DNA from: Rhodospirillales bacterium
GTDB lineage: Bacteria; Pseudomonadota; Alphaproteobacteria; Dongiales; Dongiaceae
Length of the DNA stretch: 64,000 nt
Assembly (NCBI GenBank): GCA_009885795.1
Contig: VFKA01000039.1
Coordinates: forward strand, 1-64,000
Reading direction: 5' to 3'
Shown here: positions 1 to 64,000 of the stretch, piece after piece
Position numbering within the stretch: the stretch's first letter is position 1
Layout: each line of letters opens with the position of its first letter
Position numbers and translations under genes: made by a program
The notes under the pieces: model-generated
Databases searched by the model: none
What the model was told of the DNA's origin: nothing
The model's input: the letters and a program-made list of their open reading frames with translations, nothing else

Positions 1-1
1 G

Positions 2-1057
2 CGCGGCATCGCGAACTCGGTCATCGGCATGACCGGCGCCATGAAGGAACTGGCGGCGGGCAACAAGGCGGTCGAAATCCCGGCCATCGGCCGCAAGGAC
101 GAGATCGGCATCATGGCCGAAGCAGTCCAGGTGTTCAAGGACACCGCCATCGAGGCCGAGCATTTGACCCGGCAACAAGAAGAGTTGAAGGAGAAAGCCG
201 CCGCCGACCGGCGTCAAGCAATGCTGAAACTCGCCGACGACTTCCAGTCCAGCGTCGGGGGCATTGTCGAAATCGTGTCGTCGGCGGCGATCGAAATGCG
301 GGCGTCGGCCCAATCCATGACCGCCACCGCCGAGGAATCGGCGCGTCAATCCACCGCCGTCGCGGCGGCCTCGGAGGAGGCCTCGACCAACGTGCAGACA
401 GTGTCGAGCGCCGCGGAAGAGCTATCGGCCTCGATCGGCGAGATCAGCCGGCAGGTGGGCCAGGCGGCGAAGGTCGCGGGCCAGGCGGCGGAAGATGCCA
501 AGAAGACCGATGCCACCGTGCAAGGCCTGGCCGAGACCGCGCAGAAGATCGGCAAGGTGGTCGAACTCATCAACGACATCGCCAGCCAGACGAACCTGCT
601 CGCCCTCAACGCCACGATCGAGGCGGCGCGGGCGGGCGAGGCCGGCAAGGGCTTTGCCGTGGTCGCTTCGGAAGTGAAGAATCTCGCCAATCAGACGGGC
701 AAGGCGACCGAGGAGATCGCCGGCCAGATCAATGCCATGCAGGTGGTGACGGGCGAAGCGGTCGAGGCCATCCGCTCGATCGGGGCCACCATCGGACAGA
801 TCAACGAGATCGCGACCGCGATCGCGAGCGCTGTGGAGGAGCAGGGTGCCGCGACTCAGGAGATCGCCCGCAACGTGCAGCAGGCGGCTTCCGGCACCCA
901 GGAAGTCTCGTCCAACATCACCGGCGTCACCCAGGCGGTCGGCGAGACCGGCCAGGTGGCGGGTCAGGTGCTGACGGCGGCCGAAGAACTGGCCACGCAA
1001 TCGGAGACCTTGCGCGGGGAGGTGACGAAGTTCCTCGAAGCCGTGCGCGCCGCCTGA
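2..1057 (+). CDS. Methyl-accepting chemotaxis protein, 3' part
   Basis: Chemoreceptor that passes ligand signals to CheA/CheW. The reading frame is already open at base 2, so the sensor and transmembrane part lie outside the window. The first ~45 residues look like the end of a HAMP linker ([18 protein letters not shown]). The rest is a long alpha-helical MA signalling domain with a heptad pattern. The conserved hairpin tip is visible as [16 protein letters not shown] followed by [15 protein letters not shown]. No C-terminal CheR-binding pentapeptide is seen; the protein ends KFLEAVRAA. It is convergent with the next gene with only 37 bases between stops. Family assignment is firm; the ligand cannot be told from this part. 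Confidence 0.95.
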
Positions 1058-1094
1058 CCCGCCGGCATTAGGGGGTGGCGCGGATGCCGCGTTG

Positions 1095-2696
1095 TCAGAA
1101 TCGACGACGTAAGACCGCGCCACCTGTCTCCAGCACCGTCGATGCCGACCACAGCGCCGCCCAATCATCGCCGGCGGGCCCGATATGGAGCGGGCGCGCC
1201 GGCAGATGCAAGAGGCTTCCCTGTAGCCTCGTGACGATGACGCCGTCGCGCCGTTCTCCCGACCATGCGAGCGCGGCCGTCGCATCGGCGAGTATCGTCG
1301 GGCGCTCCCTCAGCCGGCCGGCGAAATCGAATTCGCCGCCATACTCGCCAAGGACGGCAACGGCCCGGCCCTCGGCCTGCGCCGCCTGAATCCGCAGGGC
1401 GAGGGGCTCGACGTCGAAGAAGCGCCGAAGCGATACGACGAATTCGAGATTGAGCGTCGCCGCGAGCAGCACCGGCAGCAGCGCCACCTGCAGCGCGCGC
1501 GCCAGCAAGTCCCGCGGCGCCAGTTGAGCCAGCACGAAACCGCCGCCCAACAGCGCGAAGCCTCCGAACAGGCTGGAACCGCCGAACCAGATGGGCAGCG
1601 CCGAATCGCCGCCGGCCAGCCGCTGCCACAGCGCGTCCACATGGGCCACCGGTATGATGTTCAACAGGAAAAGCACCAGCCCCAGGAACAGCGCCGGCAC
1701 ACCGGGCAGTGTCGCGTGAAAATCGCGCGGCTTTGGATCCTGGGCCGCGATCAACCGCGCCGCCACCAGCGCCAGCGGCGGCACCAGCACCAACACCGCC
1801 TCGCCATCGGCATGCCCGCCGGCAACGATCATGGCAACGGCGCCCAGCGCCGCCGCTCCGCAAAGCCGCGGCCCGGGTTCATCCAAGCGCCGCAGCCGCC
1901 GCGCCACCGACCGGCGCAGCGCCGGCCATAGAATCCAGGGATAGAGCAGAATGATGAGTACGATCGGCATCCAGACAAGCGGCCGGCCGGGCTGCCCCGG
2001 GGCGGCGAGGTCGACCCATGGCGCCGTCACCGCCAGCGCCGCCGCCAGCGCCAGCGCGGTTCCGGCATACCACGGGGTCCGGCGCGCCGGGCGATCCCCA
2101 TGCCACAGCGGCGCCAGCGCCGCCGGCGCCGCCAGCAACAAACCGCTCAATCCCGTCGTCGCGATGCCAAGGCCGAGCGCGACGCCGAGCAGGCCGAAGC
2201 CCGCATAGCGGCGGCCGCGATAGGCAAGCGCCGTCGCATGGATCGCCAGCACCGCCGCGAACAGCGTCACGAGCGAGCCGACGGCAAGGCCGGCGTTGGC
2301 GATGAAGGCGCCGCATCCGAACAGCAGGATGGTGGCCAGGCCCGACACGCGTTTGTGTCCGGGCCACAGCGCGCGCGCGGTCGGGCCGATCATGAGCAAC
2401 GCGCCAAGACCGAAGAGCGGCATCGCCAGCCGCGCCCACCATTCGCTGACGCCAAACGCCCACCAGCCGAGGTGAATCAGCAGGACAGGCAGCGTCGGAC
2501 CGGGCGCGTCGGCCACACCCACCCACTGCCACCAGGCCGCCGACAGCAGCGCCGCTTCCGGCTCCAGCGGCGGGCGCGCGAGCAATCCGCCAGCCACGAC
2601 CGCCAACCAAAGCGGATAAGTCCACGCCGACAGCGACCATGCGGGGATGACGGGCGCCAGCGCCCTGGCGCGCGCGGAAAGGCCGCCGCTCCGCAC
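1095..2696 (-). CDS. GT-C/ArnT-like integral membrane glycosyltransferase family protein
   Basis: Polytopic membrane protein of about 533 residues with roughly ten or more hydrophobic segments, resembling GT39/PMT_2 (ArnT-like) enzymes that move sugars from polyprenyl-phosphate donors to lipids or proteins at the periplasmic face. Near the N-terminus the ARPPLEPEAALL stretch resembles the acidic first-loop motif of GT-C enzymes. The start is set at GTG 2696, directly after the stop of the upstream GST gene (2698-2700). A longer frame exists but its N-terminal part overlaps the GST gene and is Arg/Ser-rich shadow sequence. Substrate unknown. Confidence 0.7.
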   Translation of the reverse strand: MRSGGLSARARALAPVIPAWSLSAWTYPLWLAVVAGGLLARPPLEPEAALLSAAWWQWVGVADAPGPTLPVLLIHLGWWAFGVSEWWARLAMPLFGLGALLMIGPTARALWPGHKRVSGLATILLFGCGAFIANAGLAVGSLVTLFAAVLAIHATALAYRGRRYAGFGLLGVALGLGIATTGLSGLLLAAPAALAPLWHGDRPARRTPWYAGTALALAAALAVTAPWVDLAAPGQPGRPLVWMPIVLIILLYPWILWPALRRSVARRLRRLDEPGPRLCGAAALGAVAMIVAGGHADGEAVLVLVPPLALVAARLIAAQDPKPRDFHATLPGVPALFLGLVLFLLNIIPVAHVDALWQRLAGGDSALPIWFGGSSLFGGFALLGGGFVLAQLAPRDLLARALQVALLPVLLAATLNLEFVVSLRRFFDVEPLALRIQAAQAEGRAVAVLGEYGGEFDFAGRLRERPTILADATAALAWSGERRDGVIVTRLQGSLLHLPARPLHIGPAGDDWAALWSASTVLETGGAVLRRRF

Positions 2697-2697
2697 C

Positions 2698-3330
2698 CTA
2701 GGAAGGCTCCAGCGCCGCGGCGGCCGCCCATTCCTGCATCGCCGCCATCGCCGCCATCGTTTCGACATAGGCGGCAGGCGCGCCTTCGAGTGCGATTTCG
2801 TAAGTGCGAAATCGCGTCGCCACGGGCGCGTACATGGCGTCGGCGATCGAGAATGTCCCGAACAGGTACGGCCCCACGCGGTTGTGTTTTGTCCGGCACT
2901 CGCGCCAGATCGCGATGACGCGGTCGATTTCGGCCTGGGTAGCGGCATCGAGCGCTCCCGCCGGGCGCCGCAACCGGATGTTCATGGGCAAGGCCGCGCG
3001 CATCGCCGCGAACCCGCCATGCATCTCGGCCGCGATCGATCGCGCATGGGCGCGGTGCCCTCGATCCGCCGGCCACAGCCGCGCCTTTGGAAACATCTCG
3101 GCCACGTATTCGCAGATGGCGAGCGAATCCCAGATTTTCGCCTGGCCGTGCCTCAAAACAGGCACCCGCCCCGATGGCGAATGACGGGCGATCTCCGCTT
3201 TCGTGTCCGGCCGATCGAGCGGAATGACGATTTCCTCGAAGGACGCCCCCGCGTGCTTCAGCGCCAGCCAGGGTCGCAGCGACCAAGACGAGGTATTCTT
3301 GCTGCCGATGACAAGCTTCAAATCCACCAT
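2698..3330 (-). CDS. Glutathione S-transferase family protein
   Basis: Cytosolic GST-type protein of 210 residues. The N-terminal thioredoxin-like half shows IGSKNTSSWSLRPWLAL, where a Ser probably activates glutathione, then the GRVPVLRHG cis-Pro segment and DSLAICEYVAE (the glutathione gamma-glutamyl contact). The C-terminal half is helical, with FSIADAMYAPVATRF typical of GST domain 2. Start chosen at ATG 3330 (MVDLKLVIG); an upstream ATG at 3360 would add ten residues without family support. It abuts the membrane glycosyltransferase gene with almost no gap and is divergent from the acyl-CoA dehydrogenase gene. Substrate unknown. Confidence 0.88.
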   Translation of the reverse strand: MVDLKLVIGSKNTSSWSLRPWLALKHAGASFEEIVIPLDRPDTKAEIARHSPSGRVPVLRHGQAKIWDSLAICEYVAEMFPKARLWPADRGHRAHARSIAAEMHGGFAAMRAALPMNIRLRRPAGALDAATQAEIDRVIAIWRECRTKHNRVGPYLFGTFSIADAMYAPVATRFRTYEIALEGAPAAYVETMAAMAAMQEWAAAAALEPS

Positions 3331-3404
3331 CGTGTCCCGCTCCGGTTTTCCGGCCAACACTCAATACCAAACGCCCGCTGGCGACAAGCGGTGGCGGAAT
3401 CGTT

Positions 3405-5084
3405 ATGGTCGCGCCCATGCGCAAGGACGCCACCGGGAGCGATTCGAAGGCGGCGATGGCCGATCTGCCGGCGCGCTGCGCCGAGGCGCATGGGGCGGCG
3501 CTGCTTCTGGTCGAGGCGGCGCGCCGAAGCGTCGAAGCGCGGATCGGGGGCCGCGCCGAGGGCGATGCCTTCGATCGCGAGCAAATGGCGGCGCACGGCT
3601 TTGCCTGGATGTCCACCTATACGACCGCGCTCGAACAGATGCTGGCCTGGGCGCGGCGCCTCGACGCCGAGGGAGGCTTGGGCGAGACCGAGGCGCTGAT
3701 CTTGGAGATCGCGTTCGGCGAGTATCTCGCCCAATTGGCCGGGGGCCTGCCGATGAGCCAGGGCGAGATGGCGCGGCCCTCCGATTTCGGGATCGAGGAG
3801 GCGGCGGCCGCGTTCGGCGCCGTTCCCGCCGTCGCCGCGCTGATCCGCGCCGGCGGAACGCCTGCTCGCCTGCGCCTCGCCAAGCTGATCGAGCATGGCA
3901 ATTTCGGGAATGCCGCCATCGGCGACGATACGCTGGTCCAGGTGGGCGAGCCCTTCCGCCGATTCGCCGACGCGCATCGCGATGCCGCGCACGAATGGCA
4001 CCGCAAGGACGACCTCATTCCCTTGTCGGTGATCGAAAAATTGGCCGGGCTTGGCGTCTTCGGCCTCACCGTGCCCGAGGAGCATGGCGGCCTCGGCCTC
4101 GGCAAGCTCGCCCTTTGCGTTGTGACCGAGGAGCTCTCGCGCGGCTATCTGGGCCTGGGCTCGCTTGGCACGCGCTCGGAAATCGCCGCCGAACTCATCG
4201 GCTTGGGCGGCACGCCGGAGCAGCGGCGCCGCTGGCTTCCCGGCATCGCCGCCGGCCGGATCCTGCCCACCGCCGTCTTCACCGAGCCCGGCACCGGTTC
4301 CGATTTGGGCGCGCTTAAAACCCGCGCGGTGCGCGAGGGCGGCGTCTATCGTATCACCGGCAACAAGACCTGGATCACCCACGCCGCGCGCAGCGACATC
4401 ATGATGCTGCTGGCGCGCACCGACCCGAACGAACCCGGCTATCGCGGCCTCAGCATGTTCATCGCCGAAAAACCGCGCGGGCACGACGCCGATCCCTTCC
4501 CGGTGCCGGGCCTTAGCGGCGGCGAGATTCCGGTGCTCGGCTATCGCGGCATGAAGGAATACGAACTGGCCTTCGACGGCTTCGCGGTGCCGGCGGAAAA
4601 TCTGCTGGGCGGGGTCGAGGGCCAGGGCTTCAAGCAGCTCATGGCGACCTTCGAATCGGCGCGCATCCAGACCGCGTCGCGCGCCGTGGGCGTGGCGCAA
4701 GATGCCATGGAGCTCGGCCTCGCCTACGCCCGTTCGCGGGTGCAGTTCGGCCGGCCCATCCATGACTTCCCGCGCGTCGCCGGCAAGCTCGCCATGATGG
4801 CGGTCGAGACCATGGTGGCGCGCCAGCTCACCTGGTTCGCGGCCCGGCGGAAGGACAGCGGCAAGCGCTGCGACATCGAGGCCGGGATGGCCAAGCTGCT
4901 CGCCGCGCGAATCGCCTGGGCCAATGCCGACAACGCGCTCCAGGTCCATGGCGGCAACGGCTATGCGCTGGAATACCCGGTGAGCCGCGTGCTGTGCGAC
5001 GCGCGCATCCTCAACATCTTCGAGGGCGCCGCCGAAATTCAAGCGCAAGTCGTCGCCAAGGGGCTGCTGGGGGGGCGCAACTAG
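3405..5084 (+). CDS. mcd: Methylsuccinyl-CoA dehydrogenase (acyl-CoA dehydrogenase family)
   Basis: FAD enzyme predicted to oxidise (2S)-methylsuccinyl-CoA to mesaconyl-CoA in the ethylmalonyl-CoA pathway for acetyl-CoA assimilation. At 559 residues it is much longer than ordinary acyl-CoA dehydrogenases (~380-400). The extra ~165 N-terminal residues are a helical extension like that of Mcd. The dehydrogenase core shows VFTEPGTGSDLG (291-302), GNKTWITHA (319-327), LQVHGGNGYALEYPVSRVL (512-530) and ILNIFEGAAEIQ (535-546), with E540 in the position of the C-terminal catalytic Glu of many family members. ATG 3417 is an alternative start. Directly downstream are hicBA and a relic copy of this gene's 3' end. 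Other pathway genes are not in the window. Confidence 0.85.
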   Translation: MVAPMRKDATGSDSKAAMADLPARCAEAHGAALLLVEAARRSVEARIGGRAEGDAFDREQMAAHGFAWMSTYTTALEQMLAWARRLDAEGGLGETEALILEIAFGEYLAQLAGGLPMSQGEMARPSDFGIEEAAAAFGAVPAVAALIRAGGTPARLRLAKLIEHGNFGNAAIGDDTLVQVGEPFRRFADAHRDAAHEWHRKDDLIPLSVIEKLAGLGVFGLTVPEEHGGLGLGKLALCVVTEELSRGYLGLGSLGTRSEIAAELIGLGGTPEQRRRWLPGIAAGRILPTAVFTEPGTGSDLGALKTRAVREGGVYRITGNKTWITHAARSDIMMLLARTDPNEPGYRGLSMFIAEKPRGHDADPFPVPGLSGGEIPVLGYRGMKEYELAFDGFAVPAENLLGGVEGQGFKQLMATFESARIQTASRAVGVAQDAMELGLAYARSRVQFGRPIHDFPRVAGKLAMMAVETMVARQLTWFAARRKDSGKRCDIEAGMAKLLAARIAWANADNALQVHGGNGYALEYPVSRVLCDARILNIFEGAAEIQAQVVAKGLLGGRN

Positions 5085-5134
5085 CCTCGGGATCGGTTTG
5101 AAGACGGTCGCCACTCTGGTAGGATTGCGGCGCC

Positions 5135-5401
5135 ATGACCCGACGAGAGACCATTCGGACGACGGAGTACGTGTATACGGCCGTCTTCGACCCGGCGCCG
5201 GAAGGCGGTTATGTCGTGACGGTTCCAGCCTTGGCCGGCGTCGTCACCGAAGGCGACACCCTTGAGGAAGCGCGTGTCATGGTGGCCGACGCCATCAGGG
5301 GTTACCTGGAGGTTCTTCGAGAGGACGGTCGCCCAATTCCCATCGAGGCGCCCGAGGGTGTCATCCGCGAGGCCGTGCGCATCAAGCTGAAGACGGCATG
5401 A
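5135..5401 (+). CDS. hicB: HicB-type antitoxin
   Basis: Type II antitoxin of 88 residues that neutralises HicA and normally represses its own operon. The partial RNase H-like HicB fold is recognisable from YTAVFDPAPEGGYVVTVPAL and GDTLEEARVMVADAIRGYL. There is no obvious separate HTH or ribbon-helix-helix tail, so it is a short HicB of the COG1598 type. The stop codon overlaps the hicA start (ATGA, 5398-5401), giving the order antitoxin then toxin. The pair sits between mcd and a relic of an mcd-like 3' end. Confidence 0.9.
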   Translation: MTRRETIRTTEYVYTAVFDPAPEGGYVVTVPALAGVVTEGDTLEEARVMVADAIRGYLEVLREDGRPIPIEAPEGVIREAVRIKLKTA

Positions 5402-5625
5402 CGCGCCTGCCGGCGGTGAGGCCCGCTCGCGTCGTGCGAGCTCTCGAACGCGCCGGGTTCGTCATGCGCCGTATCACCGGCAGCCACTACCAGATGACGC
5501 ACGTAACCGATGCCGCCCGCAGGGCTACCGTTCCCTATCACAACAAGGATTTGAAAAAAGGCACGCTCCACGCGATCGTCAAGCAGGCGGGGCTCGATGT
5601 CGATGAGTTCTTGCGATTGCTATGA
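5398..5625 (+). CDS. hicA: HicA-type mRNA interferase toxin
   Basis: Small double-stranded RNA-binding-domain toxin (75 residues) that cleaves mRNA and blocks translation. It shows the full HicA pattern: VVRALERAGFVMRRITGSHYQM, with the presumed catalytic His at residue 30, then VPYHNKDLKKGTLHAIVKQAG and a short C-terminal helix. It overlaps hicB by four bases and is therefore translationally coupled. Length is normal for the family and no key residue appears lost, so the system looks intact. Confidence 0.9.
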   Translation: MTRLPAVRPARVVRALERAGFVMRRITGSHYQMTHVTDAARRATVPYHNKDLKKGTLHAIVKQAGLDVDEFLRLL

Positions 5626-5689
5626 GGCCGGGTCCGGCAACGGTTGATACGCCTTCAACCGGTATCCCGCGCGAATCGAACGCCGCCGG

Positions 5690-5793
5690 TGGGCCGCGTG
5701 CTCCGTGATGCGCCCACCCTCAACATCTTCGAGGGCAGCGCCGAAGTCCAGGCGCAGGTCCTCGCCAATGGGGCTGCTCGCCAACCGCAACTG
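5690..5793 (+). pseudogene. Relic of an acyl-CoA dehydrogenase (mcd-like) 3' end
   Basis: This stretch closely resembles the last ~105 bases of mcd (4976-5084). It encodes VGRVLRDAPTLNIFEGSAEVQ, against VSRVLCDARILNIFEGAAEIQ in mcd. One extra base near 5772 puts the final codons out of frame; corrected, it would end GLLANRN then stop, matching the GLLGGRN end of mcd. Nothing resembling the rest of the enzyme is present upstream. It is either a partial duplication of mcd made when hicBA arrived, or the last trace of a second dehydrogenase. Confidence 0.8.
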
Positions 5794-5806
5794 AAGGACG
5801 CCGATC

Positions 5807-6289
5807 ATGACTCTCCCTGCCAACGATACCGCCGGCGTCATCGCTCCGCCGCCGCTGATCTTCCTGGCGTTCCTGCTCGCCGGGATCGCGCTCGACTGGA
5901 TCGTGCCCTTCGCCGACGCGCGCGATCTCATGGCGGATGGATGGCGCTATGTGCTGGCGGCTCTCCTCTTCCTCTCCGGACTTGCCGTCGTCATCGTCTC
6001 CTTCGGCCAGTTCCGCCGCGCCAAGACCGACATTCATCCCTACCGACCGACCACGGCCATCGTCACCGGCGGCCTCTTCCGCTACTCGCGCAATCCCATC
6101 TATTTGGCGCTTGGCGCCGCGCAGGTCGGCCTCGCTCTTGCGGCGGCCAGCCCCTGGGCGGTCTTGCTCGTCGTGCCGGCGCTCGTCGTCGTGCACTACG
6201 GCGTCATCGCGCGCGAGGAGCGCTATCTCGCGGCCAAATTCGGCGCGGAGTACGACCGCTACCGGGCCCGCGTGCGCCGCTGGCTTTGA
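5807..6289 (+). CDS. Isoprenylcysteine carboxyl methyltransferase (ICMT)-like membrane protein
   Basis: Integral membrane protein of 160 residues with about four hydrophobic segments. The C-terminal half carries the ICMT/PEMT-type SAM-binding signature: TGGLFRYSRNPIYLALGAAQVG, then EERYLAAKFGAEYDRYRARVRRWL. Bacterial members are presumed methyltransferases with mostly unknown substrates, because bacteria generally lack prenylated CaaX proteins. The stop overlaps the start of the DUF393 gene (TTGA), so the two are probably co-translated. A second, longer relative is encoded at 53832-54491. Confidence 0.85.
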   Translation: MTLPANDTAGVIAPPPLIFLAFLLAGIALDWIVPFADARDLMADGWRYVLAALLFLSGLAVVIVSFGQFRRAKTDIHPYRPTTAIVTGGLFRYSRNPIYLALGAAQVGLALAAASPWAVLLVVPALVVVHYGVIAREERYLAAKFGAEYDRYRARVRRWL

Positions 6290-6663
6290 ACGCAAAGACG
6301 CGTCTCGTCGTCTATTACAACAGCGCCTGCCCGGTCTGTTCGGCCGGAATCCTATGGCAACAGCGCCAGGCGACCGACGCGAATTGCAGGGTCGAGTACC
6401 GCGACATGACCAAGGAGCCCGACGCGCTCGCGCCCAAGGGCGTCGGCCTCGATGACGTGCGCCGATACCTTTACCTGATCGGTGAAGACGGGCGGCTCCA
6501 TCGCGGTGCCGCCGCCTTCACCGAGATCTGGCGGCGCACGCCGCGGCAGCGCTGGCTCGGCCGGCTGCTGGCGTTGCCCGTGTTCCGCGCGCCGGCGCGC
6601 TGGCTCTATGACGGCTTCGCGCGGGCGCTCTATGACTGGAACCGCCGCAAGGGAAGGTGGTAG
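6286..6663 (+). CDS. DUF393 (DCC family) putative thiol-disulfide oxidoreductase
   Basis: Protein of about 125 residues of the DUF393/DCC family. The N-terminus shows RLVVYYNSACPVCSAG, a CPVC motif (Cys15 and Cys18 from the chosen start) in a thioredoxin-like context, followed by the family's helical C-terminus (ARWLYDGFARALYDWNRRKG). The start is TTG 6286, which overlaps the upstream TGA; no ATG is available close to the conserved N-terminus. A longer frame runs further upstream but only through the methyltransferase gene in another frame. Function in the family is not established. Confidence 0.8.
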   Translation: MNAKTRLVVYYNSACPVCSAGILWQQRQATDANCRVEYRDMTKEPDALAPKGVGLDDVRRYLYLIGEDGRLHRGAAAFTEIWRRTPRQRWLGRLLALPVFRAPARWLYDGFARALYDWNRRKGRW

Positions 6664-6675
6664 CGGCGAAAATTC

Positions 6676-8787
6676 CTAGAACGTCACGCACAGCCTGAGG
6701 CCGTCATAGATGGCGGCGTGGATGTTGCGGCTGGCCACCGCGTCGCCGATGCGGAACAAGCGGTACTTGCCGCCCGGATTGTTCGTCACCGCTTGCGGCT
6801 TCACGGCGGTGAAGGCTTCGATGTCGAGTTCGCCGCCATTCGACGAGTCGGCGCGCAGGTCGAAGTAAATGTCGGCGGCCGGCACCGTGCCGTGCTCGAC
6901 CACGACCTGGTCGACCAGGCGCTCCTCGGTGCGCCGCGCGAACTCGTCCCACAACACGGCGGCGAGCTTGTTGCCTTCGCGCCGGATCGCCTTCAGCCGG
7001 CGCATGAGTGTGATGGTGACGCCGTTTTCGTTGAACGCCTTCACATAGGCCGGATAGTTGGTGCCGCCGACATCGGGGGCAAGGATGCGCTCGGGTGTCA
7101 CGAACTGCACCTTGGCGCCGTTGCGCGCCAGATATTCGGCGCAAGCGAGGCCGGCATGAGCGCCGTTGTCATCGAACATCAACACGTCATGGCCGGGCGC
7201 CACCTGCCCCGAGAGAATGTCCCAACTCGTGGTGGCGAGCTTTTCGGATGCCCCGAGGAAGACCGTGTTCGGCACGCCACCGGTCGCGATCACGACGAAG
7301 TCGGGCGTCTCGGCGAGTACGTCCGCGGCCTCGGCCAGGACGCCGAAACGAAACCGCACGCCGAGGCGCTCTCCTTCCGCAAATAACCAGTCGACGATAC
7401 CCACGATCTCGCGCCGGCGGTCGAGCGCCGCCGCCAGGCGTATCTGTCCGCCATGACTGTCGGCGGCCTCGAACAGCACCACGTCGTGCCCGCGCTCCGC
7501 CGAGACGCGCGCGGCCTCGAGCCCGGCCGGGCCCGCGCCCACGACGACGACCTTGCGCCGGGGTCCGTCCGAGCGGCGCACTTCATGGGGCAAACTCCCC
7601 TCGCGCCCGGTCGCGGCGTTGTGGATGCAGAGCGCCTCGCCGCCTTCGTAGATGCGGTCGATGCAGTAACTGGCGCCGACACAAGGCCGGATGCGCGCCT
7701 CCTCGCCGCGCAGGATCTTGGCGACGATATGCGGGTCGGCCATGTGCGCCCGGGTCATGCCGACCATGTCGATCAGCCCTTCGGCGATGGCATGGCGCGC
7801 GGTCGCCACGTCGTTGATCCGCGTCGCGTGCAGCAGCGGCAATCCGATCTCGCGCTTGAACTCGCCGGCCAGCGCCAGGTATGGCGCCGCCGGCGTGCCC
7901 ATGCCGGGAATGACGTGGGAGAGGGCCTCGTCCGATTCGATGTGGCCCTTGGTCACGTTGATGAAATCGACCAGGCCCGAGGCGGCGAGGCGCCGGCCGA
8001 TCTCGAATCCCCGGTCGCGCCCGAAGCCTTCGGCGAAATCCTCGTCCAGAGCCATGCGCACGCCGATGAGAAGCTTGCCGCCGGTGCTTTCTCGCATGCT
8101 TTCGAGCGCCTCGAAGCCGAAGCGCAGCCGGTTGTCGAGGCTGCCGCCATATTCATCGGTGCGCCGGTTCCAGGCCGGCGACCAGAACGAATCGAACAGG
8201 TGGCCATAGGCTTCGATCTCGATGCCGTCGAGGCCGGCCTCGAGACAGCGCCTTGCCCCGGCGCCATAATCCTTGACGATGCGCCTTATGTCCCAGTGCT
8301 CCATCTCCTTCGGGAATCCGCGATGCGCCGGCTCGCGCACGGGCGAGGGCCACACCACCGGCAGCCAGTCGCTCTTGTTCCAGCCGCTGCGCCGCCCGAG
8401 ATGGGTGATCTGGCACATGACCGCCGTACCATGCCGGTGCACGGTTTCGGCCAGCGCCGCCAGATGCGGAACGATGGCGTCGTCGTAGAGGTGCAGATTG
8501 CCGAAGGCCGGCGGCGAGTCGATGGCGACGATGGACGAGCCGCCGATCATGGTAAGCGCGAGGCCGCCCTTGGCCTTCTCCTCGTGATAGAGGCGGTAGC
8601 GCTCCGCCGGCATGCCGTCCACGGAGTAGGCGGGCTCGTGGCTCGAACTGAAGACCCGGTTCTTGAGCTTGAGACGCCCGATGGTAAAGGGGCGAAGCAG
8701 GGGATCCTTGGCCGATCCGGCGCCGCCGGCGGGGGAGGAGGGTGCGGTCATGGGGGCGATGCTCATCTGGCCTTGGCGCGGAGGCAA
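6676..8787 (-). CDS. Old Yellow Enzyme-type FAD/FMN oxidoreductase (N-methylproline demethylase / dienoyl-CoA reductase family)
   Basis: Two-module flavoprotein of up to 703 residues. Residues ~28-360 form an FMN TIM barrel (LLRPFTIGRLKLKNRV, QITHLGRRSG, DEYGGSLDNRLRF). A cysteine segment follows, then an FAD/NAD(P)H module with KVVVVGAGPAGLEAARV (~412-428). This layout is that of trimethylamine dehydrogenase, 2,4-dienoyl-CoA reductase and the stachydrine/N-methylproline demethylases; the CVGASYCIDRIYEGGEALC stretch looks most like the last group as I remember it. The Fe-S motif has Cys369, Cys375 and Cys387, but Ala372 replaces the expected fourth Cys. Starts at residues 8 or 13 are also possible. 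Substrate assignment is tentative. Confidence 0.8.
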   Translation of the reverse strand: MPPRQGQMSIAPMTAPSSPAGGAGSAKDPLLRPFTIGRLKLKNRVFSSSHEPAYSVDGMPAERYRLYHEEKAKGGLALTMIGGSSIVAIDSPPAFGNLHLYDDAIVPHLAALAETVHRHGTAVMCQITHLGRRSGWNKSDWLPVVWPSPVREPAHRGFPKEMEHWDIRRIVKDYGAGARRCLEAGLDGIEIEAYGHLFDSFWSPAWNRRTDEYGGSLDNRLRFGFEALESMRESTGGKLLIGVRMALDEDFAEGFGRDRGFEIGRRLAASGLVDFINVTKGHIESDEALSHVIPGMGTPAAPYLALAGEFKREIGLPLLHATRINDVATARHAIAEGLIDMVGMTRAHMADPHIVAKILRGEEARIRPCVGASYCIDRIYEGGEALCIHNAATGREGSLPHEVRRSDGPRRKVVVVGAGPAGLEAARVSAERGHDVVLFEAADSHGGQIRLAAALDRRREIVGIVDWLFAEGERLGVRFRFGVLAEAADVLAETPDFVVIATGGVPNTVFLGASEKLATTSWDILSGQVAPGHDVLMFDDNGAHAGLACAEYLARNGAKVQFVTPERILAPDVGGTNYPAYVKAFNENGVTITLMRRLKAIRREGNKLAAVLWDEFARRTEERLVDQVVVEHGTVPAADIYFDLRADSSNGGELDIEAFTAVKPQAVTNNPGGKYRLFRIGDAVASRNIHAAIYDGLRLCVTF

Positions 8788-8806
8788 GATGCGGCGTGGC
8801 CCAGGC

Positions 8807-9361
8807 TCAAGTCAACGCCGCCGGCTCTTGTTCGACGCAGATCGATTCCGACTCCGCCTCCGACAGCTTCTCATCGAGAAGCGCGCAGTGATGCGGCTGG
8901 CGGCCCAGTACTCGAACGGCTCGCCGGAAGTGGCGGCAATCATGACAAAGGCCGAAGGGTCGCCCCTCATTCCGCGCGATCGTCGCCCCAAGGGCCCGGC
9001 GCAGATCGCCGACCAGATTCCTCGCGCCCGAACCCATGCCCAGCCCAATGTCCCGGGCAAGCGCCAGCAATGGATCGCGCGCCAGCGCTTTTTCGCCTCG
9101 TGGCGTCAGCCGGATGTGGATGGAACGCCGGTCGCGGGCGCTGCGCTCGCGCACGACATAGCCCTTGGCATCGAGCGCGATCAGTGTTTGCGACACCGTG
9201 CCGCGAGTCGAGGTCAGGTAATCGGCGAGCGCGGCGGGCGTGCGCGAAAACCGGTTGGCGCGGCCGAGATAGCGCAGCGCCTCCCACTGCGCCGGGTTGA
9301 GGGCACCCGCGCCCGCGCGGGCGATCCGCTCCAGCCGGCCGATCAGCCAGGCCGCTTCCAA
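8807..9361 (-). CDS. MarR-family regulator with C-terminal four-Cys tail
   Basis: Winged-helix repressor of 184 residues. The MarR core is clear: WEALRYLGRANRFSRTPAALADYL, the recognition-helix region STRGTVSQTLIALDAKGYVV and the wing RERSARDRRSIHIRLTPRG. After the dimerisation helices comes an extra tail with Cys139, Cys142, Cys159 and Cys175 (CHDCRHF ... CALLDEKL ... SICVEQEP), which could bind a metal or Fe-S cluster, or act as a thiol switch. The start is TTG 9361, because an in-frame TAG lies at 9395-9397. It is divergent from a redoxin gene, with two similar palindromes between them, suggesting autoregulation and control of the redoxin. Confidence 0.88.
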   Translation of the reverse strand: MEAAWLIGRLERIARAGAGALNPAQWEALRYLGRANRFSRTPAALADYLTSTRGTVSQTLIALDAKGYVVRERSARDRRSIHIRLTPRGEKALARDPLLALARDIGLGMGSGARNLVGDLRRALGATIARNEGRPFGLCHDCRHFRRAVRVLGRQPHHCALLDEKLSEAESESICVEQEPAALT

Positions 9362-9383
9362 GGCGTCGGGGATGATCGTTATG

Positions 9384-9398
9384 ATATCGACTCGCTAT
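9384..9398. promoter_or_regulatory. Probable MarR operator 1 (inverted repeat)
   Basis: The 15-base sequence ATATCGACTCGCTAT is a near-palindrome sharing the half-site CTCGCTAT / ATAGCGAG with a second copy at 9436-9449. It lies 23 bases upstream of the MarR start, where binding would block its own transcription. Confidence 0.65.
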
Positions 9399-9435
9399 GA
9401 CCAATTGACAAGCGCCGACGGTGCCGGGACAATAG

Positions 9436-9449
9436 TAGCGAGTCGCTAT
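9436..9449. promoter_or_regulatory. Probable MarR operator 2 (inverted repeat)
   Basis: TAGCGAGTCGCTA is a perfect inverted repeat around one central base. It lies five bases before the redoxin ATG (9454), so it overlaps the expected ribosome-binding region. It resembles operator 1 (9384-9398), about 50 bases away, a spacing that would allow one regulator to control both divergent genes. Confidence 0.65.
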
Positions 9450-9453
9450 CAAT

Positions 9454-9993
9454 ATGGCAATCACGGACAGGACCCCGCCCATGGAGCGTCGCCTGGCGGC
9501 ACCCGAGCTGGACATCGATCGCTGGCTGAACACACCCGAGCCGCTGTCGCTCGCGCGGCTCCGGGGCAAGGTGGTCGTCATCCACGCCTTTCAGATGCTG
9601 TGTCCCGGATGCGTCAGCCATGCCATACCGCAGGCGATTCGGCTCCATGAGCTGGCGCGCAATCTCGATCTTGCCGTACTCGGCCTCCACACCGTGTTCG
9701 AGCACCACGAGGCCATGACCGCGATTGCCCTCGAAGCCTTCCTGCACGAGTACCGGGTGACCTTCCCGGTGGCGATCGATCGCCCCTCGGCCGACGGTCC
9801 GATCCCGCGCACGATGGCGACCTATGCCATGCGAGGCACGCCCACGACCATCGTCATCGACCGCGACGGATTCCTCGTCCGCCATGCCTTCGGGCAGGAA
9901 GACGATTTGATGTTGGGTCTTCTCCTGGGCACCGTCTTGTCGCAACCGCGGCAGGGCGACGCCGCGCCTGGTACCCGAGACGCCACTACTTAA
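9454..9993 (+). CDS. Redoxin / thioredoxin-fold oxidoreductase
   Basis: Cytosolic thioredoxin-fold protein of 179 residues in the AhpC/TSA-TlpA superfamily. The redox motif is CPGC (Cys50 and Cys53) in VIHAFQMLCPGCVSHAIPQ, followed by the conserved cis-Pro region RGTPTTIVIDRDGFLVRHAFG. No signal peptide is visible. It is transcribed divergently from the Cys-tailed MarR regulator, with a palindromic operator immediately before its ATG; this suggests a small redox-responsive unit. Whether it reduces peroxides or protein disulfides cannot be told. Confidence 0.85.
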   Translation: MAITDRTPPMERRLAAPELDIDRWLNTPEPLSLARLRGKVVVIHAFQMLCPGCVSHAIPQAIRLHELARNLDLAVLGLHTVFEHHEAMTAIALEAFLHEYRVTFPVAIDRPSADGPIPRTMATYAMRGTPTTIVIDRDGFLVRHAFGQEDDLMLGLLLGTVLSQPRQGDAAPGTRDATT

Positions 9994-10021
9994 ACGAACC
10001 AAACCAACGGCTTGGCTTGCC

Positions 10022-10050
10022 TTGAAAAACGGCGTCTAGGCGCTTATATT
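10022..10050 (+). promoter_or_regulatory. Sigma-70-type promoter of the cold-shock gene
   Basis: A TTGAAA box (10022-10027) and a TATATT box (10045-10050) are separated by exactly 17 bases. The ATG of the cold-shock gene is at 10178, so the predicted transcript has a leader of about 120 bases, as is usual for thermoregulated csp mRNAs. Confidence 0.7.
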
Positions 10051-10177
10051 AGACGAGTCAGACTCCTACGGGCCGCTCGCTTCCCGCTTTACCAAGCCGG
10101 ACCAAGTGACCTTCCCTGAAAAGTTCGATCCGGGGCGCGATCGTCGCGCCGCGGCACCACTTGGTTTGGAGAATGTA

Positions 10178-10384
10178 ATGCAAACCGGTACTGTCAAATG
10201 GTTCAATCCCGCCAAAGGCTTCGGCTTCATCACGCCGGTCGATGGCACCAAGGACGTTTTCGTCCATATCTCGGCCGTCGAGCGCTCGGAGTTGGGCTCG
10301 CTCAGCGAAGGCCAGAAGATCAGCTTTGAGCTCGAAAAGGGCCAGCAAGGCAAGGTCTCGGCCGTCAACCTGAAGGCCGCCTAA
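10178..10384 (+). CDS. Cold-shock domain protein (CspA family)
   Basis: Single cold-shock domain of 68 residues, a five-stranded beta barrel that binds single-stranded RNA/DNA and melts mRNA structure. RNP1 (KGFGFI) and RNP2 (VFVHI) are intact within [18 protein letters not shown] and [12 protein letters not shown]. The start is ATG 10178; an in-frame ATG at 10106 would add 24 residues of non-conserved leader sequence. It has its own promoter (10022-10050), a long leader and a hairpin terminator, so it appears monocistronic. Confidence 0.96.
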
Positions 10385-10391
10385 AGCGACC

Positions 10392-10432
10392 GGGGCGGCG
10401 TGGCGAGAGCCGCGCCGCCCTCTTCGTCTTTC
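10392..10432 (+). terminator. Hairpin terminator after the cold-shock gene
   Basis: GGGCGGCG (10393-10400) pairs with CGCCGCCC (10413-10420), with a short loop, followed by the T-rich TCTTCGTCTTTCC. It starts eight bases after the stop codon. Confidence 0.75.
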
Positions 10433-10558
10433 CGGCTTCAACCCATTTATTAGAGTTTCCACCACATCGCCAGCGAGACCATAGCCAGCGATCGGGAAGA
10501 CGCCGCCACCGGCAATCGAACCTCGGCCGATGGCGAAGCGCGCGGGCTTCTCACTCGT

Positions 10559-11554
10559 TTGCAGGCCTACGGGCAGCCCAAGGCGTGGCGCAGTATCGCG
10601 CAGCTGCTCATCACCGCCGCGTCGCTGGCGGTTCTGTGGTTGGCCATGTGGGGCTCCATCGAACTCGGATACGAATACTGGATCACGTTGCTGTTGGCCG
10701 TGCCGGCCGCGGGATTCGTCGTCCGGCTGTTCGTACTCCAGCACGATTGCGGCCACGGCTCGCTGTTTCGCTCGCGACTCGCCAACGACTGGGCCGGGCG
10801 CATCATGGGCGTTTTCACGCTGACGCCCTATGACTATTGGCGGCGCACCCATGCCGCGCATCACGCGACCTCCGGCAATCTCGACCGCCGCGGCGTCGGC
10901 GACATCACCACGCTGACGGTGCGGGAATATCTCGCGCTGCCGCGGTGGCGCCGGTTCGCCTATCGATTGTACCGGCACCCGGTGGTGCTCTTCGGCATCG
11001 GCCCCATCTACGTCTTCATCCTCAAGCATCGCCTGCCGCTGGACATGCCGCTGCGCAGCGGCGTCTGGCGCAACCTGCTCGCGACCAACGCGGGCATCGC
11101 CGCCCTGCTCGTGGGCCTCGCCATGCTCGTCGGTCCGATCGAGCTGCTGCAATTGCAGTTGCCGGTCGTGCTGTTGGCGTCGTCGGCGGGAATCTGGCTG
11201 TTCTACGTCCAGCACCAGTTCGAGGAATCGTACTGGCAGCGCGACGGCAATTGGAGCTTCGCCCAGGCGGCCATGCTGGGCAGTTCCTATTACCGCCTGC
11301 CGCGGCTGCTGCAATGGGTGACCGCCAGCATCGGCCTGCATCACATCCATCATCTGTGCAGCCGGATACCGAATTATCGCCTGCAGGAGTGCCTGGATGA
11401 AAATCCGGCGCTGGCGCGGGTGCGCCGGGTGACCCTGCTCGAGAGCCTGCGCTGCGCCCGGTTATCGTTGTGGAACGAAGATACCATGCGGATGGTCCGC
11501 TTTCGGGATCTGAGCGGCATCGCGCCCGCGGATCCCAGCGGCAACAAGGAGTAA
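10559..11554 (+). CDS. Membrane fatty acid desaturase
   Basis: Di-iron acyl desaturase of about 331 residues that introduces a double bond into membrane-lipid acyl chains. All three histidine boxes are present: HDCGH in QHDCGHGSLF, HAAHH in RTHAAHHATSGN, and HHIHH in LHHIHHLCSRIPNY, with hydrophobic segments between. The only usual start codon near the conserved region is TTG 10559. The frame is open back to 10454 and the residues just before the TTG (EARGLLTRL) resemble the N-terminus of relatives, so the true start may be a non-standard codon upstream or a base may be lost. A small gene follows at a seven-base gap. Location after a cold-shock gene suits a membrane-fluidity role. Confidence 0.88.
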   Translation: MQAYGQPKAWRSIAQLLITAASLAVLWLAMWGSIELGYEYWITLLLAVPAAGFVVRLFVLQHDCGHGSLFRSRLANDWAGRIMGVFTLTPYDYWRRTHAAHHATSGNLDRRGVGDITTLTVREYLALPRWRRFAYRLYRHPVVLFGIGPIYVFILKHRLPLDMPLRSGVWRNLLATNAGIAALLVGLAMLVGPIELLQLQLPVVLLASSAGIWLFYVQHQFEESYWQRDGNWSFAQAAMLGSSYYRLPRLLQWVTASIGLHHIHHLCSRIPNYRLQECLDENPALARVRRVTLLESLRCARLSLWNEDTMRMVRFRDLSGIAPADPSGNKE

Positions 11555-11561
11555 CGCCACC

Positions 11562-11804
11562 ATGATCGTATCAAGCGCGAAGCGCTCCGATGTCCGGCGC
11601 CAGGCCGAGGATCGGTTCACCAAGGTCGTTCGCCGCGATGCCGAGGTTAAGGCCTTTCAGCAGCAGCGGCGCGATGCGGACGTGGCCAAGATCGCGCGGC
11701 TGCGCGCGCTGCGCCTGGCCAGGGACGCCGACGAAGCGAAGATTCCCGCCGCGCCGAAAAAACCCGCTCGCGCCAAGCGCGCGAAAGCGGCGGTGTCCGA
11801 ATAG
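11562..11804 (+). CDS. Small basic hypothetical protein
   Basis: An 80-residue, strongly charged, Arg/Lys/Ala-rich protein predicted to be helical, with a basic tail (KKPARAKRAKAAVSE). It begins seven bases after the desaturase stop, with AAGGAG at 11545-11550 as ribosome-binding site, so it probably shares the transcript. No family recognised; the composition would suit nucleic-acid binding but this is only an inference. Confidence 0.6.
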   Translation: MIVSSAKRSDVRRQAEDRFTKVVRRDAEVKAFQQQRRDADVAKIARLRALRLARDADEAKIPAAPKKPARAKRAKAAVSE

Positions 11805-11828
11805 GCAACGCCAAGGCGGCCGCGATCC

Positions 11829-12203
11829 TCAGCGCTCTGGAAGCGCCATCGCCAAACCCAAATAGCCGGCGACGCCGTGCAGTCGTTGGTCACGCGTCCA
11901 CAGCGCCGCTCCCTCGGTCAGTCGAACCGCGGCGAGCAGATGACAATCGACGTACCCGATACCGCGCCCGAACAATGCGTGCCGATCGATGAAATGCAGA
12001 ACTTCCGCGTCCGTGGCGACGCCAGCCAGGGGCAGGTCCGACAGCGTGTCCAGGATAAGCACCCGCTGACGCAGATTGCCCAGGGCAAGTTCACCAATGA
12101 CGAAGGGGTGCGCAAGAACCGATCCGGTATCGAGCAGGCTGGCGAGCGCCTTGTCGCCCGCGCGTAAGTGGTCGATCCAGACCGATGTATCGACCAGGAT
12201 CAC
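11829..12203 (-). CDS. vapC: VapC-type PIN-domain ribonuclease toxin
   Basis: PIN-domain RNase toxin of 124 residues, normally cutting tRNA or rRNA when freed from VapB. The acidic metal-binding residues are in place: Asp5 (MILVDTSVWID), Glu38 (VIGELALG), Asp86 (GYVDCHLLAA) and Asp105 (LWTRDQRL). It overlaps the vapB stop by four bases (start 12203, vapB stop at 12200-12202), the usual antitoxin-first order. It appears intact. Confidence 0.93.
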   Translation of the reverse strand: MILVDTSVWIDHLRAGDKALASLLDTGSVLAHPFVIGELALGNLRQRVLILDTLSDLPLAGVATDAEVLHFIDRHALFGRGIGYVDCHLLAAVRLTEGAALWTRDQRLHGVAGYLGLAMALPER

Positions 12204-12400
12204 GCCGGTGTCGGCCGGCGCCGCGGCGGCGGCGCCTTCAGACCGGGTTCGCTGCCGCCCAGGCGCGCTAGACGTCGTGCGCTTTCGCGCTCGATCAGCG
12301 CCCTGAGCGCCTCGCGAACCAAGCTGGCCTTCTCGGTTATGCCGGTAAAATTTTGCGCCTTCGCGACAAGTTCTTCATCGAGTGCAAGCGTCGTGCGCAT
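12200..12400 (-). CDS. vapB: VapB-type antitoxin
   Basis: Antitoxin of 66 residues with an N-terminal ribbon-helix-helix-like DNA-binding segment (MRTTLALDEELVAKAQNFTG) and EKASLVREALRALIERESARRLARLGG, then a Pro/Arg-rich tail that probably wraps the toxin. Start chosen at ATG 12400; the frame extends upstream to 12454 but those residues do not fit the family. An inverted repeat about 33 bases upstream could be its operator. Confidence 0.9.
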   Translation of the reverse strand: MRTTLALDEELVAKAQNFTGITEKASLVREALRALIERESARRLARLGGSEPGLKAPPPRRRPTPA

Positions 12401-12432
12401 CGACCGATCCTCCAATGAAGGCACGAATGTAT

Positions 12433-12444
12433 CATCATTTGATG
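12433..12444. promoter_or_regulatory. Possible VapBC operator
   Basis: CATCA-TT-TGATG is a perfect inverted repeat in an AT-rich patch upstream of vapB (start 12400, minus strand). VapBC complexes usually bind such repeats in their own promoter; assignment is by position only. Confidence 0.4.
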
Positions 12445-12664
12445 TCAATATCAATGCCGAACCGAATGCAAGCGTTCGGCCCTACCAGCGCCGGCAAGTA
12501 GGATGGCGACCGATGACAAGCTGGCGGCGGATATCGGGACGCGCCCTGGCGTAAATTTGGCGGGCCATGGCCGACGATGATGAGCACTATGTCTACGCCA
12601 TAGCGCTATGATGAAGAGACCTAACCCTCTGCGGCTCTACTCGTCGGTCAATCCGCACGGGATT

Positions 12665-13381
12665 TCAAATGGTGACCGGCTCAACTGTGGTTTTCGCGGT
12701 AACACCGACGACGAGAGCCGGTATCACCAGCTCATTCCGGTCGATTGACAGGCCGGCAGCCATCGCAGACGACACCGCATGATTCATCGCCGGTTCTGGA
12801 GGAACGTCGGAGAGGAGGTCGGGCCACCGGGCGACGAATGCCTCGCACGCGAGCCGTGCATCGTCATGGTGGGTCGTGCCAACAACCTTCATCGCCCCGC
12901 TGACGAATGCCTCCCATAGAAAAAGGCCACCGCGTTCATGGAATCGCTGTAGGTCTACGGTCGTGGCAACGGGCCCAGAGCCTTTAGCGATCCGCGTCAG
13001 GCACCATGGCATCAACGCCAGGGCGGCCCCAAGCGCTCCGGTACCGGCGGCGGCCGACCAGGCGCGGTTGTAAGTCGTCTCAACGCCCCCACGGCTTCTG
13101 GTGATCCGGGCGAGTTCCCCGCGTACTGGCGTCCAAATCGGTGCCTCGAAACCGAGCGCGACCCGGCGCCCAGCGAGTAGCAGCGCAGCTAGCCTATCGA
13201 GCGCCTCGCCGAGGTTAGCGCCGGTGCCATCGCGTCCTTCATCGTCCGCCCATCCAATTTTTTTCGGTCCCCCGACATCGACGCATAGGACGTAGGGCTT
13301 CTCACTTCGCAAAATGCCGCCCTTCACGGTTTCCACACCCTCGGAGCAAACCATAACACACTCGTACGAAACAATTTCCAT
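12665..13381 (-). CDS. Hypothetical protein, possible RNase H-fold (DUF429-like)
   Basis: Protein of about 238 residues with no firm family. The pattern recalls RNase H-fold DUF429-type proteins: a first beta strand with an acidic residue (YVLCVDVGGPKKIGWADDE), a second acidic strand (VALGFEAPIW) and a late HHDDARLACEAFVARW. These could supply catalytic acidic residues. Several starts are possible (ATG at 13414, 13381 or 13357). It sits alone between vapB and a truncated transposase and may be part of the accessory island. Confidence 0.55.
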   Translation of the reverse strand: MEIVSYECVMVCSEGVETVKGGILRSEKPYVLCVDVGGPKKIGWADDEGRDGTGANLGEALDRLAALLLAGRRVALGFEAPIWTPVRGELARITRSRGGVETTYNRAWSAAAGTGALGAALALMPWCLTRIAKGSGPVATTVDLQRFHERGGLFLWEAFVSGAMKVVGTTHHDDARLACEAFVARWPDLLSDVPPEPAMNHAVSSAMAAGLSIDRNELVIPALVVGVTAKTTVEPVTI

Positions 13382-13473
13382 GAACAGACCTCGTGCCGCC
13401 GCAGCGCAGATCACATTCCGGCAAAAAGGCCGACGCCGGCACGTGGCAGTGATCGGATACGGCGTCGCGCTCT

Positions 13474-13775
13474 AGTGCCCGGCCTGAGACATAGGTGACA
13501 GTTCGTACCGGACACATGGGTAACACTTTTCGCCTGCGACTGCATGCGGGAGGTGGTGATGCCGTGGAAAGAGAGTTCGGCGATGGACGAGCGCCTGTGC
13601 TTTGTGACCCGCCTTTTGGAGGGCGAGCAGATGAGCCCGCTGTGCCGCGAGTTCGGCATATCGCGCAAAACCGGATACAAGATTTTCGACCGTTACAAGG
13701 ACCATGGGCTGGAAGCCCTGAGCGACCGCTCGCGGCGCCCGGTGCGCTATGCCAACCAGCTGCCGCTCTCTTCGC
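13474..13775 (+). mobile_element. Truncated IS481-type insertion sequence
   Basis: Left end and 5' part of an IS481-like transposase gene. The repeated AC(A)TAGGTGACAG / ACACATGGGTAACA stretches before the gene look like the terminal region of this family. The open frame starts around ATG 13559 (MPWKESSAMDERL) and gives the N-terminal HTH: FVTRLLEGEQMSPLCREFG, ISRKTGYKIFDRY and LEALSDRSRRPVRYANQLP. Similarity stops near 13772; the DDE catalytic domain is missing. The break abuts the 3' end of the opposite-strand 280-aa gene. Element borders are approximate. Confidence 0.8.
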
Positions 13776-13825
13776 GATGGTGCGCGGGCTATTGTAGTAC
13801 CGTGAACAGCAATAGACGGTCGTAG
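13559..13825 (+). pseudogene. IS481-family transposase fragment
   Basis: N-terminal DNA-binding part (about 70 residues) of an IS481-type transposase. After VRYANQLPL the frame leaves the family and runs to a chance stop at 13823-13825, within the neighbouring gene on the other strand. The integrase core with its DDE residues is absent, so it cannot transpose. Confidence 0.8.
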
Positions 13826-14580
13826 AGCGCCGTCTTGCGGTAGAACATCGGTTGCCGCCAGTCGTCGTTGGCCGTGGGCCGTGTTTTCTCCAGCAGGCCG
13901 AACCAGCAAAGATATCGAAGAACACGCACTTCGAATGCCGATACGAGCAATTCTGGATACTTGGGTTCCGTCAGATCCTTCGTCGGAATGGTAACGCTGC
14001 GCATGAGCGCTCCGGCCGGACGCCAATCGGTGCAAAACCGCCCGATCAGATAGAGGATCAGGGACATCTGCGGCGCGAAGACTTCCGGCAAGTTGAAGCG
14101 ATCGAGATAGGCCGGATTGTACCGGGCAAAGGTGGCGCGGAACAGAACGGCCTGCAGGCGGCCGGCCTCTTGCTCCGACAGAAGCGCCCGGCCTTTCTTG
14201 GTCAGCTTGAAAAACTCTTTTTCGCCGCGCGCGAGCCCCGCGAGCTTGAGTACGGCATGCAGATACATGGCGGGAGGAAAGTCGCTTTCGTTGACCGCCT
14301 TGCGGACAGAGGAGAATCTGTCGGCATCGTAGCCGTCCCACCTGAAACGCTCCATCAGCGTTTCGACGAGCTTGCGATTCAGGTTTCCCCTCGCGGTCAG
14401 CTTCGTGTCATTGCCCTCCAGTTCCGTCATCAGGATGCGGGCATTGGGCAGCACCGTGGTGCCGGCAAGAGCGGCAAACGGCAGATCGTCCCGTATCCGG
14501 CATGGGCCGTTGCCGTCGAGCCTGTCTTCCACGAAGGCGTAAAATTGTTGCCCGGTCAGCTTGACGATGCCGGCGGTCAT
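13789..14580 (-). CDS. Conserved-looking hypothetical protein
   Basis: Protein of about 263 residues starting MTAGIVKLTGQQFYAF (ATG 14580; an upstream ATG at 14631 would add 17 residues). No recognised family. It is soluble and looks globular. Notable parts are LTARGNLNRKLVETLMERF, KLAGLARGEKEFFKLTKKGRALLSE (resembling a winged-helix unit), a central FNLPEVFAPQMSLILYLIGRF, and a C-terminal FEVRVLRYLCWFGLLEKTRP that also looks like a winged helix. The gene ends against the truncated IS, so its last residues may have been replaced by the insertion. A DNA- or RNA-binding role is possible but unproven. Confidence 0.6.
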   Translation of the reverse strand: MTAGIVKLTGQQFYAFVEDRLDGNGPCRIRDDLPFAALAGTTVLPNARILMTELEGNDTKLTARGNLNRKLVETLMERFRWDGYDADRFSSVRKAVNESDFPPAMYLHAVLKLAGLARGEKEFFKLTKKGRALLSEQEAGRLQAVLFRATFARYNPAYLDRFNLPEVFAPQMSLILYLIGRFCTDWRPAGALMRSVTIPTKDLTEPKYPELLVSAFEVRVLRYLCWFGLLEKTRPTANDDWRQPMFYRKTALYDRLLLFTVLQ

Positions 14581-14745
14581 GGTGCCATCCTCCCAACCCG
14601 GAGTGTATATCTCGGGTCCGCGGCCCTCCATAATATTTGCTTCACCGGTCCGCCTTGTATCTCATCGAATCGCCGTTGGCGGTAAAATGCCGGCGGCGGT
14701 GGCGGGCGGGAGACCGATACCTCCTTGGTCTTGAAGACCGGGGGT

Positions 14746-14864
14746 GAGCGAGGCTCACCGCCTACGCCAAGAACGAGCGGGCCGATTTGAGCCAGCAGGA
14801 TCGCAATGACTTCCGGCGGCTTACGGCGTTGCTGGTCGGGAGATTCAAGAGGAGAAAGCCATGA
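14746..14864 (+). pseudogene. Relic of a RelE/HigB-type toxin, 3' end only
   Basis: The frame starting after a stop at 14743-14745 encodes LTAYAKNERADLSQQDRNDF and ends GRFKRRKP then stop, a typical C-terminal part of RelE/HigB-type toxins (compare the YxKNERxxLS pattern). The first ~70 residues of a toxin are missing. Its TGA overlaps the ATG of the antitoxin gene (14861), the normal toxin-first arrangement, so this is a decayed toxin in front of an intact antitoxin. Confidence 0.7.
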
Positions 14865-15157
14865 GCAAGGTTGCCGACAGTATCCGACGGGGCCTTCGGG
14901 AAGCGGTGACCTATGCCGAGCGGAAGGTGGACGAGAGCGCCTATCGCGTCCATGTGCCCGTGAAGATCGACGTGAAGGCAATCCGGGCCAGTTTAGACAT
15001 GACGCAGGAAGAGTTCGCGGGCCGGTTCGGGTTCAGCGTCAACACGCTGCGTCATTGGGAACAGGGTTCGCGCCAGCCGGAGGGGCCGGCGCGGGCTTAC
15101 CTTCTCGTCATCGAACGCGCGCCCAAGGCAGTCCAAAAAGCCTTGCAGGCCGTTTAA
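14861..15157 (+). CDS. HigA/NadS-type HTH antitoxin (orphan)
   Basis: Xre-family DNA-binding protein of 98 residues, with the HTH at about 46-75 (IRASLDMTQEEFAGRFGFSVNTLRHWEQG). N-terminal helical KVADSIRRGLREAVTYAERK and the C-terminal GPARAYLLVIERAPKAVQKAL are typical of antitoxins encoded after RelE/HigB toxins. The partner toxin upstream is reduced to its 3' end, so this antitoxin is now an orphan that may still repress its promoter or buffer related toxins. Confidence 0.85.
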   Translation: MSKVADSIRRGLREAVTYAERKVDESAYRVHVPVKIDVKAIRASLDMTQEEFAGRFGFSVNTLRHWEQGSRQPEGPARAYLLVIERAPKAVQKALQAV

Positions 15158-15237
15158 TGCGCTGCCGCCGAGTTCGAGACTATCGTGATGGAGTCCTTCG
15201 TCGTCTTCCTGCCCAATGCCGACGATAAACTCCAATC

Positions 15238-15480
15238 TTACCATAACCGCTTGTTCGCAAAGGCATGGCCGGAACCGGTCTTCAGGTAATGTTCAAACTC
15301 CCGTGCGCGGCGTTTCTCGGCAAAAGCGTGATAGCCGACCAGCTTCCACGGTTTGTATTTTGATGTATGAACGGAACCACCCGTGTTGTGCGCGACGATG
15401 CGTTTTCGCGGATCTGCGGTAAAACCGATGTATCGTTGTTCGGGAAATGCCTCGCTCCGGATAAGATAGACATATTGCAT
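15238..15480 (-). CDS. GIY-YIG nuclease superfamily protein
   Basis: Small single-domain GIY-YIG protein of 80 residues of the UvrC-like/YhbQ type. The motif is YVYLI ... QRYIGFTADPRKRIVAHNTG (Tyr-Ile-Gly plus the catalytic-region Arg), followed by YKPWKLVGYHAFAEKRRAREFEHYLKTGSG, which includes the conserved Glu and final Lys/Gly region. It is a stand-alone domain with unknown substrate, presumed DNA. It lies between the antitoxin gene and tRNA-Ser. Confidence 0.9.
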   Translation of the reverse strand: MQYVYLIRSEAFPEQRYIGFTADPRKRIVAHNTGGSVHTSKYKPWKLVGYHAFAEKRRAREFEHYLKTGSGHAFANKRLW

Positions 15481-15504
15481 GTGATGTCTCCTTCACCGGC
15501 CCTC

Positions 15505-15592
15505 CTTTGCTAAAGCTGCGGAGGGCAGCCTTCGCGTTTTTGTTTGCCGGCTTACACCCACGGCGTAAGCCAGCCGAAGCTTTAGCGAAGGC
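15505..15592. repeat. Cluster of imperfect palindromes next to tRNA-Ser
   Basis: Within this stretch, GGCTTAC pairs with GTAAGCC (15549-15571), and GCCAGCC pairs with GGCTGGC (15569-15596) around AAGCTTTAGCG. An additional copy of GCTAAAGC..GGAGGGCAGCCTTCGC lies at the left. They lie just past the 3' end of the minus-strand tRNA and could terminate it or be a dispersed REP-like element. Confidence 0.5.
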
Positions 15593-15683
15593 TGGCGGAG
15601 GGGGAGGGATTCGAACCCTCGATAGGCTTTTGACCTATACACGCACTCCAGGCGTGCGCCTTAGACCGCTCGGCCACCCCTCC
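15593..15683 (-). tRNA. tRNA-Ser (anticodon GGA)
   Basis: Read on the minus strand, the acceptor GGAGGGG pairs with CCCCTCC, the discriminator is G and a CCA end is encoded. The anticodon loop is CTGGAGT on a CACGC/GCGTG stem, giving GGA. A long variable arm (ATAGGT..ACCTAT type) and a GTTCGAATC T-loop are present. The length of 91 bases with CCA fits a class II serine tRNA. Confidence 0.96.
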
Positions 15684-15735
15684 GCTCTCGCGCGACACTA
15701 CATGATCCGATTGTAGACTGGCGACGGCTCCCGCG

Positions 15736-16131
15736 CTATTCGCCGGCCCTGGCGTAGGATCGCGCCGGGGCGGCTTCCTGCTCTTCGGCGGCCCACCGGC
15801 GCGCCACGTCGTTGAGGGCGTCGAGCGCTTGGCGCAGTTCCTGGCCACGGGCCGTCATGCCATAGGTCACCCGTGGCGGGATCGTCGCTTCGTAGTCGCG
15901 GTAGATGACCCCGGCCGCCGCCAGCGTCCGCAGCCGTCCGGTGAGGACCTTCGCGGAAATGCCCGGCACGCGCCGCTTCAAATCGCCGAACCGCGTCGGC
16001 CCGTTACCGCACAACACCCAGATGATGTAGCTCGTCCAGGGACCCATCATGAGTCGCAACAGCGAATCCATCGGGCATCCGACCGGGCTTCGGGGCATGC
16101 GCATGGGAAGCTCCCTTACTTTCGTCTTCAT
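15736..16131 (-). CDS. HxlR-family transcriptional regulator
   Basis: Winged-helix regulator of up to 131 residues of the HxlR family, often sensing electrophiles or redox stress. The family's N-terminal Cys is present in SPVGCPMDSLLRLMMGPWTSYIIWVL, followed by the helix-turn-helix (RFGDLKRRVPGISAKVLTGRLRTL) and the wing (YRDYEATIPPRVTYGMTARG). Starts at 16131, 16104 or 16098 are possible. Two inverted repeats lie immediately upstream and the next gene is divergent, fitting local autoregulation. Confidence 0.92.
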   Translation of the reverse strand: MKTKVRELPMRMPRSPVGCPMDSLLRLMMGPWTSYIIWVLCGNGPTRFGDLKRRVPGISAKVLTGRLRTLAAAGVIYRDYEATIPPRVTYGMTARGQELRQALDALNDVARRWAAEEQEAAPARSYARAGE

Positions 16132-16165
16132 ATCGATATACTAAAGTGGACCAGGTTTCACCTGG
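16130..16165. promoter_or_regulatory. Two inverted repeats upstream of the HxlR gene
   Basis: ATATCGATAT (16130-16139) and CCAGG-TTTCA-CCTGG (16151-16165) are perfect inverted repeats in the ~115-base gap between the HxlR gene and the divergent membrane-protein gene. Either could be the HxlR operator; the first overlaps the longest proposed start of the regulator. Confidence 0.5.
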
Positions 16166-16246
16166 AAACTGACTTCGCGGCCGGCTGGTTGCGCCAGCGG
16201 ACAATCCGGTTAATCTGGTATCGTATTGACGCAAAGGAGATCTCGG

Positions 16247-16567
16247 ATGCGCTTTCTGCGATGGCTGGTGCAGGCCGTAGGCTGGATTCTGGTCGCGGCG
16301 GCGTTTCTTGTTGCGGTCCGCGAGGGCTGGGCCTGGCTGGAGACCGGCAGCTGGAAGTTCGTGCCGGCCGGCAAGCTGTGGTTCGATCTGCACAAGGGCA
16401 GCCTGCAGCTGATCCAGCCGGCGATCGAGCGTCACCTCTGGCCGTTCCTGTGGAATCCGATCCTGTTCACGGTCCTGCAATGGCCGGCCTGGGCGGTACT
16501 CGGCGTTCCGGGGATCCTGCTCGCCCTTTTGCCCGGCGCAAGGCGGCGGCGTATCTTCAAGTCTTAG
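16247..16567 (+). CDS. Small membrane protein, unknown
   Basis: A 106-residue protein starting at ATG 16247 with AAGGAG (16233-16238) as ribosome-binding site. It has two hydrophobic segments (residues ~4-22 and ~73-95) joined by an amphipathic region rich in Trp, and ends in the basic GARRRRIFKS. Both ends are predicted to be anchored in the inner membrane. No family recognised. The next membrane-protein gene follows 15 bases later, so the two probably form an operon, divergent from the HxlR regulator. Confidence 0.7.
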   Translation: MRFLRWLVQAVGWILVAAAFLVAVREGWAWLETGSWKFVPAGKLWFDLHKGSLQLIQPAIERHLWPFLWNPILFTVLQWPAWAVLGVPGILLALLPGARRRRIFKS

Positions 16568-16582
16568 ATCGAAGGACGATCC

Positions 16583-16957
16583 ATGCAGACGCACCAATAT
16601 CGCACGGCAAGAAGCATTGGAAAGTTGATCGCCGCCATCGGCTGGATCGCAATTGTTCTGGCTGTCGGGTTAGCGGCTCTGGCGATGTTGGGGCTGGGTC
16701 GAATGGGTGGGGTTGGGCCCATGATGGGGGCTATGGGCCTGCCGCTGGCACTCGGACTGGCAGTCGGCGGTCTGTTCCTGGTTGGGCAGGGGCAATTGGT
16801 CCAAGCGGCCGCCGACACGGCGCGCGATACGGGCCGAGCCGTCGAGGTGCTCGAACAGATCCAGACGTCTCTGAGTGCGAGCTTTCGCGAGACGTCCGCA
16901 TCCCCCGAACTGCGCGGGCTAACCGCCGACCAATCGATCAGTCATCGCCGATCTTGA
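16583..16957 (+). CDS. Membrane protein, unknown
   Basis: A 124-residue protein with two hydrophobic segments (about 13-37 and 50-70) separated by a Gly/Met-rich turn ([14 protein letters not shown]), then a soluble helical tail ([25 protein letters not shown]). Similar small two-TM proteins with coiled tails are common in alphaproteobacteria and have no assigned role. The last 20 bases overlap the 3' end of lepA on the other strand. Confidence 0.65.
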
Positions 16958-18740
16958 GCGCGGCGATGAAGGCCGATTGCGGAATTTCGACATTGCCGTA
17001 CTGGCGCATCCGCTTCTTGCCCTCTTTCTGCTTGTCGAGCAGCTTGCGCTTGCGCGACACGTCGCCGCCATAGCATTTGGCGGTCACGTCCTTGCGCATC
17101 GCGCTGATGGTCTCGCGGGCGATGACGCGCCCGCCGATCGCCGCCTGGACCGCGATCTTGAACAGCTGCCGCGGGATCAATTCCTTGAGCCGCACGCAGA
17201 GCGCGCGGCCCCGCGATTCGGCGACATGGCCGTGGACGATGCAGGACAGCGCATCGACCGCCTCGGCGTTGACCAGGATCGTGAGCTTGACCAGTTGCCC
17301 CTCCTGGTAGGAGTCCAGCTGGTAGTCGAAGCTGGCATAGCCGCGCGACACCGATTTCAAGCGGTCGTGGAAGTCGAACACCACTTCGTTCAAGGGCAGC
17401 CGATAGGTCAGCATGGCGCGGCTGCCGGCATAGGTGCGGTCGAGCTGCACGCCGCGGCGGTCCTCGCAGAGCTTGAGGATGGGACCGAGATAGTCCGACG
17501 GCACCAGGATGGTGGCCTTGATCCACGGCTCCTCGATATGGTCGATGCGCACCGGATCGGGCAAATCGGCGGGATTGTGCAGTTCGAGAATATCGCCGTT
17601 GGTGAGATGGACGCGGTAGACGACACTGGGCGCGGTGGTGATGAGCTCCAGGTTGAACTCGCGCCGCAAGCGCTCCTGCACGATCTCGAGATGAAGCAGG
17701 CCGAGAAACCCGCAGCGGAACCCGAAGCCCAGCGCGGCGGATGTCTCGGGCTCGAATTGAAAGCTGGCGTCGTTGAGGCGCAATTTCGCCAGGCTCTCGC
17801 GCAGCTGCCCGTACTCGGCGGCATCGACCGGAAACAAGCCGCAAAAGACCACCGGCACCGAGGGCTTGAACCCCGGCAGCGCCTCCGCCATAGGACGCCG
17901 GTCCTCGGTGATGGTGTCGCCGATCTTGCAGTCGGCCACCTCCTTGATGCCGGCGGTCAGGAATCCGACCTGGCCGGGCCCCAGCTCGGCCGCCGTTTCC
18001 GGCTTGGGGGTGAAGAAGCCGACCCGATCCACCTCATGGGCGGCGCCGGTGGACATGAGGCGTATCTTCGTGCCGGCCTTGACGTGCCCATCCTTGACGC
18101 GCAACAGGATCACGACGCCGAGATAGGCGTCATACCAGCTATCCACCAGCAACGCCTTCAAGGGCGCGTTGCCGTCGCCTTTGGGCGCCGGCAGGCGCTC
18201 GACCAGCGCTTCGAGAACTTGATCGACATGAAGCCCGGTCTTGGCCGAGATCGCAACCGCGCCGGAAGCGTCGAGGCCGATCACGTCCTGGATCTGCTGC
18301 TTCACCCGTTCCGGCTCGGCCGCCGGCAGGTCGATCTTGTTGAGGACGACGATGATCTCGTGGTTGTTGTCGATCGCCTGATAGACGTTGGCGAGCGTCT
18401 GCGCCTCGACCCCTTGGGTCGCGTCGACGACGAGCAGCGAGCCTTCGCAGGCGGCGAGGCTGCGGCTGACTTCATACGAGAAATCGACGTGCCCCGGCGT
18501 GTCCATCAGGTTGAGTTCGTAGCTCCGGCCGTTCTTGGCGCGGTAGGCGAGGCGCACGGTCTGCGCCTTGATGGTGATGCCGCGCTCGCGCTCGATCTCC
18601 ATGGTGTCGAGCACCTGGTCGCGCATCTCGCGGGCGCTCAGGCCCCCGCAAAGCTGGATCAGGCGGTCGGCCAGCGTCGACTTGCCATGGTCGATATGGG
18701 CGATGATCGCGAAGTTGCGGATGTGGGAAAGGTCGGTCAT
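16938..18740 (-). CDS. lepA: Elongation factor 4 (LepA)
   Basis: Ribosome-associated translational GTPase of 600 residues, acting on translocation and 30S biogenesis. The G domain is intact: [14 protein letters not shown] (P-loop), [31 protein letters not shown] and [13 protein letters not shown]. Domains II, III and the EF-G-like domain V follow, and the LepA-specific C-terminal domain is recognised from [20 protein letters not shown] and [11 protein letters not shown]. Length matches the family. It is the last of a minus-strand run after pheST and the HU gene. Confidence 0.98.
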
Positions 18741-18849
18741 GGATGCCGGCGGACCTTATCGGAAGATCGCCGCAATTCAACCGGATACGATCCCGCCGCG
18801 GGTCTTGGCTTGGCGCCGGCCGCCGCCGGGCCGATGGGTCGCGCGGAGT

Positions 18850-18898
18850 CCCGGACCCGCCGCTCCGCCTCGCGGATTGGACGAGGCGAGCAGCGGGG
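18850..18898 (-). terminator. Possible hairpin between the HU gene and lepA
   Basis: CCGCTCCGCCTCG and CGAGGCGAGCAGCGG can fold into a strong imperfect stem. It lies just after the HU-gene stop (18913) on the minus strand. No clear T-run follows, so it may be a weak terminator or mRNA-stabilising structure. Confidence 0.35.
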
Positions 18899-18912
18899 TC
18901 GCGAAAATCGGG

Positions 18913-19218
18913 TTAGACGGACTCTTTCAGTTCCTTCGAGGCGCGGAAAGCGACCTTCTTCGAGGCCTTGATCTTGATCGGCTCGCCGGTGGCCGGATTG
19001 CGGCCCATGCGCGCCTGGCGCTTGCGCACCTGGAAGATGCCGAGGCCCGGAAGGCGGATCTTGTCGCCTTTTTTCAAGTGCTTGCCGATCGCGGCGATGA
19101 AGCCTTCGATCACTTCGGTCGACTGCTTCTTCGTCAGCTCGTGCTTTTCCGCCAAGCTGGCGGTGATGGCGCGAAGCGTAACGGTGTTAACTTTTGGTGC
19201 CTTTGCCGTGTCTGCCAT
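18913..19218 (-). CDS. HU/IHF-family DNA-bending protein
   Basis: Nucleoid protein of about 101 residues (ATG 19218, MADTAKAPKV; ATG 19224 adds two). The fold is clear: helices TLRAITASLAEKHELTKKQSTEVIEGFIAAI, the GDKIRLPGLGIFQVRKRQAR strand region and the DNA-inserting arm tip GRNPATGEPIKIKASKKVAF with its Pro. It has an N-terminal extension of about ten residues compared with HU. It follows pheT, the place occupied by ihfA in enteric bacteria, so an IHF-alpha-like origin is possible, but the sequence itself does not decide between HU and IHF. Confidence 0.92.
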   Translation of the reverse strand: MADTAKAPKVNTVTLRAITASLAEKHELTKKQSTEVIEGFIAAIGKHLKKGDKIRLPGLGIFQVRKRQARMGRNPATGEPIKIKASKKVAFRASKELKESV

Positions 19219-19402
19219 TTTCATGTCCCCTGATTGACTGGCGAATGATTCGAATGTCGCTTGGCCTACCCGACCGGGCGTTCGACCGGCGCGCCCGAGT
19301 CGTCACTGAACCTAGAGATAGTAGCCCAACATGCGATAAAACGCTACTTCTTGTAAAGAGGCCGATAGCGATCTGTCCAGGCAAAATCGAGGGGCAACTC
19401 TG

Positions 19403-21805
19403 CTAGCTTCGCAAGGCAGCGCCGGTCGCCTTGGCCGCGGCGGCGATGATGGCTTGGCCGACGGCCTCGATTTCCGCCTCGGTCATGGTCCGGTCGCCCG
19501 CCTGGAGCGTGACCGCGATGGCCACGGACTTCTTGCCCTCGGGCACGCCGGGCCCGGTATAGACGTCGAAGAGGAGGGCGCCGGCAACGAGCGCCTTGTC
19601 GGCCTGCCTGACCGCCCGCAGCAGTTTCTCGGCCGGCACCGAGTCATCGACCACGAAGGCGAAATCGCGCTCCACCGGCTGGAACGGCGACGCCTTCAAC
19701 AGCGGACGCTGCGCGCCCTTGCCGCGTGGGCCGGGCACCCGGCCGAGGACGATCTCGAAGGCGGCCGCCGTCCCATCGAGGCCGAATGTCTTGAGCAGGC
19801 GCGGATGCAGCTCGCCGAAACAGCCGAGAATCGCCGGCCCCTGCTTGAGCGTGCCCGAACGGCCCGGATGATACCAGGACGGCGCCCGCGATTCGGTCTG
19901 CACCGCGTCGGCGCCGATGCCGCAGCCGGCCAAAATCGCCAGCGCGTCGGCCTTGGCGTGGAATGCGTCCACGACCCGCGGCTTCTCGGCCCAGTGGCGG
20001 GGGCCCGTCTTGCCGCAACGAATCCCGGCGGCGACCAGCGCCTGGCCTTCGGCCGTCGGGTCGGCGTATTGCGGCCCGACCTCGAACAGCGCCGCGTCTT
20101 CCATCCCGCGCTGGGCGTTGCGCAAGGCCGCGTCGATCAGGTTGGGCAGGATCGAGGGCCGCATGACATCGAGCTCGGCGCTGATGGGATTGACCAGCCT
20201 GACGGACGGGCGCCCATCCTCGAACGGCGCCGCCTTCACCGACGACATGAAGGAATAGGTGACCGCCTCCACCAGGCCGCGCCCCGCGAGGATGCGCTTC
20301 ACCAGCCCGGCGCGGGCCTGCGCCCGTGTCAGCGCCGGCGCCGGCAAGGCGCCGGCCCGCGGCAGCGACAGCGGCCGAATCTCGTCGAACCCCTTTACCC
20401 GCAGCACTTCCTCGACCAAATCGGCTTCGCCTTCGACGTCGGCGCGCCAGGACGGCACGCCGCAGGCAAGAAGCCCGTCGCCCTCGCGCGCGACGGTGAA
20501 ACCGAGCGCTTCCAGGATGCGCGCCTGTTCGGCTTCGGCCATGTCGAGGCCGCCGAGCCCGGCCGCGCGACCGTTGCGCAAGGTGACGAGGCGCCGCCAT
20601 TCCGGCATGGCGCCGGCGCTGACCGGGTGGCTCGCCTCGCCGCCGCAAATCTCATGGATGAGGCGCGCCGCGACCTCGGCGCCCCAATCCGCCGACACCG
20701 GATCGACGCCGCGCTCGAAGCGGTAGCGCGCGTCGCTCTCGATGCCGAGCCGACGTCCCGCCGAGGCCACGCGGCGCGGATCGAACAGCGCCACTTCGAG
20801 GAAGACCTCGGTGGTTTCGGGCGCGCAGCCGCTAAGCGCCCCGCCCATGACGCCGCCGATGCCCTGCACGCCGGCCGCATCGGCGATGACCGCCATGTCG
20901 GGATCGAGAATGTAGATCTTGCCGTCGAGCGCCGCCACGGCCTCGCCCGCGCGCGCGAAGCGCATGGTGAGATCGCCGGCGAGCTTCTTGGCGTCGAACA
21001 CGTGCAGCGGCCGGCCGAGGTCATGGGTCGCGTAGTTGGTGATGTCGACCAGCGCCGAGATCGGCCGCAGACCGATGGCCGTCAGGCGGTCCTGCATCCA
21101 TTTCGGGCTCGGCCCATTCTTGACGCCGCGGAAATAGCGCCCGACGACATAGGGGCAGGAATCGCCTTCCCCGTGCGGGAAATCGCGGTGCCACTTGAGC
21201 GGGCTTTCGAAGCTGCCTGGAACCGGCGACAGGTCGCGGGTCCGAAGCCGGCCCACGCCGGCGGCGGCCAGGTCGCGGGCGATGCCGGCCAGCCCCAGGC
21301 AATCGGCGCGGTTGGGGGTCACCTTCGCGTCGAACACCGGATCGTCCAGGCCGAGGATCGCGGCGAAGGGCGTGCCGACGGCCGCGTCGGCCGGCAACTC
21401 GATGATGCCGTCATGCTCGTCGCCCAAACCCATCTCGCGCATCGAACACAGCATGCCGTTCGATTCCACGCCCCGGATCACGCCCTTCCTCAATTCCATG
21501 TTCGTGCCCGGAATGCGGCTGCCGACCGGCGCGAACACCGCCTTCATGCCGGTGCGGGCATTCGGGGCGCCGCACACGACCTGGACCGTGCCGTGGATCG
21601 TTTCGACGACGCAGAGGCTGAGCTTGTCGGCGTTGGGGTGGCGTTTGGCCTCGGTCACGTAGGCGACGGTGAAGGGGGCCAGCGCTTTCGCCCGGTCGTC
21701 GATGCGTTCGACCTCGAGCCCCAGCATGGTGAGCGCCCTTGCGATCTCGTCGGCCGTGGCGCCGGTTTCGAGATGATCCTTCAGCCAGGAGAGCGTGAAC
21801 TTCAT
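19403..21805 (-). CDS. pheT: Phenylalanyl-tRNA synthetase beta subunit
   Basis: Beta subunit of the (alpha beta)2 enzyme, 800 residues. The usual order is visible: N-terminal [21 protein letters not shown], a tRNA-binding EMAP-like domain ([21 protein letters not shown]), the B3/B4 editing region, the B5 DNA-binding-like domain, the catalytic-like core and the C-terminal anticodon-binding FDX-ACB domain ([27 protein letters not shown]). The start at 21805 overlaps the pheS stop (ATGA), so translation is coupled. A longer upstream frame only shadows pheS. Confidence 0.98.
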
Positions 21806-22941
21806 CGCGCCAGCCCGCCGGTGAGCGTGGGCACGTCGAAGCCTGCGAACCCGTAATGCCGCAGCCAGCGCAGATCGCCTTCGAAGAACGTGCGCAGGTC
21901 GGGGATGCCGTATTTCAGCATGGCGATGCGCTCGATGCCCATGCCGAAGGCGAAGCCCTGGTAGCGCGTGGGGTCGATGCCGCAGATGGCGAGAACCTTC
22001 GGGTGCACCATGCCGCAGCCGAGAATCTCCAGCCAATCGTCGCCGGCGCCGATCTTCAACTCGCCGCCTTTGCGCGAGCAGCCGATATCGACCTCCGCCG
22101 AGGGCTCGGTGAACGGGAAGAAGCTCGGCCGGAAGCGCAATTTGAGATCGGCTACCCCGAAATAGGCGCGGCAGAAATCGGTGAGACAGCCCTTGAGGTG
22201 CCCCATATGGGTGGTCTCGTCCACGACCAGCCCCTCGACCTGGTGGAACATGGGCGTGTGGGTCATGTCCGAATCGCTGCGATAGGTGCGCCCCGGCGCG
22301 ATGATGCGCAACGGCGGCTTCGTCGACTGCATGGCGCGGATCTGCACCGGCGAGGTGTGCGTGCGCAGCACGCGCGTGATGTTGCTTTCCCCAGCGTCGA
22401 GGGGACCGCTTGCTCCGCCGCGGGCATCGGGGTTGGCGGGGCGGCCGATGCTCGCGGCGTCAACGTAAAAAGTATCGTGCATCTGCCGGGCCGGATGCTC
22501 GGGCGGAATGTTGAGGGCGGTGAAGTTATGAAAATCGTCCTCGATGTCCGGGCCCTCGGCGACGCTGAAACCCATCTCGCCGAAGATGGCGACGATCTCG
22601 TCCAGCGTCTGGGTGATGGGATGGAGCCGCCCCTCGCGTTCGGGCCGCGCCGGCAGGGTGACATCGATGCGGTCGGCGGCGAGCCGGGAATCGAGCTCCG
22701 CGTCGGTAAGCGCCAAGGCGCGCGCTTCGATCGCGGCCGCGATCTCGAGTTTAAGCGCGTTGCGCCGCGTACCTTCCTCGCGCCTCTCCTCGTGGGCGAG
22801 TTCCGCCACGGATTTCAGCAGCAGCGTGATCTCGCCCTTTCGCCCCAGCGCCTCGACCCGGACCGCATCGAGCGCCGCACCTGAGTCGGCGGCGCCGATG
22901 GCCGCGGTCCATTTCCGCTTGAGGCTTTCCAAATCCTGCAT
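21802..22941 (-). CDS. pheS: Phenylalanyl-tRNA synthetase alpha subunit
   Basis: Catalytic class II subunit, 379 residues. The N-terminal coiled coil is followed by motif 1 and [44 protein letters not shown], motif 2 ([13 protein letters not shown] then [26 protein letters not shown]) and motif 3 near the end ([22 protein letters not shown]). It is longer than usual because about 28 extra residues (161-188, Gly/Ala/Pro/Asp-rich) lie between DTFYV and LRTHTSPVQ. The operon order is lipoprotein gene, then pheS, then pheT. Confidence 0.98.
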
Positions 22942-22969
22942 GGGGTCTCATCCGCTGGAAACAATGGAA

Positions 22970-22993
22970 AGGGGCCGAAATCGGCTCGGCCCC
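22970..22993 (-). terminator. Hairpin between the lipoprotein gene and pheS
   Basis: AGGGGCCGA and TCGGCCCCT form a perfect nine-base-pair stem with a six-base loop, followed on the minus strand by TTTCC. It lies 9 bases after the lipoprotein stop and about 30 bases before the pheS start, so it may terminate the upstream transcript or attenuate pheST. Confidence 0.65.
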
Positions 22994-23001
22994 TCCTAAT
23001 C

Positions 23002-23397
23002 CTATTCGAGTTCCATGAGCATCAGATTGAGGGCGCTGGTCAATAGGGTCTGCGGGCGGCCATCGACCAGCATGCGTTCGAGCGCGACCCGGCTCGTTCG
23101 CCTATCGTTCAGGAATTCGAAGATGATGCGCCGTTTCTGGCCGGTCCGCGTCAGGCGGTCGATGGTGCCGGTGACGAGGATGATGTCGTCACTGTCCTCG
23201 GCGAAAGGCCGGGCGTCCCATAGGACGGTGCCGCGCGTGCCGGCGATCTGCTTGACGAGTTCCTCGTTGCTGGTGCCGGGCACCGATTGGGCGCGCTTCA
23301 CCGCGTCGATGTCGGCGGAATAGTCGGCGCAAGAGCCGAGCCCGGCGGCGAGGCCGGCCAAAAGAACCGCGCGGGCGAGCCAGCCTAATGAATGCAA
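23002..23397 (-). CDS. Putative lipoprotein, unknown
   Basis: Envelope protein of about 131 residues. The hydrophobic leader WLARAVLLAGLAAGLGSC ends in a lipobox with the acylated Cys about residue 23. The mature part is small and hydrophilic with LVKQIAGTRGTVLWDARPFAEDSDDIILVTGTIDRLTRTGQKRRII, resembling a compact beta fold. The start is probably TTG 23397, since the in-frame ATG at 23433 lies inside a dispersed palindromic repeat. No known family; lies between rplT and pheS. Confidence 0.7.
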   Translation of the reverse strand: MHSLGWLARAVLLAGLAAGLGSCADYSADIDAVKRAQSVPGTSNEELVKQIAGTRGTVLWDARPFAEDSDDIILVTGTIDRLTRTGQKRRIIFEFLNDRRTSRVALERMLVDGRPQTLLTSALNLMLMELE

Positions 23398-23423
23398 TTC
23401 CGCGAAACACTCCCGTTCCAAGG

Positions 23424-23516
23424 TCATTGTCATCGCCGGGCTTGACCCGGCGATCCAGTATTCACGCGCTCATTGAGCGCCTTGCTGGATGCCCGCGTCA
23501 AGCGCGGGCATGACAA
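23424..23516. repeat. Dispersed palindromic repeat, copy 1
   Basis: Two linked inverted repeats: TCGCCGGG-CTTGA-CCCGGCGA (23433-23453) and GCCCGCG-TCAAG-CGCGGGC (23491-23509), both flanked by GTCAT/ATGACA. The same two-hairpin unit with similar spacing occurs at 46103-46183. Confidence 0.9.
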
Positions 23517-23576
23517 CGAAGGAGGCAAACGTCAGACTCGATCCAAGAGCAAGCGCGAAAAGCACCTCTCGAATCG

Positions 23577-23936
23577 CTATCCGGCGAGCGCTCCCTTGGC
23601 CCGCTCGACCAGCGCCTTGAAGGAATCGGGTTCGAGCGATGCCAGGTCGGACATGACCTTGCGGTCGAGCAGGATGCCCGCGAGCTTGATGCCGGCGATG
23701 AATTGGGAATAGGTGAGCCCGTTCAGCCTCGCGCCGGCGTTGATGCGCTGGATCCAAAGCCCGCGGAAGTCGCGCTTCTTGCGCCGCCGGTCGCGATAGG
23801 CGTAGCGCAGGCCCTTCTCGACCTTTTGCAGCGCGATGCGATAGTTGGTCGAGGACCGGCCGCGATACCCAGCGGCCATGTCGATGATCTTCTTGTGGCG
23901 GGCGTGCGATGTCGTCCCGCGCTTGACGCGTGCCAT
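23577..23936 (-). CDS. rplT: 50S ribosomal protein L20
   Basis: Ribosomal protein L20, 119 residues, the usual length, which binds 23S rRNA early in assembly. The start [18 protein letters not shown] and the [28 protein letters not shown] region are diagnostic; it continues [27 protein letters not shown]. It lies 13 bases after rpmI in the standard order. In many bacteria L20 represses its own operon; no clear leader structure is visible here. Confidence 0.99.
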
Positions 23937-23949
23937 GGCCGTTTCTCCT

Positions 23950-24150
23950 TCAACCGTTGGGCAGGAAGCTTTTCTTAACCACCTTGGCGTCGCGCTCGGA
24001 CATGATTTCCGAGCCGCGGTGCTGGCGCTTCATCTTCTGCGGGCGGTTGACGAGGCCGTGGCGCTTGCGCGACGGGTTCATCCGCACCTTGCCGGTGCCG
24101 GTGAGCGAGAAGCGCTTCTTGGCGCCGCTCTTGGTCTTCATCTTGGGCAT
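23950..24150 (-). CDS. rpmI: 50S ribosomal protein L35
   Basis: Ribosomal protein L35, 66 residues: [25 protein letters not shown] and [20 protein letters not shown] are classic. It is first of the rpmI-rplT pair. infC, normally directly upstream, is not here; instead the sequence moves into an AT-richer accessory segment, so a rearrangement or insertion boundary is likely just upstream. Confidence 0.99.
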
Positions 24151-24488
24151 TTCATAAGTCCTTGATCTGGGCCGGTCATGGCCGGTTTCATGAGGCGCCG
24201 GCTTGGGGCATGCCCGTTTAGCCCATGGCCCGAGCGCCTTCGGAGAGGCCGGGTTATAGCGACGGGGCCGGGGAAACGCAAGCGGGGGGAAAGGGATGCT
24301 GATAATCTCTGAGGTCGACTCATTGCGGACGTTCTCAGGAGAGCGGGATCATTGCATCAGGGTACTTGCACGTCCCGCACCTGAAAATTTGTACCGCGTA
24401 ATGTCAAATGCATCTGACGCTGTCCAGGCGGCAGGTTGATTGCACAGTCTCGGAGTCGACAGGAAGGTTGGGCGGCAACGGTCCTGCG
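24151..24488. other. Gene-free stretch upstream of rpmI
   Basis: About 340 bases. The first ~120 carry GC-rich leader sequence for rpmI-rplT. GC content drops visibly after about 24300, marking the edge of the accessory segment. No convincing gene, tRNA or strong promoter was seen. Confidence 0.6.
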
Positions 24489-25340
24489 CTAAGTAAGGCG
24501 GTGCTGACCGTTTGAATCCGGAAACCACCGTTCCGCGTTCGCTAAGAGTTCGTCAAGGCTCGTCTGTACCGCCGGTGATGTGTCCATCTCGACCAGCGTA
24601 TACGGTGCCGCTATCGCTGCATCCTTGACCGAACCGCCAAGGTGATAGGTTCGACCATCGACCTGGAGATACCGGTCGTGCACATCGGCTGCGGCTAGAA
24701 GACGGTAGGTCTCCGGCCTTTCCCGTGCGAGCAGAGAAGAAACGGAGACCACACGATCTCGTCGGAGAATGCCACTGGCGTCACTTTTGGGCGGCTCAAG
24801 TAGGCTCTTTCTCGTCAGGAGTACGATTTCGGCTGACGGGGGAACTTCACATAAGTAACGATAAAAGACATCGCTATTGAGGTATGGATCGAAAAGATGG
24901 ATACCGCTACGAGCGGAGGCACACAGAGCACGCAGCTGCAAGTAAGCGGAGAACGGGGAGCCGCCAGGAACGATGACGTCCGGATCGTCGGCCGGAATCG
25001 CTTGGATCGCCTCGGTGCAGTGAAGGATCAACTCTTGAAAAGTTGTGAGCAAATGCTGACCACTTGCACCCTGTTCAACCTGCTGAAAAATTGCTCCAAA
25101 TCTATTCACAGCTCTTCGTGACCGAGTGTATTCGGCTTCCAGGCGTAGGCCGGGCAATTCGCAGAACCGACTGAGTTCGTTATGATACTGACTGACGTCC
25201 CTGTTGAATTGCGCCCGCACGTACGGCATATGACGCTGCATATCACCACCTTCGCTGACTAATCGACGGGTTGGATCCACCAGAAGACCCAATCCGACCA
25301 GCAGATGCTGTTTCATTTGGGTTCGAGTCACGGTCGCCAC
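24489..25340 (-). CDS. PLD-like superfamily protein, unknown role
   Basis: Protein of 283 residues. The C-terminal half looks like one phospholipase D-type domain: the strand and turn SARSGIHLFDPYLNSDVFYRYL (143-163), EIVLLTRK (171-178), and the late motif DVHDRYLQVDGRTYHLGGSVKD (219-240). There, His221-Asp-Arg223 replaces the usual HxK and is followed by GGS. Such HDR(Y/F)-type motifs with GxSxKD are known in PLD-like proteins of accessory regions. The N-terminal half is helical and unrecognised. It follows the PD-(D/E)XK-like gene on the same strand by 46 bases, so they are probably an operon. AT-richer than the surroundings. Confidence 0.65.
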   Translation of the reverse strand: MATVTRTQMKQHLLVGLGLLVDPTRRLVSEGGDMQRHMPYVRAQFNRDVSQYHNELSRFCELPGLRLEAEYTRSRRAVNRFGAIFQQVEQGASGQHLLTTFQELILHCTEAIQAIPADDPDVIVPGGSPFSAYLQLRALCASARSGIHLFDPYLNSDVFYRYLCEVPPSAEIVLLTRKSLLEPPKSDASGILRRDRVVSVSSLLARERPETYRLLAAADVHDRYLQVDGRTYHLGGSVKDAAIAAPYTLVEMDTSPAVQTSLDELLANAERWFPDSNGQHRLT

Positions 25341-25386
25341 CTACCATAGTTGCCAGAGTCAGAGCACTGATACCCCTTAACCATTC

Positions 25387-26475
25387 TCAGCCCTTTGCAC
25401 GCGGAGTCCCATGAAGAGCAATCTCCCATCCCCGCGCCAGCCGGCATGCTTCTTCGATTGATAGAGGATGTGCGGCTTGCCTGTTGAGATGTAAGGCAGC
25501 AAAACCGGCCTGAGGGCTTATGAAAGCGATCCCTGACAGATGAGCAATGGCCTGCGTGACGGTCACTGTGGGCGGTAGCGAGTTGTCAAAGGTCGATGCC
25601 TGAGCAGCGTTCGTTACCTCTGTCTCAAAAAGGTGTGTCGCGATTCGGTTTGCGAGGTCTCGAAGACTGCCAAATATATTGATTTTTAGGAGCGAGGAAC
25701 CAATCCCATCTGGAAGGACGAAAATGAGGATGTAAGTAGCGTCGGTAGCAAATTGCGACGCGTATTGAAGAGGAACCCACCTGTTCTCATGGGCGAGAGC
25801 GACCGGATCGTATTCATGCTCGGCAAACCGGGCGCCAGGGCCTTTCTTACGCTTTCTGACGGTCCACTGGAGCGCTGGAATGTCAAGCTGTTCAGCACTT
25901 GCTAGCGTCACTAGGTGGTGTCTCAAGGGAACGAAGGCTTCGGCATTTACGGCGTCTGGACCATGATTGCCCGATCCGTCGATCGTGAAAGTGTATCCCG
26001 GAAACTTCGATTCCAGCCGACGCGCGAAGGTCGCACGCAGATCGGGTTCAAAACCGAAGGACTTGATTTCGAAGAAGACGGGGTGAGCCAGAACGTCGAT
26101 GCGGCCATCAAGATCGATCTCGCGCCCGCGCAGTGTGGCTGCGTGCGCCACTTCAGGTTCAAAAGAAGTCCCTTGATCGATTAGCCAGCCGTAACCTTGC
26201 AGTTGTGCCAGGTAGCCAGACGCTGTGGATTCTTGTGTGAGGTTCTTGAAGAGCGTTGTGACGAGGCATGGTCGCACGCCAGTGATTGATCTAACATGGG
26301 CAAGCACGCCCGCTAAGCTTGCTGCGATGGCCTTACTATTCGCAAGGCTATAAGTAATTGGAGTTTCTAATGTGATCGGTACATCTGGAAGCGCATCTAT
26401 GCCGGTCGAGGACAGAGATGGTTGCAGGCGAATCAACTCGCGAGCAAACTGCATTCGGCTTCCCATACGTGTCAT
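25387..26475 (-). CDS. Putative PD-(D/E)XK nuclease-like protein
   Basis: Protein of 362 residues with no assigned family. The segment REIDLDGRIDVLAHPVFFEIKS (119-139) has the spacing of a PD-(D/E)XK nuclease core, Asp127 then Glu136-Ile-Lys138, with LQGYGWLIDQGTSFEPEV before it as the likely first helix and strand. The C-terminal two thirds contain a FVPLRHHLVTLASAEQ segment and a basic loop (RKRKKGPGARF). It lies upstream of the PLD-like gene. The start is ATG 26475 or 26466; a stop lies right upstream in this frame, while another frame is open there (see 26348-26659), so a frameshift is possible. Confidence 0.55.
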   Translation of the reverse strand: MTRMGSRMQFARELIRLQPSLSSTGIDALPDVPITLETPITYSLANSKAIAASLAGVLAHVRSITGVRPCLVTTLFKNLTQESTASGYLAQLQGYGWLIDQGTSFEPEVAHAATLRGREIDLDGRIDVLAHPVFFEIKSFGFEPDLRATFARRLESKFPGYTFTIDGSGNHGPDAVNAEAFVPLRHHLVTLASAEQLDIPALQWTVRKRKKGPGARFAEHEYDPVALAHENRWVPLQYASQFATDATYILIFVLPDGIGSSLLKINIFGSLRDLANRIATHLFETEVTNAAQASTFDNSLPPTVTVTQAIAHLSGIAFISPQAGFAALHLNRQAAHPLSIEEACRLARGWEIALHGTPRAKG

Positions 26476-26659
26476 AAGCTAAGTCGCCGAAAAAAAGATT
26501 GACCAGGCGCATTGTGACAAAGGCCTCCGCTTTCCTCTGAAAGATCGCATCGGTGTCAGGATTGATCGATTGACGCTCAATCTGCTCCCCCGCAAATGAC
26601 GACTTCGTTCGCACCGGACCCCGAAAGCACAAGTCTTGCGATGGAAGAGTGATATTCAT
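26348..26659 (-). CDS. Possible upstream ORF or frameshifted N-terminus of the nuclease-like gene
   Basis: A 103-codon frame beginning MNITLPSQDLCFRGPV. Its first ~60 residues look like protein (FQRKAEAFVTMRLVNLFFGDLAYDTYG), but the last ~40 overlap the start of the 25387-26475 gene in another frame. Either it is a small separate gene translated just before that gene, or it is the true N-terminus of that gene separated by one indel near 26480. No family recognised. Confidence 0.35.
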   Translation of the reverse strand: MNITLPSQDLCFRGPVRTKSSFAGEQIERQSINPDTDAIFQRKAEAFVTMRLVNLFFGDLAYDTYGKPNAVCSRVDSPATISVLDRHRCASRCTDHIRNSNYL

Positions 26660-26690
26660 AGCCGCCTAAGACCCGCATTAGCTGACTCCC

Positions 26691-27644
26691 ATGGCGCTCG
26701 ATCACTACATCTCCCAGGTCCATCTTAGGCGGTTCTACTCTCCCGCCCTGGACGGCCTTATGTACGCCATGCGCAAGAGTGACCTTAAACGGTTCACGCC
26801 GAACGCCAAAGCTGTTTGCTGCATCAACGAAGGCAATACCAATGAATATCTAGACCAACTTCGCGCCATAGAGGAATTTCTAATACCCGTTGAGAGCCGC
26901 TATAACGCTGCGGTTTCCGCACTTGAATCGGGGCAACCCGATCAGGAAGCCATCTATGTCGTGGCCGGCTTCGTGAGCTATGTCCTGACCTGTTCGCCGG
27001 CTGCTATGCGAATCAATTCAGGGCCATTGAAGGCCAACTTAGAGGCAACCGCAAAGCTTCTGGAAGCGATGGGAGCCATACCTCCGCCGCCGCCAGCCCT
27101 TGGTGGCAAGGACTTCACCGAGCTTCTGGAGTCGGGCAAGGTCATGTTTAGAATCGACCCTAAATATCCGCAGGCGGTTGGCATTTCGAGCATTCTTCAT
27201 CGGGTCGCGATGTTCGGCAATTTCAAATGGGACATTCTCATCAACGAACACGAGGATTGCCCCTTCTTCACGAGCGATTTTCCCGTGGGCAATGAACAAT
27301 CGCCTTGCGGTCGCGTATTGAATCGTATTGTTCCTCTTACACCGACAATCGCAATCCGCATCCAACCGAATATCGAACTTAATCGTGATGACGCCAATTT
27401 TGAATTTCGCCACTTCTCTTCCAAGCGGCGGAATGTGAAACGTCACGAAGCGGTCAGTGTCAACCGACTCTTGGTCCGGTCGGCAGAGGACACAGTGTTC
27501 TTTCGAGACGATCACTCGTGGGTCCCTGGCTTCATTGAGAAGAATCGCCATTTCCGAGTCGAGACGGAAACGACTGAAATTCCACTGCCACACGGGAGCG
27601 CGCAGTGGTCACGACAAGAAGTAAAGCCCTTCCGGCACTCCTAG
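26691..27644 (+). CDS. DUF4238-domain protein
   Basis: Protein of 317 residues with the DUF4238 opening: a His-Tyr-Ile start (DHYISQVHLRRFYSPALDG), then AVCCINEGNTNEYLDQLRAIEEFLIPVESRYNAAVSAL. The central WDILINEHEDCPFFTSDFPVG is another typical segment, followed by RIVPLTPTIAIRIQP and KRHEAVSVNRLLVRSAEDTVFF. The family is widespread in mobile regions; its function is unknown. The gene diverges from the PLD/PD-(D/E)XK pair about 215 bases away and shares their lower GC. Confidence 0.8.
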   Translation: MALDHYISQVHLRRFYSPALDGLMYAMRKSDLKRFTPNAKAVCCINEGNTNEYLDQLRAIEEFLIPVESRYNAAVSALESGQPDQEAIYVVAGFVSYVLTCSPAAMRINSGPLKANLEATAKLLEAMGAIPPPPPALGGKDFTELLESGKVMFRIDPKYPQAVGISSILHRVAMFGNFKWDILINEHEDCPFFTSDFPVGNEQSPCGRVLNRIVPLTPTIAIRIQPNIELNRDDANFEFRHFSSKRRNVKRHEAVSVNRLLVRSAEDTVFFRDDHSWVPGFIEKNRHFRVETETTEIPLPHGSAQWSRQEVKPFRHS

Positions 27645-27849
27645 CTTGAACTGGGCTGTTACGGATAGGTCAAGACTCATTGCGCGATGGGATTCTCCGC
27701 TCCTGGCATTGAGCGGACATGCCTGAAACCGAGGCAGTGCCAAGACTGCATGACGATCAATCTTTAGCGCAAGAACCGGATAGCCCGCCGGGCGCCGCCG
27801 CGCCAAATTGCCTGTCCTGACAACGTACCCGCGAAAGGCCCGCCGCACC

Positions 27850-28323
27850 ATGCCGCCGATCCAATTCGTCTCCATGCCGACCGACGAGGCGCTGGCGTTC
27901 CAGGCCGGCGCCGGGGACGCGAACGGCCAGGCGCCGGAGCGCCACGTCTCGGACGGCGGCGGCGTCCCCTGCCGGCATTGCCAGGCCGATGTCGCGGCGG
28001 GCGCGCCCTATCTCATCCTCGCCTACCGGCCGTTTCCCCGGGCGCAGCCCTACGCCGAGATTGGGCCGATATTCCTGCACGCGGAACCCTGCCCGCGCTA
28101 TCCGCCGACCGGCGCCGTGCCGCCCATGTTCCTCTCGCGCGAACGCTACCTCGTCAAGGGCTACGGCCGGAACGACCGGATCGTCTACGGAACCGGGCGG
28201 ATCGTCGCTTCGGCGGACGTCGCCGAGGCGGCCGCCTCGATCCTGGAGCGCGCCGGCGTTGCTTACGTCCATGCGCGCTCCGCCCTCAACAACTGCTTCC
28301 AATGCCGCATCGAACGTTCTTGA
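27850..28323 (+). CDS. DUF1203-domain protein
   Basis: Protein of 157 residues (ATG 27850, MPPIQFVSMPTDEAL; ATG 27808 adds 14 unconserved residues). The DUF1203 features are clear: PCRHCQADVAAGAPYLILAYRPF with a CxxC pair, PIFLHAEPCPRY, and the C-terminal YVHARSALNNCFQCRIER with a second CxxC-like pair. The four cysteines may bind zinc. The role is unknown. It is followed 19 bases later by an Ada-like gene, so co-expression is likely. Confidence 0.85.
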   Translation: MPPIQFVSMPTDEALAFQAGAGDANGQAPERHVSDGGGVPCRHCQADVAAGAPYLILAYRPFPRAQPYAEIGPIFLHAEPCPRYPPTGAVPPMFLSRERYLVKGYGRNDRIVYGTGRIVASADVAEAAASILERAGVAYVHARSALNNCFQCRIERS

Positions 28324-28342
28324 ACTAAGGAGCGCCCGCGCC

Positions 28343-29266
28343 ATGATGTCCCTCGAAGCCATGCCCCGATCCAAGCCCACCGCCCGCGCCGACCGCGACA
28401 TCGCCATCGTCGCCGAGGCGTGCCGCTACATCGAGGCGCGGACGGGCGAGGATGGCGAGGACGGCCCGGTGAGCCTGGCCGAGCTCGGGCGCCACTGCGC
28501 CATGAGCCCCTTTCATCTCCAGCGCCTGTTCAAGCGCGTCATGGGCGTGACGCCCCGCCAATATGCCGATGCGCGGCGCCTCCAACGCCTGCGCGCGGGG
28601 CTGCAGGAAGGCGAAGGCGTGGCGGCGGCCACCTATGGCGCCGGCTTCGGCTCGTCGAGCCGCGTCTATGAGCGCGCCGGCCCGCTGCTCGGCATGACCC
28701 CGGCCACCTATGCCAAGGGCGGCAAGGGCGCCCGCATCGCCTATTCGATCGCCGATAGCGAACTCGGCCGGCTGCTGGTGGCGGCGACCCCTCGCGGCGT
28801 GTGCTTCGTCGCCATCGGCCGCGACGACGCCAAGCTGGTGAAGGAACTTATTCAGGAATTCCCCGCCGCCGACGCCATGACCGAGGACGATTCGGCGCTC
28901 GGCGGCGCGGTCAATGCGATCCTCGCGCATCTCGACGGCAAGACGCCGCATGTGGATCTGCCGCTCGACATCCGCGCCACCGCGTTCCAGCGCCAGGTGT
29001 GGCAGACGCTGGCGCGAATTCCGCCGGGCGAGACGCGCAGCTATGGCGACATCGCGCGCGCGCTGGGCAATCCCGGCGCTGCCCGCGCCGTCGGGGGCGC
29101 CTGCGCCGCCAACCCGGTCGCGCTCGTGGTCCCCTGTCATCGCGCGCTGCCCCAAACCGGCGGGACCGGCGGCTATCGCTGGGGCGGCGACGTGAAATCG
29201 GCCATTCTGGGTAAGGAAAAAATGCATAAGCCGAGGGCTGCGGCGGCCGGTTCCCGGGCGCCGTGA
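28343..29266 (+). CDS. Ada-like AraC HTH / O6-methylguanine-DNA methyltransferase fusion
   Basis: Two-domain DNA alkylation repair protein of about 307 residues. Residues ~20-125 form an AraC-type HTH (SLAELGRHCAMSPFHLQRLFKRVMGVTPRQYADARR); ~130-295 form the suicide methyltransferase domain with PCHR (Cys265) in ALVVPCHRALPQTG and FQRQVWQTLARIPPGETRSYGDIA. The N-terminal zinc domain of full Ada, which takes methyl groups from phosphotriesters, is absent, so how it would be activated as a regulator is unclear. The start is ATG 28343 or 28346 after AAGGAG. Confidence 0.93.
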   Translation: MMSLEAMPRSKPTARADRDIAIVAEACRYIEARTGEDGEDGPVSLAELGRHCAMSPFHLQRLFKRVMGVTPRQYADARRLQRLRAGLQEGEGVAAATYGAGFGSSSRVYERAGPLLGMTPATYAKGGKGARIAYSIADSELGRLLVAATPRGVCFVAIGRDDAKLVKELIQEFPAADAMTEDDSALGGAVNAILAHLDGKTPHVDLPLDIRATAFQRQVWQTLARIPPGETRSYGDIARALGNPGAARAVGGACAANPVALVVPCHRALPQTGGTGGYRWGGDVKSAILGKEKMHKPRAAAAGSRAP

Positions 29267-29309
29267 AGGTCTCTTGCCGGGGGCCGCGCGGTATGGTTAG
29301 TCAGTCGTC

Positions 29310-30110
29310 ATGGCCGCCCCCCGCAAACCCGTCCTCCGCCGCCGCGCCGATCCGATCGTCAAGAAAAAGATCGAGCCTCGTCAACAGGTTAGCCTGGAGG
29401 CGGGCGGCGGGCGCGTGATCGCCAACGACCATCTGGAAGTGGCCGACCGGCGCCTGCCGCTGGTCTTTCTCCAGAACAAGCGGGCGCGGCGCATCATTCT
29501 GCGGCTCGACCACGGCAAGGCCCGCATCGTGGTGGTGCTGCCCACGCGCGCCACGCGCAAAGAGGGCCACCGCTTCCTGCTCCAGAACAAGGGCTGGATT
29601 CGCGAGCGCCTCGAGCTCATGCCCCCGCGCGAGCGCTTCCGCCACGGGGCCGTCATCCCGTTCATGGGGGTCGAACATCGCATCCGCCACCGCCCTCGCG
29701 CCGTGCCGGGCATCTGGCGCGAAGACAACACGATCCACGTCGGCGGCCCGCGCGAACAGGTGTCCAAGCGCGTCGAGAACTGGCTGAAGCGCGAGGCGCG
29801 CCGCGAACTCGAGCGCCGCGCCCAGGTGAAGGCCATGCGCATCGACCGGACCATCACCGGCTTGACGCTGCGCGATCCGCGCAGCCGCTGGGGCAGCTGC
29901 ACCCCCGAAGGCGTGCTGTCGTTCTCCTGGCGGCTCATCATGGCGCCGCGCCCGGTCATCGATTACGTGGTCGCGCATGAAGTGGCGCATCTGAAGGAGC
30001 TCAATCACGGCGGACGGTTCTGGAAGCTGACCGACACGCTGACGCGCCACATGGAATCCTCGCGCGGCTGGCTGCTCCAGAGCGGGCCGTCGCTTCACCG
30101 CTACGGCTGA
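29310..30110 (+). CDS. YgjP-like metalloprotease (SprT/DUF45-type)
   Basis: Soluble zinc metallopeptidase of 266 residues. The zinc motif is HEVAHL (His223, Glu224, His227) with a third ligand in ELNHGGRFW (His233). The upstream DPRSRWGSCTPEGVLSFSWRLIMAP is the YgjP family hallmark. The N-terminal part (RARRIILRLDHGKARIVVVLP) matches the family beta domain. Substrate unknown in alphaproteobacteria. An SDR gene follows ten bases later. Confidence 0.92.
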   Translation: MAAPRKPVLRRRADPIVKKKIEPRQQVSLEAGGGRVIANDHLEVADRRLPLVFLQNKRARRIILRLDHGKARIVVVLPTRATRKEGHRFLLQNKGWIRERLELMPPRERFRHGAVIPFMGVEHRIRHRPRAVPGIWREDNTIHVGGPREQVSKRVENWLKREARRELERRAQVKAMRIDRTITGLTLRDPRSRWGSCTPEGVLSFSWRLIMAPRPVIDYVVAHEVAHLKELNHGGRFWKLTDTLTRHMESSRGWLLQSGPSLHRYG

Positions 30111-30120
30111 GGAACCCGAC

Positions 30121-30867
30121 ATGACCGGACAACTCGAAGGCCGGCGCGCGCTGGTCACGGGAGCCTCGCGCGGCATCGGCAAGGCGATCGCCACGCTCTT
30201 CGCCGCCGAAGGCGCCATGGTCGCGATCCATCACCACCCCGAACAGCAACGGCAGGCCAAGGATGCGGCGGCGGCGATCGGTGGCAAGGCCCTCACGGTC
30301 GAGGCGGACCTCCTGGACGAAGCCCAGATCGAGCGCATGGTCGAGGAGGCGGTCTCGCGCCTCGGCGGCCTCGACATCCTCGTCAACAACGCCGGCGTGA
30401 TGCTGGAGCGCCCGTTGTTCGAAACCACGTCCGCCGATTTCGACCGGGTCGTGGGCGTAAACCTGCGCGCCGTCTTCCTCGTCGGGCGCGAGGCCATTCG
30501 TCCGATGGCGCGGGCCAAGAGCGGCCGGGTGATCAACATCGCCTCCGAGCTTGGCATTCTCGGGCGCGCCGGCTTTTCGGCCTATTGCGCCTCGAAGGGC
30601 GGAGTCATCGCGCTGACCCGCGCCTGGGCGCGCGAATTCGGGCCGGACATCCTGGTGAATTCGATCGCGCCCGGACCGATCGACACCGACATGCTGAGCC
30701 TCGCCGTCATGAGCGCCGAGTGGATCGCCAGGGAGACCGACATTCCGCTGCGCCGTGTCGGAAAGCCTGGGGAGATCGCGTCCACGGCCCTCTTCCTCGC
30801 CGGTCCCGGCGCCAGCTACATCACCGGCCAGTGCCTCGGCCCCAATGGCGGCGCGGTCATGACCTGA
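30121..30867 (+). CDS. Short-chain dehydrogenase/reductase (FabG-like)
   Basis: NAD(P)-dependent oxidoreductase of 248 residues. The cofactor motif is VTGASRGIGKAIA (TGxxxGxG), then NNAG at the end of strand 4, the catalytic Ser in GRVINIASELG, and YCASKGG with the Tyr and Lys of the YxxxK motif. The C-terminal PGEIASTALFLAGPGASYITGQCLG matches FabG-type enzymes. Substrate unknown; 3-oxoacyl-ACP reductase or a related dehydrogenase. Confidence 0.9.
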   Translation: MTGQLEGRRALVTGASRGIGKAIATLFAAEGAMVAIHHHPEQQRQAKDAAAAIGGKALTVEADLLDEAQIERMVEEAVSRLGGLDILVNNAGVMLERPLFETTSADFDRVVGVNLRAVFLVGREAIRPMARAKSGRVINIASELGILGRAGFSAYCASKGGVIALTRAWAREFGPDILVNSIAPGPIDTDMLSLAVMSAEWIARETDIPLRRVGKPGEIASTALFLAGPGASYITGQCLGPNGGAVMT

Positions 30868-30875
30868 AGGCGGCC

Positions 30876-31640
30876 TTATCCGCCGGTCGAAAGAAACCGG
30901 CGCCCCCCGCCCTCCAGGACCAGGCAGGTGAGGCGCCCGGAATAAAACGCCCCGGTGTCGATGCCGATGCGGTTCGCGCGCATCTCCGGCTCGGGCACCG
31001 GCGTATGGCCGTGCACCACGACCGCGCCATGATCGCCGGTCCAGCCCAGGAACGGCTCGCGGATCCATAAGAGATCCGCGGGCGCCTGACGGTCGAGAGG
31101 CACCCCCGGCCTGATCCCGGCGTGCACGAAGAGATAATCGCCTTCCCGATGCTCGAGGGCGAGACCTTCGAGGAACGCACGGTGCGCAGGGGGCAGGCGC
31201 TTGCCGAACGCGCGTTGCGCCTTGCCGGGATCGACATCGTCCGCCGCCACGCCATAGCTTCGAAGCGTCGCGTCCCCGTCATTCATGAGCCAAATTCCTC
31301 CGGCGCCGCCGTCGAGGAAACGCAGCAGCAGATCCTCGTGATTGCCCTTGAGGTGAACGGACTGGAATCCGGCGAGCGGCGCGCCGATGAGACGGTCGAG
31401 CACGCCCCTGGAATCGGGCCCGCGATCCACATAGTCGCCCAAATGGACGATGACCCGCCGCTCCACGGGCCGGGCGCGCGCGTCGATCTCGATCAGGCGA
31501 TGCAGCTCGGCCAACAGATCGCCGCGCCCATGAATGTCGCCGATGGCGTAGACGATGGTGTCGTCGGGAGCTCTAGGACGATTGTCCCGTTCCACCGAAC
31601 CGCGCCTCAAACGGCGCCCGCGCGCCGGATCTCCGACCAA
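30876..31640 (-). CDS. Metallophosphoesterase (PPP-type serine/threonine phosphatase)
   Basis: Calcineurin-like phosphoesterase of up to 254 residues. All metal motifs are present: GDIHG, HLGDYVDRGPDSRG, LKGNHEDLLL, VHAGIRPGVPLD and HGHTPVPEPE. Length and order fit bacterial PPP-type phosphatases, or possibly a diadenosine tetraphosphatase. The first ~25 residues are not conserved; they overlap the end of the next upstream gene by 34 bases, so a later start is possible. Convergent with the SDR gene, stops only 8 bases apart. Confidence 0.9.
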   Translation of the reverse strand: MVGDPARGRRLRRGSVERDNRPRAPDDTIVYAIGDIHGRGDLLAELHRLIEIDARARPVERRVIVHLGDYVDRGPDSRGVLDRLIGAPLAGFQSVHLKGNHEDLLLRFLDGGAGGIWLMNDGDATLRSYGVAADDVDPGKAQRAFGKRLPPAHRAFLEGLALEHREGDYLFVHAGIRPGVPLDRQAPADLLWIREPFLGWTGDHGAVVVHGHTPVPEPEMRANRIGIDTGAFYSGRLTCLVLEGGGRRFLSTGG

Positions 31641-33733
31641 AGCTGGCGCCCGCCGCGATTATCCAAGTAGTTGACCAGCGCCACGACCGCGCGCCGGTCA
31701 TAGGCCCGCCCCGATTCCTGGAGCAGGGCGGCCACGGCCTCGTCGAGATCGAGCGCCTGGCGATGGGCGCGCCGGCTCGCCATGCCGACGAAGGCGTTGG
31801 CGACGGCGACCACGCGCGCGGTGGGCAGAATCGCCTCGCCGGCAACGCCCCCAGGCGACCCGGCTGGCGAGCCGGCGCCGTCCCAACGCAGCATTGCCTG
31901 GCGCAAGGTCTCGACCACCGGTCCATCGAACTCGACGTCGCGCAGCAGCTCGGCGCTGGCCTCGATGCCGGCGCGCACCTGGCGCCGCTCGTCGGCGCTC
32001 AACGGGGCGTTCCTCGTCAGCATGTCCGCCGGCACCAGGATCTTGCCGAGATTGAGCAGCCTGCCGGCGGTTTCCGCGGTATCGATGTCGCCGGCGTTCA
32101 TGCCCATTTCAAGCGCGATGGCGCGCGCCGCCTCGGCAACGCGCAGCGAATGATCGGCCGCGAACGGATCGCGCCGGTCGACGACGGCGACGAGCGTGCC
32201 GACGAGCTGCTGGAGGATGCGCGCGCGCCGCTCGCGCTCGGTCACCGCCTCGGTGATGTCGCTTTCGACCACCAGCACGCCGGGCGGCATGCCGCTTTCG
32301 GCGCCGACGGGAATATGGTCCGACTGCACGATCTTCGTCTTGCCTTCGATCTCGATCCGCGCCACCTCGGTCACCCGATGGCCGCGCTCGAGCGCCCGCA
32401 TGTTGAGCTCGAGCGCGCGCTTGGCGGCGTCTTGTCCCATCACCGCGGTCATGGACTTGCCGATGAGATCCTCCGTCTCGACCCCGGCGGCGCGCGCCAC
32501 CTGGATGTTGGCGAAACGGTAGTGCCCGTCCCGGTCGAGAATGTAGATGCTCGTTGGCTGGCTGTCGGTGACGAGGCCGAGAAGGTTGCGTTGCGATTCG
32601 AAGCGCCGCGCCAGCGCTTGATAGCGCCGCGCCGCCTCGCTCGCGCGGCGCGAAGAGCCGTGACGCCAGACCGCCAGGACCAGGATCCCGGCCGCCGCGA
32701 GGCCGAGCAGAAGCACGCTCAGCAGCCGCGTGCGCCTGGCGTCGCTGTCGGCCAGCGCCTCGGCGCGGTCGGCCTTGTAGAGGAGCGTCCAGGGGACGTT
32801 GGTGAAGCCGCGCGCCACCAGCAGCACGCCATGGCCCCGATAATCGACGCGGGCGGCAAAGCCGCCCGGATTATCGAGGGCATAAGCCGCGTCCAGCTCC
32901 GGCGTATCGGCCGACAGTTTCAGCGCCAACGCCTGCGTGCCGTCGCCGAGCGGCGACAGGTACTCGACCGCCGCCCCGGCGCGCCGGACCAGCACCGCCT
33001 CGGCGCTGACCACGGTCTCGCCGGGCTGGCGCAGCAGCGGGAAGAGTTCGCCGCCGACCTCCTTGACGCCGAGCACATAGCCGATCTGCGAGGCCTGGTC
33101 CGGGTCCTCCTGAACCGCGAACACCGGTGCCGCGAACGCCATGGCCGGCTGTCCGGCGCCATTCTGGAAGAGATCCATGATTCCGGTACGCCCGGGCTCG
33201 AGCCGGGCGAGGAAGTCGGCGAGGCCGCCCTCGACCACCGGCATGCCGGGTGTCGCCGCGATGGCCCGCCCGGCGCGATCGACGAGGCCGAGGCCGGCGA
33301 CGCCGACGCGGTCGACATTGGCCGGCACCTCGCTTGCCGTGGCGGTCGGTGAGAATCCGGCGCGCTCGGCGGTGACGATCAACAGGTTGCGCAGGAACTG
33401 GCCTTGCGTGTCGATCAGGAATTGCCGTTCCGAATCCGTCGCGGCGGCGACGAGCTGCGACATGTAGAGCTGCAAGGACGCGTTTTCGGCCAACGCCACC
33501 ATCTCGCCCTGCTGGTCGGCGAGCCAGGAATTGACCGCGGCGAAGCGGCTGTCGGCGACGATGCCAAGGCGCACTTGCCAAGCATGGAGATCGCGCTGGC
33601 GCTCGTCCTCGACGAATCGCAAAGTCAGATAGACGCCGACCGCGCCGGCAAGAAGCAAAAGAACGATCGTCGCCGCGAAGCGGCGCGCGGCGCGGTTGGC
33701 GGCTTTTTTATCGAGCGCGCGATCATCGTCCAC
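31607..33733 (-). CDS. Membrane CACHE-PAS sensor with degenerate HD-GYP domain
   Basis: Inner-membrane signalling protein of 708 residues. One TM segment (about 20-42) precedes a large periplasmic region of dCACHE type (WQVRLGIVADSRFAAVNSWLAD ... NVPWTLLYKADRAEA), a second TM lies near 340-358, then a PAS domain (LVTDSQPTSIYILDRDGHYRFAN), then an HD-GYP-like domain. In that domain the first His is kept (DHSLRVAEAARAIALEMG) but HDIGK is replaced by LNLGK and HHExxDGxGYP by MLRWDGAGSP. Metal-dependent c-di-GMP hydrolysis is therefore unlikely; it may bind or sense a ligand. Neighbours include a LapG-like protease and a degenerate EAL protein. Confidence 0.88.
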   Translation of the reverse strand: MDDDRALDKKAANRAARRFAATIVLLLLAGAVGVYLTLRFVEDERQRDLHAWQVRLGIVADSRFAAVNSWLADQQGEMVALAENASLQLYMSQLVAAATDSERQFLIDTQGQFLRNLLIVTAERAGFSPTATASEVPANVDRVGVAGLGLVDRAGRAIAATPGMPVVEGGLADFLARLEPGRTGIMDLFQNGAGQPAMAFAAPVFAVQEDPDQASQIGYVLGVKEVGGELFPLLRQPGETVVSAEAVLVRRAGAAVEYLSPLGDGTQALALKLSADTPELDAAYALDNPGGFAARVDYRGHGVLLVARGFTNVPWTLLYKADRAEALADSDARRTRLLSVLLLGLAAAGILVLAVWRHGSSRRASEAARRYQALARRFESQRNLLGLVTDSQPTSIYILDRDGHYRFANIQVARAAGVETEDLIGKSMTAVMGQDAAKRALELNMRALERGHRVTEVARIEIEGKTKIVQSDHIPVGAESGMPPGVLVVESDITEAVTERERRARILQQLVGTLVAVVDRRDPFAADHSLRVAEAARAIALEMGMNAGDIDTAETAGRLLNLGKILVPADMLTRNAPLSADERRQVRAGIEASAELLRDVEFDGPVVETLRQAMLRWDGAGSPAGSPGGVAGEAILPTARVVAVANAFVGMASRRAHRQALDLDEAVAALLQESGRAYDRRAVVALVNYLDNRGGRQLWSEIRRAGAV

Positions 33734-33901
33734 GCCGGCCTGCTTTTCGTGAGTGAACCCCTATCGGTGTCCGTCAATAATCTTGCCCGCGCTCCGTGTC
33801 CAGTCTCCTGCCCCATCGGCGCCGGTTAAGGCCCTGTTAATTCGCGTTTTCTACTCTCGACCTTAGCCCAACTCCCGATCGCGAAAGGCCTTGGCCAAAC
33901 C

Positions 33902-34522
33902 ATGGACCGTTTCAGGTTGCGCGCGCTGCTGGCGGGCCTTTGCCTGCTTGCCCTTGGCGGCACGGCCCTCGGGCAGACCGAACCGTTGCTGTTCGGAACC
34001 CGCGAAAGCTTCTCGGCGAAGCTCACGCTCTTCACCAAATGGACCGGCACCCTGTCGCGCTACCAGGGCGAGGTCGAGGGCTGCCAATCCTCCATCTGCG
34101 ACAAGGCGGCCTGGCAGCGCTTCATCGATGGCTTGCGCGGCGCCGGGCCGGCGGCCCAGCTCGACGCCGTCAACGCCGAGATGAACCGCCACCCCTATAT
34201 CGAGGATCCGGTCAACTGGGGCGTCCCCGATTACTGGGAAACGCCGTTCGAGTTCCTGCGCCGCGACGGCGATTGCGAGGATTACGCGATCTCGAAATAC
34301 CTGGCGCTGCGCGCGCTCGGCCTCGACCTGGGCACCATGCGCATCGTCGTGCTTCAGGACATGAATCTCGATCTGGGGCACGCGGTGCTGGCGGTCTATC
34401 TCGACGGCCGGATCATGATCCTCGACAATCAGATCAAGCGGGTTGTCGGCGCGGACAGTATCCGCCACTACAGGCCGATCTACTCCATCAACGAAGACGG
34501 CTGGTGGTTGCACCAACCGTGA
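33902..34522 (+). CDS. LapG-like periplasmic transglutaminase-type cysteine protease
   Basis: Bacterial transglutaminase-like cysteine peptidase (BTLCP/LapG family) of 206 residues. A signal peptide is visible (LLAGLCLLALGGTALGQ, cleavage near residue 25). The catalytic triad is Cys125 (RRDGDCEDYAISKY), His160 (LGHAVLAVY) and Asp175 (ILDNQ). LapG proteases cut large surface adhesins under control of the c-di-GMP receptor LapD. No LapD or adhesin gene is in the window. It is divergent from the degenerate HD-GYP sensor, and a degenerate EAL gene follows at 58 bases, suggesting a locally wired biofilm circuit. Confidence 0.92.
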   Translation: MDRFRLRALLAGLCLLALGGTALGQTEPLLFGTRESFSAKLTLFTKWTGTLSRYQGEVEGCQSSICDKAAWQRFIDGLRGAGPAAQLDAVNAEMNRHPYIEDPVNWGVPDYWETPFEFLRRDGDCEDYAISKYLALRALGLDLGTMRIVVLQDMNLDLGHAVLAVYLDGRIMILDNQIKRVVGADSIRHYRPIYSINEDGWWLHQP

Positions 34523-34580
34523 ATGGCGGAAGCGGACCCTAACGAGGCGTTAACCATGCCTTGATAGGTTTCCGCCCGCC

Positions 34581-35789
34581 ATGCCCTTGCGAAATTCCGA
34601 ACCCGGTAGCGACCACGAGAGCATCCTGCTCGATTACGTGGAGCGCCTCGACCGCTACCGCGAGGGGCGCCGCGCGGTCCATATCCGCATGTCGCGCCTG
34701 TCGGCGCCGAACCGGCGCGAGAATCGCTTGGCGATCGCCACCTCGGTCTTCGATCGGGCGATCAAAAAGCATGACGGCGCGCTCTTCCGCATGAGCAATG
34801 GCAACTTCGTGTTTCTTGCCAAGGGGGCGAGCGTCGGCGACCTCGACGATACCGTTCTGCGCCTGCGTTTCCTGTTCAGCGACGACCCGGCGGTGAATGA
34901 CGGTTCGGGGGGCGGTCCGGACGACGGCGACGGCTTCTGCGCCTGGTTCGACCTCGAACGGGATTACCCGGCCTTGCGCGATCTGGCGCGCCATTTCGCG
35001 GCGCATCGCCACGCGCCATCGCCGGCCCCGGCCGGCGCGCCGCCGGTCACACAAGCGCCGTCGCGCCAACTCGATGCCAAGAGCCTGGCGGAGGTCGAAC
35101 GCGTCGTCGCCACCGCCGACCTGTCCAGCCTGCTGCGCCATCAATGGGCCTATCTGGTAGCACCCGGTGTGGACCCTCGGCCGCTATTCGAGGAGACTCA
35201 TGTCGCCATTTCTCATCTGCGCGACGCGGTGCTGCCGGGTTACGACCTCTCTTCCAACCGCTGGCTCTTCATGCACCTGACGAGGCACCTCGACCGGCGC
35301 GTCATGGCCCTGATGCAGCGCCCGAATGGCCCGAGCCCGCGGACCGCGTTCAGCCTCAATCTTCATGTCGACAGCGTGTTGTCGCCGGAGTTTCTCGCCT
35401 TCGACGCCGCCATCCGCCTGCGAACGAGTCAGTCCATCACCATCGAGCTGCAGCAGGTCGATGTCTTCGCCGACCTCGACGCCTATCGATTCGCCCGCGG
35501 CGTGCTCCATGACCGGGGTTACCGCCTGTGCCTCGATGGCGTCGATGCCTCGGCGTTGGCGCTCATGGATCGCGCCCGCCTCGGCTACGATTTGGTGAAG
35601 GTTCTCTCTCCCGGTCCGCTCTCCGCCCAAGGCGCCGCGGGTCTGCGCTCGGCGGTGGCGGCCATCGGCTGCGACCGGATCATCTTCTCGCGCTGCGGCG
35701 AGGAAAGCGCGGTCAAGGCCGGCCGCGACGCCGGCATGGTCATGTTCCAGGGCCGCCACCTCGACCGCGCGGCGCCCCCAAATTCGTAA
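34581..35789 (+). CDS. Degenerate EAL-like signalling protein
   Basis: Cytosolic protein of 402 residues. The N-terminal ~130 residues resemble a decayed GGDEF-like or sensor fold (FDRAIKKHDGALFRMSNGNFVFLAKGA); residues ~235-395 follow the EAL fold (SLNLHVDSVLSPEFLAFD, ITIELQQVDVFADLDAYRFA, RLGYDLVKVLSPGPL, RDAGMVMFQGRHLD). The EAL motif itself and the metal-binding acidic residues are not evident (TIELQQ instead of E-x-x), so phosphodiesterase activity is doubtful. It may be a c-di-GMP receptor or a protein partner. It is the second gene after the LapG-like protease. Confidence 0.75.
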   Translation: MPLRNSEPGSDHESILLDYVERLDRYREGRRAVHIRMSRLSAPNRRENRLAIATSVFDRAIKKHDGALFRMSNGNFVFLAKGASVGDLDDTVLRLRFLFSDDPAVNDGSGGGPDDGDGFCAWFDLERDYPALRDLARHFAAHRHAPSPAPAGAPPVTQAPSRQLDAKSLAEVERVVATADLSSLLRHQWAYLVAPGVDPRPLFEETHVAISHLRDAVLPGYDLSSNRWLFMHLTRHLDRRVMALMQRPNGPSPRTAFSLNLHVDSVLSPEFLAFDAAIRLRTSQSITIELQQVDVFADLDAYRFARGVLHDRGYRLCLDGVDASALALMDRARLGYDLVKVLSPGPLSAQGAAGLRSAVAAIGCDRIIFSRCGEESAVKAGRDAGMVMFQGRHLDRAAPPNS

Positions 35790-35809
35790 TGCTCCCGTAA
35801 TTCCGTTTG

Positions 35810-36874
35810 CTAACCGCCGAAGAGATGCGTGCCCAGGATGAACCGGCGGCCGCTGGTGACCGGCAGCACCTCGTGCAGCAGCGCCGCCGACCAGACGATC
35901 GCGGTGCCGCGCCCGACGTCATAAAGATCCTCGCCGTACTCGCGAAAGCGTAAAGCCCCGCCCTCGTAATCGCCGGCGTTGAGGTTGACCGAGACGGTGA
36001 AGCGCCGGTGGGCGATGGCGGGAATGGGATTGTCGCGGTGCGGATAGAGGAAACCGGCGGCGGCCGCGTCATAGGCCGATATGCGATAGCGCTCGCGCTG
36101 CGACACGGCGGTCTGAAAGGCCTTCTTCAGTTCGGGGAAGAGGCGCCGGCGCATGATGCGGTCGAGATGGCGCTCCAGTTCCGGATCCTGGATCACATGC
36201 TCGGTGGCGCGGCCGTAGGAGCCGTCATGCACGACCTTGAAGTCGCCCGCCTCGACCTTGTGGCCCTCGGACGCCGATTGGCTCGACGGCCATTCGCCGA
36301 CCGGCCGATGCCAGCGCGCGACGAGCGCCTCGCAATCGGCCTCGCCCATCAGCCGCGGCAGCAGCAACACCGGCGCGTGCGCGCCGAGGCGGTGCGACGC
36401 GACCCCGCCGAACAGCGCTTCGAGTTCCTGGAGCGCCTTCCCGGCAAGTTCGCTTGGCGCCACGCCGGCGATCTTGCGCGCGACTCGGTGCGCGGGGTCG
36501 AGCAAGAAAACGGTAGGCTCGGGCGCATCGGCTAGGACGCCGTAGGCGCCGTGGATTTTACCATCCTCGTCGGCCAGGATCTGAAAATCGAGGCCGAGGC
36601 GATGGTGCAGCGAGGCGTTCGCGGTCACGCCTTCGAGGCTGATCGCCATCAGGGTCGCGTTCCATTTTCCAAAGCTCGGGCGTAGATCGCGAAAACCGGC
36701 GAGCGCCTCGGCCTGCCCGCGAAATATAAGCACCACGGGTTTCCCCGTCACCAGATCGGCGTTGGAGAAGACCGGCGTTCCCGTCTGGTCGACGGCGCCG
36801 ACCGGCGGCGCCGGATCGCCCTCGTCGAGCGGGCGCTTGCGCGGAGGCGGGGATTTCGGATCGGGCAAGGTCAC
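35810..36874 (-). CDS. Cys-less peroxiredoxin-like domain fused to 2OG-Fe(II) oxygenase
   Basis: Fusion of about 354 residues (GTG 36874; an ATG at 36997 would add residues encoded by repeats). Residues ~15-155 follow an AhpC/TSA-like fold (DEGDPAPPVGAVDQTGTPV, TVFLLDPAHRVARKI) but the peroxidatic Cys region reads VVLIFRGQAEALAGF, with no Cys. Residues ~165-354 are a prolyl-hydroxylase-type 2OG-Fe(II) domain: YPHRDN (His279, Asp281), distal His334 in LLHEVLPVTSGRR and a 2OG-binding Arg343/344. Similar fusions are known in proteobacteria. Substrate unknown. Confidence 0.88.
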   Translation of the reverse strand: MTLPDPKSPPPRKRPLDEGDPAPPVGAVDQTGTPVFSNADLVTGKPVVLIFRGQAEALAGFRDLRPSFGKWNATLMAISLEGVTANASLHHRLGLDFQILADEDGKIHGAYGVLADAPEPTVFLLDPAHRVARKIAGVAPSELAGKALQELEALFGGVASHRLGAHAPVLLLPRLMGEADCEALVARWHRPVGEWPSSQSASEGHKVEAGDFKVVHDGSYGRATEHVIQDPELERHLDRIMRRRLFPELKKAFQTAVSQRERYRISAYDAAAAGFLYPHRDNPIPAIAHRRFTVSVNLNAGDYEGGALRFREYGEDLYDVGRGTAIVWSAALLHEVLPVTSGRRFILGTHLFGG

Positions 36875-36910
36875 GGAACTAAGTGTGAAAGTGAACAATC
36901 TCGATGATTC

Positions 36911-36943
36911 GACCTCACCCTGAGCCTGTCGAAGGGTGAGGTC
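36911..36943. repeat. Palindromic repeat (CTGAGCCTGTCGAAGGG type)
   Basis: GACCTCACCC and GGGTGAGGTC form a perfect stem around TGAGCCTGTCGAA. The CCTGAGCCTGTCGAAGG core is a dispersed repeat type familiar from alphaproteobacterial genomes. It lies just before the 2OG-oxygenase gene and is translated in the longer form of that frame. Confidence 0.85.
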
Positions 36944-36951
36944 AACGCGGT

Positions 36952-37092
36952 GGAAAAGGGGTCGGAAAAGGGGTCGGGAGTCGTTTCTCGCATCCACCCA
37001 AAATCAATCCTGTCGCCCCGGCGAAAGCCGGGGCCCATGGCGACACGTCTCGGAAAAGGGGTCGCGGAAAAGGGGTCGGGAGTCGTTTTGGC
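36952..37092. repeat. Imperfect direct duplication
   Basis: GGAAAAGGGGTCGGGAGTCG occurs twice, around 36966-36985 and 37069-37088, each preceded by a further GGAAAAGGGGTCG copy. The two blocks flank the CCCCGGC hairpin at 37010-37046, so a repeat unit appears to have been split or duplicated by it. Confidence 0.75.
37010..37046. repeat. Palindromic repeat (GCCCCGGCGAAAGCCGGGGC type)
   Basis: CCCCGGC-GAAA-GCCGGGG forms a strong hairpin with a tetraloop, flanked by TGTCG and CCATGGCGAC. This type is common as a dispersed element in high-GC alphaproteobacteria. Confidence 0.8.
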
Positions 37093-37252
37093 GGAATCAC
37101 TCATGGCCGACATCAGACGGGTTCGTCAGGGCATAGGCAAGGGTGGGAGGCTTGTCAGCCGATTACCGTATCTGTACACTCGGACTGACCGAGGCAAGTC
37201 TCGCCTAGTCAAGCATTCGGAATGATTGCGCTTAAGGGTTATTGATTTATAT

Positions 37253-38260
37253 TCAAGTCGTTGGCCAATCATCATAACCGGTATCGCACTTACCGACGTA
37301 GAAATTGGATTTCATCCAACGCAGGTCGACCTCCCATTGCGCGATAGCTTCTGACATATCTGCCTTGGTTCTCTTCTTCGCCTGACGAACCACATACGCG
37401 ATGGCGTATGCGACGCGCCACAATCTGCCACATGAATGCGGCGGCAAGCCTTCCAATTCACGCGCCGTGGTGTCACCAAGCATATGCTCAAGGCAACCCC
37501 GTCTTTGATCTTCAGGCAGTCCATTTCGACCCACGCGATAACCATTACTTGCGAGAACATGGCCGTCTACGTGTTGCTGACTATTATGCAACTGGCCTTC
37601 TAGTTCGTGAATCTGAGTGCTCGGCCATTTGAATGGCAAGAAGGCTCTTGGAGCTAAACGGATACCTGTCGCTTCGCTCGTTGTAACGGCCTCATAAACT
37701 GCAACCACATTCTGCGCCTTGGTTTTTGTCTTGGGTGACACCTCGCTACGCCCCAGATAGTGATCTGTAGCTGGAAGAATATCGATCTTGATGTGACGAA
37801 GATGAACCCGATGCTTTCCTCTCCATTCCTCGGGACCGCTTGCTAAAGCAAGCCAAGCCTTATTGACGTCCTCCACCCACGCTCGTCGATTATTGCCAAT
37901 CCGCCTCTTACGCTCCGTGCGTTCATTATCAATTCGACTATGGGGCAACGAAATTTTGAGGCCAGTGGCTCTTCGGTTCCTGTCAGGGATCTGAGTAGCA
38001 ACGATGGGCTCCCTGTCAGGTTCTCGATGATGGATTCGCGATTCCCTATCGATGATAATTCGCCCCTGAGCTATCAATGGCTGCAAGTTGGTAAGCATAT
38101 CATCATAAGACAAACCATACCGCCGCGCTATTACCCTCACTGGTTTTCCGCTTGCGGCCCGAATGACTCTGTCGAGATGCCTTAGGCCAATCTTCTGTCT
38201 AGTCTGCGGGGCAATCTTTCCTTTTACATGTGAACTGACTTTGCCAACGCGCTCCTTCAT
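37253..38260 (-). CDS. Hypothetical protein, foreign composition
   Basis: Protein of 335 residues, very basic and hydrophilic, with no recognised family. The N-terminal part has a possible helix-turn-helix (HLDRVIRAASGKPVRVIARRYGLSYDDMLTNL), followed by an Arg/Asn-rich linker and a helical C-terminal part (WRVAYAIAYVVRQAKKRTKADMSEAIAQWEVDL). GC is well below the neighbours, which suggests recent transfer. The start ATG overlaps the stop of a 63-codon ORF by four bases, supporting a two-gene unit. A DNA-binding role is a guess. Confidence 0.55.
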   Translation of the reverse strand: MKERVGKVSSHVKGKIAPQTRQKIGLRHLDRVIRAASGKPVRVIARRYGLSYDDMLTNLQPLIAQGRIIIDRESRIHHREPDREPIVATQIPDRNRRATGLKISLPHSRIDNERTERKRRIGNNRRAWVEDVNKAWLALASGPEEWRGKHRVHLRHIKIDILPATDHYLGRSEVSPKTKTKAQNVVAVYEAVTTSEATGIRLAPRAFLPFKWPSTQIHELEGQLHNSQQHVDGHVLASNGYRVGRNGLPEDQRRGCLEHMLGDTTARELEGLPPHSCGRLWRVAYAIAYVVRQAKKRTKADMSEAIAQWEVDLRWMKSNFYVGKCDTGYDDWPTT

Positions 38261-38448
38261 CGTATGGCACTACTTACCCGACATTCCCCAAATGAACCAC
38301 GATTTCTGGCAACATAGTAACCGTCAGGGCCGACCCAGGCAATTTTGAGCGCGATGCGGGACGGTATGTGCTTGGACTTGCCGCCAACAGCCTTGATCAT
38401 GGCCTTCCGAGGCCCCGGATGGTGCCGGTTCTCGTCCTCAAGTGGCAC
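38257..38448 (-). CDS. Small hypothetical ORF overlapping the foreign gene
   Basis: A 63-codon frame (MPLEDENRHHPGPRKAMIKA ...) whose TGA overlaps the ATG of the 335-residue gene (ATGA at 38257-38260), as coupled genes do. The MPLEDENRHHPGPRKA start looks like real protein. No family recognised; it could be a small partner or antitoxin-like protein. Confidence 0.4.
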   Translation of the reverse strand: MPLEDENRHHPGPRKAMIKAVGGKSKHIPSRIALKIAWVGPDGYYVARNRGSFGECRVSSAIR

Positions 38449-39108
38449 CTCTTCTGTTGTCTATCTGCGGCATTGAAATCAGGCTCCGCCTCAAGGTGAG
38501 GGGACTAGTTCTAGCCTCTTGTTCGATAGTCAAGAAGCAAGACCTGACTCCATTCAGAACACCCGTAGTGTTGATCAAAGGTTAGTCCTTGGAATCAGCG
38601 ACCGCAACCGGGATCGGTCGGTCGCCGGTCATGGCCCACACGCGATTTCCTTTTCGAATTTTCTTGACTTTTCTTGATTATAAGCCTATCGATTTCCTGG
38701 CCCCATTTTGTTGGGGACTGGTACAGTTCTTTGACATCGTGAATAGGTCCGCCTTGAACCCTTTCGCGCGTCGCGGGGAAGGGCACGAGGGCAATTTGTC
38801 TTGGAATTGGGCGGCTTTGCCGGCCCGGCGCGAAGAATATTTGTTCCTCGAGAATCGGGTGGGGGATATCCCCTCGCCACCCCGCCCCAATTGAACCTCC
38901 GATTTTTTTGCCCTGGGGTATATCCCTTCCCGGCCGAAAACCGACAACCGACGGCTGACCGCCGATGGCTGACGGCTGACCGCCTCCGCCAAGCGGCAAT
39001 TCCCGCTGGACATGGGGTGCATCGCTCGAAAATCGCCCCCTCGGCCCCTCCCAAGCGGGGGAAGCCCGCTGGCCCAGCCCCGCGAATCCGGCCATAACCT
39101 CCCCCGCC
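38449..39108. other. Gene-free stretch before the ABC transporter
   Basis: About 660 bases without a convincing gene. The left half is AT-rich; frames here lack protein character. 38938-38990 has short direct repeats of CCGA(C/T)GGCTGAC. The right end supplies the promoter region of the ABC operon. Confidence 0.6.
38938..38990. repeat. Short tandem-like repeats
   Basis: Repeated units of the type ACCGACGGCTGACCGCCGATGG occur, with GACGGCTGACCGCC seen twice in a row. This is a low-complexity direct repeat of unknown role. Confidence 0.6.
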
Positions 39109-39840
39109 ATGAAATCCGTCATCGCCGTCGAGGGGCTCTCCAAGAAGTTCGGCAAGGTCGTCGCCGTCGACGGCATCGACTTCGCCGTGCCGGCCGGCGC
39201 CGCAGTGGCGTTGCTCGGCGGCAACGGCGCCGGCAAGACGACGACGCTCTCGATGCTGCTCGGCCTCCTGCTGCCGACCTCGGGCGCCGTCCGCGTCCTT
39301 GGCGAGGACATGGCCACGCACCGCTACCGCGTGCTCGGGCGCATGAATTTTTCCTCGCCCTATGTCGACCTGCCGCGCCGCCTGACCGCGCGCCAGAACC
39401 TCGTCGTCTACGGCCACCTCTACTCGCTTGCCGGTGTCAAGCAGCGCATCGCCGAGCTTGCCCGCGACCTCGACATCGCGCCCCTGCTCGACCGGCCCGT
39501 GGGCCAGCTCTCGTCCGGGCAGAAGACGCGGGTGGCGCTGGCGAAGGCGCTCCTTAACCGGCCCGAGGTCCTGCTGCTCGACGAACCCACGGCCTCGCTC
39601 GACCCCGACACCGGCGATTGGGTGCGCGGCTATCTCGACTCCTACCGGCGCCAAACCGGCTGCGCCATCCTCCTTGCGTCGCACAACATGGGCGAGGTCG
39701 AGCGCCTATGCGGCGACGTGCTGATGATGCGCGCCGGGCGCATCGTCGACCGGGGCGCGCCCGCCGATCTCATCCGCCGCTACGGCCGCCGCAATTTGGA
39801 AGAGGTCTTCCTCGCCATCGCGCGGGGGGCCGGGCCATGA
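39109..39840 (+). CDS. ABC transporter ATP-binding protein
   Basis: ATPase of an ABC-2 type exporter, 243 residues. Walker A GGNGAGKTT, signature LSSGQ, Walker B LLLDEP and the H-loop ASHN are all present. The stop overlaps the permease start (ATGA at 39837-39840). CcmA/DrrA-like; substrate unknown, drugs or surface polysaccharide being usual for the class. Confidence 0.95.
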   Translation: MKSVIAVEGLSKKFGKVVAVDGIDFAVPAGAAVALLGGNGAGKTTTLSMLLGLLLPTSGAVRVLGEDMATHRYRVLGRMNFSSPYVDLPRRLTARQNLVVYGHLYSLAGVKQRIAELARDLDIAPLLDRPVGQLSSGQKTRVALAKALLNRPEVLLLDEPTASLDPDTGDWVRGYLDSYRRQTGCAILLASHNMGEVERLCGDVLMMRAGRIVDRGAPADLIRRYGRRNLEEVFLAIARGAGP

Positions 39841-40643
39841 GCGATTTCGCGATGTCGCCCCGGCGCGTCGGCGCGATGATCCTGCGGCACGTCTATGTGC
39901 TGCGCGGCTCCTGGCCCCGGCTCATCGAGCTCGTCTACTGGCCGATCATGCAGATTCTCGTCTGGGGGACGTTGTCGGTTTTCCTCGCCACCAACAGCAC
40001 CTGGATCGGCCAGGCCTTCGGCGTGCTGCTGGGCGCGGTCATGCTATGGGACGTGCTGTTTCGCGGCCAGCTCGGCTTCACCCTCTCCTTCCTCGAGGAG
40101 ATGTGGTCGCGCAATCTCGGCAACCTCTACGTGACGCCCTTGCGCCCTTACGAGCATCTCGCCTCGCTCATGGCCATGAGCCTCATCCGCACCCTCATCG
40201 GCGTCATCCCGGCGGCATTGCTCGCCATCCCGCTCTACCAGTACTCGATCTTCGATCTGGGGCTGCCGCTGATCGCCTTCTTCACCAACCTGCTGGTCAT
40301 GGGCTGGGCCACCGGCATGTTCGTGACCGCGCTCATCCTGCGCTACGGCGTTTCCGCCGAGAACCTCGCCTGGTTCCTGGTCTTCATGCTGGCGCCGGTG
40401 GTGTCGGTCTATTACCCGGTGACGGTGCTTCCCGAATGGCTCCAGGCCGTCGCCTGGACTCTGCCCGCGACCTACGTCTTCGAAGGCATGCGTACGTTGA
40501 TGCTGGAGCAGGTGTTCCGCGTCGATCTCCTGCTCGGCGCCATCGTCCTCAACCTCGTCTATATCGCCATCGGCGCGGCGGCCTTCTTGTTCGCCTTCCG
40601 CATCGCCCGCGAGCGCGGCCTGCTGCTGCATGTGGGAGAGTAG
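39837..40643 (+). CDS. ABC-2 type transporter permease
   Basis: Integral membrane permease of 268 residues with six hydrophobic segments (for example LIELVYWPIMQILVWGTLSVF and LAWFLVFMLAPVVSVYYPVTV) and the ABC-2 signature near LPEWLQAVAWTLPATYVFEG. It follows its ATPase with a four-base overlap; two half-transporter copies of each would form the exporter. Convergent with the YcaQ-like gene. Confidence 0.93.
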   Translation: MSDFAMSPRRVGAMILRHVYVLRGSWPRLIELVYWPIMQILVWGTLSVFLATNSTWIGQAFGVLLGAVMLWDVLFRGQLGFTLSFLEEMWSRNLGNLYVTPLRPYEHLASLMAMSLIRTLIGVIPAALLAIPLYQYSIFDLGLPLIAFFTNLLVMGWATGMFVTALILRYGVSAENLAWFLVFMLAPVVSVYYPVTVLPEWLQAVAWTLPATYVFEGMRTLMLEQVFRVDLLLGAIVLNLVYIAIGAAAFLFAFRIARERGLLLHVGE

Positions 40644-40645
40644 AC

Positions 40646-41842
40646 CTAAGACAGGGCGATCTTTCCGCTCAAGGCCCGCCGCCACTCGGGCTCGAGTTTC
40701 CGTCCGGCGGTGACGCGGCTCGCGCCGGCGATGAGGGCAATGCGGTGCGCGGTCTCGCGCAGCGCCTCGGCCGGTACGTTGTGCCAGAGGTCGAGACCGC
40801 TGATCCGCCAGGCGCCGCCGCCCAGCGCCGCGTCGATGAGCCCCACGACATTGCCGCCGTGAACGATCGGCATGGCGAAATAGAACCGGCGCTTGGCTTC
40901 GGGGGTGTAGGCCTCGAATTTGTATGCATGGCCGAAAAGCTCGGCGAAGCGCTGGCGCGAATAGAGCAGGTGGTCGAGCGGCGGCACCAGGCGCACCGGC
41001 GAATCCTTGTGCGCGGCGGCCTGCTCCCATCCGTCTTCGTCCTCGGGCGCGTGCCAGTAGATCGGCCGGTCCGGCAGGTCGCCGGCCTGGACCGGAAGCG
41101 CGATGCGCGGCACCAGTCGCTCCGCGAGTGCCCGAAAATGTTCTATTCGGGCGCCGCGCCACTGTCCGAAATGGAGGTACATCCGGCGCGCGATCTGGTC
41201 CATGGTCGCGGCCTTGAGGACGCCCAGCGCCGACATGGCAAGGAACGTCTCGTACTCGGCCTTGCCCGGCCGCCGCCATTTGCCGAGCTCCGGCACGGTG
41301 CGCTCGGTCAGGTCGAACAGCCGGTGGAAGTTCGCCGAGCGCCCGGCGATCTGCAATCGGCGCTGGTAGTGAAGCAGCTCGAGCGCGCGGGTCGTCGCCT
41401 TCACGGTGTTGAAACCGCCGACGATGCGCCGGGATTCGAAGTCGGCCGGCGAGGCCGGGCCCGAATCGGCGATGCGCTTCAACACCGCGCGCATGACCGG
41501 GGCAAGCGCGCGTCGCTCCTTGTCGTGCCGCTCCGTGCGATGGGTGGTCGCCGTCAGCAGCAGCGGCAGCCACTCGCGCCGGACGGCGAACAGCGGATAG
41601 TGATGCTCCACGAGCGCGCGCTCGCCATAAACGAGGTCATGGAACGCGGCCGGCGGCGATTCGGCGCGCGCCGCCCAGGCCAGCTCCTGGTTGCGCAATC
41701 CCGTGACGCGGATGGAATCGATCTGCCAGGCGCCGAGTGCCACCGCCTTCCCCTTCGCCTCGCCTTCGCGCCAGAGCGGCCCGAGGAGTCCGAGACGGTC
41801 GAGAACGAAGGCGCGAAGCTCGGCGGCGCGAATTTGGCGCAT
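40646..41842 (-). CDS. YcaQ-like DNA glycosylase (winged-helix, HTH_42)
   Basis: Protein of 398 residues of the YcaQ/AlkX family, whose members unhook interstrand DNA crosslinks. The catalytic-region QID (40-42, in GAWQIDSIRV) and the YHYPLFAVRREWLPLL-like region match, as does the C-terminal FYFAMPIVHGGNVVGLIDA. The start is ATG 41842, which overlaps the last base of cobT. A longer frame only shadows cobT. Confidence 0.85.
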   Translation of the reverse strand: MRQIRAAELRAFVLDRLGLLGPLWREGEAKGKAVALGAWQIDSIRVTGLRNQELAWAARAESPPAAFHDLVYGERALVEHHYPLFAVRREWLPLLLTATTHRTERHDKERRALAPVMRAVLKRIADSGPASPADFESRRIVGGFNTVKATTRALELLHYQRRLQIAGRSANFHRLFDLTERTVPELGKWRRPGKAEYETFLAMSALGVLKAATMDQIARRMYLHFGQWRGARIEHFRALAERLVPRIALPVQAGDLPDRPIYWHAPEDEDGWEQAAAHKDSPVRLVPPLDHLLYSRQRFAELFGHAYKFEAYTPEAKRRFYFAMPIVHGGNVVGLIDAALGGGAWRISGLDLWHNVPAEALRETAHRIALIAGASRVTAGRKLEPEWRRALSGKIALS

Positions 41843-42864
41843 CACCCGCTCTTGCCGCTGACGCCGGCCTCGGCGAACGTCGCCATGCCGGCATGGCACG
41901 CGACCGCGGCCTTTAGCAGCGGGATGGCAAGGGCGGCGCCCGATGCCTCGCCGAGCCGCATTCCGAGATCGAGCAGCGGCGCCTGGCCGATCGCGCTTAG
42001 CAAACGCCGATGGCCCGGTTCGGCCGAGAGATGCGCGACCAGACAATGATCGAGTGCCACTTTGTCGGCGGCGAAGAGAACGGCCGCCGCGGCCGTTGAC
42101 GCGAAGCCGTCGAGCAGCACGGGCGTTCGCGCCAGCCGCGCGGCGATGACCGCGCCCACGATGGCGGCGAGTTCGCGGCCTCCGACGTGGCGCAAGGTCT
42201 CGAAGGGATCGGTCATGGCGCCGCGGTGGCGCGCGACACCGGCCTCGACCGCGGCGATCTTGGCCGCGAGCGCCGGCCCTAGGACGCCGGTGCCGGGGCC
42301 GGTCCAGTCCGAAGCCTTGCCGCCGAACAAGGCGAGGCAGAGCGCCGCGGCGCTGGTGGTGTTGGCGATGCCCATCTCGCCGAGGCAGAGGAGATCGAGC
42401 CCCGGCTCGACCGCCATCATGCCGTAGGCGATGGCGCGGGCGCATTCGCCGTCGCTCATCGCAGGTTCTAAGGTGAAGTCGGCGGTGGGCTCGTCGAGCG
42501 ACATTTCATAGACGCGCAAATCGGCATCCGCTGCCTTGCACAATTGATTCACGGCGGCGCCGCCGGCGATGAAGTTCGCGACCATCTGCTTGGTGACCGT
42601 GGCGGGATAGGCGGAGACGCCCCGCGCCGCCACACCGTGATTGCCGGCGAAGACGACGACGCGCGGGCGGTCCAGCCGCGGCGGATGCCGGCCCTGCCAG
42701 ACCGAGAGCCACTCGGCGATCTGCTCCAGCCGGCCGAGCGATCCGGGCGGCTTGGTGAGCGTCGCCTGGCGCGCGCGGGCCTCGGCGCCCGCGCCCGTGT
42801 CGCCGGCGCGCCATTCCTTGGCGATGCGGCGGATTTCGTCGAGGGAGGCTGGCGCCGTGGACAT
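41842..42864 (-). CDS. cobT: Nicotinate-nucleotide:dimethylbenzimidazole phosphoribosyltransferase
   Basis: CobT, 340 residues, makes alpha-ribazole phosphate from nicotinate mononucleotide and dimethylbenzimidazole for the lower loop of cobalamin. Family hallmarks: TKPPGSLGRLEQIAEWL, VVVFAGNHGVAARGVSAYP, LLCLGEMGIANTTSAAAL, and the C-terminal LGMRLGEASGAALAIPLL, which holds the catalytic Glu. Start ATG 42864. It is divergent from cobS across a 78-base gap. Confidence 0.96.
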   Translation of the reverse strand: MSTAPASLDEIRRIAKEWRAGDTGAGAEARARQATLTKPPGSLGRLEQIAEWLSVWQGRHPPRLDRPRVVVFAGNHGVAARGVSAYPATVTKQMVANFIAGGAAVNQLCKAADADLRVYEMSLDEPTADFTLEPAMSDGECARAIAYGMMAVEPGLDLLCLGEMGIANTTSAAALCLALFGGKASDWTGPGTGVLGPALAAKIAAVEAGVARHRGAMTDPFETLRHVGGRELAAIVGAVIAARLARTPVLLDGFASTAAAAVLFAADKVALDHCLVAHLSAEPGHRRLLSAIGQAPLLDLGMRLGEASGAALAIPLLKAAVACHAGMATFAEAGVSGKSG

Positions 42865-42942
42865 TCGCACTCGCTTGCTTGCCGGTTCCACCTTTCCGCC
42901 GACTGTCCTATAACCTCTCGCGTCAAACCAGTGGAAAGCGCC

Positions 42943-43710
42943 ATGAGCAACCAACAAGACGGAAATGGGCGAGGGTGGCCGGAGGACCTCGTGCGCGCCT
43001 TCGGCTTCCTGACGATTTTGCCCATCGGCGCTGGCGCTGTCGGCGATCTCGGCCGCGCCGCGCGCGCCTTTCCGCTCGTCGGCCTGGCGCTCGGGGTGGC
43101 CGGCGCCATCGTCTATGGCGTGCTTCTCTCGCTGTCGGTTCCGGTCTGGGTCGCGGCGGCCCTGGCGGTGGGGGCGTTGGCGCTGGCGACCGGGGCCTTG
43201 CATGAAGACGGACTCGCCGACACCGTGGACGGTCTGGGCGGCGGCGACGGGCGTGACGGCAAGCTCGAGATCATGCGCGATTCGCGAATCGGGGCCTATG
43301 GCGTCCTCGTCCTGGTGCTGGCGATCGTGGTCAAGGTCGCGGCGATCTCCGCTATCGCGACGCCCGATGCGGTCGCCGGCGCGCTGATCGCCGCCCATGT
43401 CCTGTCGCGCGGCGCCATCGTCGCCGCGATGAACCGCTTGGCCCCGGCCCGGTCCGATGGTCTTGCCGCCGGCGCCGGACGGCCGAGCGATGCCACCCTG
43501 GCCTGGGCGCTTGCCATCGCCTTGGCCATCGGCCTGATGGCGCTGGGGCCGCTCGGGGCCATCGCCGCCGTCGTTCTTGGCGCGCTTGCCGGGGCCGCGC
43601 TGCTGGTGCCGGCCCAGCGCCAGATCGGCGGCATCACCGGCGATGTGCTGGGCGCCGTGCAGCAGGTAACCGAGATCGCGGTGCTGGTCGTGGCCTCGGC
43701 GCTGGCATGA
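42943..43710 (+). CDS. cobS: Cobalamin-5'-phosphate synthase
   Basis: CobS, 255 residues, an inner-membrane enzyme that joins adenosylcobinamide-GDP and alpha-ribazole (phosphate). AFGFLTILPIG at the N-terminus, GALHEDGLADTVDGLGGG with the metal-binding acidic motif, and RDSRIGAYGVLVLVL are diagnostic. Six or seven hydrophobic segments. The start ATG 42943 is divergent from cobT. The stop overlaps the next gene by four bases. Confidence 0.96.
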   Translation: MSNQQDGNGRGWPEDLVRAFGFLTILPIGAGAVGDLGRAARAFPLVGLALGVAGAIVYGVLLSLSVPVWVAAALAVGALALATGALHEDGLADTVDGLGGGDGRDGKLEIMRDSRIGAYGVLVLVLAIVVKVAAISAIATPDAVAGALIAAHVLSRGAIVAAMNRLAPARSDGLAAGAGRPSDATLAWALAIALAIGLMALGPLGAIAAVVLGALAGAALLVPAQRQIGGITGDVLGAVQQVTEIAVLVVASALA

Positions 43711-44360
43711 GCGAAGTCACGCGGTGGTGGTGGATTCGCCATGCCCCCGTCATCGGCAGTCACGGGCGGATCTACGGCCACGACGATCTCGACGCCGATT
43801 GCACGGACCGCGCGCTGTTCGATGGGATGGCCGCGCAATTGCCGGCGGACCCGGTATGGGTCGCGTCCCACCTCAAGCGCACGCATCAGACGGCGGCGGC
43901 GCTCGGGGCCTCGTCACCGATCGTCGATCCCGACCTCGCCGAGCAGCATTTCGGCGCCTGGCAGGGCCTCAGCAATGCCGAGCTCGACGCCGCCCGCGAC
44001 GGCGCCTGGCACCGGTTCTGGCTGGCGCCGGCGCACGAGACGCCGCCCGGCGGCGAAAGCTTCGAGACCGTGGTGGATCGCGTGGCCCGCGCGGTGGCGC
44101 GCCTCACGCTTGAGCATCGCGGGCGCGACATCGTGGCGGTGGCCCATGGCGGCTCGATTCGCGCGGCGCTGGCGCTGGCGCTTGGGCTCGAGGCGGAGCG
44201 CGCGCTCGCCATCGCCATTGACAATTGTGCCTTGACCCGCATCGATCACATCGATGGCGCCCATGCTGCCGGCGCCGAGGCGCCCGATGGCGTGTGGCGC
44301 ATTGTCGCCGTCAACCTGCTGCCGAGCGGCCTGCCCCCGCGTTGGCGCGCAAAAGGATGA
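43707..44360 (+). CDS. Histidine phosphatase, probable alpha-ribazole phosphatase
   Basis: Branch-1 histidine phosphatase of 217 residues. The phosphohistidine motif reads WIRHAPVIG (RHA instead of RHG), with ASHLKRTHQTA, GESFETVVDRVAR and VAHGGSIRAALALAL. Coupling to cobS (ATGA) supports a CobC role, removing the 5'-phosphate of alpha-ribazole or cobalamin phosphate. The last 50 bases overlap the convergent MFS gene. Confidence 0.88.
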   Translation: MSEVTRWWWIRHAPVIGSHGRIYGHDDLDADCTDRALFDGMAAQLPADPVWVASHLKRTHQTAAALGASSPIVDPDLAEQHFGAWQGLSNAELDAARDGAWHRFWLAPAHETPPGGESFETVVDRVARAVARLTLEHRGRDIVAVAHGGSIRAALALALGLEAERALAIAIDNCALTRIDHIDGAHAAGAEAPDGVWRIVAVNLLPSGLPPRWRAKG

Positions 44361-45543
44361 CGGCGAGCGGGATCGCGAAGGTCGCGAGCGCCATGGCGCC
44401 GGTCATCGCCCGGGGCGTGCCGTCGTAGAAATAGCCGACGGCCAATCCCAGAAGCGCCGCACCCGACATCTGCACGAAGCCGACGAGCGCGGCGGCCGAT
44501 CCCGCCGCCCTCGGGAACGGCGAAATGGCGCCCACCATCGCGTTGGCCATGACCAGGCCGATCCCGAACGCGACAATGGCCGCCGGCACCAGCAGGAGCA
44601 TCGCGCCCTCCAAGCCCTCGAGCGCCATGCCGCTCCAACCGATGCCAGCCAGAGCCGCGCCGGCGGCGGCGGCGATGATGCCGCCGGCCGCGATCAGGCG
44701 GTCGAGCCCTTGCTTGCGGATGAGCCGGCCCGACAGCACCGCGCCAGCGATGTAGCCCACGACCATGAAGGCGAAGCAGAAGCCGAACTGCTCGGGCGCC
44801 AGGCCCACGGCTTCGATGAATACGAAGGACGAGCCGGAGATGAAGGCGAAAAGAGTCCCATAGCCGGCCGTGTAGCACAGCATGTAGCCGAGGAAGGCGC
44901 GGTTGCGCAGCAGCATGCCGAAGGTCGAAAGGATCGCCACCGGCATGGCCGCGCGCGGGTCGGGATCGCGGTTCGTCTCCGGCAGGATCGCATAGGCGCC
45001 GGCGAGACCGGCGATGCCGAACACCAGCAGGGCCACGAAATTGGCGCGCCAGCCGAACCAGATTTCAAGGAACCCGCCGATGATCGGGCCTATCGCGGGG
45101 GCGAGCGCGATCGCGGCCGACATGTAGGCAAGCACCCGCGCCGCGCCCTCGCGTCCGTACACGTCGCGCACGACCGCCCGCCCGATCACCGGGCCGGCGC
45201 AGGCGCCGAGCGCTTGCACGAAGCGCGATGCGATCAGCATCGGCAACGAGGGAGCCAGCGCGCATACCGCGGTGGCGATGACGAAGAGGGCGACGCCCGC
45301 CAACAGCACCGGCCGGCGCCCGAACCGATCCGACAGCGGCCCATAGACGAGCTGGCCCACGGCGAACCCCGCCAGGAACAGGCTCAGCGTCAATTGCACT
45401 TGGTCGACATCGCCGCCGAAGGCCCGCGCCATGCCCGGCAGCGAAGGCAGGTAGAGATCGGTCGAGATCGGCCCGAGCGCCACGAGCGCGGTCAGGAGGA
45501 TAGTGACGGCAAGAGAGTTGGCCGGGCGCATGAGAAACGGCAT
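44311..45543 (-). CDS. Bcr/CflA-family multidrug MFS transporter
   Basis: Drug/H+ antiporter of 410 residues with 12 predicted TM segments. Motif A is GPLSDRFGRRPVLLAG; the family N-terminus is DLYLPSLPGMARAFGGD, and LGACAGPVIGRAVVRDVY is the motif C-like region in TM4-5. It is convergent with the histidine phosphatase (overlapping 3' ends) and divergent from the VOC gene. Confidence 0.95.
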   Translation of the reverse strand: MPFLMRPANSLAVTILLTALVALGPISTDLYLPSLPGMARAFGGDVDQVQLTLSLFLAGFAVGQLVYGPLSDRFGRRPVLLAGVALFVIATAVCALAPSLPMLIASRFVQALGACAGPVIGRAVVRDVYGREGAARVLAYMSAAIALAPAIGPIIGGFLEIWFGWRANFVALLVFGIAGLAGAYAILPETNRDPDPRAAMPVAILSTFGMLLRNRAFLGYMLCYTAGYGTLFAFISGSSFVFIEAVGLAPEQFGFCFAFMVVGYIAGAVLSGRLIRKQGLDRLIAAGGIIAAAAGAALAGIGWSGMALEGLEGAMLLLVPAAIVAFGIGLVMANAMVGAISPFPRAAGSAAALVGFVQMSGAALLGLAVGYFYDGTPRAMTGAMALATFAIPLAVILLRANAGAGRSAAG

Positions 45544-45603
45544 TTGCCAGCTTGCGCGGCAATGCGCAAGAATGATGCTCCATCAATCTTGGAGACGAAG
45601 ACC

Positions 45604-46065
45604 ATGGTCAGCAAGCGCGATCCCGACCGGCCGCCTTGGATGCCGGCGCCGGCTTATGGCCGTTCACTCACTGGGTTATCGGTCAACCTGCTGGTGCGCG
45701 ACGTCGCCCGCTCGATCGAATTCGCCCGCGGCGTCCTCGGCGCGGAGGCCGTCTACGCCGACGCCGATTTCGCGGTGCTGCGCCACCAAGGAACCAAGGG
45801 CGGCGCGCAGTGGATGCTGCACGCCGATCACACCTATGGCGATCACCCGCTGCTGGCGCTGACCGGCGACGGCGCGTTGCGCGGCGTCGGCATCGAGCTT
45901 CGCGTTCATGGTTGCGATCCCGACCGCGCCGCCGCCCATGCCGTCAGGCTTGGCTATACCGTCCTTGCCGGCGCGGCCGACAAGCCGCACGGCCTGCGCG
46001 AAGCCTACATCGCCGATCCCGACGGCTATGTCTGGGTTCCCGACGTGCCGCTGCCGGAGGCTTAG
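45604..46065 (+). CDS. VOC (glyoxalase/bleomycin-resistance) family protein
   Basis: Protein of 153 residues with the paired beta-alpha-beta-beta-beta fold: LSVNLLVRDVARSIEFARGVLG at the start of module 1, and ADKPHGLREAYIADPDGYVWVPD in module 2 with the typical DPDG(Y)xW end. A metal-dependent dioxygenase, isomerase or binding role cannot be distinguished. Start ATG 45604; a longer frame runs through the MFS gene on the other strand. Confidence 0.88.
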   Translation: MVSKRDPDRPPWMPAPAYGRSLTGLSVNLLVRDVARSIEFARGVLGAEAVYADADFAVLRHQGTKGGAQWMLHADHTYGDHPLLALTGDGALRGVGIELRVHGCDPDRAAAHAVRLGYTVLAGAADKPHGLREAYIADPDGYVWVPDVPLPEA

Positions 46066-46102
46066 AGGCTACAATCCGAGAAGTGCCACTCGTTTCACTT
46101 CC

Positions 46103-46183
46103 ATTGTCATCGCCGGGCATTGACCCGGCGATCCATGGCGCAACGGCAAGGATGGATGCCCGCGTCAAGCGCGGGCATGACAA
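46103..46183. repeat. Dispersed palindromic repeat, copy 2
   Basis: Same two-hairpin element as at 23424-23516: TCGCCGGG-CATTGA-CCCGGCGA (46110-46131) and GCCCGCG-TCAAG-CGCGGGC (46158-46176), with the same ATTGTCA and ATGACAAC flanks. It lies between the VOC and GNAT genes, which are convergent, so it could also terminate both. Confidence 0.9.
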
Positions 46184-46213
46184 CAGTGGGAGGCAGGTGT
46201 CGGACTCGATCCT

Positions 46214-46705
46214 CTACCGCTTCCCCGATTCTTCGGCCTCGGCGCACAACGCATCGAAGGCGTCGAAGGCGAGCGCGTGGGCGATCACAGGCTCCTCCGA
46301 GGCGCCGAGCGAGCGGTAGAAGGCGTGCGCGCTGGTGTTCCAGGCCTTCGTCATCCACCAGACGTAAGAGCGCCCGCGCGCCTTGGCGTCGCGCGCGACA
46401 CGGGCCATGAGCGCGCGCCCGACATGATGCCGGCGCCCGGCCGGATCGACGTAGAGATCGCAGAGATAGACTCCGCGCGCTCCATACCCGGTCTCATAGG
46501 CGTCGTGGAAGATGGCGTAACCGACGAGAGCGCCCTCGCGCTCGGCGACGATGATCTCGAACTGCGGGTCGGCGAACCCGTCGCGCCGGATCGCGTCCGG
46601 CCCGAAATGGCCGGGCGGATCGCCCTGCTGGCCGCGAAGCGCGTCGGAGAGCGGCGCGAGGCGCGCGATGTCGTCGGCGGTTCCCTGCCGGACGACGATC
46701 GTCAC
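46214..46705 (-). CDS. GNAT-family N-acetyltransferase
   Basis: Acetyl-CoA-dependent acyltransferase of 163 residues. The fold is visible as VTIVVRQGTADDIARLAPL, the V/L-x-x-L strand 4 YLCDLYVDPAGRRHHVGRALMARVARDAKARG (motif A, R-x-x-x-G-R), and NTSAHAFYRSLGASEE (motif B). Diamine-acetyltransferase-like. Starts at GTG 46705, overlapping the stop of the zinc-finger gene by four bases, so the two are coupled. Confidence 0.9.
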   Translation of the reverse strand: MTIVVRQGTADDIARLAPLSDALRGQQGDPPGHFGPDAIRRDGFADPQFEIIVAEREGALVGYAIFHDAYETGYGARGVYLCDLYVDPAGRRHHVGRALMARVARDAKARGRSYVWWMTKAWNTSAHAFYRSLGASEEPVIAHALAFDAFDALCAEAEESGKR

Positions 46706-46893
46706 GGATTGCGGTTTCGGGCCGCGGCAGCGGCGACTTTGCGCACAAAGCGCCGCCCGCAATAGGGGCAGTCGATGGCGCCGCCCCGGTCGAGGGCGAG
46801 AAAGACCCGCGGGTGGCCACCCGCGCCGCCGCCGCCGTCGCAGGCTACGGATGTCTCTTCGACCTCGATGATCTCGGCGGGCTGGATGGGCAT
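46702..46893 (-). CDS. Zinc-finger (zf-CHCC) domain protein
   Basis: Protein of 63 residues matching the NDUFS6/zf-CHCC family: a Cys in TSVACDGGGG, a His in GGHPRVFL, and CPYC in IDCPYCGRRF supply the Cys-His-Cys-Cys zinc ligands. It is related to the small zinc subunit of respiratory complex I, present as a separate short protein in alphaproteobacteria. It leads a two-gene unit with the GNAT gene. Confidence 0.92.
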   Translation of the reverse strand: MPIQPAEIIEVEETSVACDGGGGAGGHPRVFLALDRGGAIDCPYCGRRFVRKVAAAAARNRNP

Positions 46894-46993
46894 GAAAGAC
46901 CTTCAGGCAGCCTCGGGCGGTTGACCCTCGGCGCGTCGCGATGATACGCATGGCCGGCGCCGGCAATCAACCGCGCCGCCATTCCAGATCGAG

Positions 46994-47962
46994 ATGTCCG
47001 CGTCCCGCACCCGCGACCCCGAAACCCCGCCGCTGCCCGACGATGCGATCGTCATCCGGGGTCTCAACAAGACCTATCCCGGCCGAGGGCAGGGCAAGGC
47101 GGCGCTGATCGACGTCGATCTTTCGATTCCGCGCGGCAGCCTGTTTGGGCTTCTCGGGCCGAACGGCGCGGGGAAATCGACGCTCATCGGCATCATGGCG
47201 CAGCTCGTCATCAAGTCGTCCGGCGGTGTCGTCATCTGGGGCCATGATCTTGACACCGAGCCCCGCCAATGCGCGGCGGCGATCGGCGTGGTGCCGCAGG
47301 AACTGAATATCGACCCGTTCTTCACACCGCGCGAGCTTCTGGATTTGCAAGCCGGGCTCTATGGCGTGCCGAAGAAAGAGCGACGGACCGATGAAATCCT
47401 CGCCGCCGTCGGCCTGGCCGACAAGGCCGAGGCCTATGCGCGCACGCTGTCGGGCGGCATGCGCCGGCGCTTGATGGTGGCCAAGGCCCTGGTGCATAAC
47501 CCGCCGGTCCTGGTGCTGGACGAGCCCACCGCCGGCGTCGACGTCGAGATTCGCCGGCAGCTCTGGGCCTATGTGCGGGCGCTCGCGCGCGCCGGCACCA
47601 CGGTCCTGCTGACGACCCATTATCTCGAGGAAGCCGAGGAGCTGTGCGAGCGCATCGCCATCATCAACCATGGGCGCATCATCGCTTGCGAGCCGACGCC
47701 GACACTTCTGCGCCGGCTCGACCGCAAGGAGATCGTGTTCGTGCTGGCCCAGGATCTTGCCGCCGTGCCGGCGCCGCTGGTTCGGTTCGGAGCGGTGATG
47801 CAGGGGCCGCGGCGCCTGTCCCTGCGTTACCAGCCGAGCCGCACCGAGATCGGCGGCATCCTGGCGGCGGTGCAGGAGGCGGGCATCGAGATCGCCGACA
47901 TGACGACGCTCGAAGGCGATCTCGAGGATATCTTCCTGGAGCTGACGCGCGGATCGCCATGA
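46994..47962 (+). CDS. ABC transporter ATP-binding protein (ABC-2 type)
   Basis: ATPase of 322 residues. Walker A GPNGAGKST, Q-loop VVPQELNIDPFFTPRE, signature LSGGM, Walker B VLVLDEP, H-loop TTHYLEEAEELCERIAI. The C-terminal ~70 residues are an extra domain as in DrrA/CcmA-like ATPases (YQPSRTEIGGILAAVQEAG). No permease follows; instead a lipoprotein hydrolase overlaps it by four bases, so its membrane partner must be elsewhere. Confidence 0.92.
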   Translation: MSASRTRDPETPPLPDDAIVIRGLNKTYPGRGQGKAALIDVDLSIPRGSLFGLLGPNGAGKSTLIGIMAQLVIKSSGGVVIWGHDLDTEPRQCAAAIGVVPQELNIDPFFTPRELLDLQAGLYGVPKKERRTDEILAAVGLADKAEAYARTLSGGMRRRLMVAKALVHNPPVLVLDEPTAGVDVEIRRQLWAYVRALARAGTTVLLTTHYLEEAEELCERIAIINHGRIIACEPTPTLLRRLDRKEIVFVLAQDLAAVPAPLVRFGAVMQGPRRLSLRYQPSRTEIGGILAAVQEAGIEIADMTTLEGDLEDIFLELTRGSP

Positions 47963-49017
47963 AACGATCTTGCTCTCGCGCGGCGGCGGCGGCGATCGCG
48001 ATCCTGCTCGGCGCGTGCGCGCCGCGGCTGCAGCCGTTGGAGCCGGACGCGAGGGCGCCGGCGATAGAGGACGATCGCCTGGTCATGACCGACGGCGTCG
48101 AACTCCCCTTGCGGCGCTGGCTGCCGGAGGGGCCGCCAAAGGCGGTCATTCTCGCCCTTCACGGGTTCAACGACTATTCGAACGCGTTCGACGAGCCGGC
48201 GAAGGCCTGGGCCGATTCCGGAATCGCCACCTATGCCTACGATCAACGCGGCTTCGGCGCGACGCCGCACCGGGGCCTGTGGGCCGGCGAGGAACGCATG
48301 ATGCGCGACTTGCGCGCGGCCGCGAGGCTGGTGCGCGAGCGGCACCCCGGCGCGCCGTTCTACCTGCTGGGCGATAGCATGGGTGGCGCGCTCATCATGG
48401 CGAGCGCGGCGGCGCCCGACCCGCCCGAAGCCGACGGCCTGATCCTGGTGGCGCCGGCGGTGTGGGGGCGCGAGGCGCAAGGGCCGCTTAGCAACCTGTT
48501 CCTGTGGCTCGGCGCCCATACCGTGCCGTGGATGCGCTTCAGCGGCGAGGGCCTGGACATCACGCCGTCGGACAATATCGAGATGCTGCGCGCGCTCGGG
48601 CGCGATCCGCTGGTCATCAAGAAGGCGCGGGTGGACACCGTTTATGGCCTGGTGACTCTCATGGATATGGCCTATGCGGCGGCGCCGCGCCTCGAAGGTC
48701 CGATGCTCGTTCTCTACGGCAGCCGCGAAGAGGTGATTCCCCCAAAGGCCGCCCGCGCCATGCTGGAACGCCTGCCGCGCGAACCCGGCGGCGATGACGG
48801 CCGGCCGGCGCCGCGCATCGCCATCTATCGCGAGGGCTACCACATGCTGCTGCGCGATCTCCAAGCGGACGTGGCGCGGGACGACGTCCGGGCCTGGATC
48901 GGGGATGCGAGCGCCAGGCTGCCCTCGGGCGCCGACGAGGTCGCGCGGAAAATCCTGGCGCTGGAGGACGAGGACGGCCTGACGCTCGAGGCGTCGTCGT
49001 CGCCGGGGCGGCGATAG
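47959..49017 (+). CDS. Alpha/beta hydrolase lipoprotein (lysophospholipase-like)
   Basis: Serine hydrolase of 352 residues. The N-terminus is a lipoprotein signal (AAAAIAILLGAC, Cys near residue 20). The core shows LALHGFNDYSNAFD, the nucleophile elbow GDSMGG, and the late acid and His (VLYGSREEVIPP, YREGYHMLLRD). It is of the monoacylglycerol lipase/lysophospholipase type, probably acting at the inner or outer membrane. The start overlaps the ABC ATPase stop (ATGA). Confidence 0.9.
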   Translation: MKRSCSRAAAAAIAILLGACAPRLQPLEPDARAPAIEDDRLVMTDGVELPLRRWLPEGPPKAVILALHGFNDYSNAFDEPAKAWADSGIATYAYDQRGFGATPHRGLWAGEERMMRDLRAAARLVRERHPGAPFYLLGDSMGGALIMASAAAPDPPEADGLILVAPAVWGREAQGPLSNLFLWLGAHTVPWMRFSGEGLDITPSDNIEMLRALGRDPLVIKKARVDTVYGLVTLMDMAYAAAPRLEGPMLVLYGSREEVIPPKAARAMLERLPREPGGDDGRPAPRIAIYREGYHMLLRDLQADVARDDVRAWIGDASARLPSGADEVARKILALEDEDGLTLEASSSPGRR

Positions 49018-49072
49018 TCCGATCGGACTTGGCCGGACGGGCGCCGATGCGCTAAGGTCGCCCGTGGCCTAA

Positions 49073-49149
<77 letters not shown>

Positions 49150-49245
49150 ATTACATCATGGATCGGATAAACGGCGACCGGATCCGGCGCTTCGATTCGG
49201 GCCGGCGCCGTGGACGGTGCCTGTCGGCTCGAAGGAGAGTTCTCG

Positions 49246-49929
49246 TTGAGACCCCGGTTAAGTCCCTCGGCGTTTTTCCGGCTGCTTGGCGGCGCCATAA
49301 TGGGCTTGTCGTCCATGATCCCGGCGATGGCCGCGGAGTCGATCGTGCTTGCCGACCCGACGGCGCCGCTTTCGGAAGCGTGGACACATCGGCGCTTCAC
49401 TGGCGCGACCGAATACGAGACAACCCTGCTTGACGGCGTGGCGGCGATCCGCGCGATCGGCCGCGATTCCGCGTCCGGCCTCTACCGGGATATCAGCTAC
49501 CGTATCGCCGACTTTCCCTGGCTGGAGTGGTTCTGGCGGGTGGACCAGTTGCAGCGAACCGCCGATATCCGTGTGAAGGATCGCGAGGATTTCGGGGCCG
49601 CGATTTTTCTCATATTCGGCCGCCCCTCCATGCTCAATCGGGACGTGCCCACGCTGGCCTATGTCTGGACGAGCGATCGTGTCCAAGAAGGCACGTTGGT
49701 CCGTAGCCCCCATCATCCCGATTCGTTGAACGACATCGTGGTCCGCAGCGGTACGGATAGCCTTGGGAAATGGGTACAAGAGCGGCGCAATGTCGCCGAC
49801 GACTTTCGCAAGGCCTTCGGGCGGGAGCCGCCGGACCTCGTCGAGGCGGTGGCGTTGTTCACCGACAATGACCAGACGGGCGAGCCGGTGGAGGCCTATT
49901 ACGGCACGATAACGGCACTTTCCGAGTGA
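49246..49929 (+). CDS. DUF3047 protein, secreted
   Basis: Protein of about 227 residues. Start chosen at TTG 49246, which has a strong AAGGAG eight bases upstream; a GTG at 49210 is the alternative. A signal peptide follows (FFRLLGGAIMGLSSMIPAMA-A), so it is probably periplasmic. The mature part matches DUF3047: YRDISYRIADFPWLEWFWRVD, DIRVKDREDFGAAIFLIFGRP, LAYVWTSDRVQEGTLV and ALFTDNDQTGEPVEAYYG. The function of the family is unknown. It lies 96 bases after tRNA-Arg. Confidence 0.85.
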   Translation: MRPRLSPSAFFRLLGGAIMGLSSMIPAMAAESIVLADPTAPLSEAWTHRRFTGATEYETTLLDGVAAIRAIGRDSASGLYRDISYRIADFPWLEWFWRVDQLQRTADIRVKDREDFGAAIFLIFGRPSMLNRDVPTLAYVWTSDRVQEGTLVRSPHHPDSLNDIVVRSGTDSLGKWVQERRNVADDFRKAFGREPPDLVEAVALFTDNDQTGEPVEAYYGTITALSE

Positions 49930-50011
49930 TGACCTGGTAGCCGCCACTGGAAGTCGCGGTCCGCGGATGCAAGCCAGATGGCCCATTGCCGACCTCTCGC
50001 CACGCATTGGC

Positions 50012-50938
50012 TTATCGGGTATGCATGGCCTCCGTCGCTACCGCCGCGCCACCGATCATGTTTCCGACCGCATGAGCCAACAGATCGGTCACGTCGATAG
50101 CGTTGCTCTCATGGGGGATGGTATTCGATGTCACCACACGCGATGCCCCGGCTTTCAGCAAGCTGCGATAGGCGCGGCCCTCGAAGAGCCCGTGGACGGC
50201 AATGCAGACGGGCGGCCGCATGCCAACACGCGTAAGATGGCCGACCGTTTCGATCATGGTGCGCGCCGTCGACACGATATCGTCCACGATGACGGGCGTG
50301 TGCCCGCGCCATAGCTCGATGTCGGGAACGGACACTTCGACGTCGCGGTCGCCGCGCCGGATTTTCCGCAATACAACGCTGGGCGCGCCCGCGTTCGATG
50401 CGACCGCCGCCACCCATTGCCGGCTTTCTTCGTCAGGACCGACGATGAGGGGTCGATCGACGTTTCCCCGGATCCAGTCGGCGATCATTGGCGTGGCATG
50501 AAGCGCTACATTCGGCACCGAGTAAATTTCCGATAGCGAGGTCCGGCGGTGGAGATGCGGGTCGACGGTCACGATCCAGTCGATTTCGCGGGCCAGCGTC
50601 CGCGCGAAATAGGTGGAAGTGACAGCTTCGCCCGGCTGGAACCGCCGGTCCTGCCGCATATAGGCGAGGTAGGGACTAACCAGACCGACCGACGCCGCGC
50701 CGAGGTCGCGAGCCGCGGCGGCGGCGAACAGGAGCGGCAAGAACTTGCCGTCGGGGCGATCGAGCGAGCACAGCACCACCACCGCCCGGCCGACCGGCGA
50801 TGTGTCGTACCGAAGGTAGGTCTCGCGGTCCGGAAAGCGGCGGATTTTGACGCGCGCAAGCTCCGCGCCAGCGGCCTCGGCCAGCTTCTCCGACAGACCA
50901 TCGTTTGTTCGCAACGCAACGAGCAGGGGGCGCATCAA
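50012..50938 (-). CDS. prs: Ribose-phosphate pyrophosphokinase (PRPP synthase)
   Basis: Makes PRPP from ribose 5-phosphate and ATP, 308 residues. Motifs: FPDRETYLRYDTSPVGRAVVVL (ATP and ribose-5-P loop region), YLAYMRQDRRFQPGEAVTSTYFARTLAREIDWIVTVDPHLH, and the PRPP-binding PVIVDDIVSTARTMIET. It looks like the shorter, divergent class found beside AMP-phosphorylase genes rather than the housekeeping enzyme. It overlaps the AMP phosphorylase gene by four bases and ends the long minus-strand run. Confidence 0.92.
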   Translation of the reverse strand: MMRPLLVALRTNDGLSEKLAEAAGAELARVKIRRFPDRETYLRYDTSPVGRAVVVLCSLDRPDGKFLPLLFAAAAARDLGAASVGLVSPYLAYMRQDRRFQPGEAVTSTYFARTLAREIDWIVTVDPHLHRRTSLSEIYSVPNVALHATPMIADWIRGNVDRPLIVGPDEESRQWVAAVASNAGAPSVVLRKIRRGDRDVEVSVPDIELWRGHTPVIVDDIVSTARTMIETVGHLTRVGMRPPVCIAVHGLFEGRAYRSLLKAGASRVVTSNTIPHESNAIDVTDLLAHAVGNMIGGAAVATEAMHTR

Positions 50939-52473
50939 GGCTCGGCCAGTTCCAGGATATCCTTGTTCACTGCTACGTAGTCGAGGCTATAGGCGAGTTC
51001 GCCCGGCGATTCGGCGTGCACCGTGAACAGGCGATCTCCCGCTTCGACCCGTGCGCCCAGGCGGGCATGGAGTTCGACCCCCGCGGCCTTGGCAATCGGC
51101 GCGCCGGCGAGCTTCGCCACTTTGGCGAGCCGGCGGTTGTCGATGGCGGCGACCTGTCCTGTCCTTAGCGCAATGACCGGTCGGCAGTGGGCCGCCACGG
51201 GCGGCTCGCGCATGCCTCCCTGGGCCTCGCAAATGCGTTGGAACTTCGCCCAGGCCCGACCTTCGGCAAGGGCCTCGGCGGCGACGGCCTGGCCGGCGCC
51301 CGCCCCGGCCGCGCCGGCCAATTCGAGCAGGGCGCCCGCGAGCAGCGTGGCACGCTCGCGAAGGTCTTGAGGAGCGCCGGGCGCGACCTGGAGAACGGCG
51401 AGGACGTCCCGGGCCTCGAGCGCCGGTCCTATGCCGCGGCCGACGGGTTGGCGGCCGTCCGTCGCCATGACCCGCGCGTGTACGCCGAACGCGGCGGCCG
51501 TTTCGACAAGCGAGCGCGCGAGTCCCTCGGCTGCTTCCTGACCCCGCACCTTTGCCGTGGGTCCCACCGGAATATCCAAGATGATGTGGGTCGATCCGGC
51601 GGCGACCTTTTTCGAGATAACCGAGGCGACCAACTGTCCCTCGCTGTCGATGTCGAGTGCCCGTTCGATTCGAATCAGCACGTCATCCGCCGGGCTCAAA
51701 CGAACCGCGCCGCCCCAGACAACGCAGCCGCCCTCGCGCTCGACGACCCGGCGCATCGACTGAATATCCAGATCGACCGGGGCCATCGTTTCCATGGTGT
51801 CGGCCGTGCCGGCCGGCGAGGTGATGGCGCGCGAGGATGTCTTCGGCATGGTCAAGCCGCACGCGGCGGCGATTGCGACCACGATGGGCGTCGTCCTGTT
51901 ACCGGGCAGGCCTCCGACGCTGTGCTTGTCCACTACCGGCGACCGGTCCCAACGCAGCGACTCGCCGGCGTCGATCATCGCCCGTGTCAGGCCTGTCGTC
52001 TCGTCCCGGTCGAGATCGCGCGCCGCGCACACCGTAACGAACGAGGAAAGTTCGATATCCGTATAGCGACCGGCGACGATGTCGCGCACGATTTCCGCCA
52101 GTTCGTGGTCCTTGAATCGTTGGCCGAAGACCTTGGCGCGCAGGCGTCCGAGAGAAAGGACAGGAGGGGGATGGTTGACCGCGATTGGATCGCCCTCGCC
52201 TGCGCCGAGGAGCCGCCAGCCGGATTCGGATAGGCTCGCTTCGCCGTCCTTCAGCAGGTCGGAATTGATCTGGTTCAAGGTGGCGATGATCGAATACCCG
52301 GCGCTCGTTACCTGGACGCGGGCATGTGAGGTGAAGCCCTCCGCGCGGCAGACATGGCAGTCGCTCCGCATATAGATGACGGGCTCCTGGTGCGTATCGA
52401 TGCCGAGCCGTCTGAGCCGCAAGCCGTGACGGCGATCATGGGTGCCCTGCGAACGGGAAACGCCGCCGTTCAT
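50935..52473 (-). CDS. AMP phosphorylase-type nucleoside/nucleotide phosphorylase
   Basis: Thymidine-phosphorylase superfamily enzyme of 512 residues, of the AMP phosphorylase (DeoA-like, archaeal type) branch that turns NMP and phosphate into base and ribose 1,5-bisphosphate. The ~90-residue N-terminal extra domain is present, then DKHSVGGLPGNRTTPIVV (182-199) and KTSSRAITSPAGTADTME (211-228), the branch signature; plain thymidine phosphorylases differ here. The start ATG 52473 overlaps the MBL stop. Between prs and a beta-CASP RNase gene, it suggests RNA and nucleotide salvage. Confidence 0.9.
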   Translation of the reverse strand: MNGGVSRSQGTHDRRHGLRLRRLGIDTHQEPVIYMRSDCHVCRAEGFTSHARVQVTSAGYSIIATLNQINSDLLKDGEASLSESGWRLLGAGEGDPIAVNHPPPVLSLGRLRAKVFGQRFKDHELAEIVRDIVAGRYTDIELSSFVTVCAARDLDRDETTGLTRAMIDAGESLRWDRSPVVDKHSVGGLPGNRTTPIVVAIAAACGLTMPKTSSRAITSPAGTADTMETMAPVDLDIQSMRRVVEREGGCVVWGGAVRLSPADDVLIRIERALDIDSEGQLVASVISKKVAAGSTHIILDIPVGPTAKVRGQEAAEGLARSLVETAAAFGVHARVMATDGRQPVGRGIGPALEARDVLAVLQVAPGAPQDLRERATLLAGALLELAGAAGAGAGQAVAAEALAEGRAWAKFQRICEAQGGMREPPVAAHCRPVIALRTGQVAAIDNRRLAKVAKLAGAPIAKAAGVELHARLGARVEAGDRLFTVHAESPGELAYSLDYVAVNKDILELAEP

Positions 52474-53828
52474 GACAGTTGCGCCCGCTCGCCGTGTTCG
52501 GGGACCGTGCACGGCCAGCCCAATTCCCCCTCGATCCTTTTGCGCAACGCATCCGAAGCCTCGGGCTCGCCATGGGTGATGAACGTCATCCGCGGCGGCG
52601 CCTCGAAATTCCGCAGCCAGCCGATGATCTCGTCCGCGTCGGCATGGGCAGAGAGCATGTGGAGGTTTTCGACCTCGGCCAGGATCGGAACGTCGGCGCC
52701 GTGAATCTTGACGTTGTCGGCGCCGGCGATCATTGCCGCGCCCCGCGTCCCGCCGGCCTGAAAGCCGGTGAACAGGATGGTGTTGCGCCGGTCCGGCGCG
52801 TAGCGCTTGAGGTGGTGCAGGACTCGGCCTCCGGTCGCCATGCCGCTCGCCGACACGATGATCTTCGGCACGGCGGATTCGCCGAGCGCCTTCGATTCGC
52901 CGACGCTTCGGACGTAGGTGGCGACGTTGCACGCCGCGATGCACTCCGCCTCGGTCAGCCGGTGCTCGCCAAAGTGGTCGCAGAATACGCGGCTCGCGTC
53001 GATCGCCATCGGGCTGTCGAGGAACACGGGCACGTCGGGAATGCGGCCGTCCGTCTTGAGGCGCAGCAGATGATAAAGCACCGATTGAACCCGGCCCACG
53101 GCGAAGGCCGGAACGAGGACGGTCCCGCCGCGCCCGACGGTTCGGTTCACGATCTCGGCCAGGGCATTCTCGGGGTCCGTCGGGTCGTGCCGGCGGTTGC
53201 CGTAGGTCGATTCCACGAACAGATGATCGGCCTTCCGAACCGGCGCCGGGTCGGGCATCGTCGGGCTGCCCGGCCGGCCGAGATCGCCCGAAAAGACGAG
53301 CGTCATGCCGGCGCACTCGATCTGGACGATCGCGGCGCCGAGAATATGGCCGGCCACCAGGAAGCGGACGGTCGCCCCATTGCCGACGGGCCGCGGATCG
53401 TCGAATGAAACGGGACGGAAGTATCGAAGGCAATTTTCCGCATCCCGCTCCGTGTAGAGCGGGAGCGCCGGCTTGTGCTTCGTATAGCCGTAACGGTTCG
53501 CCCGTTCGGCTTCCCGCTCCTGCAGATAACCGCTGTCGGGCAGCAGAATGGCGCACAGATCCCTGGTGGCCGCGGTGCAGAGTATCGCACCCCTGAAGCC
53601 GTTGCGGACGAGCAGCGGCAGGTAGCCCGAATGGTCGAGATGGGCGTGCGTCAGAATGACGGCGCCGAGCCCGGCGCAATCGACGGGAAACGGCGCCCAG
53701 TTGCGCAGCCTCAGATTCTTGAAACCCTGGAACAGGCCGCAATCGACGAGGACGCTGGACCGTCCCAGATCCACGAGGTATTTCGACCCGGTCACGGTCC
53801 CGGCGCCACCGAGAAACGTCACGAACAT
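52470..53828 (-). CDS. MBL-fold beta-CASP RNase-like protein
   Basis: Metallo-beta-lactamase fold hydrolase of 452 residues, related to CPSF73/YhbX-type RNA-processing nucleases. The metal motif is LTHAHLDHSGYLP (His61, His63, Asp65, His66), later GHILGAAIVQI and FSGDLGRPGSP, the beta-CASP insert (VLVPAFAVGRVQSVLYHL), and VSASGMATGGRVLHHLK and LSAHADADEIIGWL. The stop overlaps the AMP phosphorylase start by four bases. Likely releases nucleotides from RNA for the phosphorylase, by inference from context. Confidence 0.9.
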   Translation of the reverse strand: MFVTFLGGAGTVTGSKYLVDLGRSSVLVDCGLFQGFKNLRLRNWAPFPVDCAGLGAVILTHAHLDHSGYLPLLVRNGFRGAILCTAATRDLCAILLPDSGYLQEREAERANRYGYTKHKPALPLYTERDAENCLRYFRPVSFDDPRPVGNGATVRFLVAGHILGAAIVQIECAGMTLVFSGDLGRPGSPTMPDPAPVRKADHLFVESTYGNRRHDPTDPENALAEIVNRTVGRGGTVLVPAFAVGRVQSVLYHLLRLKTDGRIPDVPVFLDSPMAIDASRVFCDHFGEHRLTEAECIAACNVATYVRSVGESKALGESAVPKIIVSASGMATGGRVLHHLKRYAPDRRNTILFTGFQAGGTRGAAMIAGADNVKIHGADVPILAEVENLHMLSAHADADEIIGWLRNFEAPPRMTFITHGEPEASDALRKRIEGELGWPCTVPEHGERAQLS

Positions 53829-53831
53829 CGA

Positions 53832-54491
53832 TCAGCTCGCCTTCACCCTATCGCGCCCACTCAACACGGATGGCACGAACCGCGGCACCCGCGCCATGTA
53901 GCGGCGGTAGTCGTCGCCGAATGTCGCCAGCGCCTCGCGCTCCTCGCGCAGCGCCAGGAGCACGTACATGACGACGAGGATCGGGAACATGGCGAGCGTC
54001 AGGATGGTCGGCCACTGCACCAGGAACCCGAACATGATGGCGACGAATCCCACATATTGCGGGTGGCGAACCCGCGCGTAGGGCCCGGTCGCGGCCAGGG
54101 CATGGTTGCGCTGCGCCTGGTAGAGGACGTTCCACGCGGCGGACAGCAGCCAGAAGCCGCCCCCGATGAAGACGTAGCTCAGGACGTGGAACGGCCCCAG
54201 ATGCGGGCTCGCTTTCCAGCCCAGTATCATTTCGAGTAGGTGGCCGGCGTCGTGGGAGAGCCAGTTGACCTCGGGAAAGCGGCTCTGCAGCCAACCCGAA
54301 AGGAGATAGATGGTCAGCGGAAAGCCGTACATCTCGGCGAACAGGGCGACAAGAAAGGCGCTGAAGGCGCCGAACGATCTCCAGTCGCGCGTCGATTGCG
54401 GCTTGGCGAAGCTCAGCGCGAAGCCGATGAAAATCGCCGAGTTGACGATGACCAAGAGCCAAAGCCCGTAGGCGGGTTGTTCCGCGTTCAT
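53832..54491 (-). CDS. ICMT/NnrU-like membrane methyltransferase
   Basis: Polytopic membrane protein of 219 residues, five to six hydrophobic segments. The C-terminal SAM-binding region reads GPYARVRHPQYVGFVAIMFGFLVQWPTI and REEREALATFGDDYRRYMARVPRFVPS, as in isoprenylcysteine methyltransferase-type bacterial proteins. It starts overlapping the DUF2933 gene by four bases, so belongs to the same transcript. Substrate unknown. Confidence 0.88.
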   Translation of the reverse strand: MNAEQPAYGLWLLVIVNSAIFIGFALSFAKPQSTRDWRSFGAFSAFLVALFAEMYGFPLTIYLLSGWLQSRFPEVNWLSHDAGHLLEMILGWKASPHLGPFHVLSYVFIGGGFWLLSAAWNVLYQAQRNHALAATGPYARVRHPQYVGFVAIMFGFLVQWPTILTLAMFPILVVMYVLLALREEREALATFGDDYRRYMARVPRFVPSVLSGRDRVKAS

Positions 54492-54751
54492 GTCCGGGGC
54501 TCCCCCCTAGGCTTGCCGCCATCCCCGTGCCCCGCATGCCCGTCGCCACGCCCCTGGCCGTGGTTCCCGTGCCCATGGAACAAATGCATGAGCGGGCAGA
54601 GGAGAAGGATCAGGAACGGAAGGATGCTCGACAGATGCGCCCGGTGCTCCGTCCACAGGAAGTACCCGCCGATCGCGATGAACGCGATGAAGACGTAGCC
54701 GGTGGGCGAGCCAAGGAAACCGCCGCCCCGGCGCTTGTGTTGTTCATTCAT
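54488..54751 (-). CDS. DUF2933 small membrane protein
   Basis: Protein of 87 residues: N-terminal GGGFLGSPTGYVFIAFIAIGGYFLWTEHRAH (one TM), a second hydrophobic stretch (LSSILPFLILLLCPLMHLF), and a His/Gly-rich tail (HGHGNHGQGRGDGHAGHGDGG) that could bind Cu, Zn or Ni. This matches DUF2933, often near metal ATPases. Start ATG 54751; overlaps neighbours on both sides by four bases. Confidence 0.88.
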   Translation of the reverse strand: MNEQHKRRGGGFLGSPTGYVFIAFIAIGGYFLWTEHRAHLSSILPFLILLLCPLMHLFHGHGNHGQGRGDGHAGHGDGGKPRGEPRT

Positions 54752-55011
54752 TGGATTTCCCCTTTCCGCGAAGTTTCGTTTGGCCGGCGCCGCACGGTAA
54801 ACGCCCCCCAGACAAGCAGGGCGGGGCACACAAGAAGGAGGGCAACGATCACCGCCGTAAAGAAAGACAGGCCGAACGCGAGAAGAACTCCCGTCGCCAA
54901 CACGATGGCAAGGAAAGGACACAACCAGATGAACCGCGACAACCAGGCCGTCGCCTTTTCGTCGGGCCCCGTGTCTTGGCGAAGGCTCGAATGCGCTTCC
55001 GGGCGGGTCAT
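54748..55011 (-). CDS. Small membrane protein, unknown
   Basis: Protein of 87 residues with two TM segments ([20 protein letters not shown] and [21 protein letters not shown]) and a basic C-terminus. Coupled by four-base overlaps to the metal-ATPase gene upstream and the DUF2933 gene downstream, so a role with the ATPase is likely. No family recognised. Confidence 0.75.
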
Positions 55012-57329
55012 AGGTTTTCCAAGCGCGCGCGTTTGAGCAGGGCGGAATTCGCGATGACCGAGAGCGAGCTTAGCGCCATGGCCGCGGCGGCGATGATCGG
55101 GTTGAGGAACCCGAGCGCGGCGATGGGGATGCCGACGGCGTTGTAAATAAAGGCCCAGAACAGGTTCTGCTTGATCTTGCGCAGCGTCGCCCGCGACAGA
55201 CGGATGCTAGCCACCACGGCGCGTACGTCGTCGCGCACCAGGATGATTCCGCCGGTCTCCTTCGCCACGTCGGAACCGGACCCGATCGCGATTCCCACAT
55301 CGGCCACGGCCAGCGCGGGCGCATCGTTGACGCCGTCGCCCACCATCGCAACGACCTTGCCTTGCCGCTGCAGGTCTTGCACGACCTTGGCCTTGTCGCC
55401 CGGCAGGACCTCCGCCATGACGGTGTCGATTCCGAGCTCGCGGGCAATCGCCTCGGCGGTCCTGCGGTTGTCACCCGATAGCAGGATCACCTCCACCTTT
55501 TCGCGCTTGAGTTCGGCCACGGCTTGCTTCGCCTCGGGCTTCAGGGTGTCGGCGACCGCGACGACTCCGCCAAGAACGCCGTCCACGGCGACGAGCATCG
55601 CGGTCTTGCCTTCGGATTCGAGGTTCCGCATCGCCTCCTCCGCCGCGGCCGTATCCACGCCGTCGCGCGCGAACAGGCGGCGGTTGCCCAGGAGAACCTT
55701 GCGGCCGTCCACCACGCCCCGGATGCCGTGGCCGGGGATCGCCTCGAAGTTCTTCACCGCCGGCAAATTCAGCTTGCGGTGCGTCGCCGCGCGAACGATC
55801 CCCTCTCCAAGCGGATGCTCCGAACCGACCTCGACCGAAGCCGCCAATCGAAGCACGGCTTCTTCGTCCAGCGCGCCAAACACGATCACTTCGGTCACAT
55901 TGGGCTCGCCCCGCGTGAGGGTGCCGGTCTTGTCGAAGACCACCGTCGTCAGTTGGCGCGCCCGCTCCAGCACCTCCGCGCCGCGGATGAGGATGCCGGC
56001 CTCGGCGCCCTTGCCGACGCCCACCATCAGCGCCGCCGGAGTCGCGATGCCAAGCGCGCACGGGCAGGCGATGATGAGGACGGCGATGAAGGCAAGGAGC
56101 CCTTGCGGGAAATCGCCGGCCAGCCACCACACGGCGAAGGCGCCGAAGGCGGTAACCACCACCACCGGCACGAAGACGCGCGTTACCTGGTCGGCCAGCC
56201 GCTGCACCGGCGCCGTGCTCGCCTGCGCGTCTTCGACCAGCTTGACGATCTGCGCGAGGGCGGTGTCCGCGCCGATGCGCGTCGCCCGGACACGGAGCAG
56301 GCCGGTGCGGTTGAGCGTGCCGCCGATCACTCTTGTGCCGGGCCCTTTCTCGACCGGCATGGACTCGCCGGTCAGCATCGATTCGTCGGCCGCCGAGGCG
56401 CCCTCCTCCACGCTTCCGTCGGTGGCGAACTTCTCGCCGGGCCGGACGACGAAGACCTCGTCGACCATCAGCGTCTCGGCCGGCACCTCCATTTCGGTCC
56501 CTTGGCGCAAGACCCGGGCGGTCGCCGGGCGCAGATCCAGCAGCTTGCGCACCGCCGCCGAGGACCGCTTCTTGATAATCTCCTCCATGTACTTGCCGAG
56601 GAGGACGAAGGCGATGATGACCGCCGATACCTCGAAATAGACGTCGCGTTCCTCGACGCGGATCGGGAGCACCTGCGGGAAAAAAATCACCGCCACGCTG
56701 TAGAGGTAGGCCGTGGTTGTCCCCAGCGCGATCAGCGTGTCCATGTTGATGGACCGGGTCCGGATCGCGGCCCATGTGCCCCGGTAAAAACCCCAGCCGC
56801 CGATGAACTGGACGGGCGTCACCAGGATGAACAGCCACATGCCCCAGGTGAACCAGGGAAGCGCCGGAATGGGCGCCCAAGTGACGATCGTGGCCCCGGC
56901 GGCAAGGGCAAGGAAGGCGCCGGCGCGCAAGATCGCCAAGGCGAGGACGCCGGTGAGCGCGATGGCGACCCGCGTCCGCATGGCCTTCAGCTCCCGTTCC
57001 GGGTTTTCGAAGGTCTTCTGGCATTGCGGAGAGCAGAAGTAATAGGCGCGGCCGCCGCGCTCGGTGGACAGCGCGGTGGCCTTGTCCACCATCATGCCGC
57101 AGATCGGATCCTTGGCGAGCCCTGTTCCCCCGGCACGAGCCCCGCGCGACGGCATTGGGGCGGGGGCCCGCGGCGCCCCTGGCCGGCCGCCGATCCAGGC
57201 GTTCGGATCGGCGGCGAACCGAGCGCGACATTGCTCGGAGCAGAAATAATAGTTGGTTCCCGAATCCGTCGCGAACCGAAGCGCGGTCGCCTCGTCCACA
57301 TTCATGCCGCAGACCGGATCGACGGCCAT
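55008..57329 (-). CDS. P1B-type heavy-metal ATPase with two YHS domains
   Basis: Copper/heavy-metal transporting ATPase of 773 residues (ATG 57329). The N-terminus has two YHS metal-binding domains ([16 protein letters not shown] ... [12 protein letters not shown] and [16 protein letters not shown] ... [12 protein letters not shown]) instead of the usual HMA domains. The core has the actuator TGES, transmembrane CPC ([16 protein letters not shown]), phosphorylation site [21 protein letters not shown] and [18 protein letters not shown]. Closest in type to CopB/CopA-like exporters. First of a tight gene set; the Met-rich Spy-like gene upstream supports a copper role. Confidence 0.95.
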
Positions 57330-57339
57330 GGGATTCTCC

Positions 57340-57633
57340 TCAGCCGATCCGCGCCGCGACGGCGTTGTAAAGCGGCCCGAAGACGAGGGCGATGTACCAG
57401 GCGAAGCCAAAGCTCTCGCCGAGGCCGAGGAAGAAGCTCGGTAGCGTCAGAAGCTCGAACCCCGGCAACAGCATGTTCAGCATGTTGTGCGCAATGGGCA
57501 GGCCGGGGGCCACGAGGTACCCGATGATGCACAGGAGATAGGTGATGACGAAGAACAGCCCGAGGCTGAGGCCGAAAGCCGCGATCGGGATGCGGCGATA
57601 GCCGCCGGCGGCCGAGGTCATCGAGGTCGACAT
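57340..57633 (-). CDS. Small membrane protein (DUF5676-like)
   Basis: Protein of 97 residues with two or three hydrophobic segments ([43 protein letters not shown]) and the typical [23 protein letters not shown]-terminus. Proteins of this kind often precede YHS-domain metal ATPases. Its stop lies ten bases before the ATPase ATG, so it is in the same transcript. Confidence 0.82.
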
Positions 57634-57686
57634 GAGGGCGTCCTCCTTGATTGATTGCCTTCGCGCGGTTGCCTAGGGTCGAACGG

Positions 57687-58475
57687 TTACATGGACCCCA
57701 TCCGGCCCGGCCGCGGTGAAAACAGGTCCGCCGCGGTCTTCTGTTGCTCGGCGGACAGAACCTTCTCCAACTCCAGGTAAGCGGCGCGGATGGCCTGGAT
57801 GCCTTCCGCGCGGGCGCCCAGCCAGCGCCCCTGCCATTCGAACCGCGCCGCTACGCTCGCCTCGGCCGGCATGCCGTCCTCGGCGGCGCGGAGTTCGCCC
57901 AGGCGTTTGGCGTTCGACCGTAGCGCTTCCGCGAAGGCGTCAAAGCCGTTGGCTTGCTCGTCGCTGATTCTCAGCTCAGCCCGCAGGAAGGCGATGCGCC
58001 CCTCGATGCGGTCGAACATGCCGGCCGGGTCCATCGGCCCCATGCCGGTCGGCCCGATGCCGCCAGGCCCCATTCCGCCAGGCCCCATTCCGCCAGGCCC
58101 CATTCCGCCAGGCCCCATGCCGCCGGATCCCATCATGCCCATCATGGGCATGGCCATCATGGGCTGGCCCATCATCGGCATCGCCATCATCGATTGACCC
58201 GCCGAGGCCATGGGGCAGCCCTGGGGCATCATGCCCATCATCGGCATCATCATCATGGGTTGACCCATCATGCCCATCATCGGCGCGCCGGGAGCCGTTG
58301 CTTGGGGGGGCGGCGCGTCTTGCGCGGTTGGCGCCGAGGGCGCGGCGTCGGCGGTGGCTGCCGTCCCCGCGGTCGCGGGGTGGTGTGCGTCCTCGGCCAG
58401 CGCCGGGCCGGCGAGAAGCGGCGCCGCAAGCAGCGCCAGCAGAAGAAGCTTCGTCGAGTTCATGTCGTCCTCCAT
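57687..58475 (-). CDS. Met-rich Spy/LTXXQ-like periplasmic protein
   Basis: Secreted protein of up to 262 residues (ATG 58463, MNSTKLLLLALLAAPLLAG, is the better start than ATG 58475). The signal peptide ends near PALA. The mature N-terminal half is low-complexity: Ala/Pro/Thr linker, then Met-rich GMMGQPMMMMPMMGMM-type runs that could bind Cu(I), then GGMGP repeats encoded by a 15-base tandem. The C-terminal ~115 residues look like a Spy/CpxP-type LTXXQ helical domain (IAFLRAELRISDEQANGFDAF, VLSAEQQKTAADLFS). A copper-buffering envelope chaperone is inferred. Confidence 0.85.
   Translation of the reverse strand: MEDDMNSTKLLLLALLAAPLLAGPALAEDAHHPATAGTAATADAAPSAPTAQDAPPPQATAPGAPMMGMMGQPMMMMPMMGMMPQGCPMASAGQSMMAMPMMGQPMMAMPMMGMMGSGGMGPGGMGPGGMGPGGMGPGGIGPTGMGPMDPAGMFDRIEGRIAFLRAELRISDEQANGFDAFAEALRSNAKRLGELRAAEDGMPAEASVAARFEWQGRWLGARAEGIQAIRAAYLELEKVLSAEQQKTAADLFSPRPGRMGSM
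58060..58127. repeat. 15-base tandem repeat (GGMGP coding)
   Basis: Four or more copies of CCGCCAGGCCCCATT, with slight variation at both ends, encode the GGMGP pentapeptide repeats of the Spy-like protein. Copy number could vary between strains. Confidence 0.9.
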
Positions 58476-58532
58476 CCTTCCATCGGTTGCGGGTAACCGC
58501 GGCCGACGCGGACGGTCGCCGCGCCGGCGCGG

Positions 58533-58922
58533 TCAGGCGGCGATGAAGGCGCGGGGAGGATGGAACTGGGGAGCGGAACCGATACCGGAAGTGGAATTGG
58601 TGGCGGTCATCGGAGAGAGCGCGCAACGCCCGGCATCGATGGAGGTCGTGACGGGCGCCAACGCCATGGCGCTACAACCGCCCAAGGTCGGCGGGCAGGC
58701 ATGGTTGGCCGGAGTCGCCGGATGATCGGGGTTCAAGCCGACACTACCGCCATCGTCGGCCGCCGCAAGCAGCGACACCGCACCATCGATCCCGCCCGTC
58801 GGTTCGGAAGAGGAAACCGTAGCGGCCAGAAACAGCCCCGCCAGCAGAAGGACGAAGACGGTCCATAACGACCGCCCCTCGCCAAGCGCACGATGATATC
58901 CGCTATCAGACCGCTGGGTCAT
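58533..58922 (-). CDS. DUF2946-like secreted small protein
   Basis: Protein of 129 residues with one N-terminal hydrophobic segment (LWTVFVLLLAGLFLAATVSS), probably a signal anchor or signal peptide. The rest is low complexity with HPATPANHACPPTLGGCSAM (Cys/His that may bind metal) and a Pro/His end. It recalls DUF2946-type proteins of copper loci, but the match is weak. It is the first gene after the FNR-type box and precedes the Spy-like gene by 57 bases. Confidence 0.6.
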   Translation of the reverse strand: MTQRSDSGYHRALGEGRSLWTVFVLLLAGLFLAATVSSSEPTGGIDGAVSLLAAADDGGSVGLNPDHPATPANHACPPTLGGCSAMALAPVTTSIDAGRCALSPMTATNSTSGIGSAPQFHPPRAFIAA

Positions 58923-58978
58923 TCTCGGCTCGCCATCCCAATTGATAACAGCATTGACCGGCGAAGGGGAGTCCCACC

Positions 58979-58992
58979 TTGATCAAGATCAA
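58979..58992. promoter_or_regulatory. FNR/FixK-type binding site
   Basis: TTGATCAAGATCAA is a perfect TTGAT-N4-ATCAA palindrome. It is centred about 63 bases upstream of the minus-strand start at 58922. A TGTTAT -10-like box (58945-58950, minus strand) lies at a spacing that suits activation by a Crp/FNR-family regulator. It is the only upstream site for the 58.9-50.0 kb gene run. Confidence 0.8.
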
Positions 58993-59032
58993 GGCTCCGA
59001 GAGAGTTCCGTGCGTGGGGTTCGGCAGCCCTG

Positions 59033-59617
59033 CTAACTCGGCCGGGTTTCGACGAAGCTAGGCCGCTCGGCGAATCGCGCCAGCCAGCCGGCAAGAAACG
59101 GGGCCTTCGCCCGCCAATCGCGGGTGTAGCGGAAATCGGTGTACTCCAGCGCCACGGCGGTCGCGATCTGATCGATACGGAGATCGCCGGCGGCGATCAC
59201 GGGCGCCAGCATCTCGAGCCGCGCGATCGCCCGGCCGATGCGCTGTTCGAGCTTGGCTATGTATTCGAGGTTTCTCAAGGGTTCCGGGCGGGTGACCTCC
59301 CCGCGCCGCTGCACGCCTGCTTCCATCACGCCGATGGCGAGAGCCAGGCGCACGTGCAGATCCACCCCGGCGCTTGGCGGATAAAGCGTGGGCCGTCCCG
59401 AAATCGAATCGACATGGGCGGCGATGACGCGGCTGTCATAGACGGCGCGGCCGTCATCCAGCTCCAGCGTCGGGATCAGGCGCAGGGGATTAAGCTCGTC
59501 GAGGAACTCGGCGGACGTGACCTCGATGCGCTTTTCCTCGTGCTTCACGCCCAACTCCAAGGCGACCACGCGGACGAAGCGCCCGAACGGGCTGGTCGGG
59601 CTGTTATAGAGAATCAT
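59033..59617 (-). CDS. Glutathione S-transferase family protein
   Basis: GST of 194 residues. The N-terminal thioredoxin-like domain is YNSPTSPFGRFVRVVALELG with the catalytic Ser region, LRLIPTLELDDGRAVYDSRVIAAHVD with cis-Pro and DSR, then an all-helical C-terminal half (YTDFRYTRDWRAKAPFLAGWLARFAERPSFVET). Possibly a maleylpyruvate isomerase or YfcG-like enzyme; substrate unknown. It starts 15 bases after the biotin carrier gene ends, so it may be the last gene of that operon. Confidence 0.9.
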   Translation of the reverse strand: MILYNSPTSPFGRFVRVVALELGVKHEEKRIEVTSAEFLDELNPLRLIPTLELDDGRAVYDSRVIAAHVDSISGRPTLYPPSAGVDLHVRLALAIGVMEAGVQRRGEVTRPEPLRNLEYIAKLEQRIGRAIARLEMLAPVIAAGDLRIDQIATAVALEYTDFRYTRDWRAKAPFLAGWLARFAERPSFVETRPS

Positions 59618-59632
59618 CGGATCGCTCTCGGA

Positions 59633-59857
59633 TCACTCGATCTCGACGGCGAGGAGCCCGGCGTCGATGCCTTCCTGGCCCTCCTTGATATGCACCGCCT
59701 TCACGGTGCCGTCGGCGCCGGCCGCATGCGGCACTTCGGTCTTCATCACTTCGAGGATGAAGAGGACGTCGCCGGCCTTCACCTTGTCGCCGGGCTTCAC
59801 CAGCACCTTCCAGACATTGCCCGGAACCATGGTTTCGATGTTTTCCGCCATTGTCAT
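59633..59857 (-). CDS. Biotin carboxyl carrier protein (small)
   Basis: Biotinyl/lipoyl domain protein of 74 residues: ENIETMVPGNVWKVLVKPGDKVKAGDVLFILEVMKTEVPHAAGADGTVKAVHI. The Lys of the MKT motif would carry biotin. It is a stand-alone carrier, between the PxpC-like gene and a GST gene. With the biotin carboxylase gene upstream, it should form a carboxylase of unusual partners. Confidence 0.93.
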   Translation of the reverse strand: MTMAENIETMVPGNVWKVLVKPGDKVKAGDVLFILEVMKTEVPHAAGADGTVKAVHIKEGQEGIDAGLLAVEIE

Positions 59858-59870
59858 TTTCTCCCTGGAA

Positions 59871-60839
59871 CTAGGCGATGCTGGCCGGCGCGCAGATCGC
59901 GTTGAGTTTCTTGCGCAAGCCTTGCGCCTCGTCCACGCTCACCGATTTGAACCGATAGAGGTCTCCCGGCTTCGACTGCCCGAGCTTCCAGAAGGCTGCC
60001 GAAGGCACGGTGTAGGGGTTGATGAACCCGCCCATGCTGGGCCCGTCGTTCACCAGGATGATGGGCGTCTGCCCCGCCAGATTGATGGCCCCCAACGGAT
60101 AACCCTGGTCGATGATGTTGGAGGGTTCGGCGCCATGCTCCGGCGCCTTCTTGTGCGCCTTCTCGGCGAAGGTCCATTGCGGTCCATCCAGGCGAAAGCC
60201 GGTGCGGTCGCTCTTGGATGAAAGCTTCCAGTTGGTAGCGAGGAATTGCTTGTGGCCGGCGGCGTCCACCCAATCGTCGTTGGGGCCGGGCACCACCTCG
60301 ATGGTCCAGGTCTTGTCGGTCGAGAAGACCGGGCGCGAATCGGCCTTCACCTTGCGGCCGGGCGTGCCCTTCGCTTGAGCGACGGGGACGACCTGTCCCT
60401 TCTTCAGCGCATTCCCCCCCATGCCGCCGACGCCGGCCTTGTGGAAGGTCGAGCGCGAGCCCAGCCAGGGCGGTGTGTCGATGCCGCCGGCAATGGCGAT
60501 GTAGGCCCGCACCCCCGATTTGGCGGAGGACATGGACAGGGTTTGGCCGGCCTTGACCGCGATGCTTTCCCACATCGCCAACGCCTCGCCGTCGAGCTTC
60601 GCCTGCATGTCGGCGCCGCAGACGGCGATGACACCGTCGCGCAGGAATTTAAGCGTCGGACCCATGTACTGGCATTCGAGACCGGCAGCACCCGCCGGGT
60701 TGCCGACCGCGAGATTGGCCAGGCGGAAGGACCAGCTGTCCATCGGCCCCGACGGCGGAAAGCCCTGATTCCAGAAGCCGATGCGGCCGGGATAATCCTG
60801 CACCGAGGTTTCGAGACCGGGTTGAATGACTTCGAGCAT
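59871..60839 (-). CDS. pxpC: PxpC-like (5-oxoprolinase subunit C / carboxyltransferase domain 2)
   Basis: Carboxyltransferase-like subunit of 322 residues, ATG 60839 with AGGAG upstream. Family traits: MLEVIQPGLETSVQDYPGRIGFWNQGFPPSGPMDSWSFRLANLAVGN, GVIAVCGADMQAKLDGEALAMWESI, and DQGYPLGAINLAGQTPIILVNDGPSMGGFINP near the C-terminus. Such subunits normally pair with PxpB. PxpABC hydrolyses 5-oxoproline with ATP; here it sits with biotin-enzyme genes, so a biotin-dependent carboxylase or amidolyase-like reaction is also possible. Confidence 0.9.
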   Translation of the reverse strand: MLEVIQPGLETSVQDYPGRIGFWNQGFPPSGPMDSWSFRLANLAVGNPAGAAGLECQYMGPTLKFLRDGVIAVCGADMQAKLDGEALAMWESIAVKAGQTLSMSSAKSGVRAYIAIAGGIDTPPWLGSRSTFHKAGVGGMGGNALKKGQVVPVAQAKGTPGRKVKADSRPVFSTDKTWTIEVVPGPNDDWVDAAGHKQFLATNWKLSSKSDRTGFRLDGPQWTFAEKAHKKAPEHGAEPSNIIDQGYPLGAINLAGQTPIILVNDGPSMGGFINPYTVPSAAFWKLGQSKPGDLYRFKSVSVDEAQGLRKKLNAICAPASIA

Positions 60840-60850
60840 GACGTGCTCCT

Positions 60851-61720
60851 CTAGAATCTGGCCTTGAGGTCGAGCGACTTCACCCATTTCTTGTAGTTGC
60901 GCACCGAGAAGCGCTGGTACTCCACCACGTTGTAGACGTAGGTGCCCGCCTTCACTTTGGCCTCGACGTCGTTGAATTCCTCGACCCCGACCGGCACGAA
61001 TTTCACCCGGTCGCCGGGCTTGAACAGGCAGATGCTGTTCTCGAATTGCGGGAAGCGTTTCTCCGTGTCCCAGATCGGGACCGGGATGCGAGCGAAGATC
61101 TGATAGCCGCCTGGCGTGGCGACCGGATAGATGGCGGTGGAGGCGCCGCCCATGCCCACCGTGCCCTGCGGTGTCCAGGTGCGCGGCGGGTTATACTTCG
61201 GCGCCGTCAGCACGCAGCGCGGATCCAAGGCCATCATGAACGGCAGGCCCGGCCAGAACCCGAGCGCGGAGACCCAATATTCGGTGCCGGAATGGACCCG
61301 GGCGAATTGGTTGGCGTCGGCAAGCCCGTTGAGGCGCGCGATGAAGGCGGGGTCGTACTCCTTCTTCGTGATCTTGGCGCAGTAGTCGTCGATGCATTCC
61401 TTGGTCCAGGGATCGAGATAGACCGTGGGGAAGTAGAAGAGCCGGCTGTCCAATTCGATGTCGTCGGAGGAGCCGAGCGAGGAAATGAGCGCCATCATCT
61501 CCTTCTTCAAATCGGCGAAATCGATGGCATCCGGATCGTAATGCACCAGCATCGAGGCGAAACAGGGCGCCGTTTCGACGACGCCCTTGGTCTTGCTCTG
61601 CTCGATGGCGGTGGCGAGGCCTTGCGCCATGAAGTTCAGCTCGAGATTCATCTCGTTGCCGAACTCGATGAGGGCGTATCGGTCGCCGCCAGGCATGAAC
61701 TTGGGTTGTTCGTAGATCAT
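60851..61720 (-). CDS. pxpB: PxpB-like (KipI-type carboxyltransferase domain 1)
   Basis: Carboxyltransferase-like subunit of 289 residues, longer than typical PxpB (~220-240). It begins MIYEQPKFMPGGDRYALIEFG and contains APCFASMLVHYDPDAIDFADLKKEM, then GFWPGLPFMMALDPRC, and GGYQIFARIPVPIWD with FKPGDRVKFVPVG, the KipI/AHS1 hallmarks. The extra length is in a helical insert (WTKECIDDYCAKITKKEYDPAF). It precedes pxpC by 11 bases. Confidence 0.88.
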   Translation of the reverse strand: MIYEQPKFMPGGDRYALIEFGNEMNLELNFMAQGLATAIEQSKTKGVVETAPCFASMLVHYDPDAIDFADLKKEMMALISSLGSSDDIELDSRLFYFPTVYLDPWTKECIDDYCAKITKKEYDPAFIARLNGLADANQFARVHSGTEYWVSALGFWPGLPFMMALDPRCVLTAPKYNPPRTWTPQGTVGMGGASTAIYPVATPGGYQIFARIPVPIWDTEKRFPQFENSICLFKPGDRVKFVPVGVEEFNDVEAKVKAGTYVYNVVEYQRFSVRNYKKWVKSLDLKARF

Positions 61721-61736
61721 CGATTCTTCCCCGACG

Positions 61737-63107
61737 TTAAACCAATCCGCGCATCAACTCCGTCTGGTGGCGCGCGACGAACCCGGTGAACACATCGCCC
61801 GCGCGAAACGCCGGATGCGAAAGCACGCGAGCAAGAAACGGCACGTTCGTCGCCACCCCCTCGACCCGCACTTCAGCCAGCGCCGCCAGCAGCCGGTCGA
61901 TCGCTTGATCGCGGTCCCGGCCATGGGCGATGACCTTGGCGATCATCGGATCGTAATGAAAGGTGATTTGGTCCCCCTGCCTCGCGCCGGTGTCAATTCT
62001 TAAGGACGGCGCGGCGTCTGGCAAGCGAAACTGCTTCAGCAGGCCGGGCGAGGGCAGGAAATTCCTGGCCGGGTTCTCGGCGTAGATGCGCGCCTCGATG
62101 GCGTGGCCCTCGGCGCGGATGCGATCTTGCGCCAATTCGCCGAGGTCGTCCCCGCGCGCCAGGCGAATTTGCAAGGCCACGAGATCGAGCCCGGTGTTCA
62201 TTTCCGTCACCGGATGCTCGACCTGGATGCGCGTGTTCATCTCCAGGAAGTAGAACGCGCCACTGTCGGAATCGACCACGAATTCGACCGTCCCGGCGCC
62301 GCGATAGCGCTCCTGCCGGCACAAGGCGACGGCGGCCTCGGCCATTCGCGCTCGCGTGGTCGCGGGCAGATGGGGCGCCGGGCTTTCCTCGACGATCTTC
62401 TGGAACCGGCGTTGAATCGAGCATTCGCGCTCGAACATGTGCACGGCGCGGCCATCACCGAACCCGAAGACCTGAATCTCCACGTGGCGCGCCCGCTCCA
62501 CCAGCCGCTCCAGATAGATCGTGCCATCGCCGAAGGACTTCTCCGCCAGGCTTTGCGTCGCCTCGACCACCTTCGCGAGCTCGGGCAATTGATCGACGCG
62601 GCGCATGCCGATGCCCCCGCCTCCGGCCGCGGCCTTGACCAGCAGCGGAAACCCGACCTCGCCCGCCGCGGCGTCGAGCCCTTCAAGCGCACCCATGTGA
62701 AAGCGCGCGCTGCCCGGCAGGATGGGTATGCCGGCGGATCTGGCGAGCAGCCGGGCGCGCTCCTTGTCGCCCATGTCGTCGATGGAATCGGGATCGGGGC
62801 CGATCCAGCGCAGGCCCGCGGCGATCACGGCCTTGGCGAAGTCGGCGTTCTCGCTGAGGAACCCGTAGCCCGGATGGACGGCGTCCGCGCCCGAGGTCCG
62901 CGCCGCCCCGATCAGGTTGTCGATGACGAGGTAGCTTTGCTTGGCCGGCGCCGGCCCCACGGGATGGGCCTCATCGGCCAGCGCCACGTGGAGCGCGTCC
63001 TTGTCGGCCTCGGAATAGACCGCGACGGTGCCCAGACCCAGCGCCTTGCAGCCGCGGATCGCCCGGCAGGCGATCTCGCCGCGATTGGCGATCAGGACCT
63101 TGCGCAT
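61737..63107 (-). CDS. Biotin carboxylase (AccC-like subunit)
   Basis: ATP-grasp biotin carboxylase of 456 residues. Motifs: KVLIANRGEIACRAIRGCKALG, the Gly-rich loop AAAGGGGIGMRRV, SPAPHLPATTRARM, YFLEMNTRIQVEHPVTEMNTGLDLV, GHAIEARIYAENPARNFLPSPG and the C-terminal B domain. Carries no carboxyltransferase or carrier domain itself, so pairs with the 74-residue carrier downstream. Between pxpA and pxpB, unlike accBC operons, hence a substrate other than acetyl-CoA is likely. Confidence 0.94.
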   Translation of the reverse strand: MRKVLIANRGEIACRAIRGCKALGLGTVAVYSEADKDALHVALADEAHPVGPAPAKQSYLVIDNLIGAARTSGADAVHPGYGFLSENADFAKAVIAAGLRWIGPDPDSIDDMGDKERARLLARSAGIPILPGSARFHMGALEGLDAAAGEVGFPLLVKAAAGGGGIGMRRVDQLPELAKVVEATQSLAEKSFGDGTIYLERLVERARHVEIQVFGFGDGRAVHMFERECSIQRRFQKIVEESPAPHLPATTRARMAEAAVALCRQERYRGAGTVEFVVDSDSGAFYFLEMNTRIQVEHPVTEMNTGLDLVALQIRLARGDDLGELAQDRIRAEGHAIEARIYAENPARNFLPSPGLLKQFRLPDAAPSLRIDTGARQGDQITFHYDPMIAKVIAHGRDRDQAIDRLLAALAEVRVEGVATNVPFLARVLSHPAFRAGDVFTGFVARHQTELMRGLV

Positions 63108-63110
63108 GTC

Positions 63111-63836
63111 TCAGCCCAGATACTCCTTGAGGGCGACGTGCACCGCCCTTGCAACTTCGACCGCGCCGGGCGTATCGGAGTGCACGCACACGCAGTCGGC
63201 GCGCATCGGGATGTCCGGGCCCTCCACGGATTTGACCTTGCCCTCGCGGATCGCCCGCAGCGTGCGCGCCACCGCCGCCTTCGGCTCGACCGCTTCGTGC
63301 TCGCGCGTGATGATGAGGCGGCCGGTCTGGTCGTAATCGAGATCGACGTAGTACTCGGCCAGGAACTCGATCCCCCGCCTTGTATAGACCTCCTCGTGCT
63401 TGGTGCGCGCCATGCCCATCAGCGGCACGCCGAAGACCTTGGCGGCGTCGGCGATGGCATCGGCCACCTCCTCCGAGCGCGCGGCCATGCCGTACAAGGC
63501 GCCGTGCGGCTTGATGTGATGGAGAGGCATGCCCTCGGCGTCGAGGAAGGCCTTGAGCGCGCCCACCTGGTAGAGGACCGCGGCGGTGATCTCGTCGGGC
63601 TGCATCTTCATCTCGCGACGCCCGAAGCCCTGCAGGTCGGGCAGCGAGGGGTGGGCGCCCACCTTGACGCCGTGCTGCTTGGCGAGGCGCACGGTCTTGC
63701 GCATGACCATCGGGTCCGACGCGTGGAAGCCGCAGGCCACGTTGGCCAAGGTGATGTAGGGCATGATGCCGGCGTCGTCGCCAATGCGGTAGAGCCCGAA
63801 GCCCTCGCCCATGTCGCAGTTGATCGCCAGTCCCAT
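63111..63836 (-). CDS. pxpA: PxpA (LamB/YcsF family 5-oxoprolinase subunit A)
   Basis: Metal-dependent hydrolase-like subunit of 241 residues (ATG 63836). MGLAINCDMGEGFGLYRIGDDAGIMPYITLANVACGFHASDP is the family signature, followed by KVGAHPSLPDLQGFGRREM, MPLHHIKPHGALY and CVCVHSDTPGAVE. The stop lies three bases before the biotin carboxylase start, in the same transcript. An upstream in-frame ATG at 63926 overlaps the neighbour and is not used here. Confidence 0.95.
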   Translation of the reverse strand: MGLAINCDMGEGFGLYRIGDDAGIMPYITLANVACGFHASDPMVMRKTVRLAKQHGVKVGAHPSLPDLQGFGRREMKMQPDEITAAVLYQVGALKAFLDAEGMPLHHIKPHGALYGMAARSEEVADAIADAAKVFGVPLMGMARTKHEEVYTRRGIEFLAEYYVDLDYDQTGRLIITREHEAVEPKAAVARTLRAIREGKVKSVEGPDIPMRADCVCVHSDTPGAVEVARAVHVALKEYLG

Positions 63837-63858
63837 TGTCGCTGTCTCCTTTTCCCGT

Positions 63859-64000
63859 TTAGAGGCCGATCGGCGCGCCGCCGGCGTCGGCCGACGCCAC
63901 CATGGCCTCCATGACCGCAACCCCATGAATCGCCTCGTCCGGATGCACGCCGAACGCGGCGCGCCCGGCGCAGGCGGCGGCGAACTCCTCGAGCTCGGCT
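63859..64000 (-). CDS. 3' end of a probable Gfo/Idh/MocA-type oxidoreductase
   Basis: Reading frame open at the window edge and ending at 63859-63861. The last 47 residues (EEFAAACAGRAAFGVHPDEA, IHGVAVMEAMVASADAGGAP) match the usual C-terminus of Gfo/Idh/MocA dehydrogenases, which has EAxHGVAVLEA-type motifs. The rest of the gene lies outside, so the call is tentative. Confidence 0.6.
   Translation of the reverse strand, partial: AELEEFAAACAGRAAFGVHPDEAIHGVAVMEAMVASADAGGAPIGL

Follow-up and report, generated by a model that had tools for sequence, protein, structure and literature searches.

Domains of the PLD fold include non-catalytic binding domains, such as the PLD-like domains of TrmB, FAM83 and MITD1, as well as active single-HKD nucleases, such as NucT and Zucchini, and single-motif PLD phosphodiesterases work as dimers. 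The variant with an HxR motif, a common and unexplained domain, was met in the present work chiefly at the C-terminal end of ORF6N/RhuM proteins, and the literature found on the two profiles that include it, PADLOC PDC-S05 and the VPA1262 family, holds passing mentions only. As for DUF4238, one member confers strong resistance to phage T7 in E. coli (Rousset 2022, PMC9122126), and surveys of Pseudomonas list the domain among defence systems (PMC12629846, PMC10855318). Here we analyse a locus in a stretch of 64,000 nucleotides (the window) in which a DUF4238 gene lies beside a gene for an HxR-type PLD-like protein and an orphan gene for a nuclease-like protein.

The three genes make up a block (24300-27650, its precise ends being undefined) between rpmI (23950-24150, minus strand) and a DUF1203 gene (27808-28323, plus strand), with genes for an Ada/Ogt-type repair protein and YgjP also among the neighbours. 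The PLD-like gene (24489-25340; 283 aa from a GTG start, with M9 as an alternative start) and the orphan nuclease-like gene (25387-26475; 362 aa, with a PD-(D/E)XK-type motif and an uncertain true 5' end) are both on the minus strand, 46 bases apart, and the full-length DUF4238 gene (26691-27644, plus strand; 317 aa) diverges from them across 215 bases (26476-26690), a candidate shared promoter region in which no consensus sigma-70 site was found. The original prediction had described this arrangement, namely, two closely spaced same-strand genes, a DUF4238 gene diverging some 215 bases away and a block AT-richer than both sides, and all of this stands: the open reading frames lie at these coordinates, the GC content of the block is 0.53-0.57 vs ~0.63-0.72 in the flanks, and GC3 is 0.55, 0.53 and 0.60 in the PLD-like, nuclease-like and DUF4238 genes, respectively, vs 0.78-0.93 in ten neighbouring genes. 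Because the GC3 of the three genes is so far below that of these neighbours, the trio is almost certainly a small foreign block that was horizontally acquired beside ribosomal-protein genes. At the block borders, neither convincing repeats nor a tRNA could be seen, no mobile element or insertion boundaries were found for the block, and none of the RNA families searched was detected at the locus. A second AT-rich patch in the window (37000-39000, GC 0.525-0.54) holds a 335-aa open frame (37253-38260, minus strand) with no credible Pfam match.

One positional claim had to be abandoned, namely, that the block sits where infC normally precedes rpmI. The infC gene of the source genome is on a different contig (G000:C16) from the rpmI locus, and of the other family members, 15 yielded both infC and pheS: infC is apart from rpmI-rplT-pheS in 11 of them and nearer to these genes in the others (~1-3 kb in three, ~8 kb in one). 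Since infC is elsewhere in most family members, its absence here is no footprint of the insert, and displacement of infC by the insert was rejected. The region upstream of rpmI is variable among the relatives, and the DUF1203/ogt/ygjP flank is present in none of the relatives compared; with no relative sharing these flanks, neither an empty site nor the insertion point could be defined.

Our preferred reading, held tentatively and somewhat short of probable, is that of an acquired defence-type insert with two units. The first would be DUF4238 by itself, a gene from a family with one phage-blocking member, serving as an independent second defence gene. The second would be a two-gene operon on the opposite strand, in which the upstream PD-(D/E)XK-type protein would act as the nucleic-acid-cutting effector, and the downstream PLD-like protein would be a ligand- or nucleic-acid-binding sensor or regulator that holds the nuclease off or steers it to invading DNA or RNA. 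An anti-phage role of the insert is plausible, and the two minus-strand genes share their orientation, lie 46 bases apart and hardly differ in composition, features that are compatible with a putative two-gene system, the products of which would be physical or functional partners. These same features speak against the main rival, which we nevertheless regard as a substantial possibility, namely, that acquired accessory genes simply landed together, so that DUF4238 may be a functional defence gene on its own, whereas the PLD-like and nuclease-like genes would be independent, cargo or decaying, and no system at all.

The identification of the plus-strand gene as DUF4238 is secure: the match to Pfam PF14022 spans profile positions 3-280 of 281 (E=1.9e-14; 54.2 bits vs a gathering score of 27), as the original prediction had it. 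The nearest relatives found are 44-50% identical and come from rhizobial plasmids, and those examined adjoin AbiJ-NTD4, HipA, AAA-ATPase and transposase genes on plasmids. None of the DUF4238 relatives examined has the PLD-like/nuclease-like pair next to it, as would be expected if the three genes had been grouped by chance.

The role envisaged for the PLD-like protein in the preferred reading depends on its C-terminus. A helical N-terminal region (~1-120) is followed by a PLD-like domain (~125-272) with the motifs HxR(x)4D (H221-R223-D228) and GGS (235-237), the HDRY (221-224) and GGS residues lying exactly where they had been placed before. The pattern H-x-[KR]-x4-D-x(5-8)-[GS][GSA]S is beyond chance, being present in 0.055% of shuffled versions of this sequence, a figure to be read with the fact that this pattern, like the strict one used for the nuclease-like protein, was drawn up after the sequence had been seen. 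The whole protein has no match in Pfam; its C-terminal half has two partial matches, one to PADLOC PDC-S05 and one to the end of the NCBIfam VPA1262 N-domain model, and two relatives, L014 and L017, match Pfam PLDc_2 weakly, below the cut-off. An AlphaFold2 model built from five sequences is reasonable in the PLD region only, where residues 132-180 and 211-240 are of modest quality (mostly pLDDT 60-80), and the best PDB fold matches of this model are TrmB/TrmBL2, FAM83, NucT, MITD1, Zucchini and phospholipase D (E 1.5e-6 to 1e-3). Sequence searches of the PDB yielded no clear homologue of the PLD-like, nuclease-like or DUF4238 protein. With PLD-fold proteins at the top of the PDB matches and relatives that touch PLDc_2, the predicted PLD-like C-terminus is borne out.

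Whether this domain cuts is a different matter. The catalytic HxK(x)4D is replaced by HxR(x)4D in the PLD-like protein, and HxR is found in all aligned relatives, with H221, D222, R223, D228 and S237 invariant (alignments A1 and A5); given this invariance, the lysine-to-arginine change is a trait of the family. Because the catalytic lysine is replaced, PLD-type catalysis is doubtful; judging from the motif, it has probably been lost, and we infer that the protein serves to bind rather than to cut. The converse assignment, in which a dimeric PLD-like protein with arginine in place of lysine would be the catalytic effector, and the PD-(D/E)XK-like protein would be the sensor or an auxiliary nuclease, draws on the presence of NucT and Zucchini among the fold matches and on the invariance of the motif histidine and aspartate. 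We consider it improbable, in view of the arginine that all aligned relatives have in place of the catalytic lysine, the binding-domain types TrmB, FAM83 and MITD1 among the same fold matches, and the complete ExK motif of the partner.

The neighbourhoods of the PLD-like relatives bear on both the preferred reading and chance grouping. Alignment A1, being too divergent, could not serve for scanning a collection; A2, scanned over genome contigs, recovered two loci, and a DNA pattern of the PLD motif recovered ORF6N/RhuM-type contexts only. In L018 (5620-7076), the HxR PLD-like gene overlaps a DUF2971 gene (PADLOC PDC-S31); in L080 (1040-3336), a prophage contig from IMG/VR, a gene for an AAA_15 ATPase that matches NsnB/AriA/HEC-03B is followed, with a 4-base overlap, by one for an HxR PLD-like protein, and the two adjoin the S24 repressor and CII-type genes of the prophage. 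In L012, an element that carries a phage integrase and a Rep protein, the PLD-like gene is downstream of a further gene and a SIR2_2 gene that matches SIR2-pAgo models; L017, on an Azotobacter plasmid, has genes for AIPR and type I restriction in its vicinity; and in L087 (3972-5558), a VPA1262 gene overlaps a partner gene for a 594-aa protein without a Pfam match. No such partner was seen at L011, L014 and L085, the last two of which come from the same family. The PLD-like module, then, has exchangeable partners, and its setting is often of the defence type; at none of these loci is it accompanied by the nuclease-like protein. The defence-type context that had been predicted thus holds for PLD-like and DUF4238 relatives alike, and the tight operons that several PLD-like relatives form with defence-type partners argue against chance grouping, whereas the relatives that exist without a nuclease-like partner argue for it.

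Several of these loci merit a remark of their own. The L018 operon unites two separately listed candidate defence proteins; the L080 pair has the appearance of a prophage defence cassette made up of two genes; and, in the VPA1262 'N-terminal domain' model (NF040700), the final part (~310-477) corresponds to an HxR PLD-like domain that ORF6N/RhuM-type proteins also have. PLD matches at L005 and L008 were set aside, as they seem to arise from high-GC genes read in the wrong frame.

The putative effector is a far more solitary protein. Its D127-x8-E136-x-K138, within GRIDVLAHPVFFEIK, has the textbook D...ExK pattern of PD-(D/E)XK-type enzymes, with the residues exactly as originally placed, on the basis of a sequence motif only. 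A strict pattern of the GRIDV...FFEIK type appeared in 0 of 20,000 shuffles; the loose D...ExK pattern appeared in 18%, so that the motif alone is suggestive, and the nuclease activity of the 25387-26475 product is putative. A single-sequence structure model was unusable (pLDDT 37). No family was found for the protein in Pfam, PADLOC, NCBIfam or PHROGs, and no relative of it in some thousand sampled genomes, namely, 61 relatives, 385 genomes of the class, 398 of the phylum and two further family samples (134 and 133 genomes), nor in plasmids, phages, viral contigs or an 85k-species contig scan, the scans of contig collections working by exact short peptides, by which close relatives only are detectable; a DNA pattern of the nuclease motif gave no matches. 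Without relatives, conservation says nothing on the fold of this protein or on its partnership. Weak matches at L020-L023 (E 0.0016-0.009) were not accepted as relatives; at L020, the best of these, the coding frames belong, by eye, to leucyl-aminopeptidase-like and glutathione-transferase-like genes.

A PD-(D/E)XK-type motif would also befit an orphan endonuclease, of the type II restriction or the homing type, that is accompanied by an accessory protein, an explanation to which we assign very little probability, there being no DNA methyltransferase among the adjoining genes and no match to restriction enzyme families. The start of the nuclease-like gene is overlapped, in another frame, by an open frame of 103 aa without a family (26348-26659, minus strand), the first ~61 codons of which have island-like codon usage. 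The 184 bases before the nuclease-like ATG carry an island-like coding signal in a different frame, at 0.229 bits per codon, on a scale where true frames average 0.17-0.22 and wrong frames ~-0.03 to -0.13, and the best frame-switch point is within 26394-26478. This signal suggests that either a small gene lies upstream or the N-terminus of the nuclease-like protein is frameshifted. Given coding signal before 26475 in another frame, the nuclease-like gene may be decayed, and such a possible frame disruption is congenial to chance grouping.

Conserved co-occurrence of the pair, the test that the original prediction had set, was not borne out: no second genome with both genes was found in the collections searched, the nuclease-like protein having no relatives, and those of the PLD-like protein occurring with other partners or alone. 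This outcome favours chance grouping; yet, because the nuclease-like gene is an orphan, it is a weak negative test. A more specific proposal is that the two genes form a hitherto undescribed system against invaders, with an HxR-type PLD-like protein devoid of catalysis as the sensor that controls an orphan PD-(D/E)XK nuclease; this would be one of several systems that combine the PLD-like module with exchangeable partners (AAA ATPase, DUF2971, SIR2, nuclease). We regard this proposal as rather doubtful. If the pair does work in this way, the HxR PLD-like domain would be a sensor/regulator module shared across bacterial immunity and coupled to varied effectors, and would thereby gain a testable role; otherwise, what we describe is an accessory insert of the ordinary kind.

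Set beside the known systems, the locus shares parts with several. Mokosh (MkoB/MkoC) also has a PLD domain in a defence protein, and the relative L014 matches MkoC weakly (0.0018), but its helicase is absent at this locus, and the PLD-like protein of the window has no match itself. The match of the PLD-like protein to the VPA1262 family (NCBIfam NF040700) takes in positions 328-477 of 478 of the N-domain model, its C-terminal third, with a score of 34 vs a cut-off of 80 and the first ~300 model positions unmatched; the partner in L087 is the 594-aa protein without a Pfam match. The likeness to ORF6N/RhuM-type proteins (PDC-S05) consists in the C-terminal HxR(x)4D domain, aligned over ~100-266. 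That profile represents an ORF6N-plus-PLD architecture, of which the viral ORF6N protein L016 covers 5-298 of 306, whereas the PLD-like protein, without a detectable ORF6N N-terminal domain, covers 152-301 only. The single-gene anti-phage system of the P2 hotspot (Rousset 2022) has a full-length DUF4238 domain in common with the protein described here; the tested protein is, however, a different member, and the present one has no relative among phage records and no PADLOC match. In the L080 prophage pair, too, two genes form an operon and one of them encodes an HxR-type PLD-like protein of comparable length (300 aa); the place of the nuclease-like protein is taken there by an ATPase related to NsnB/AriA/HEC-03B.
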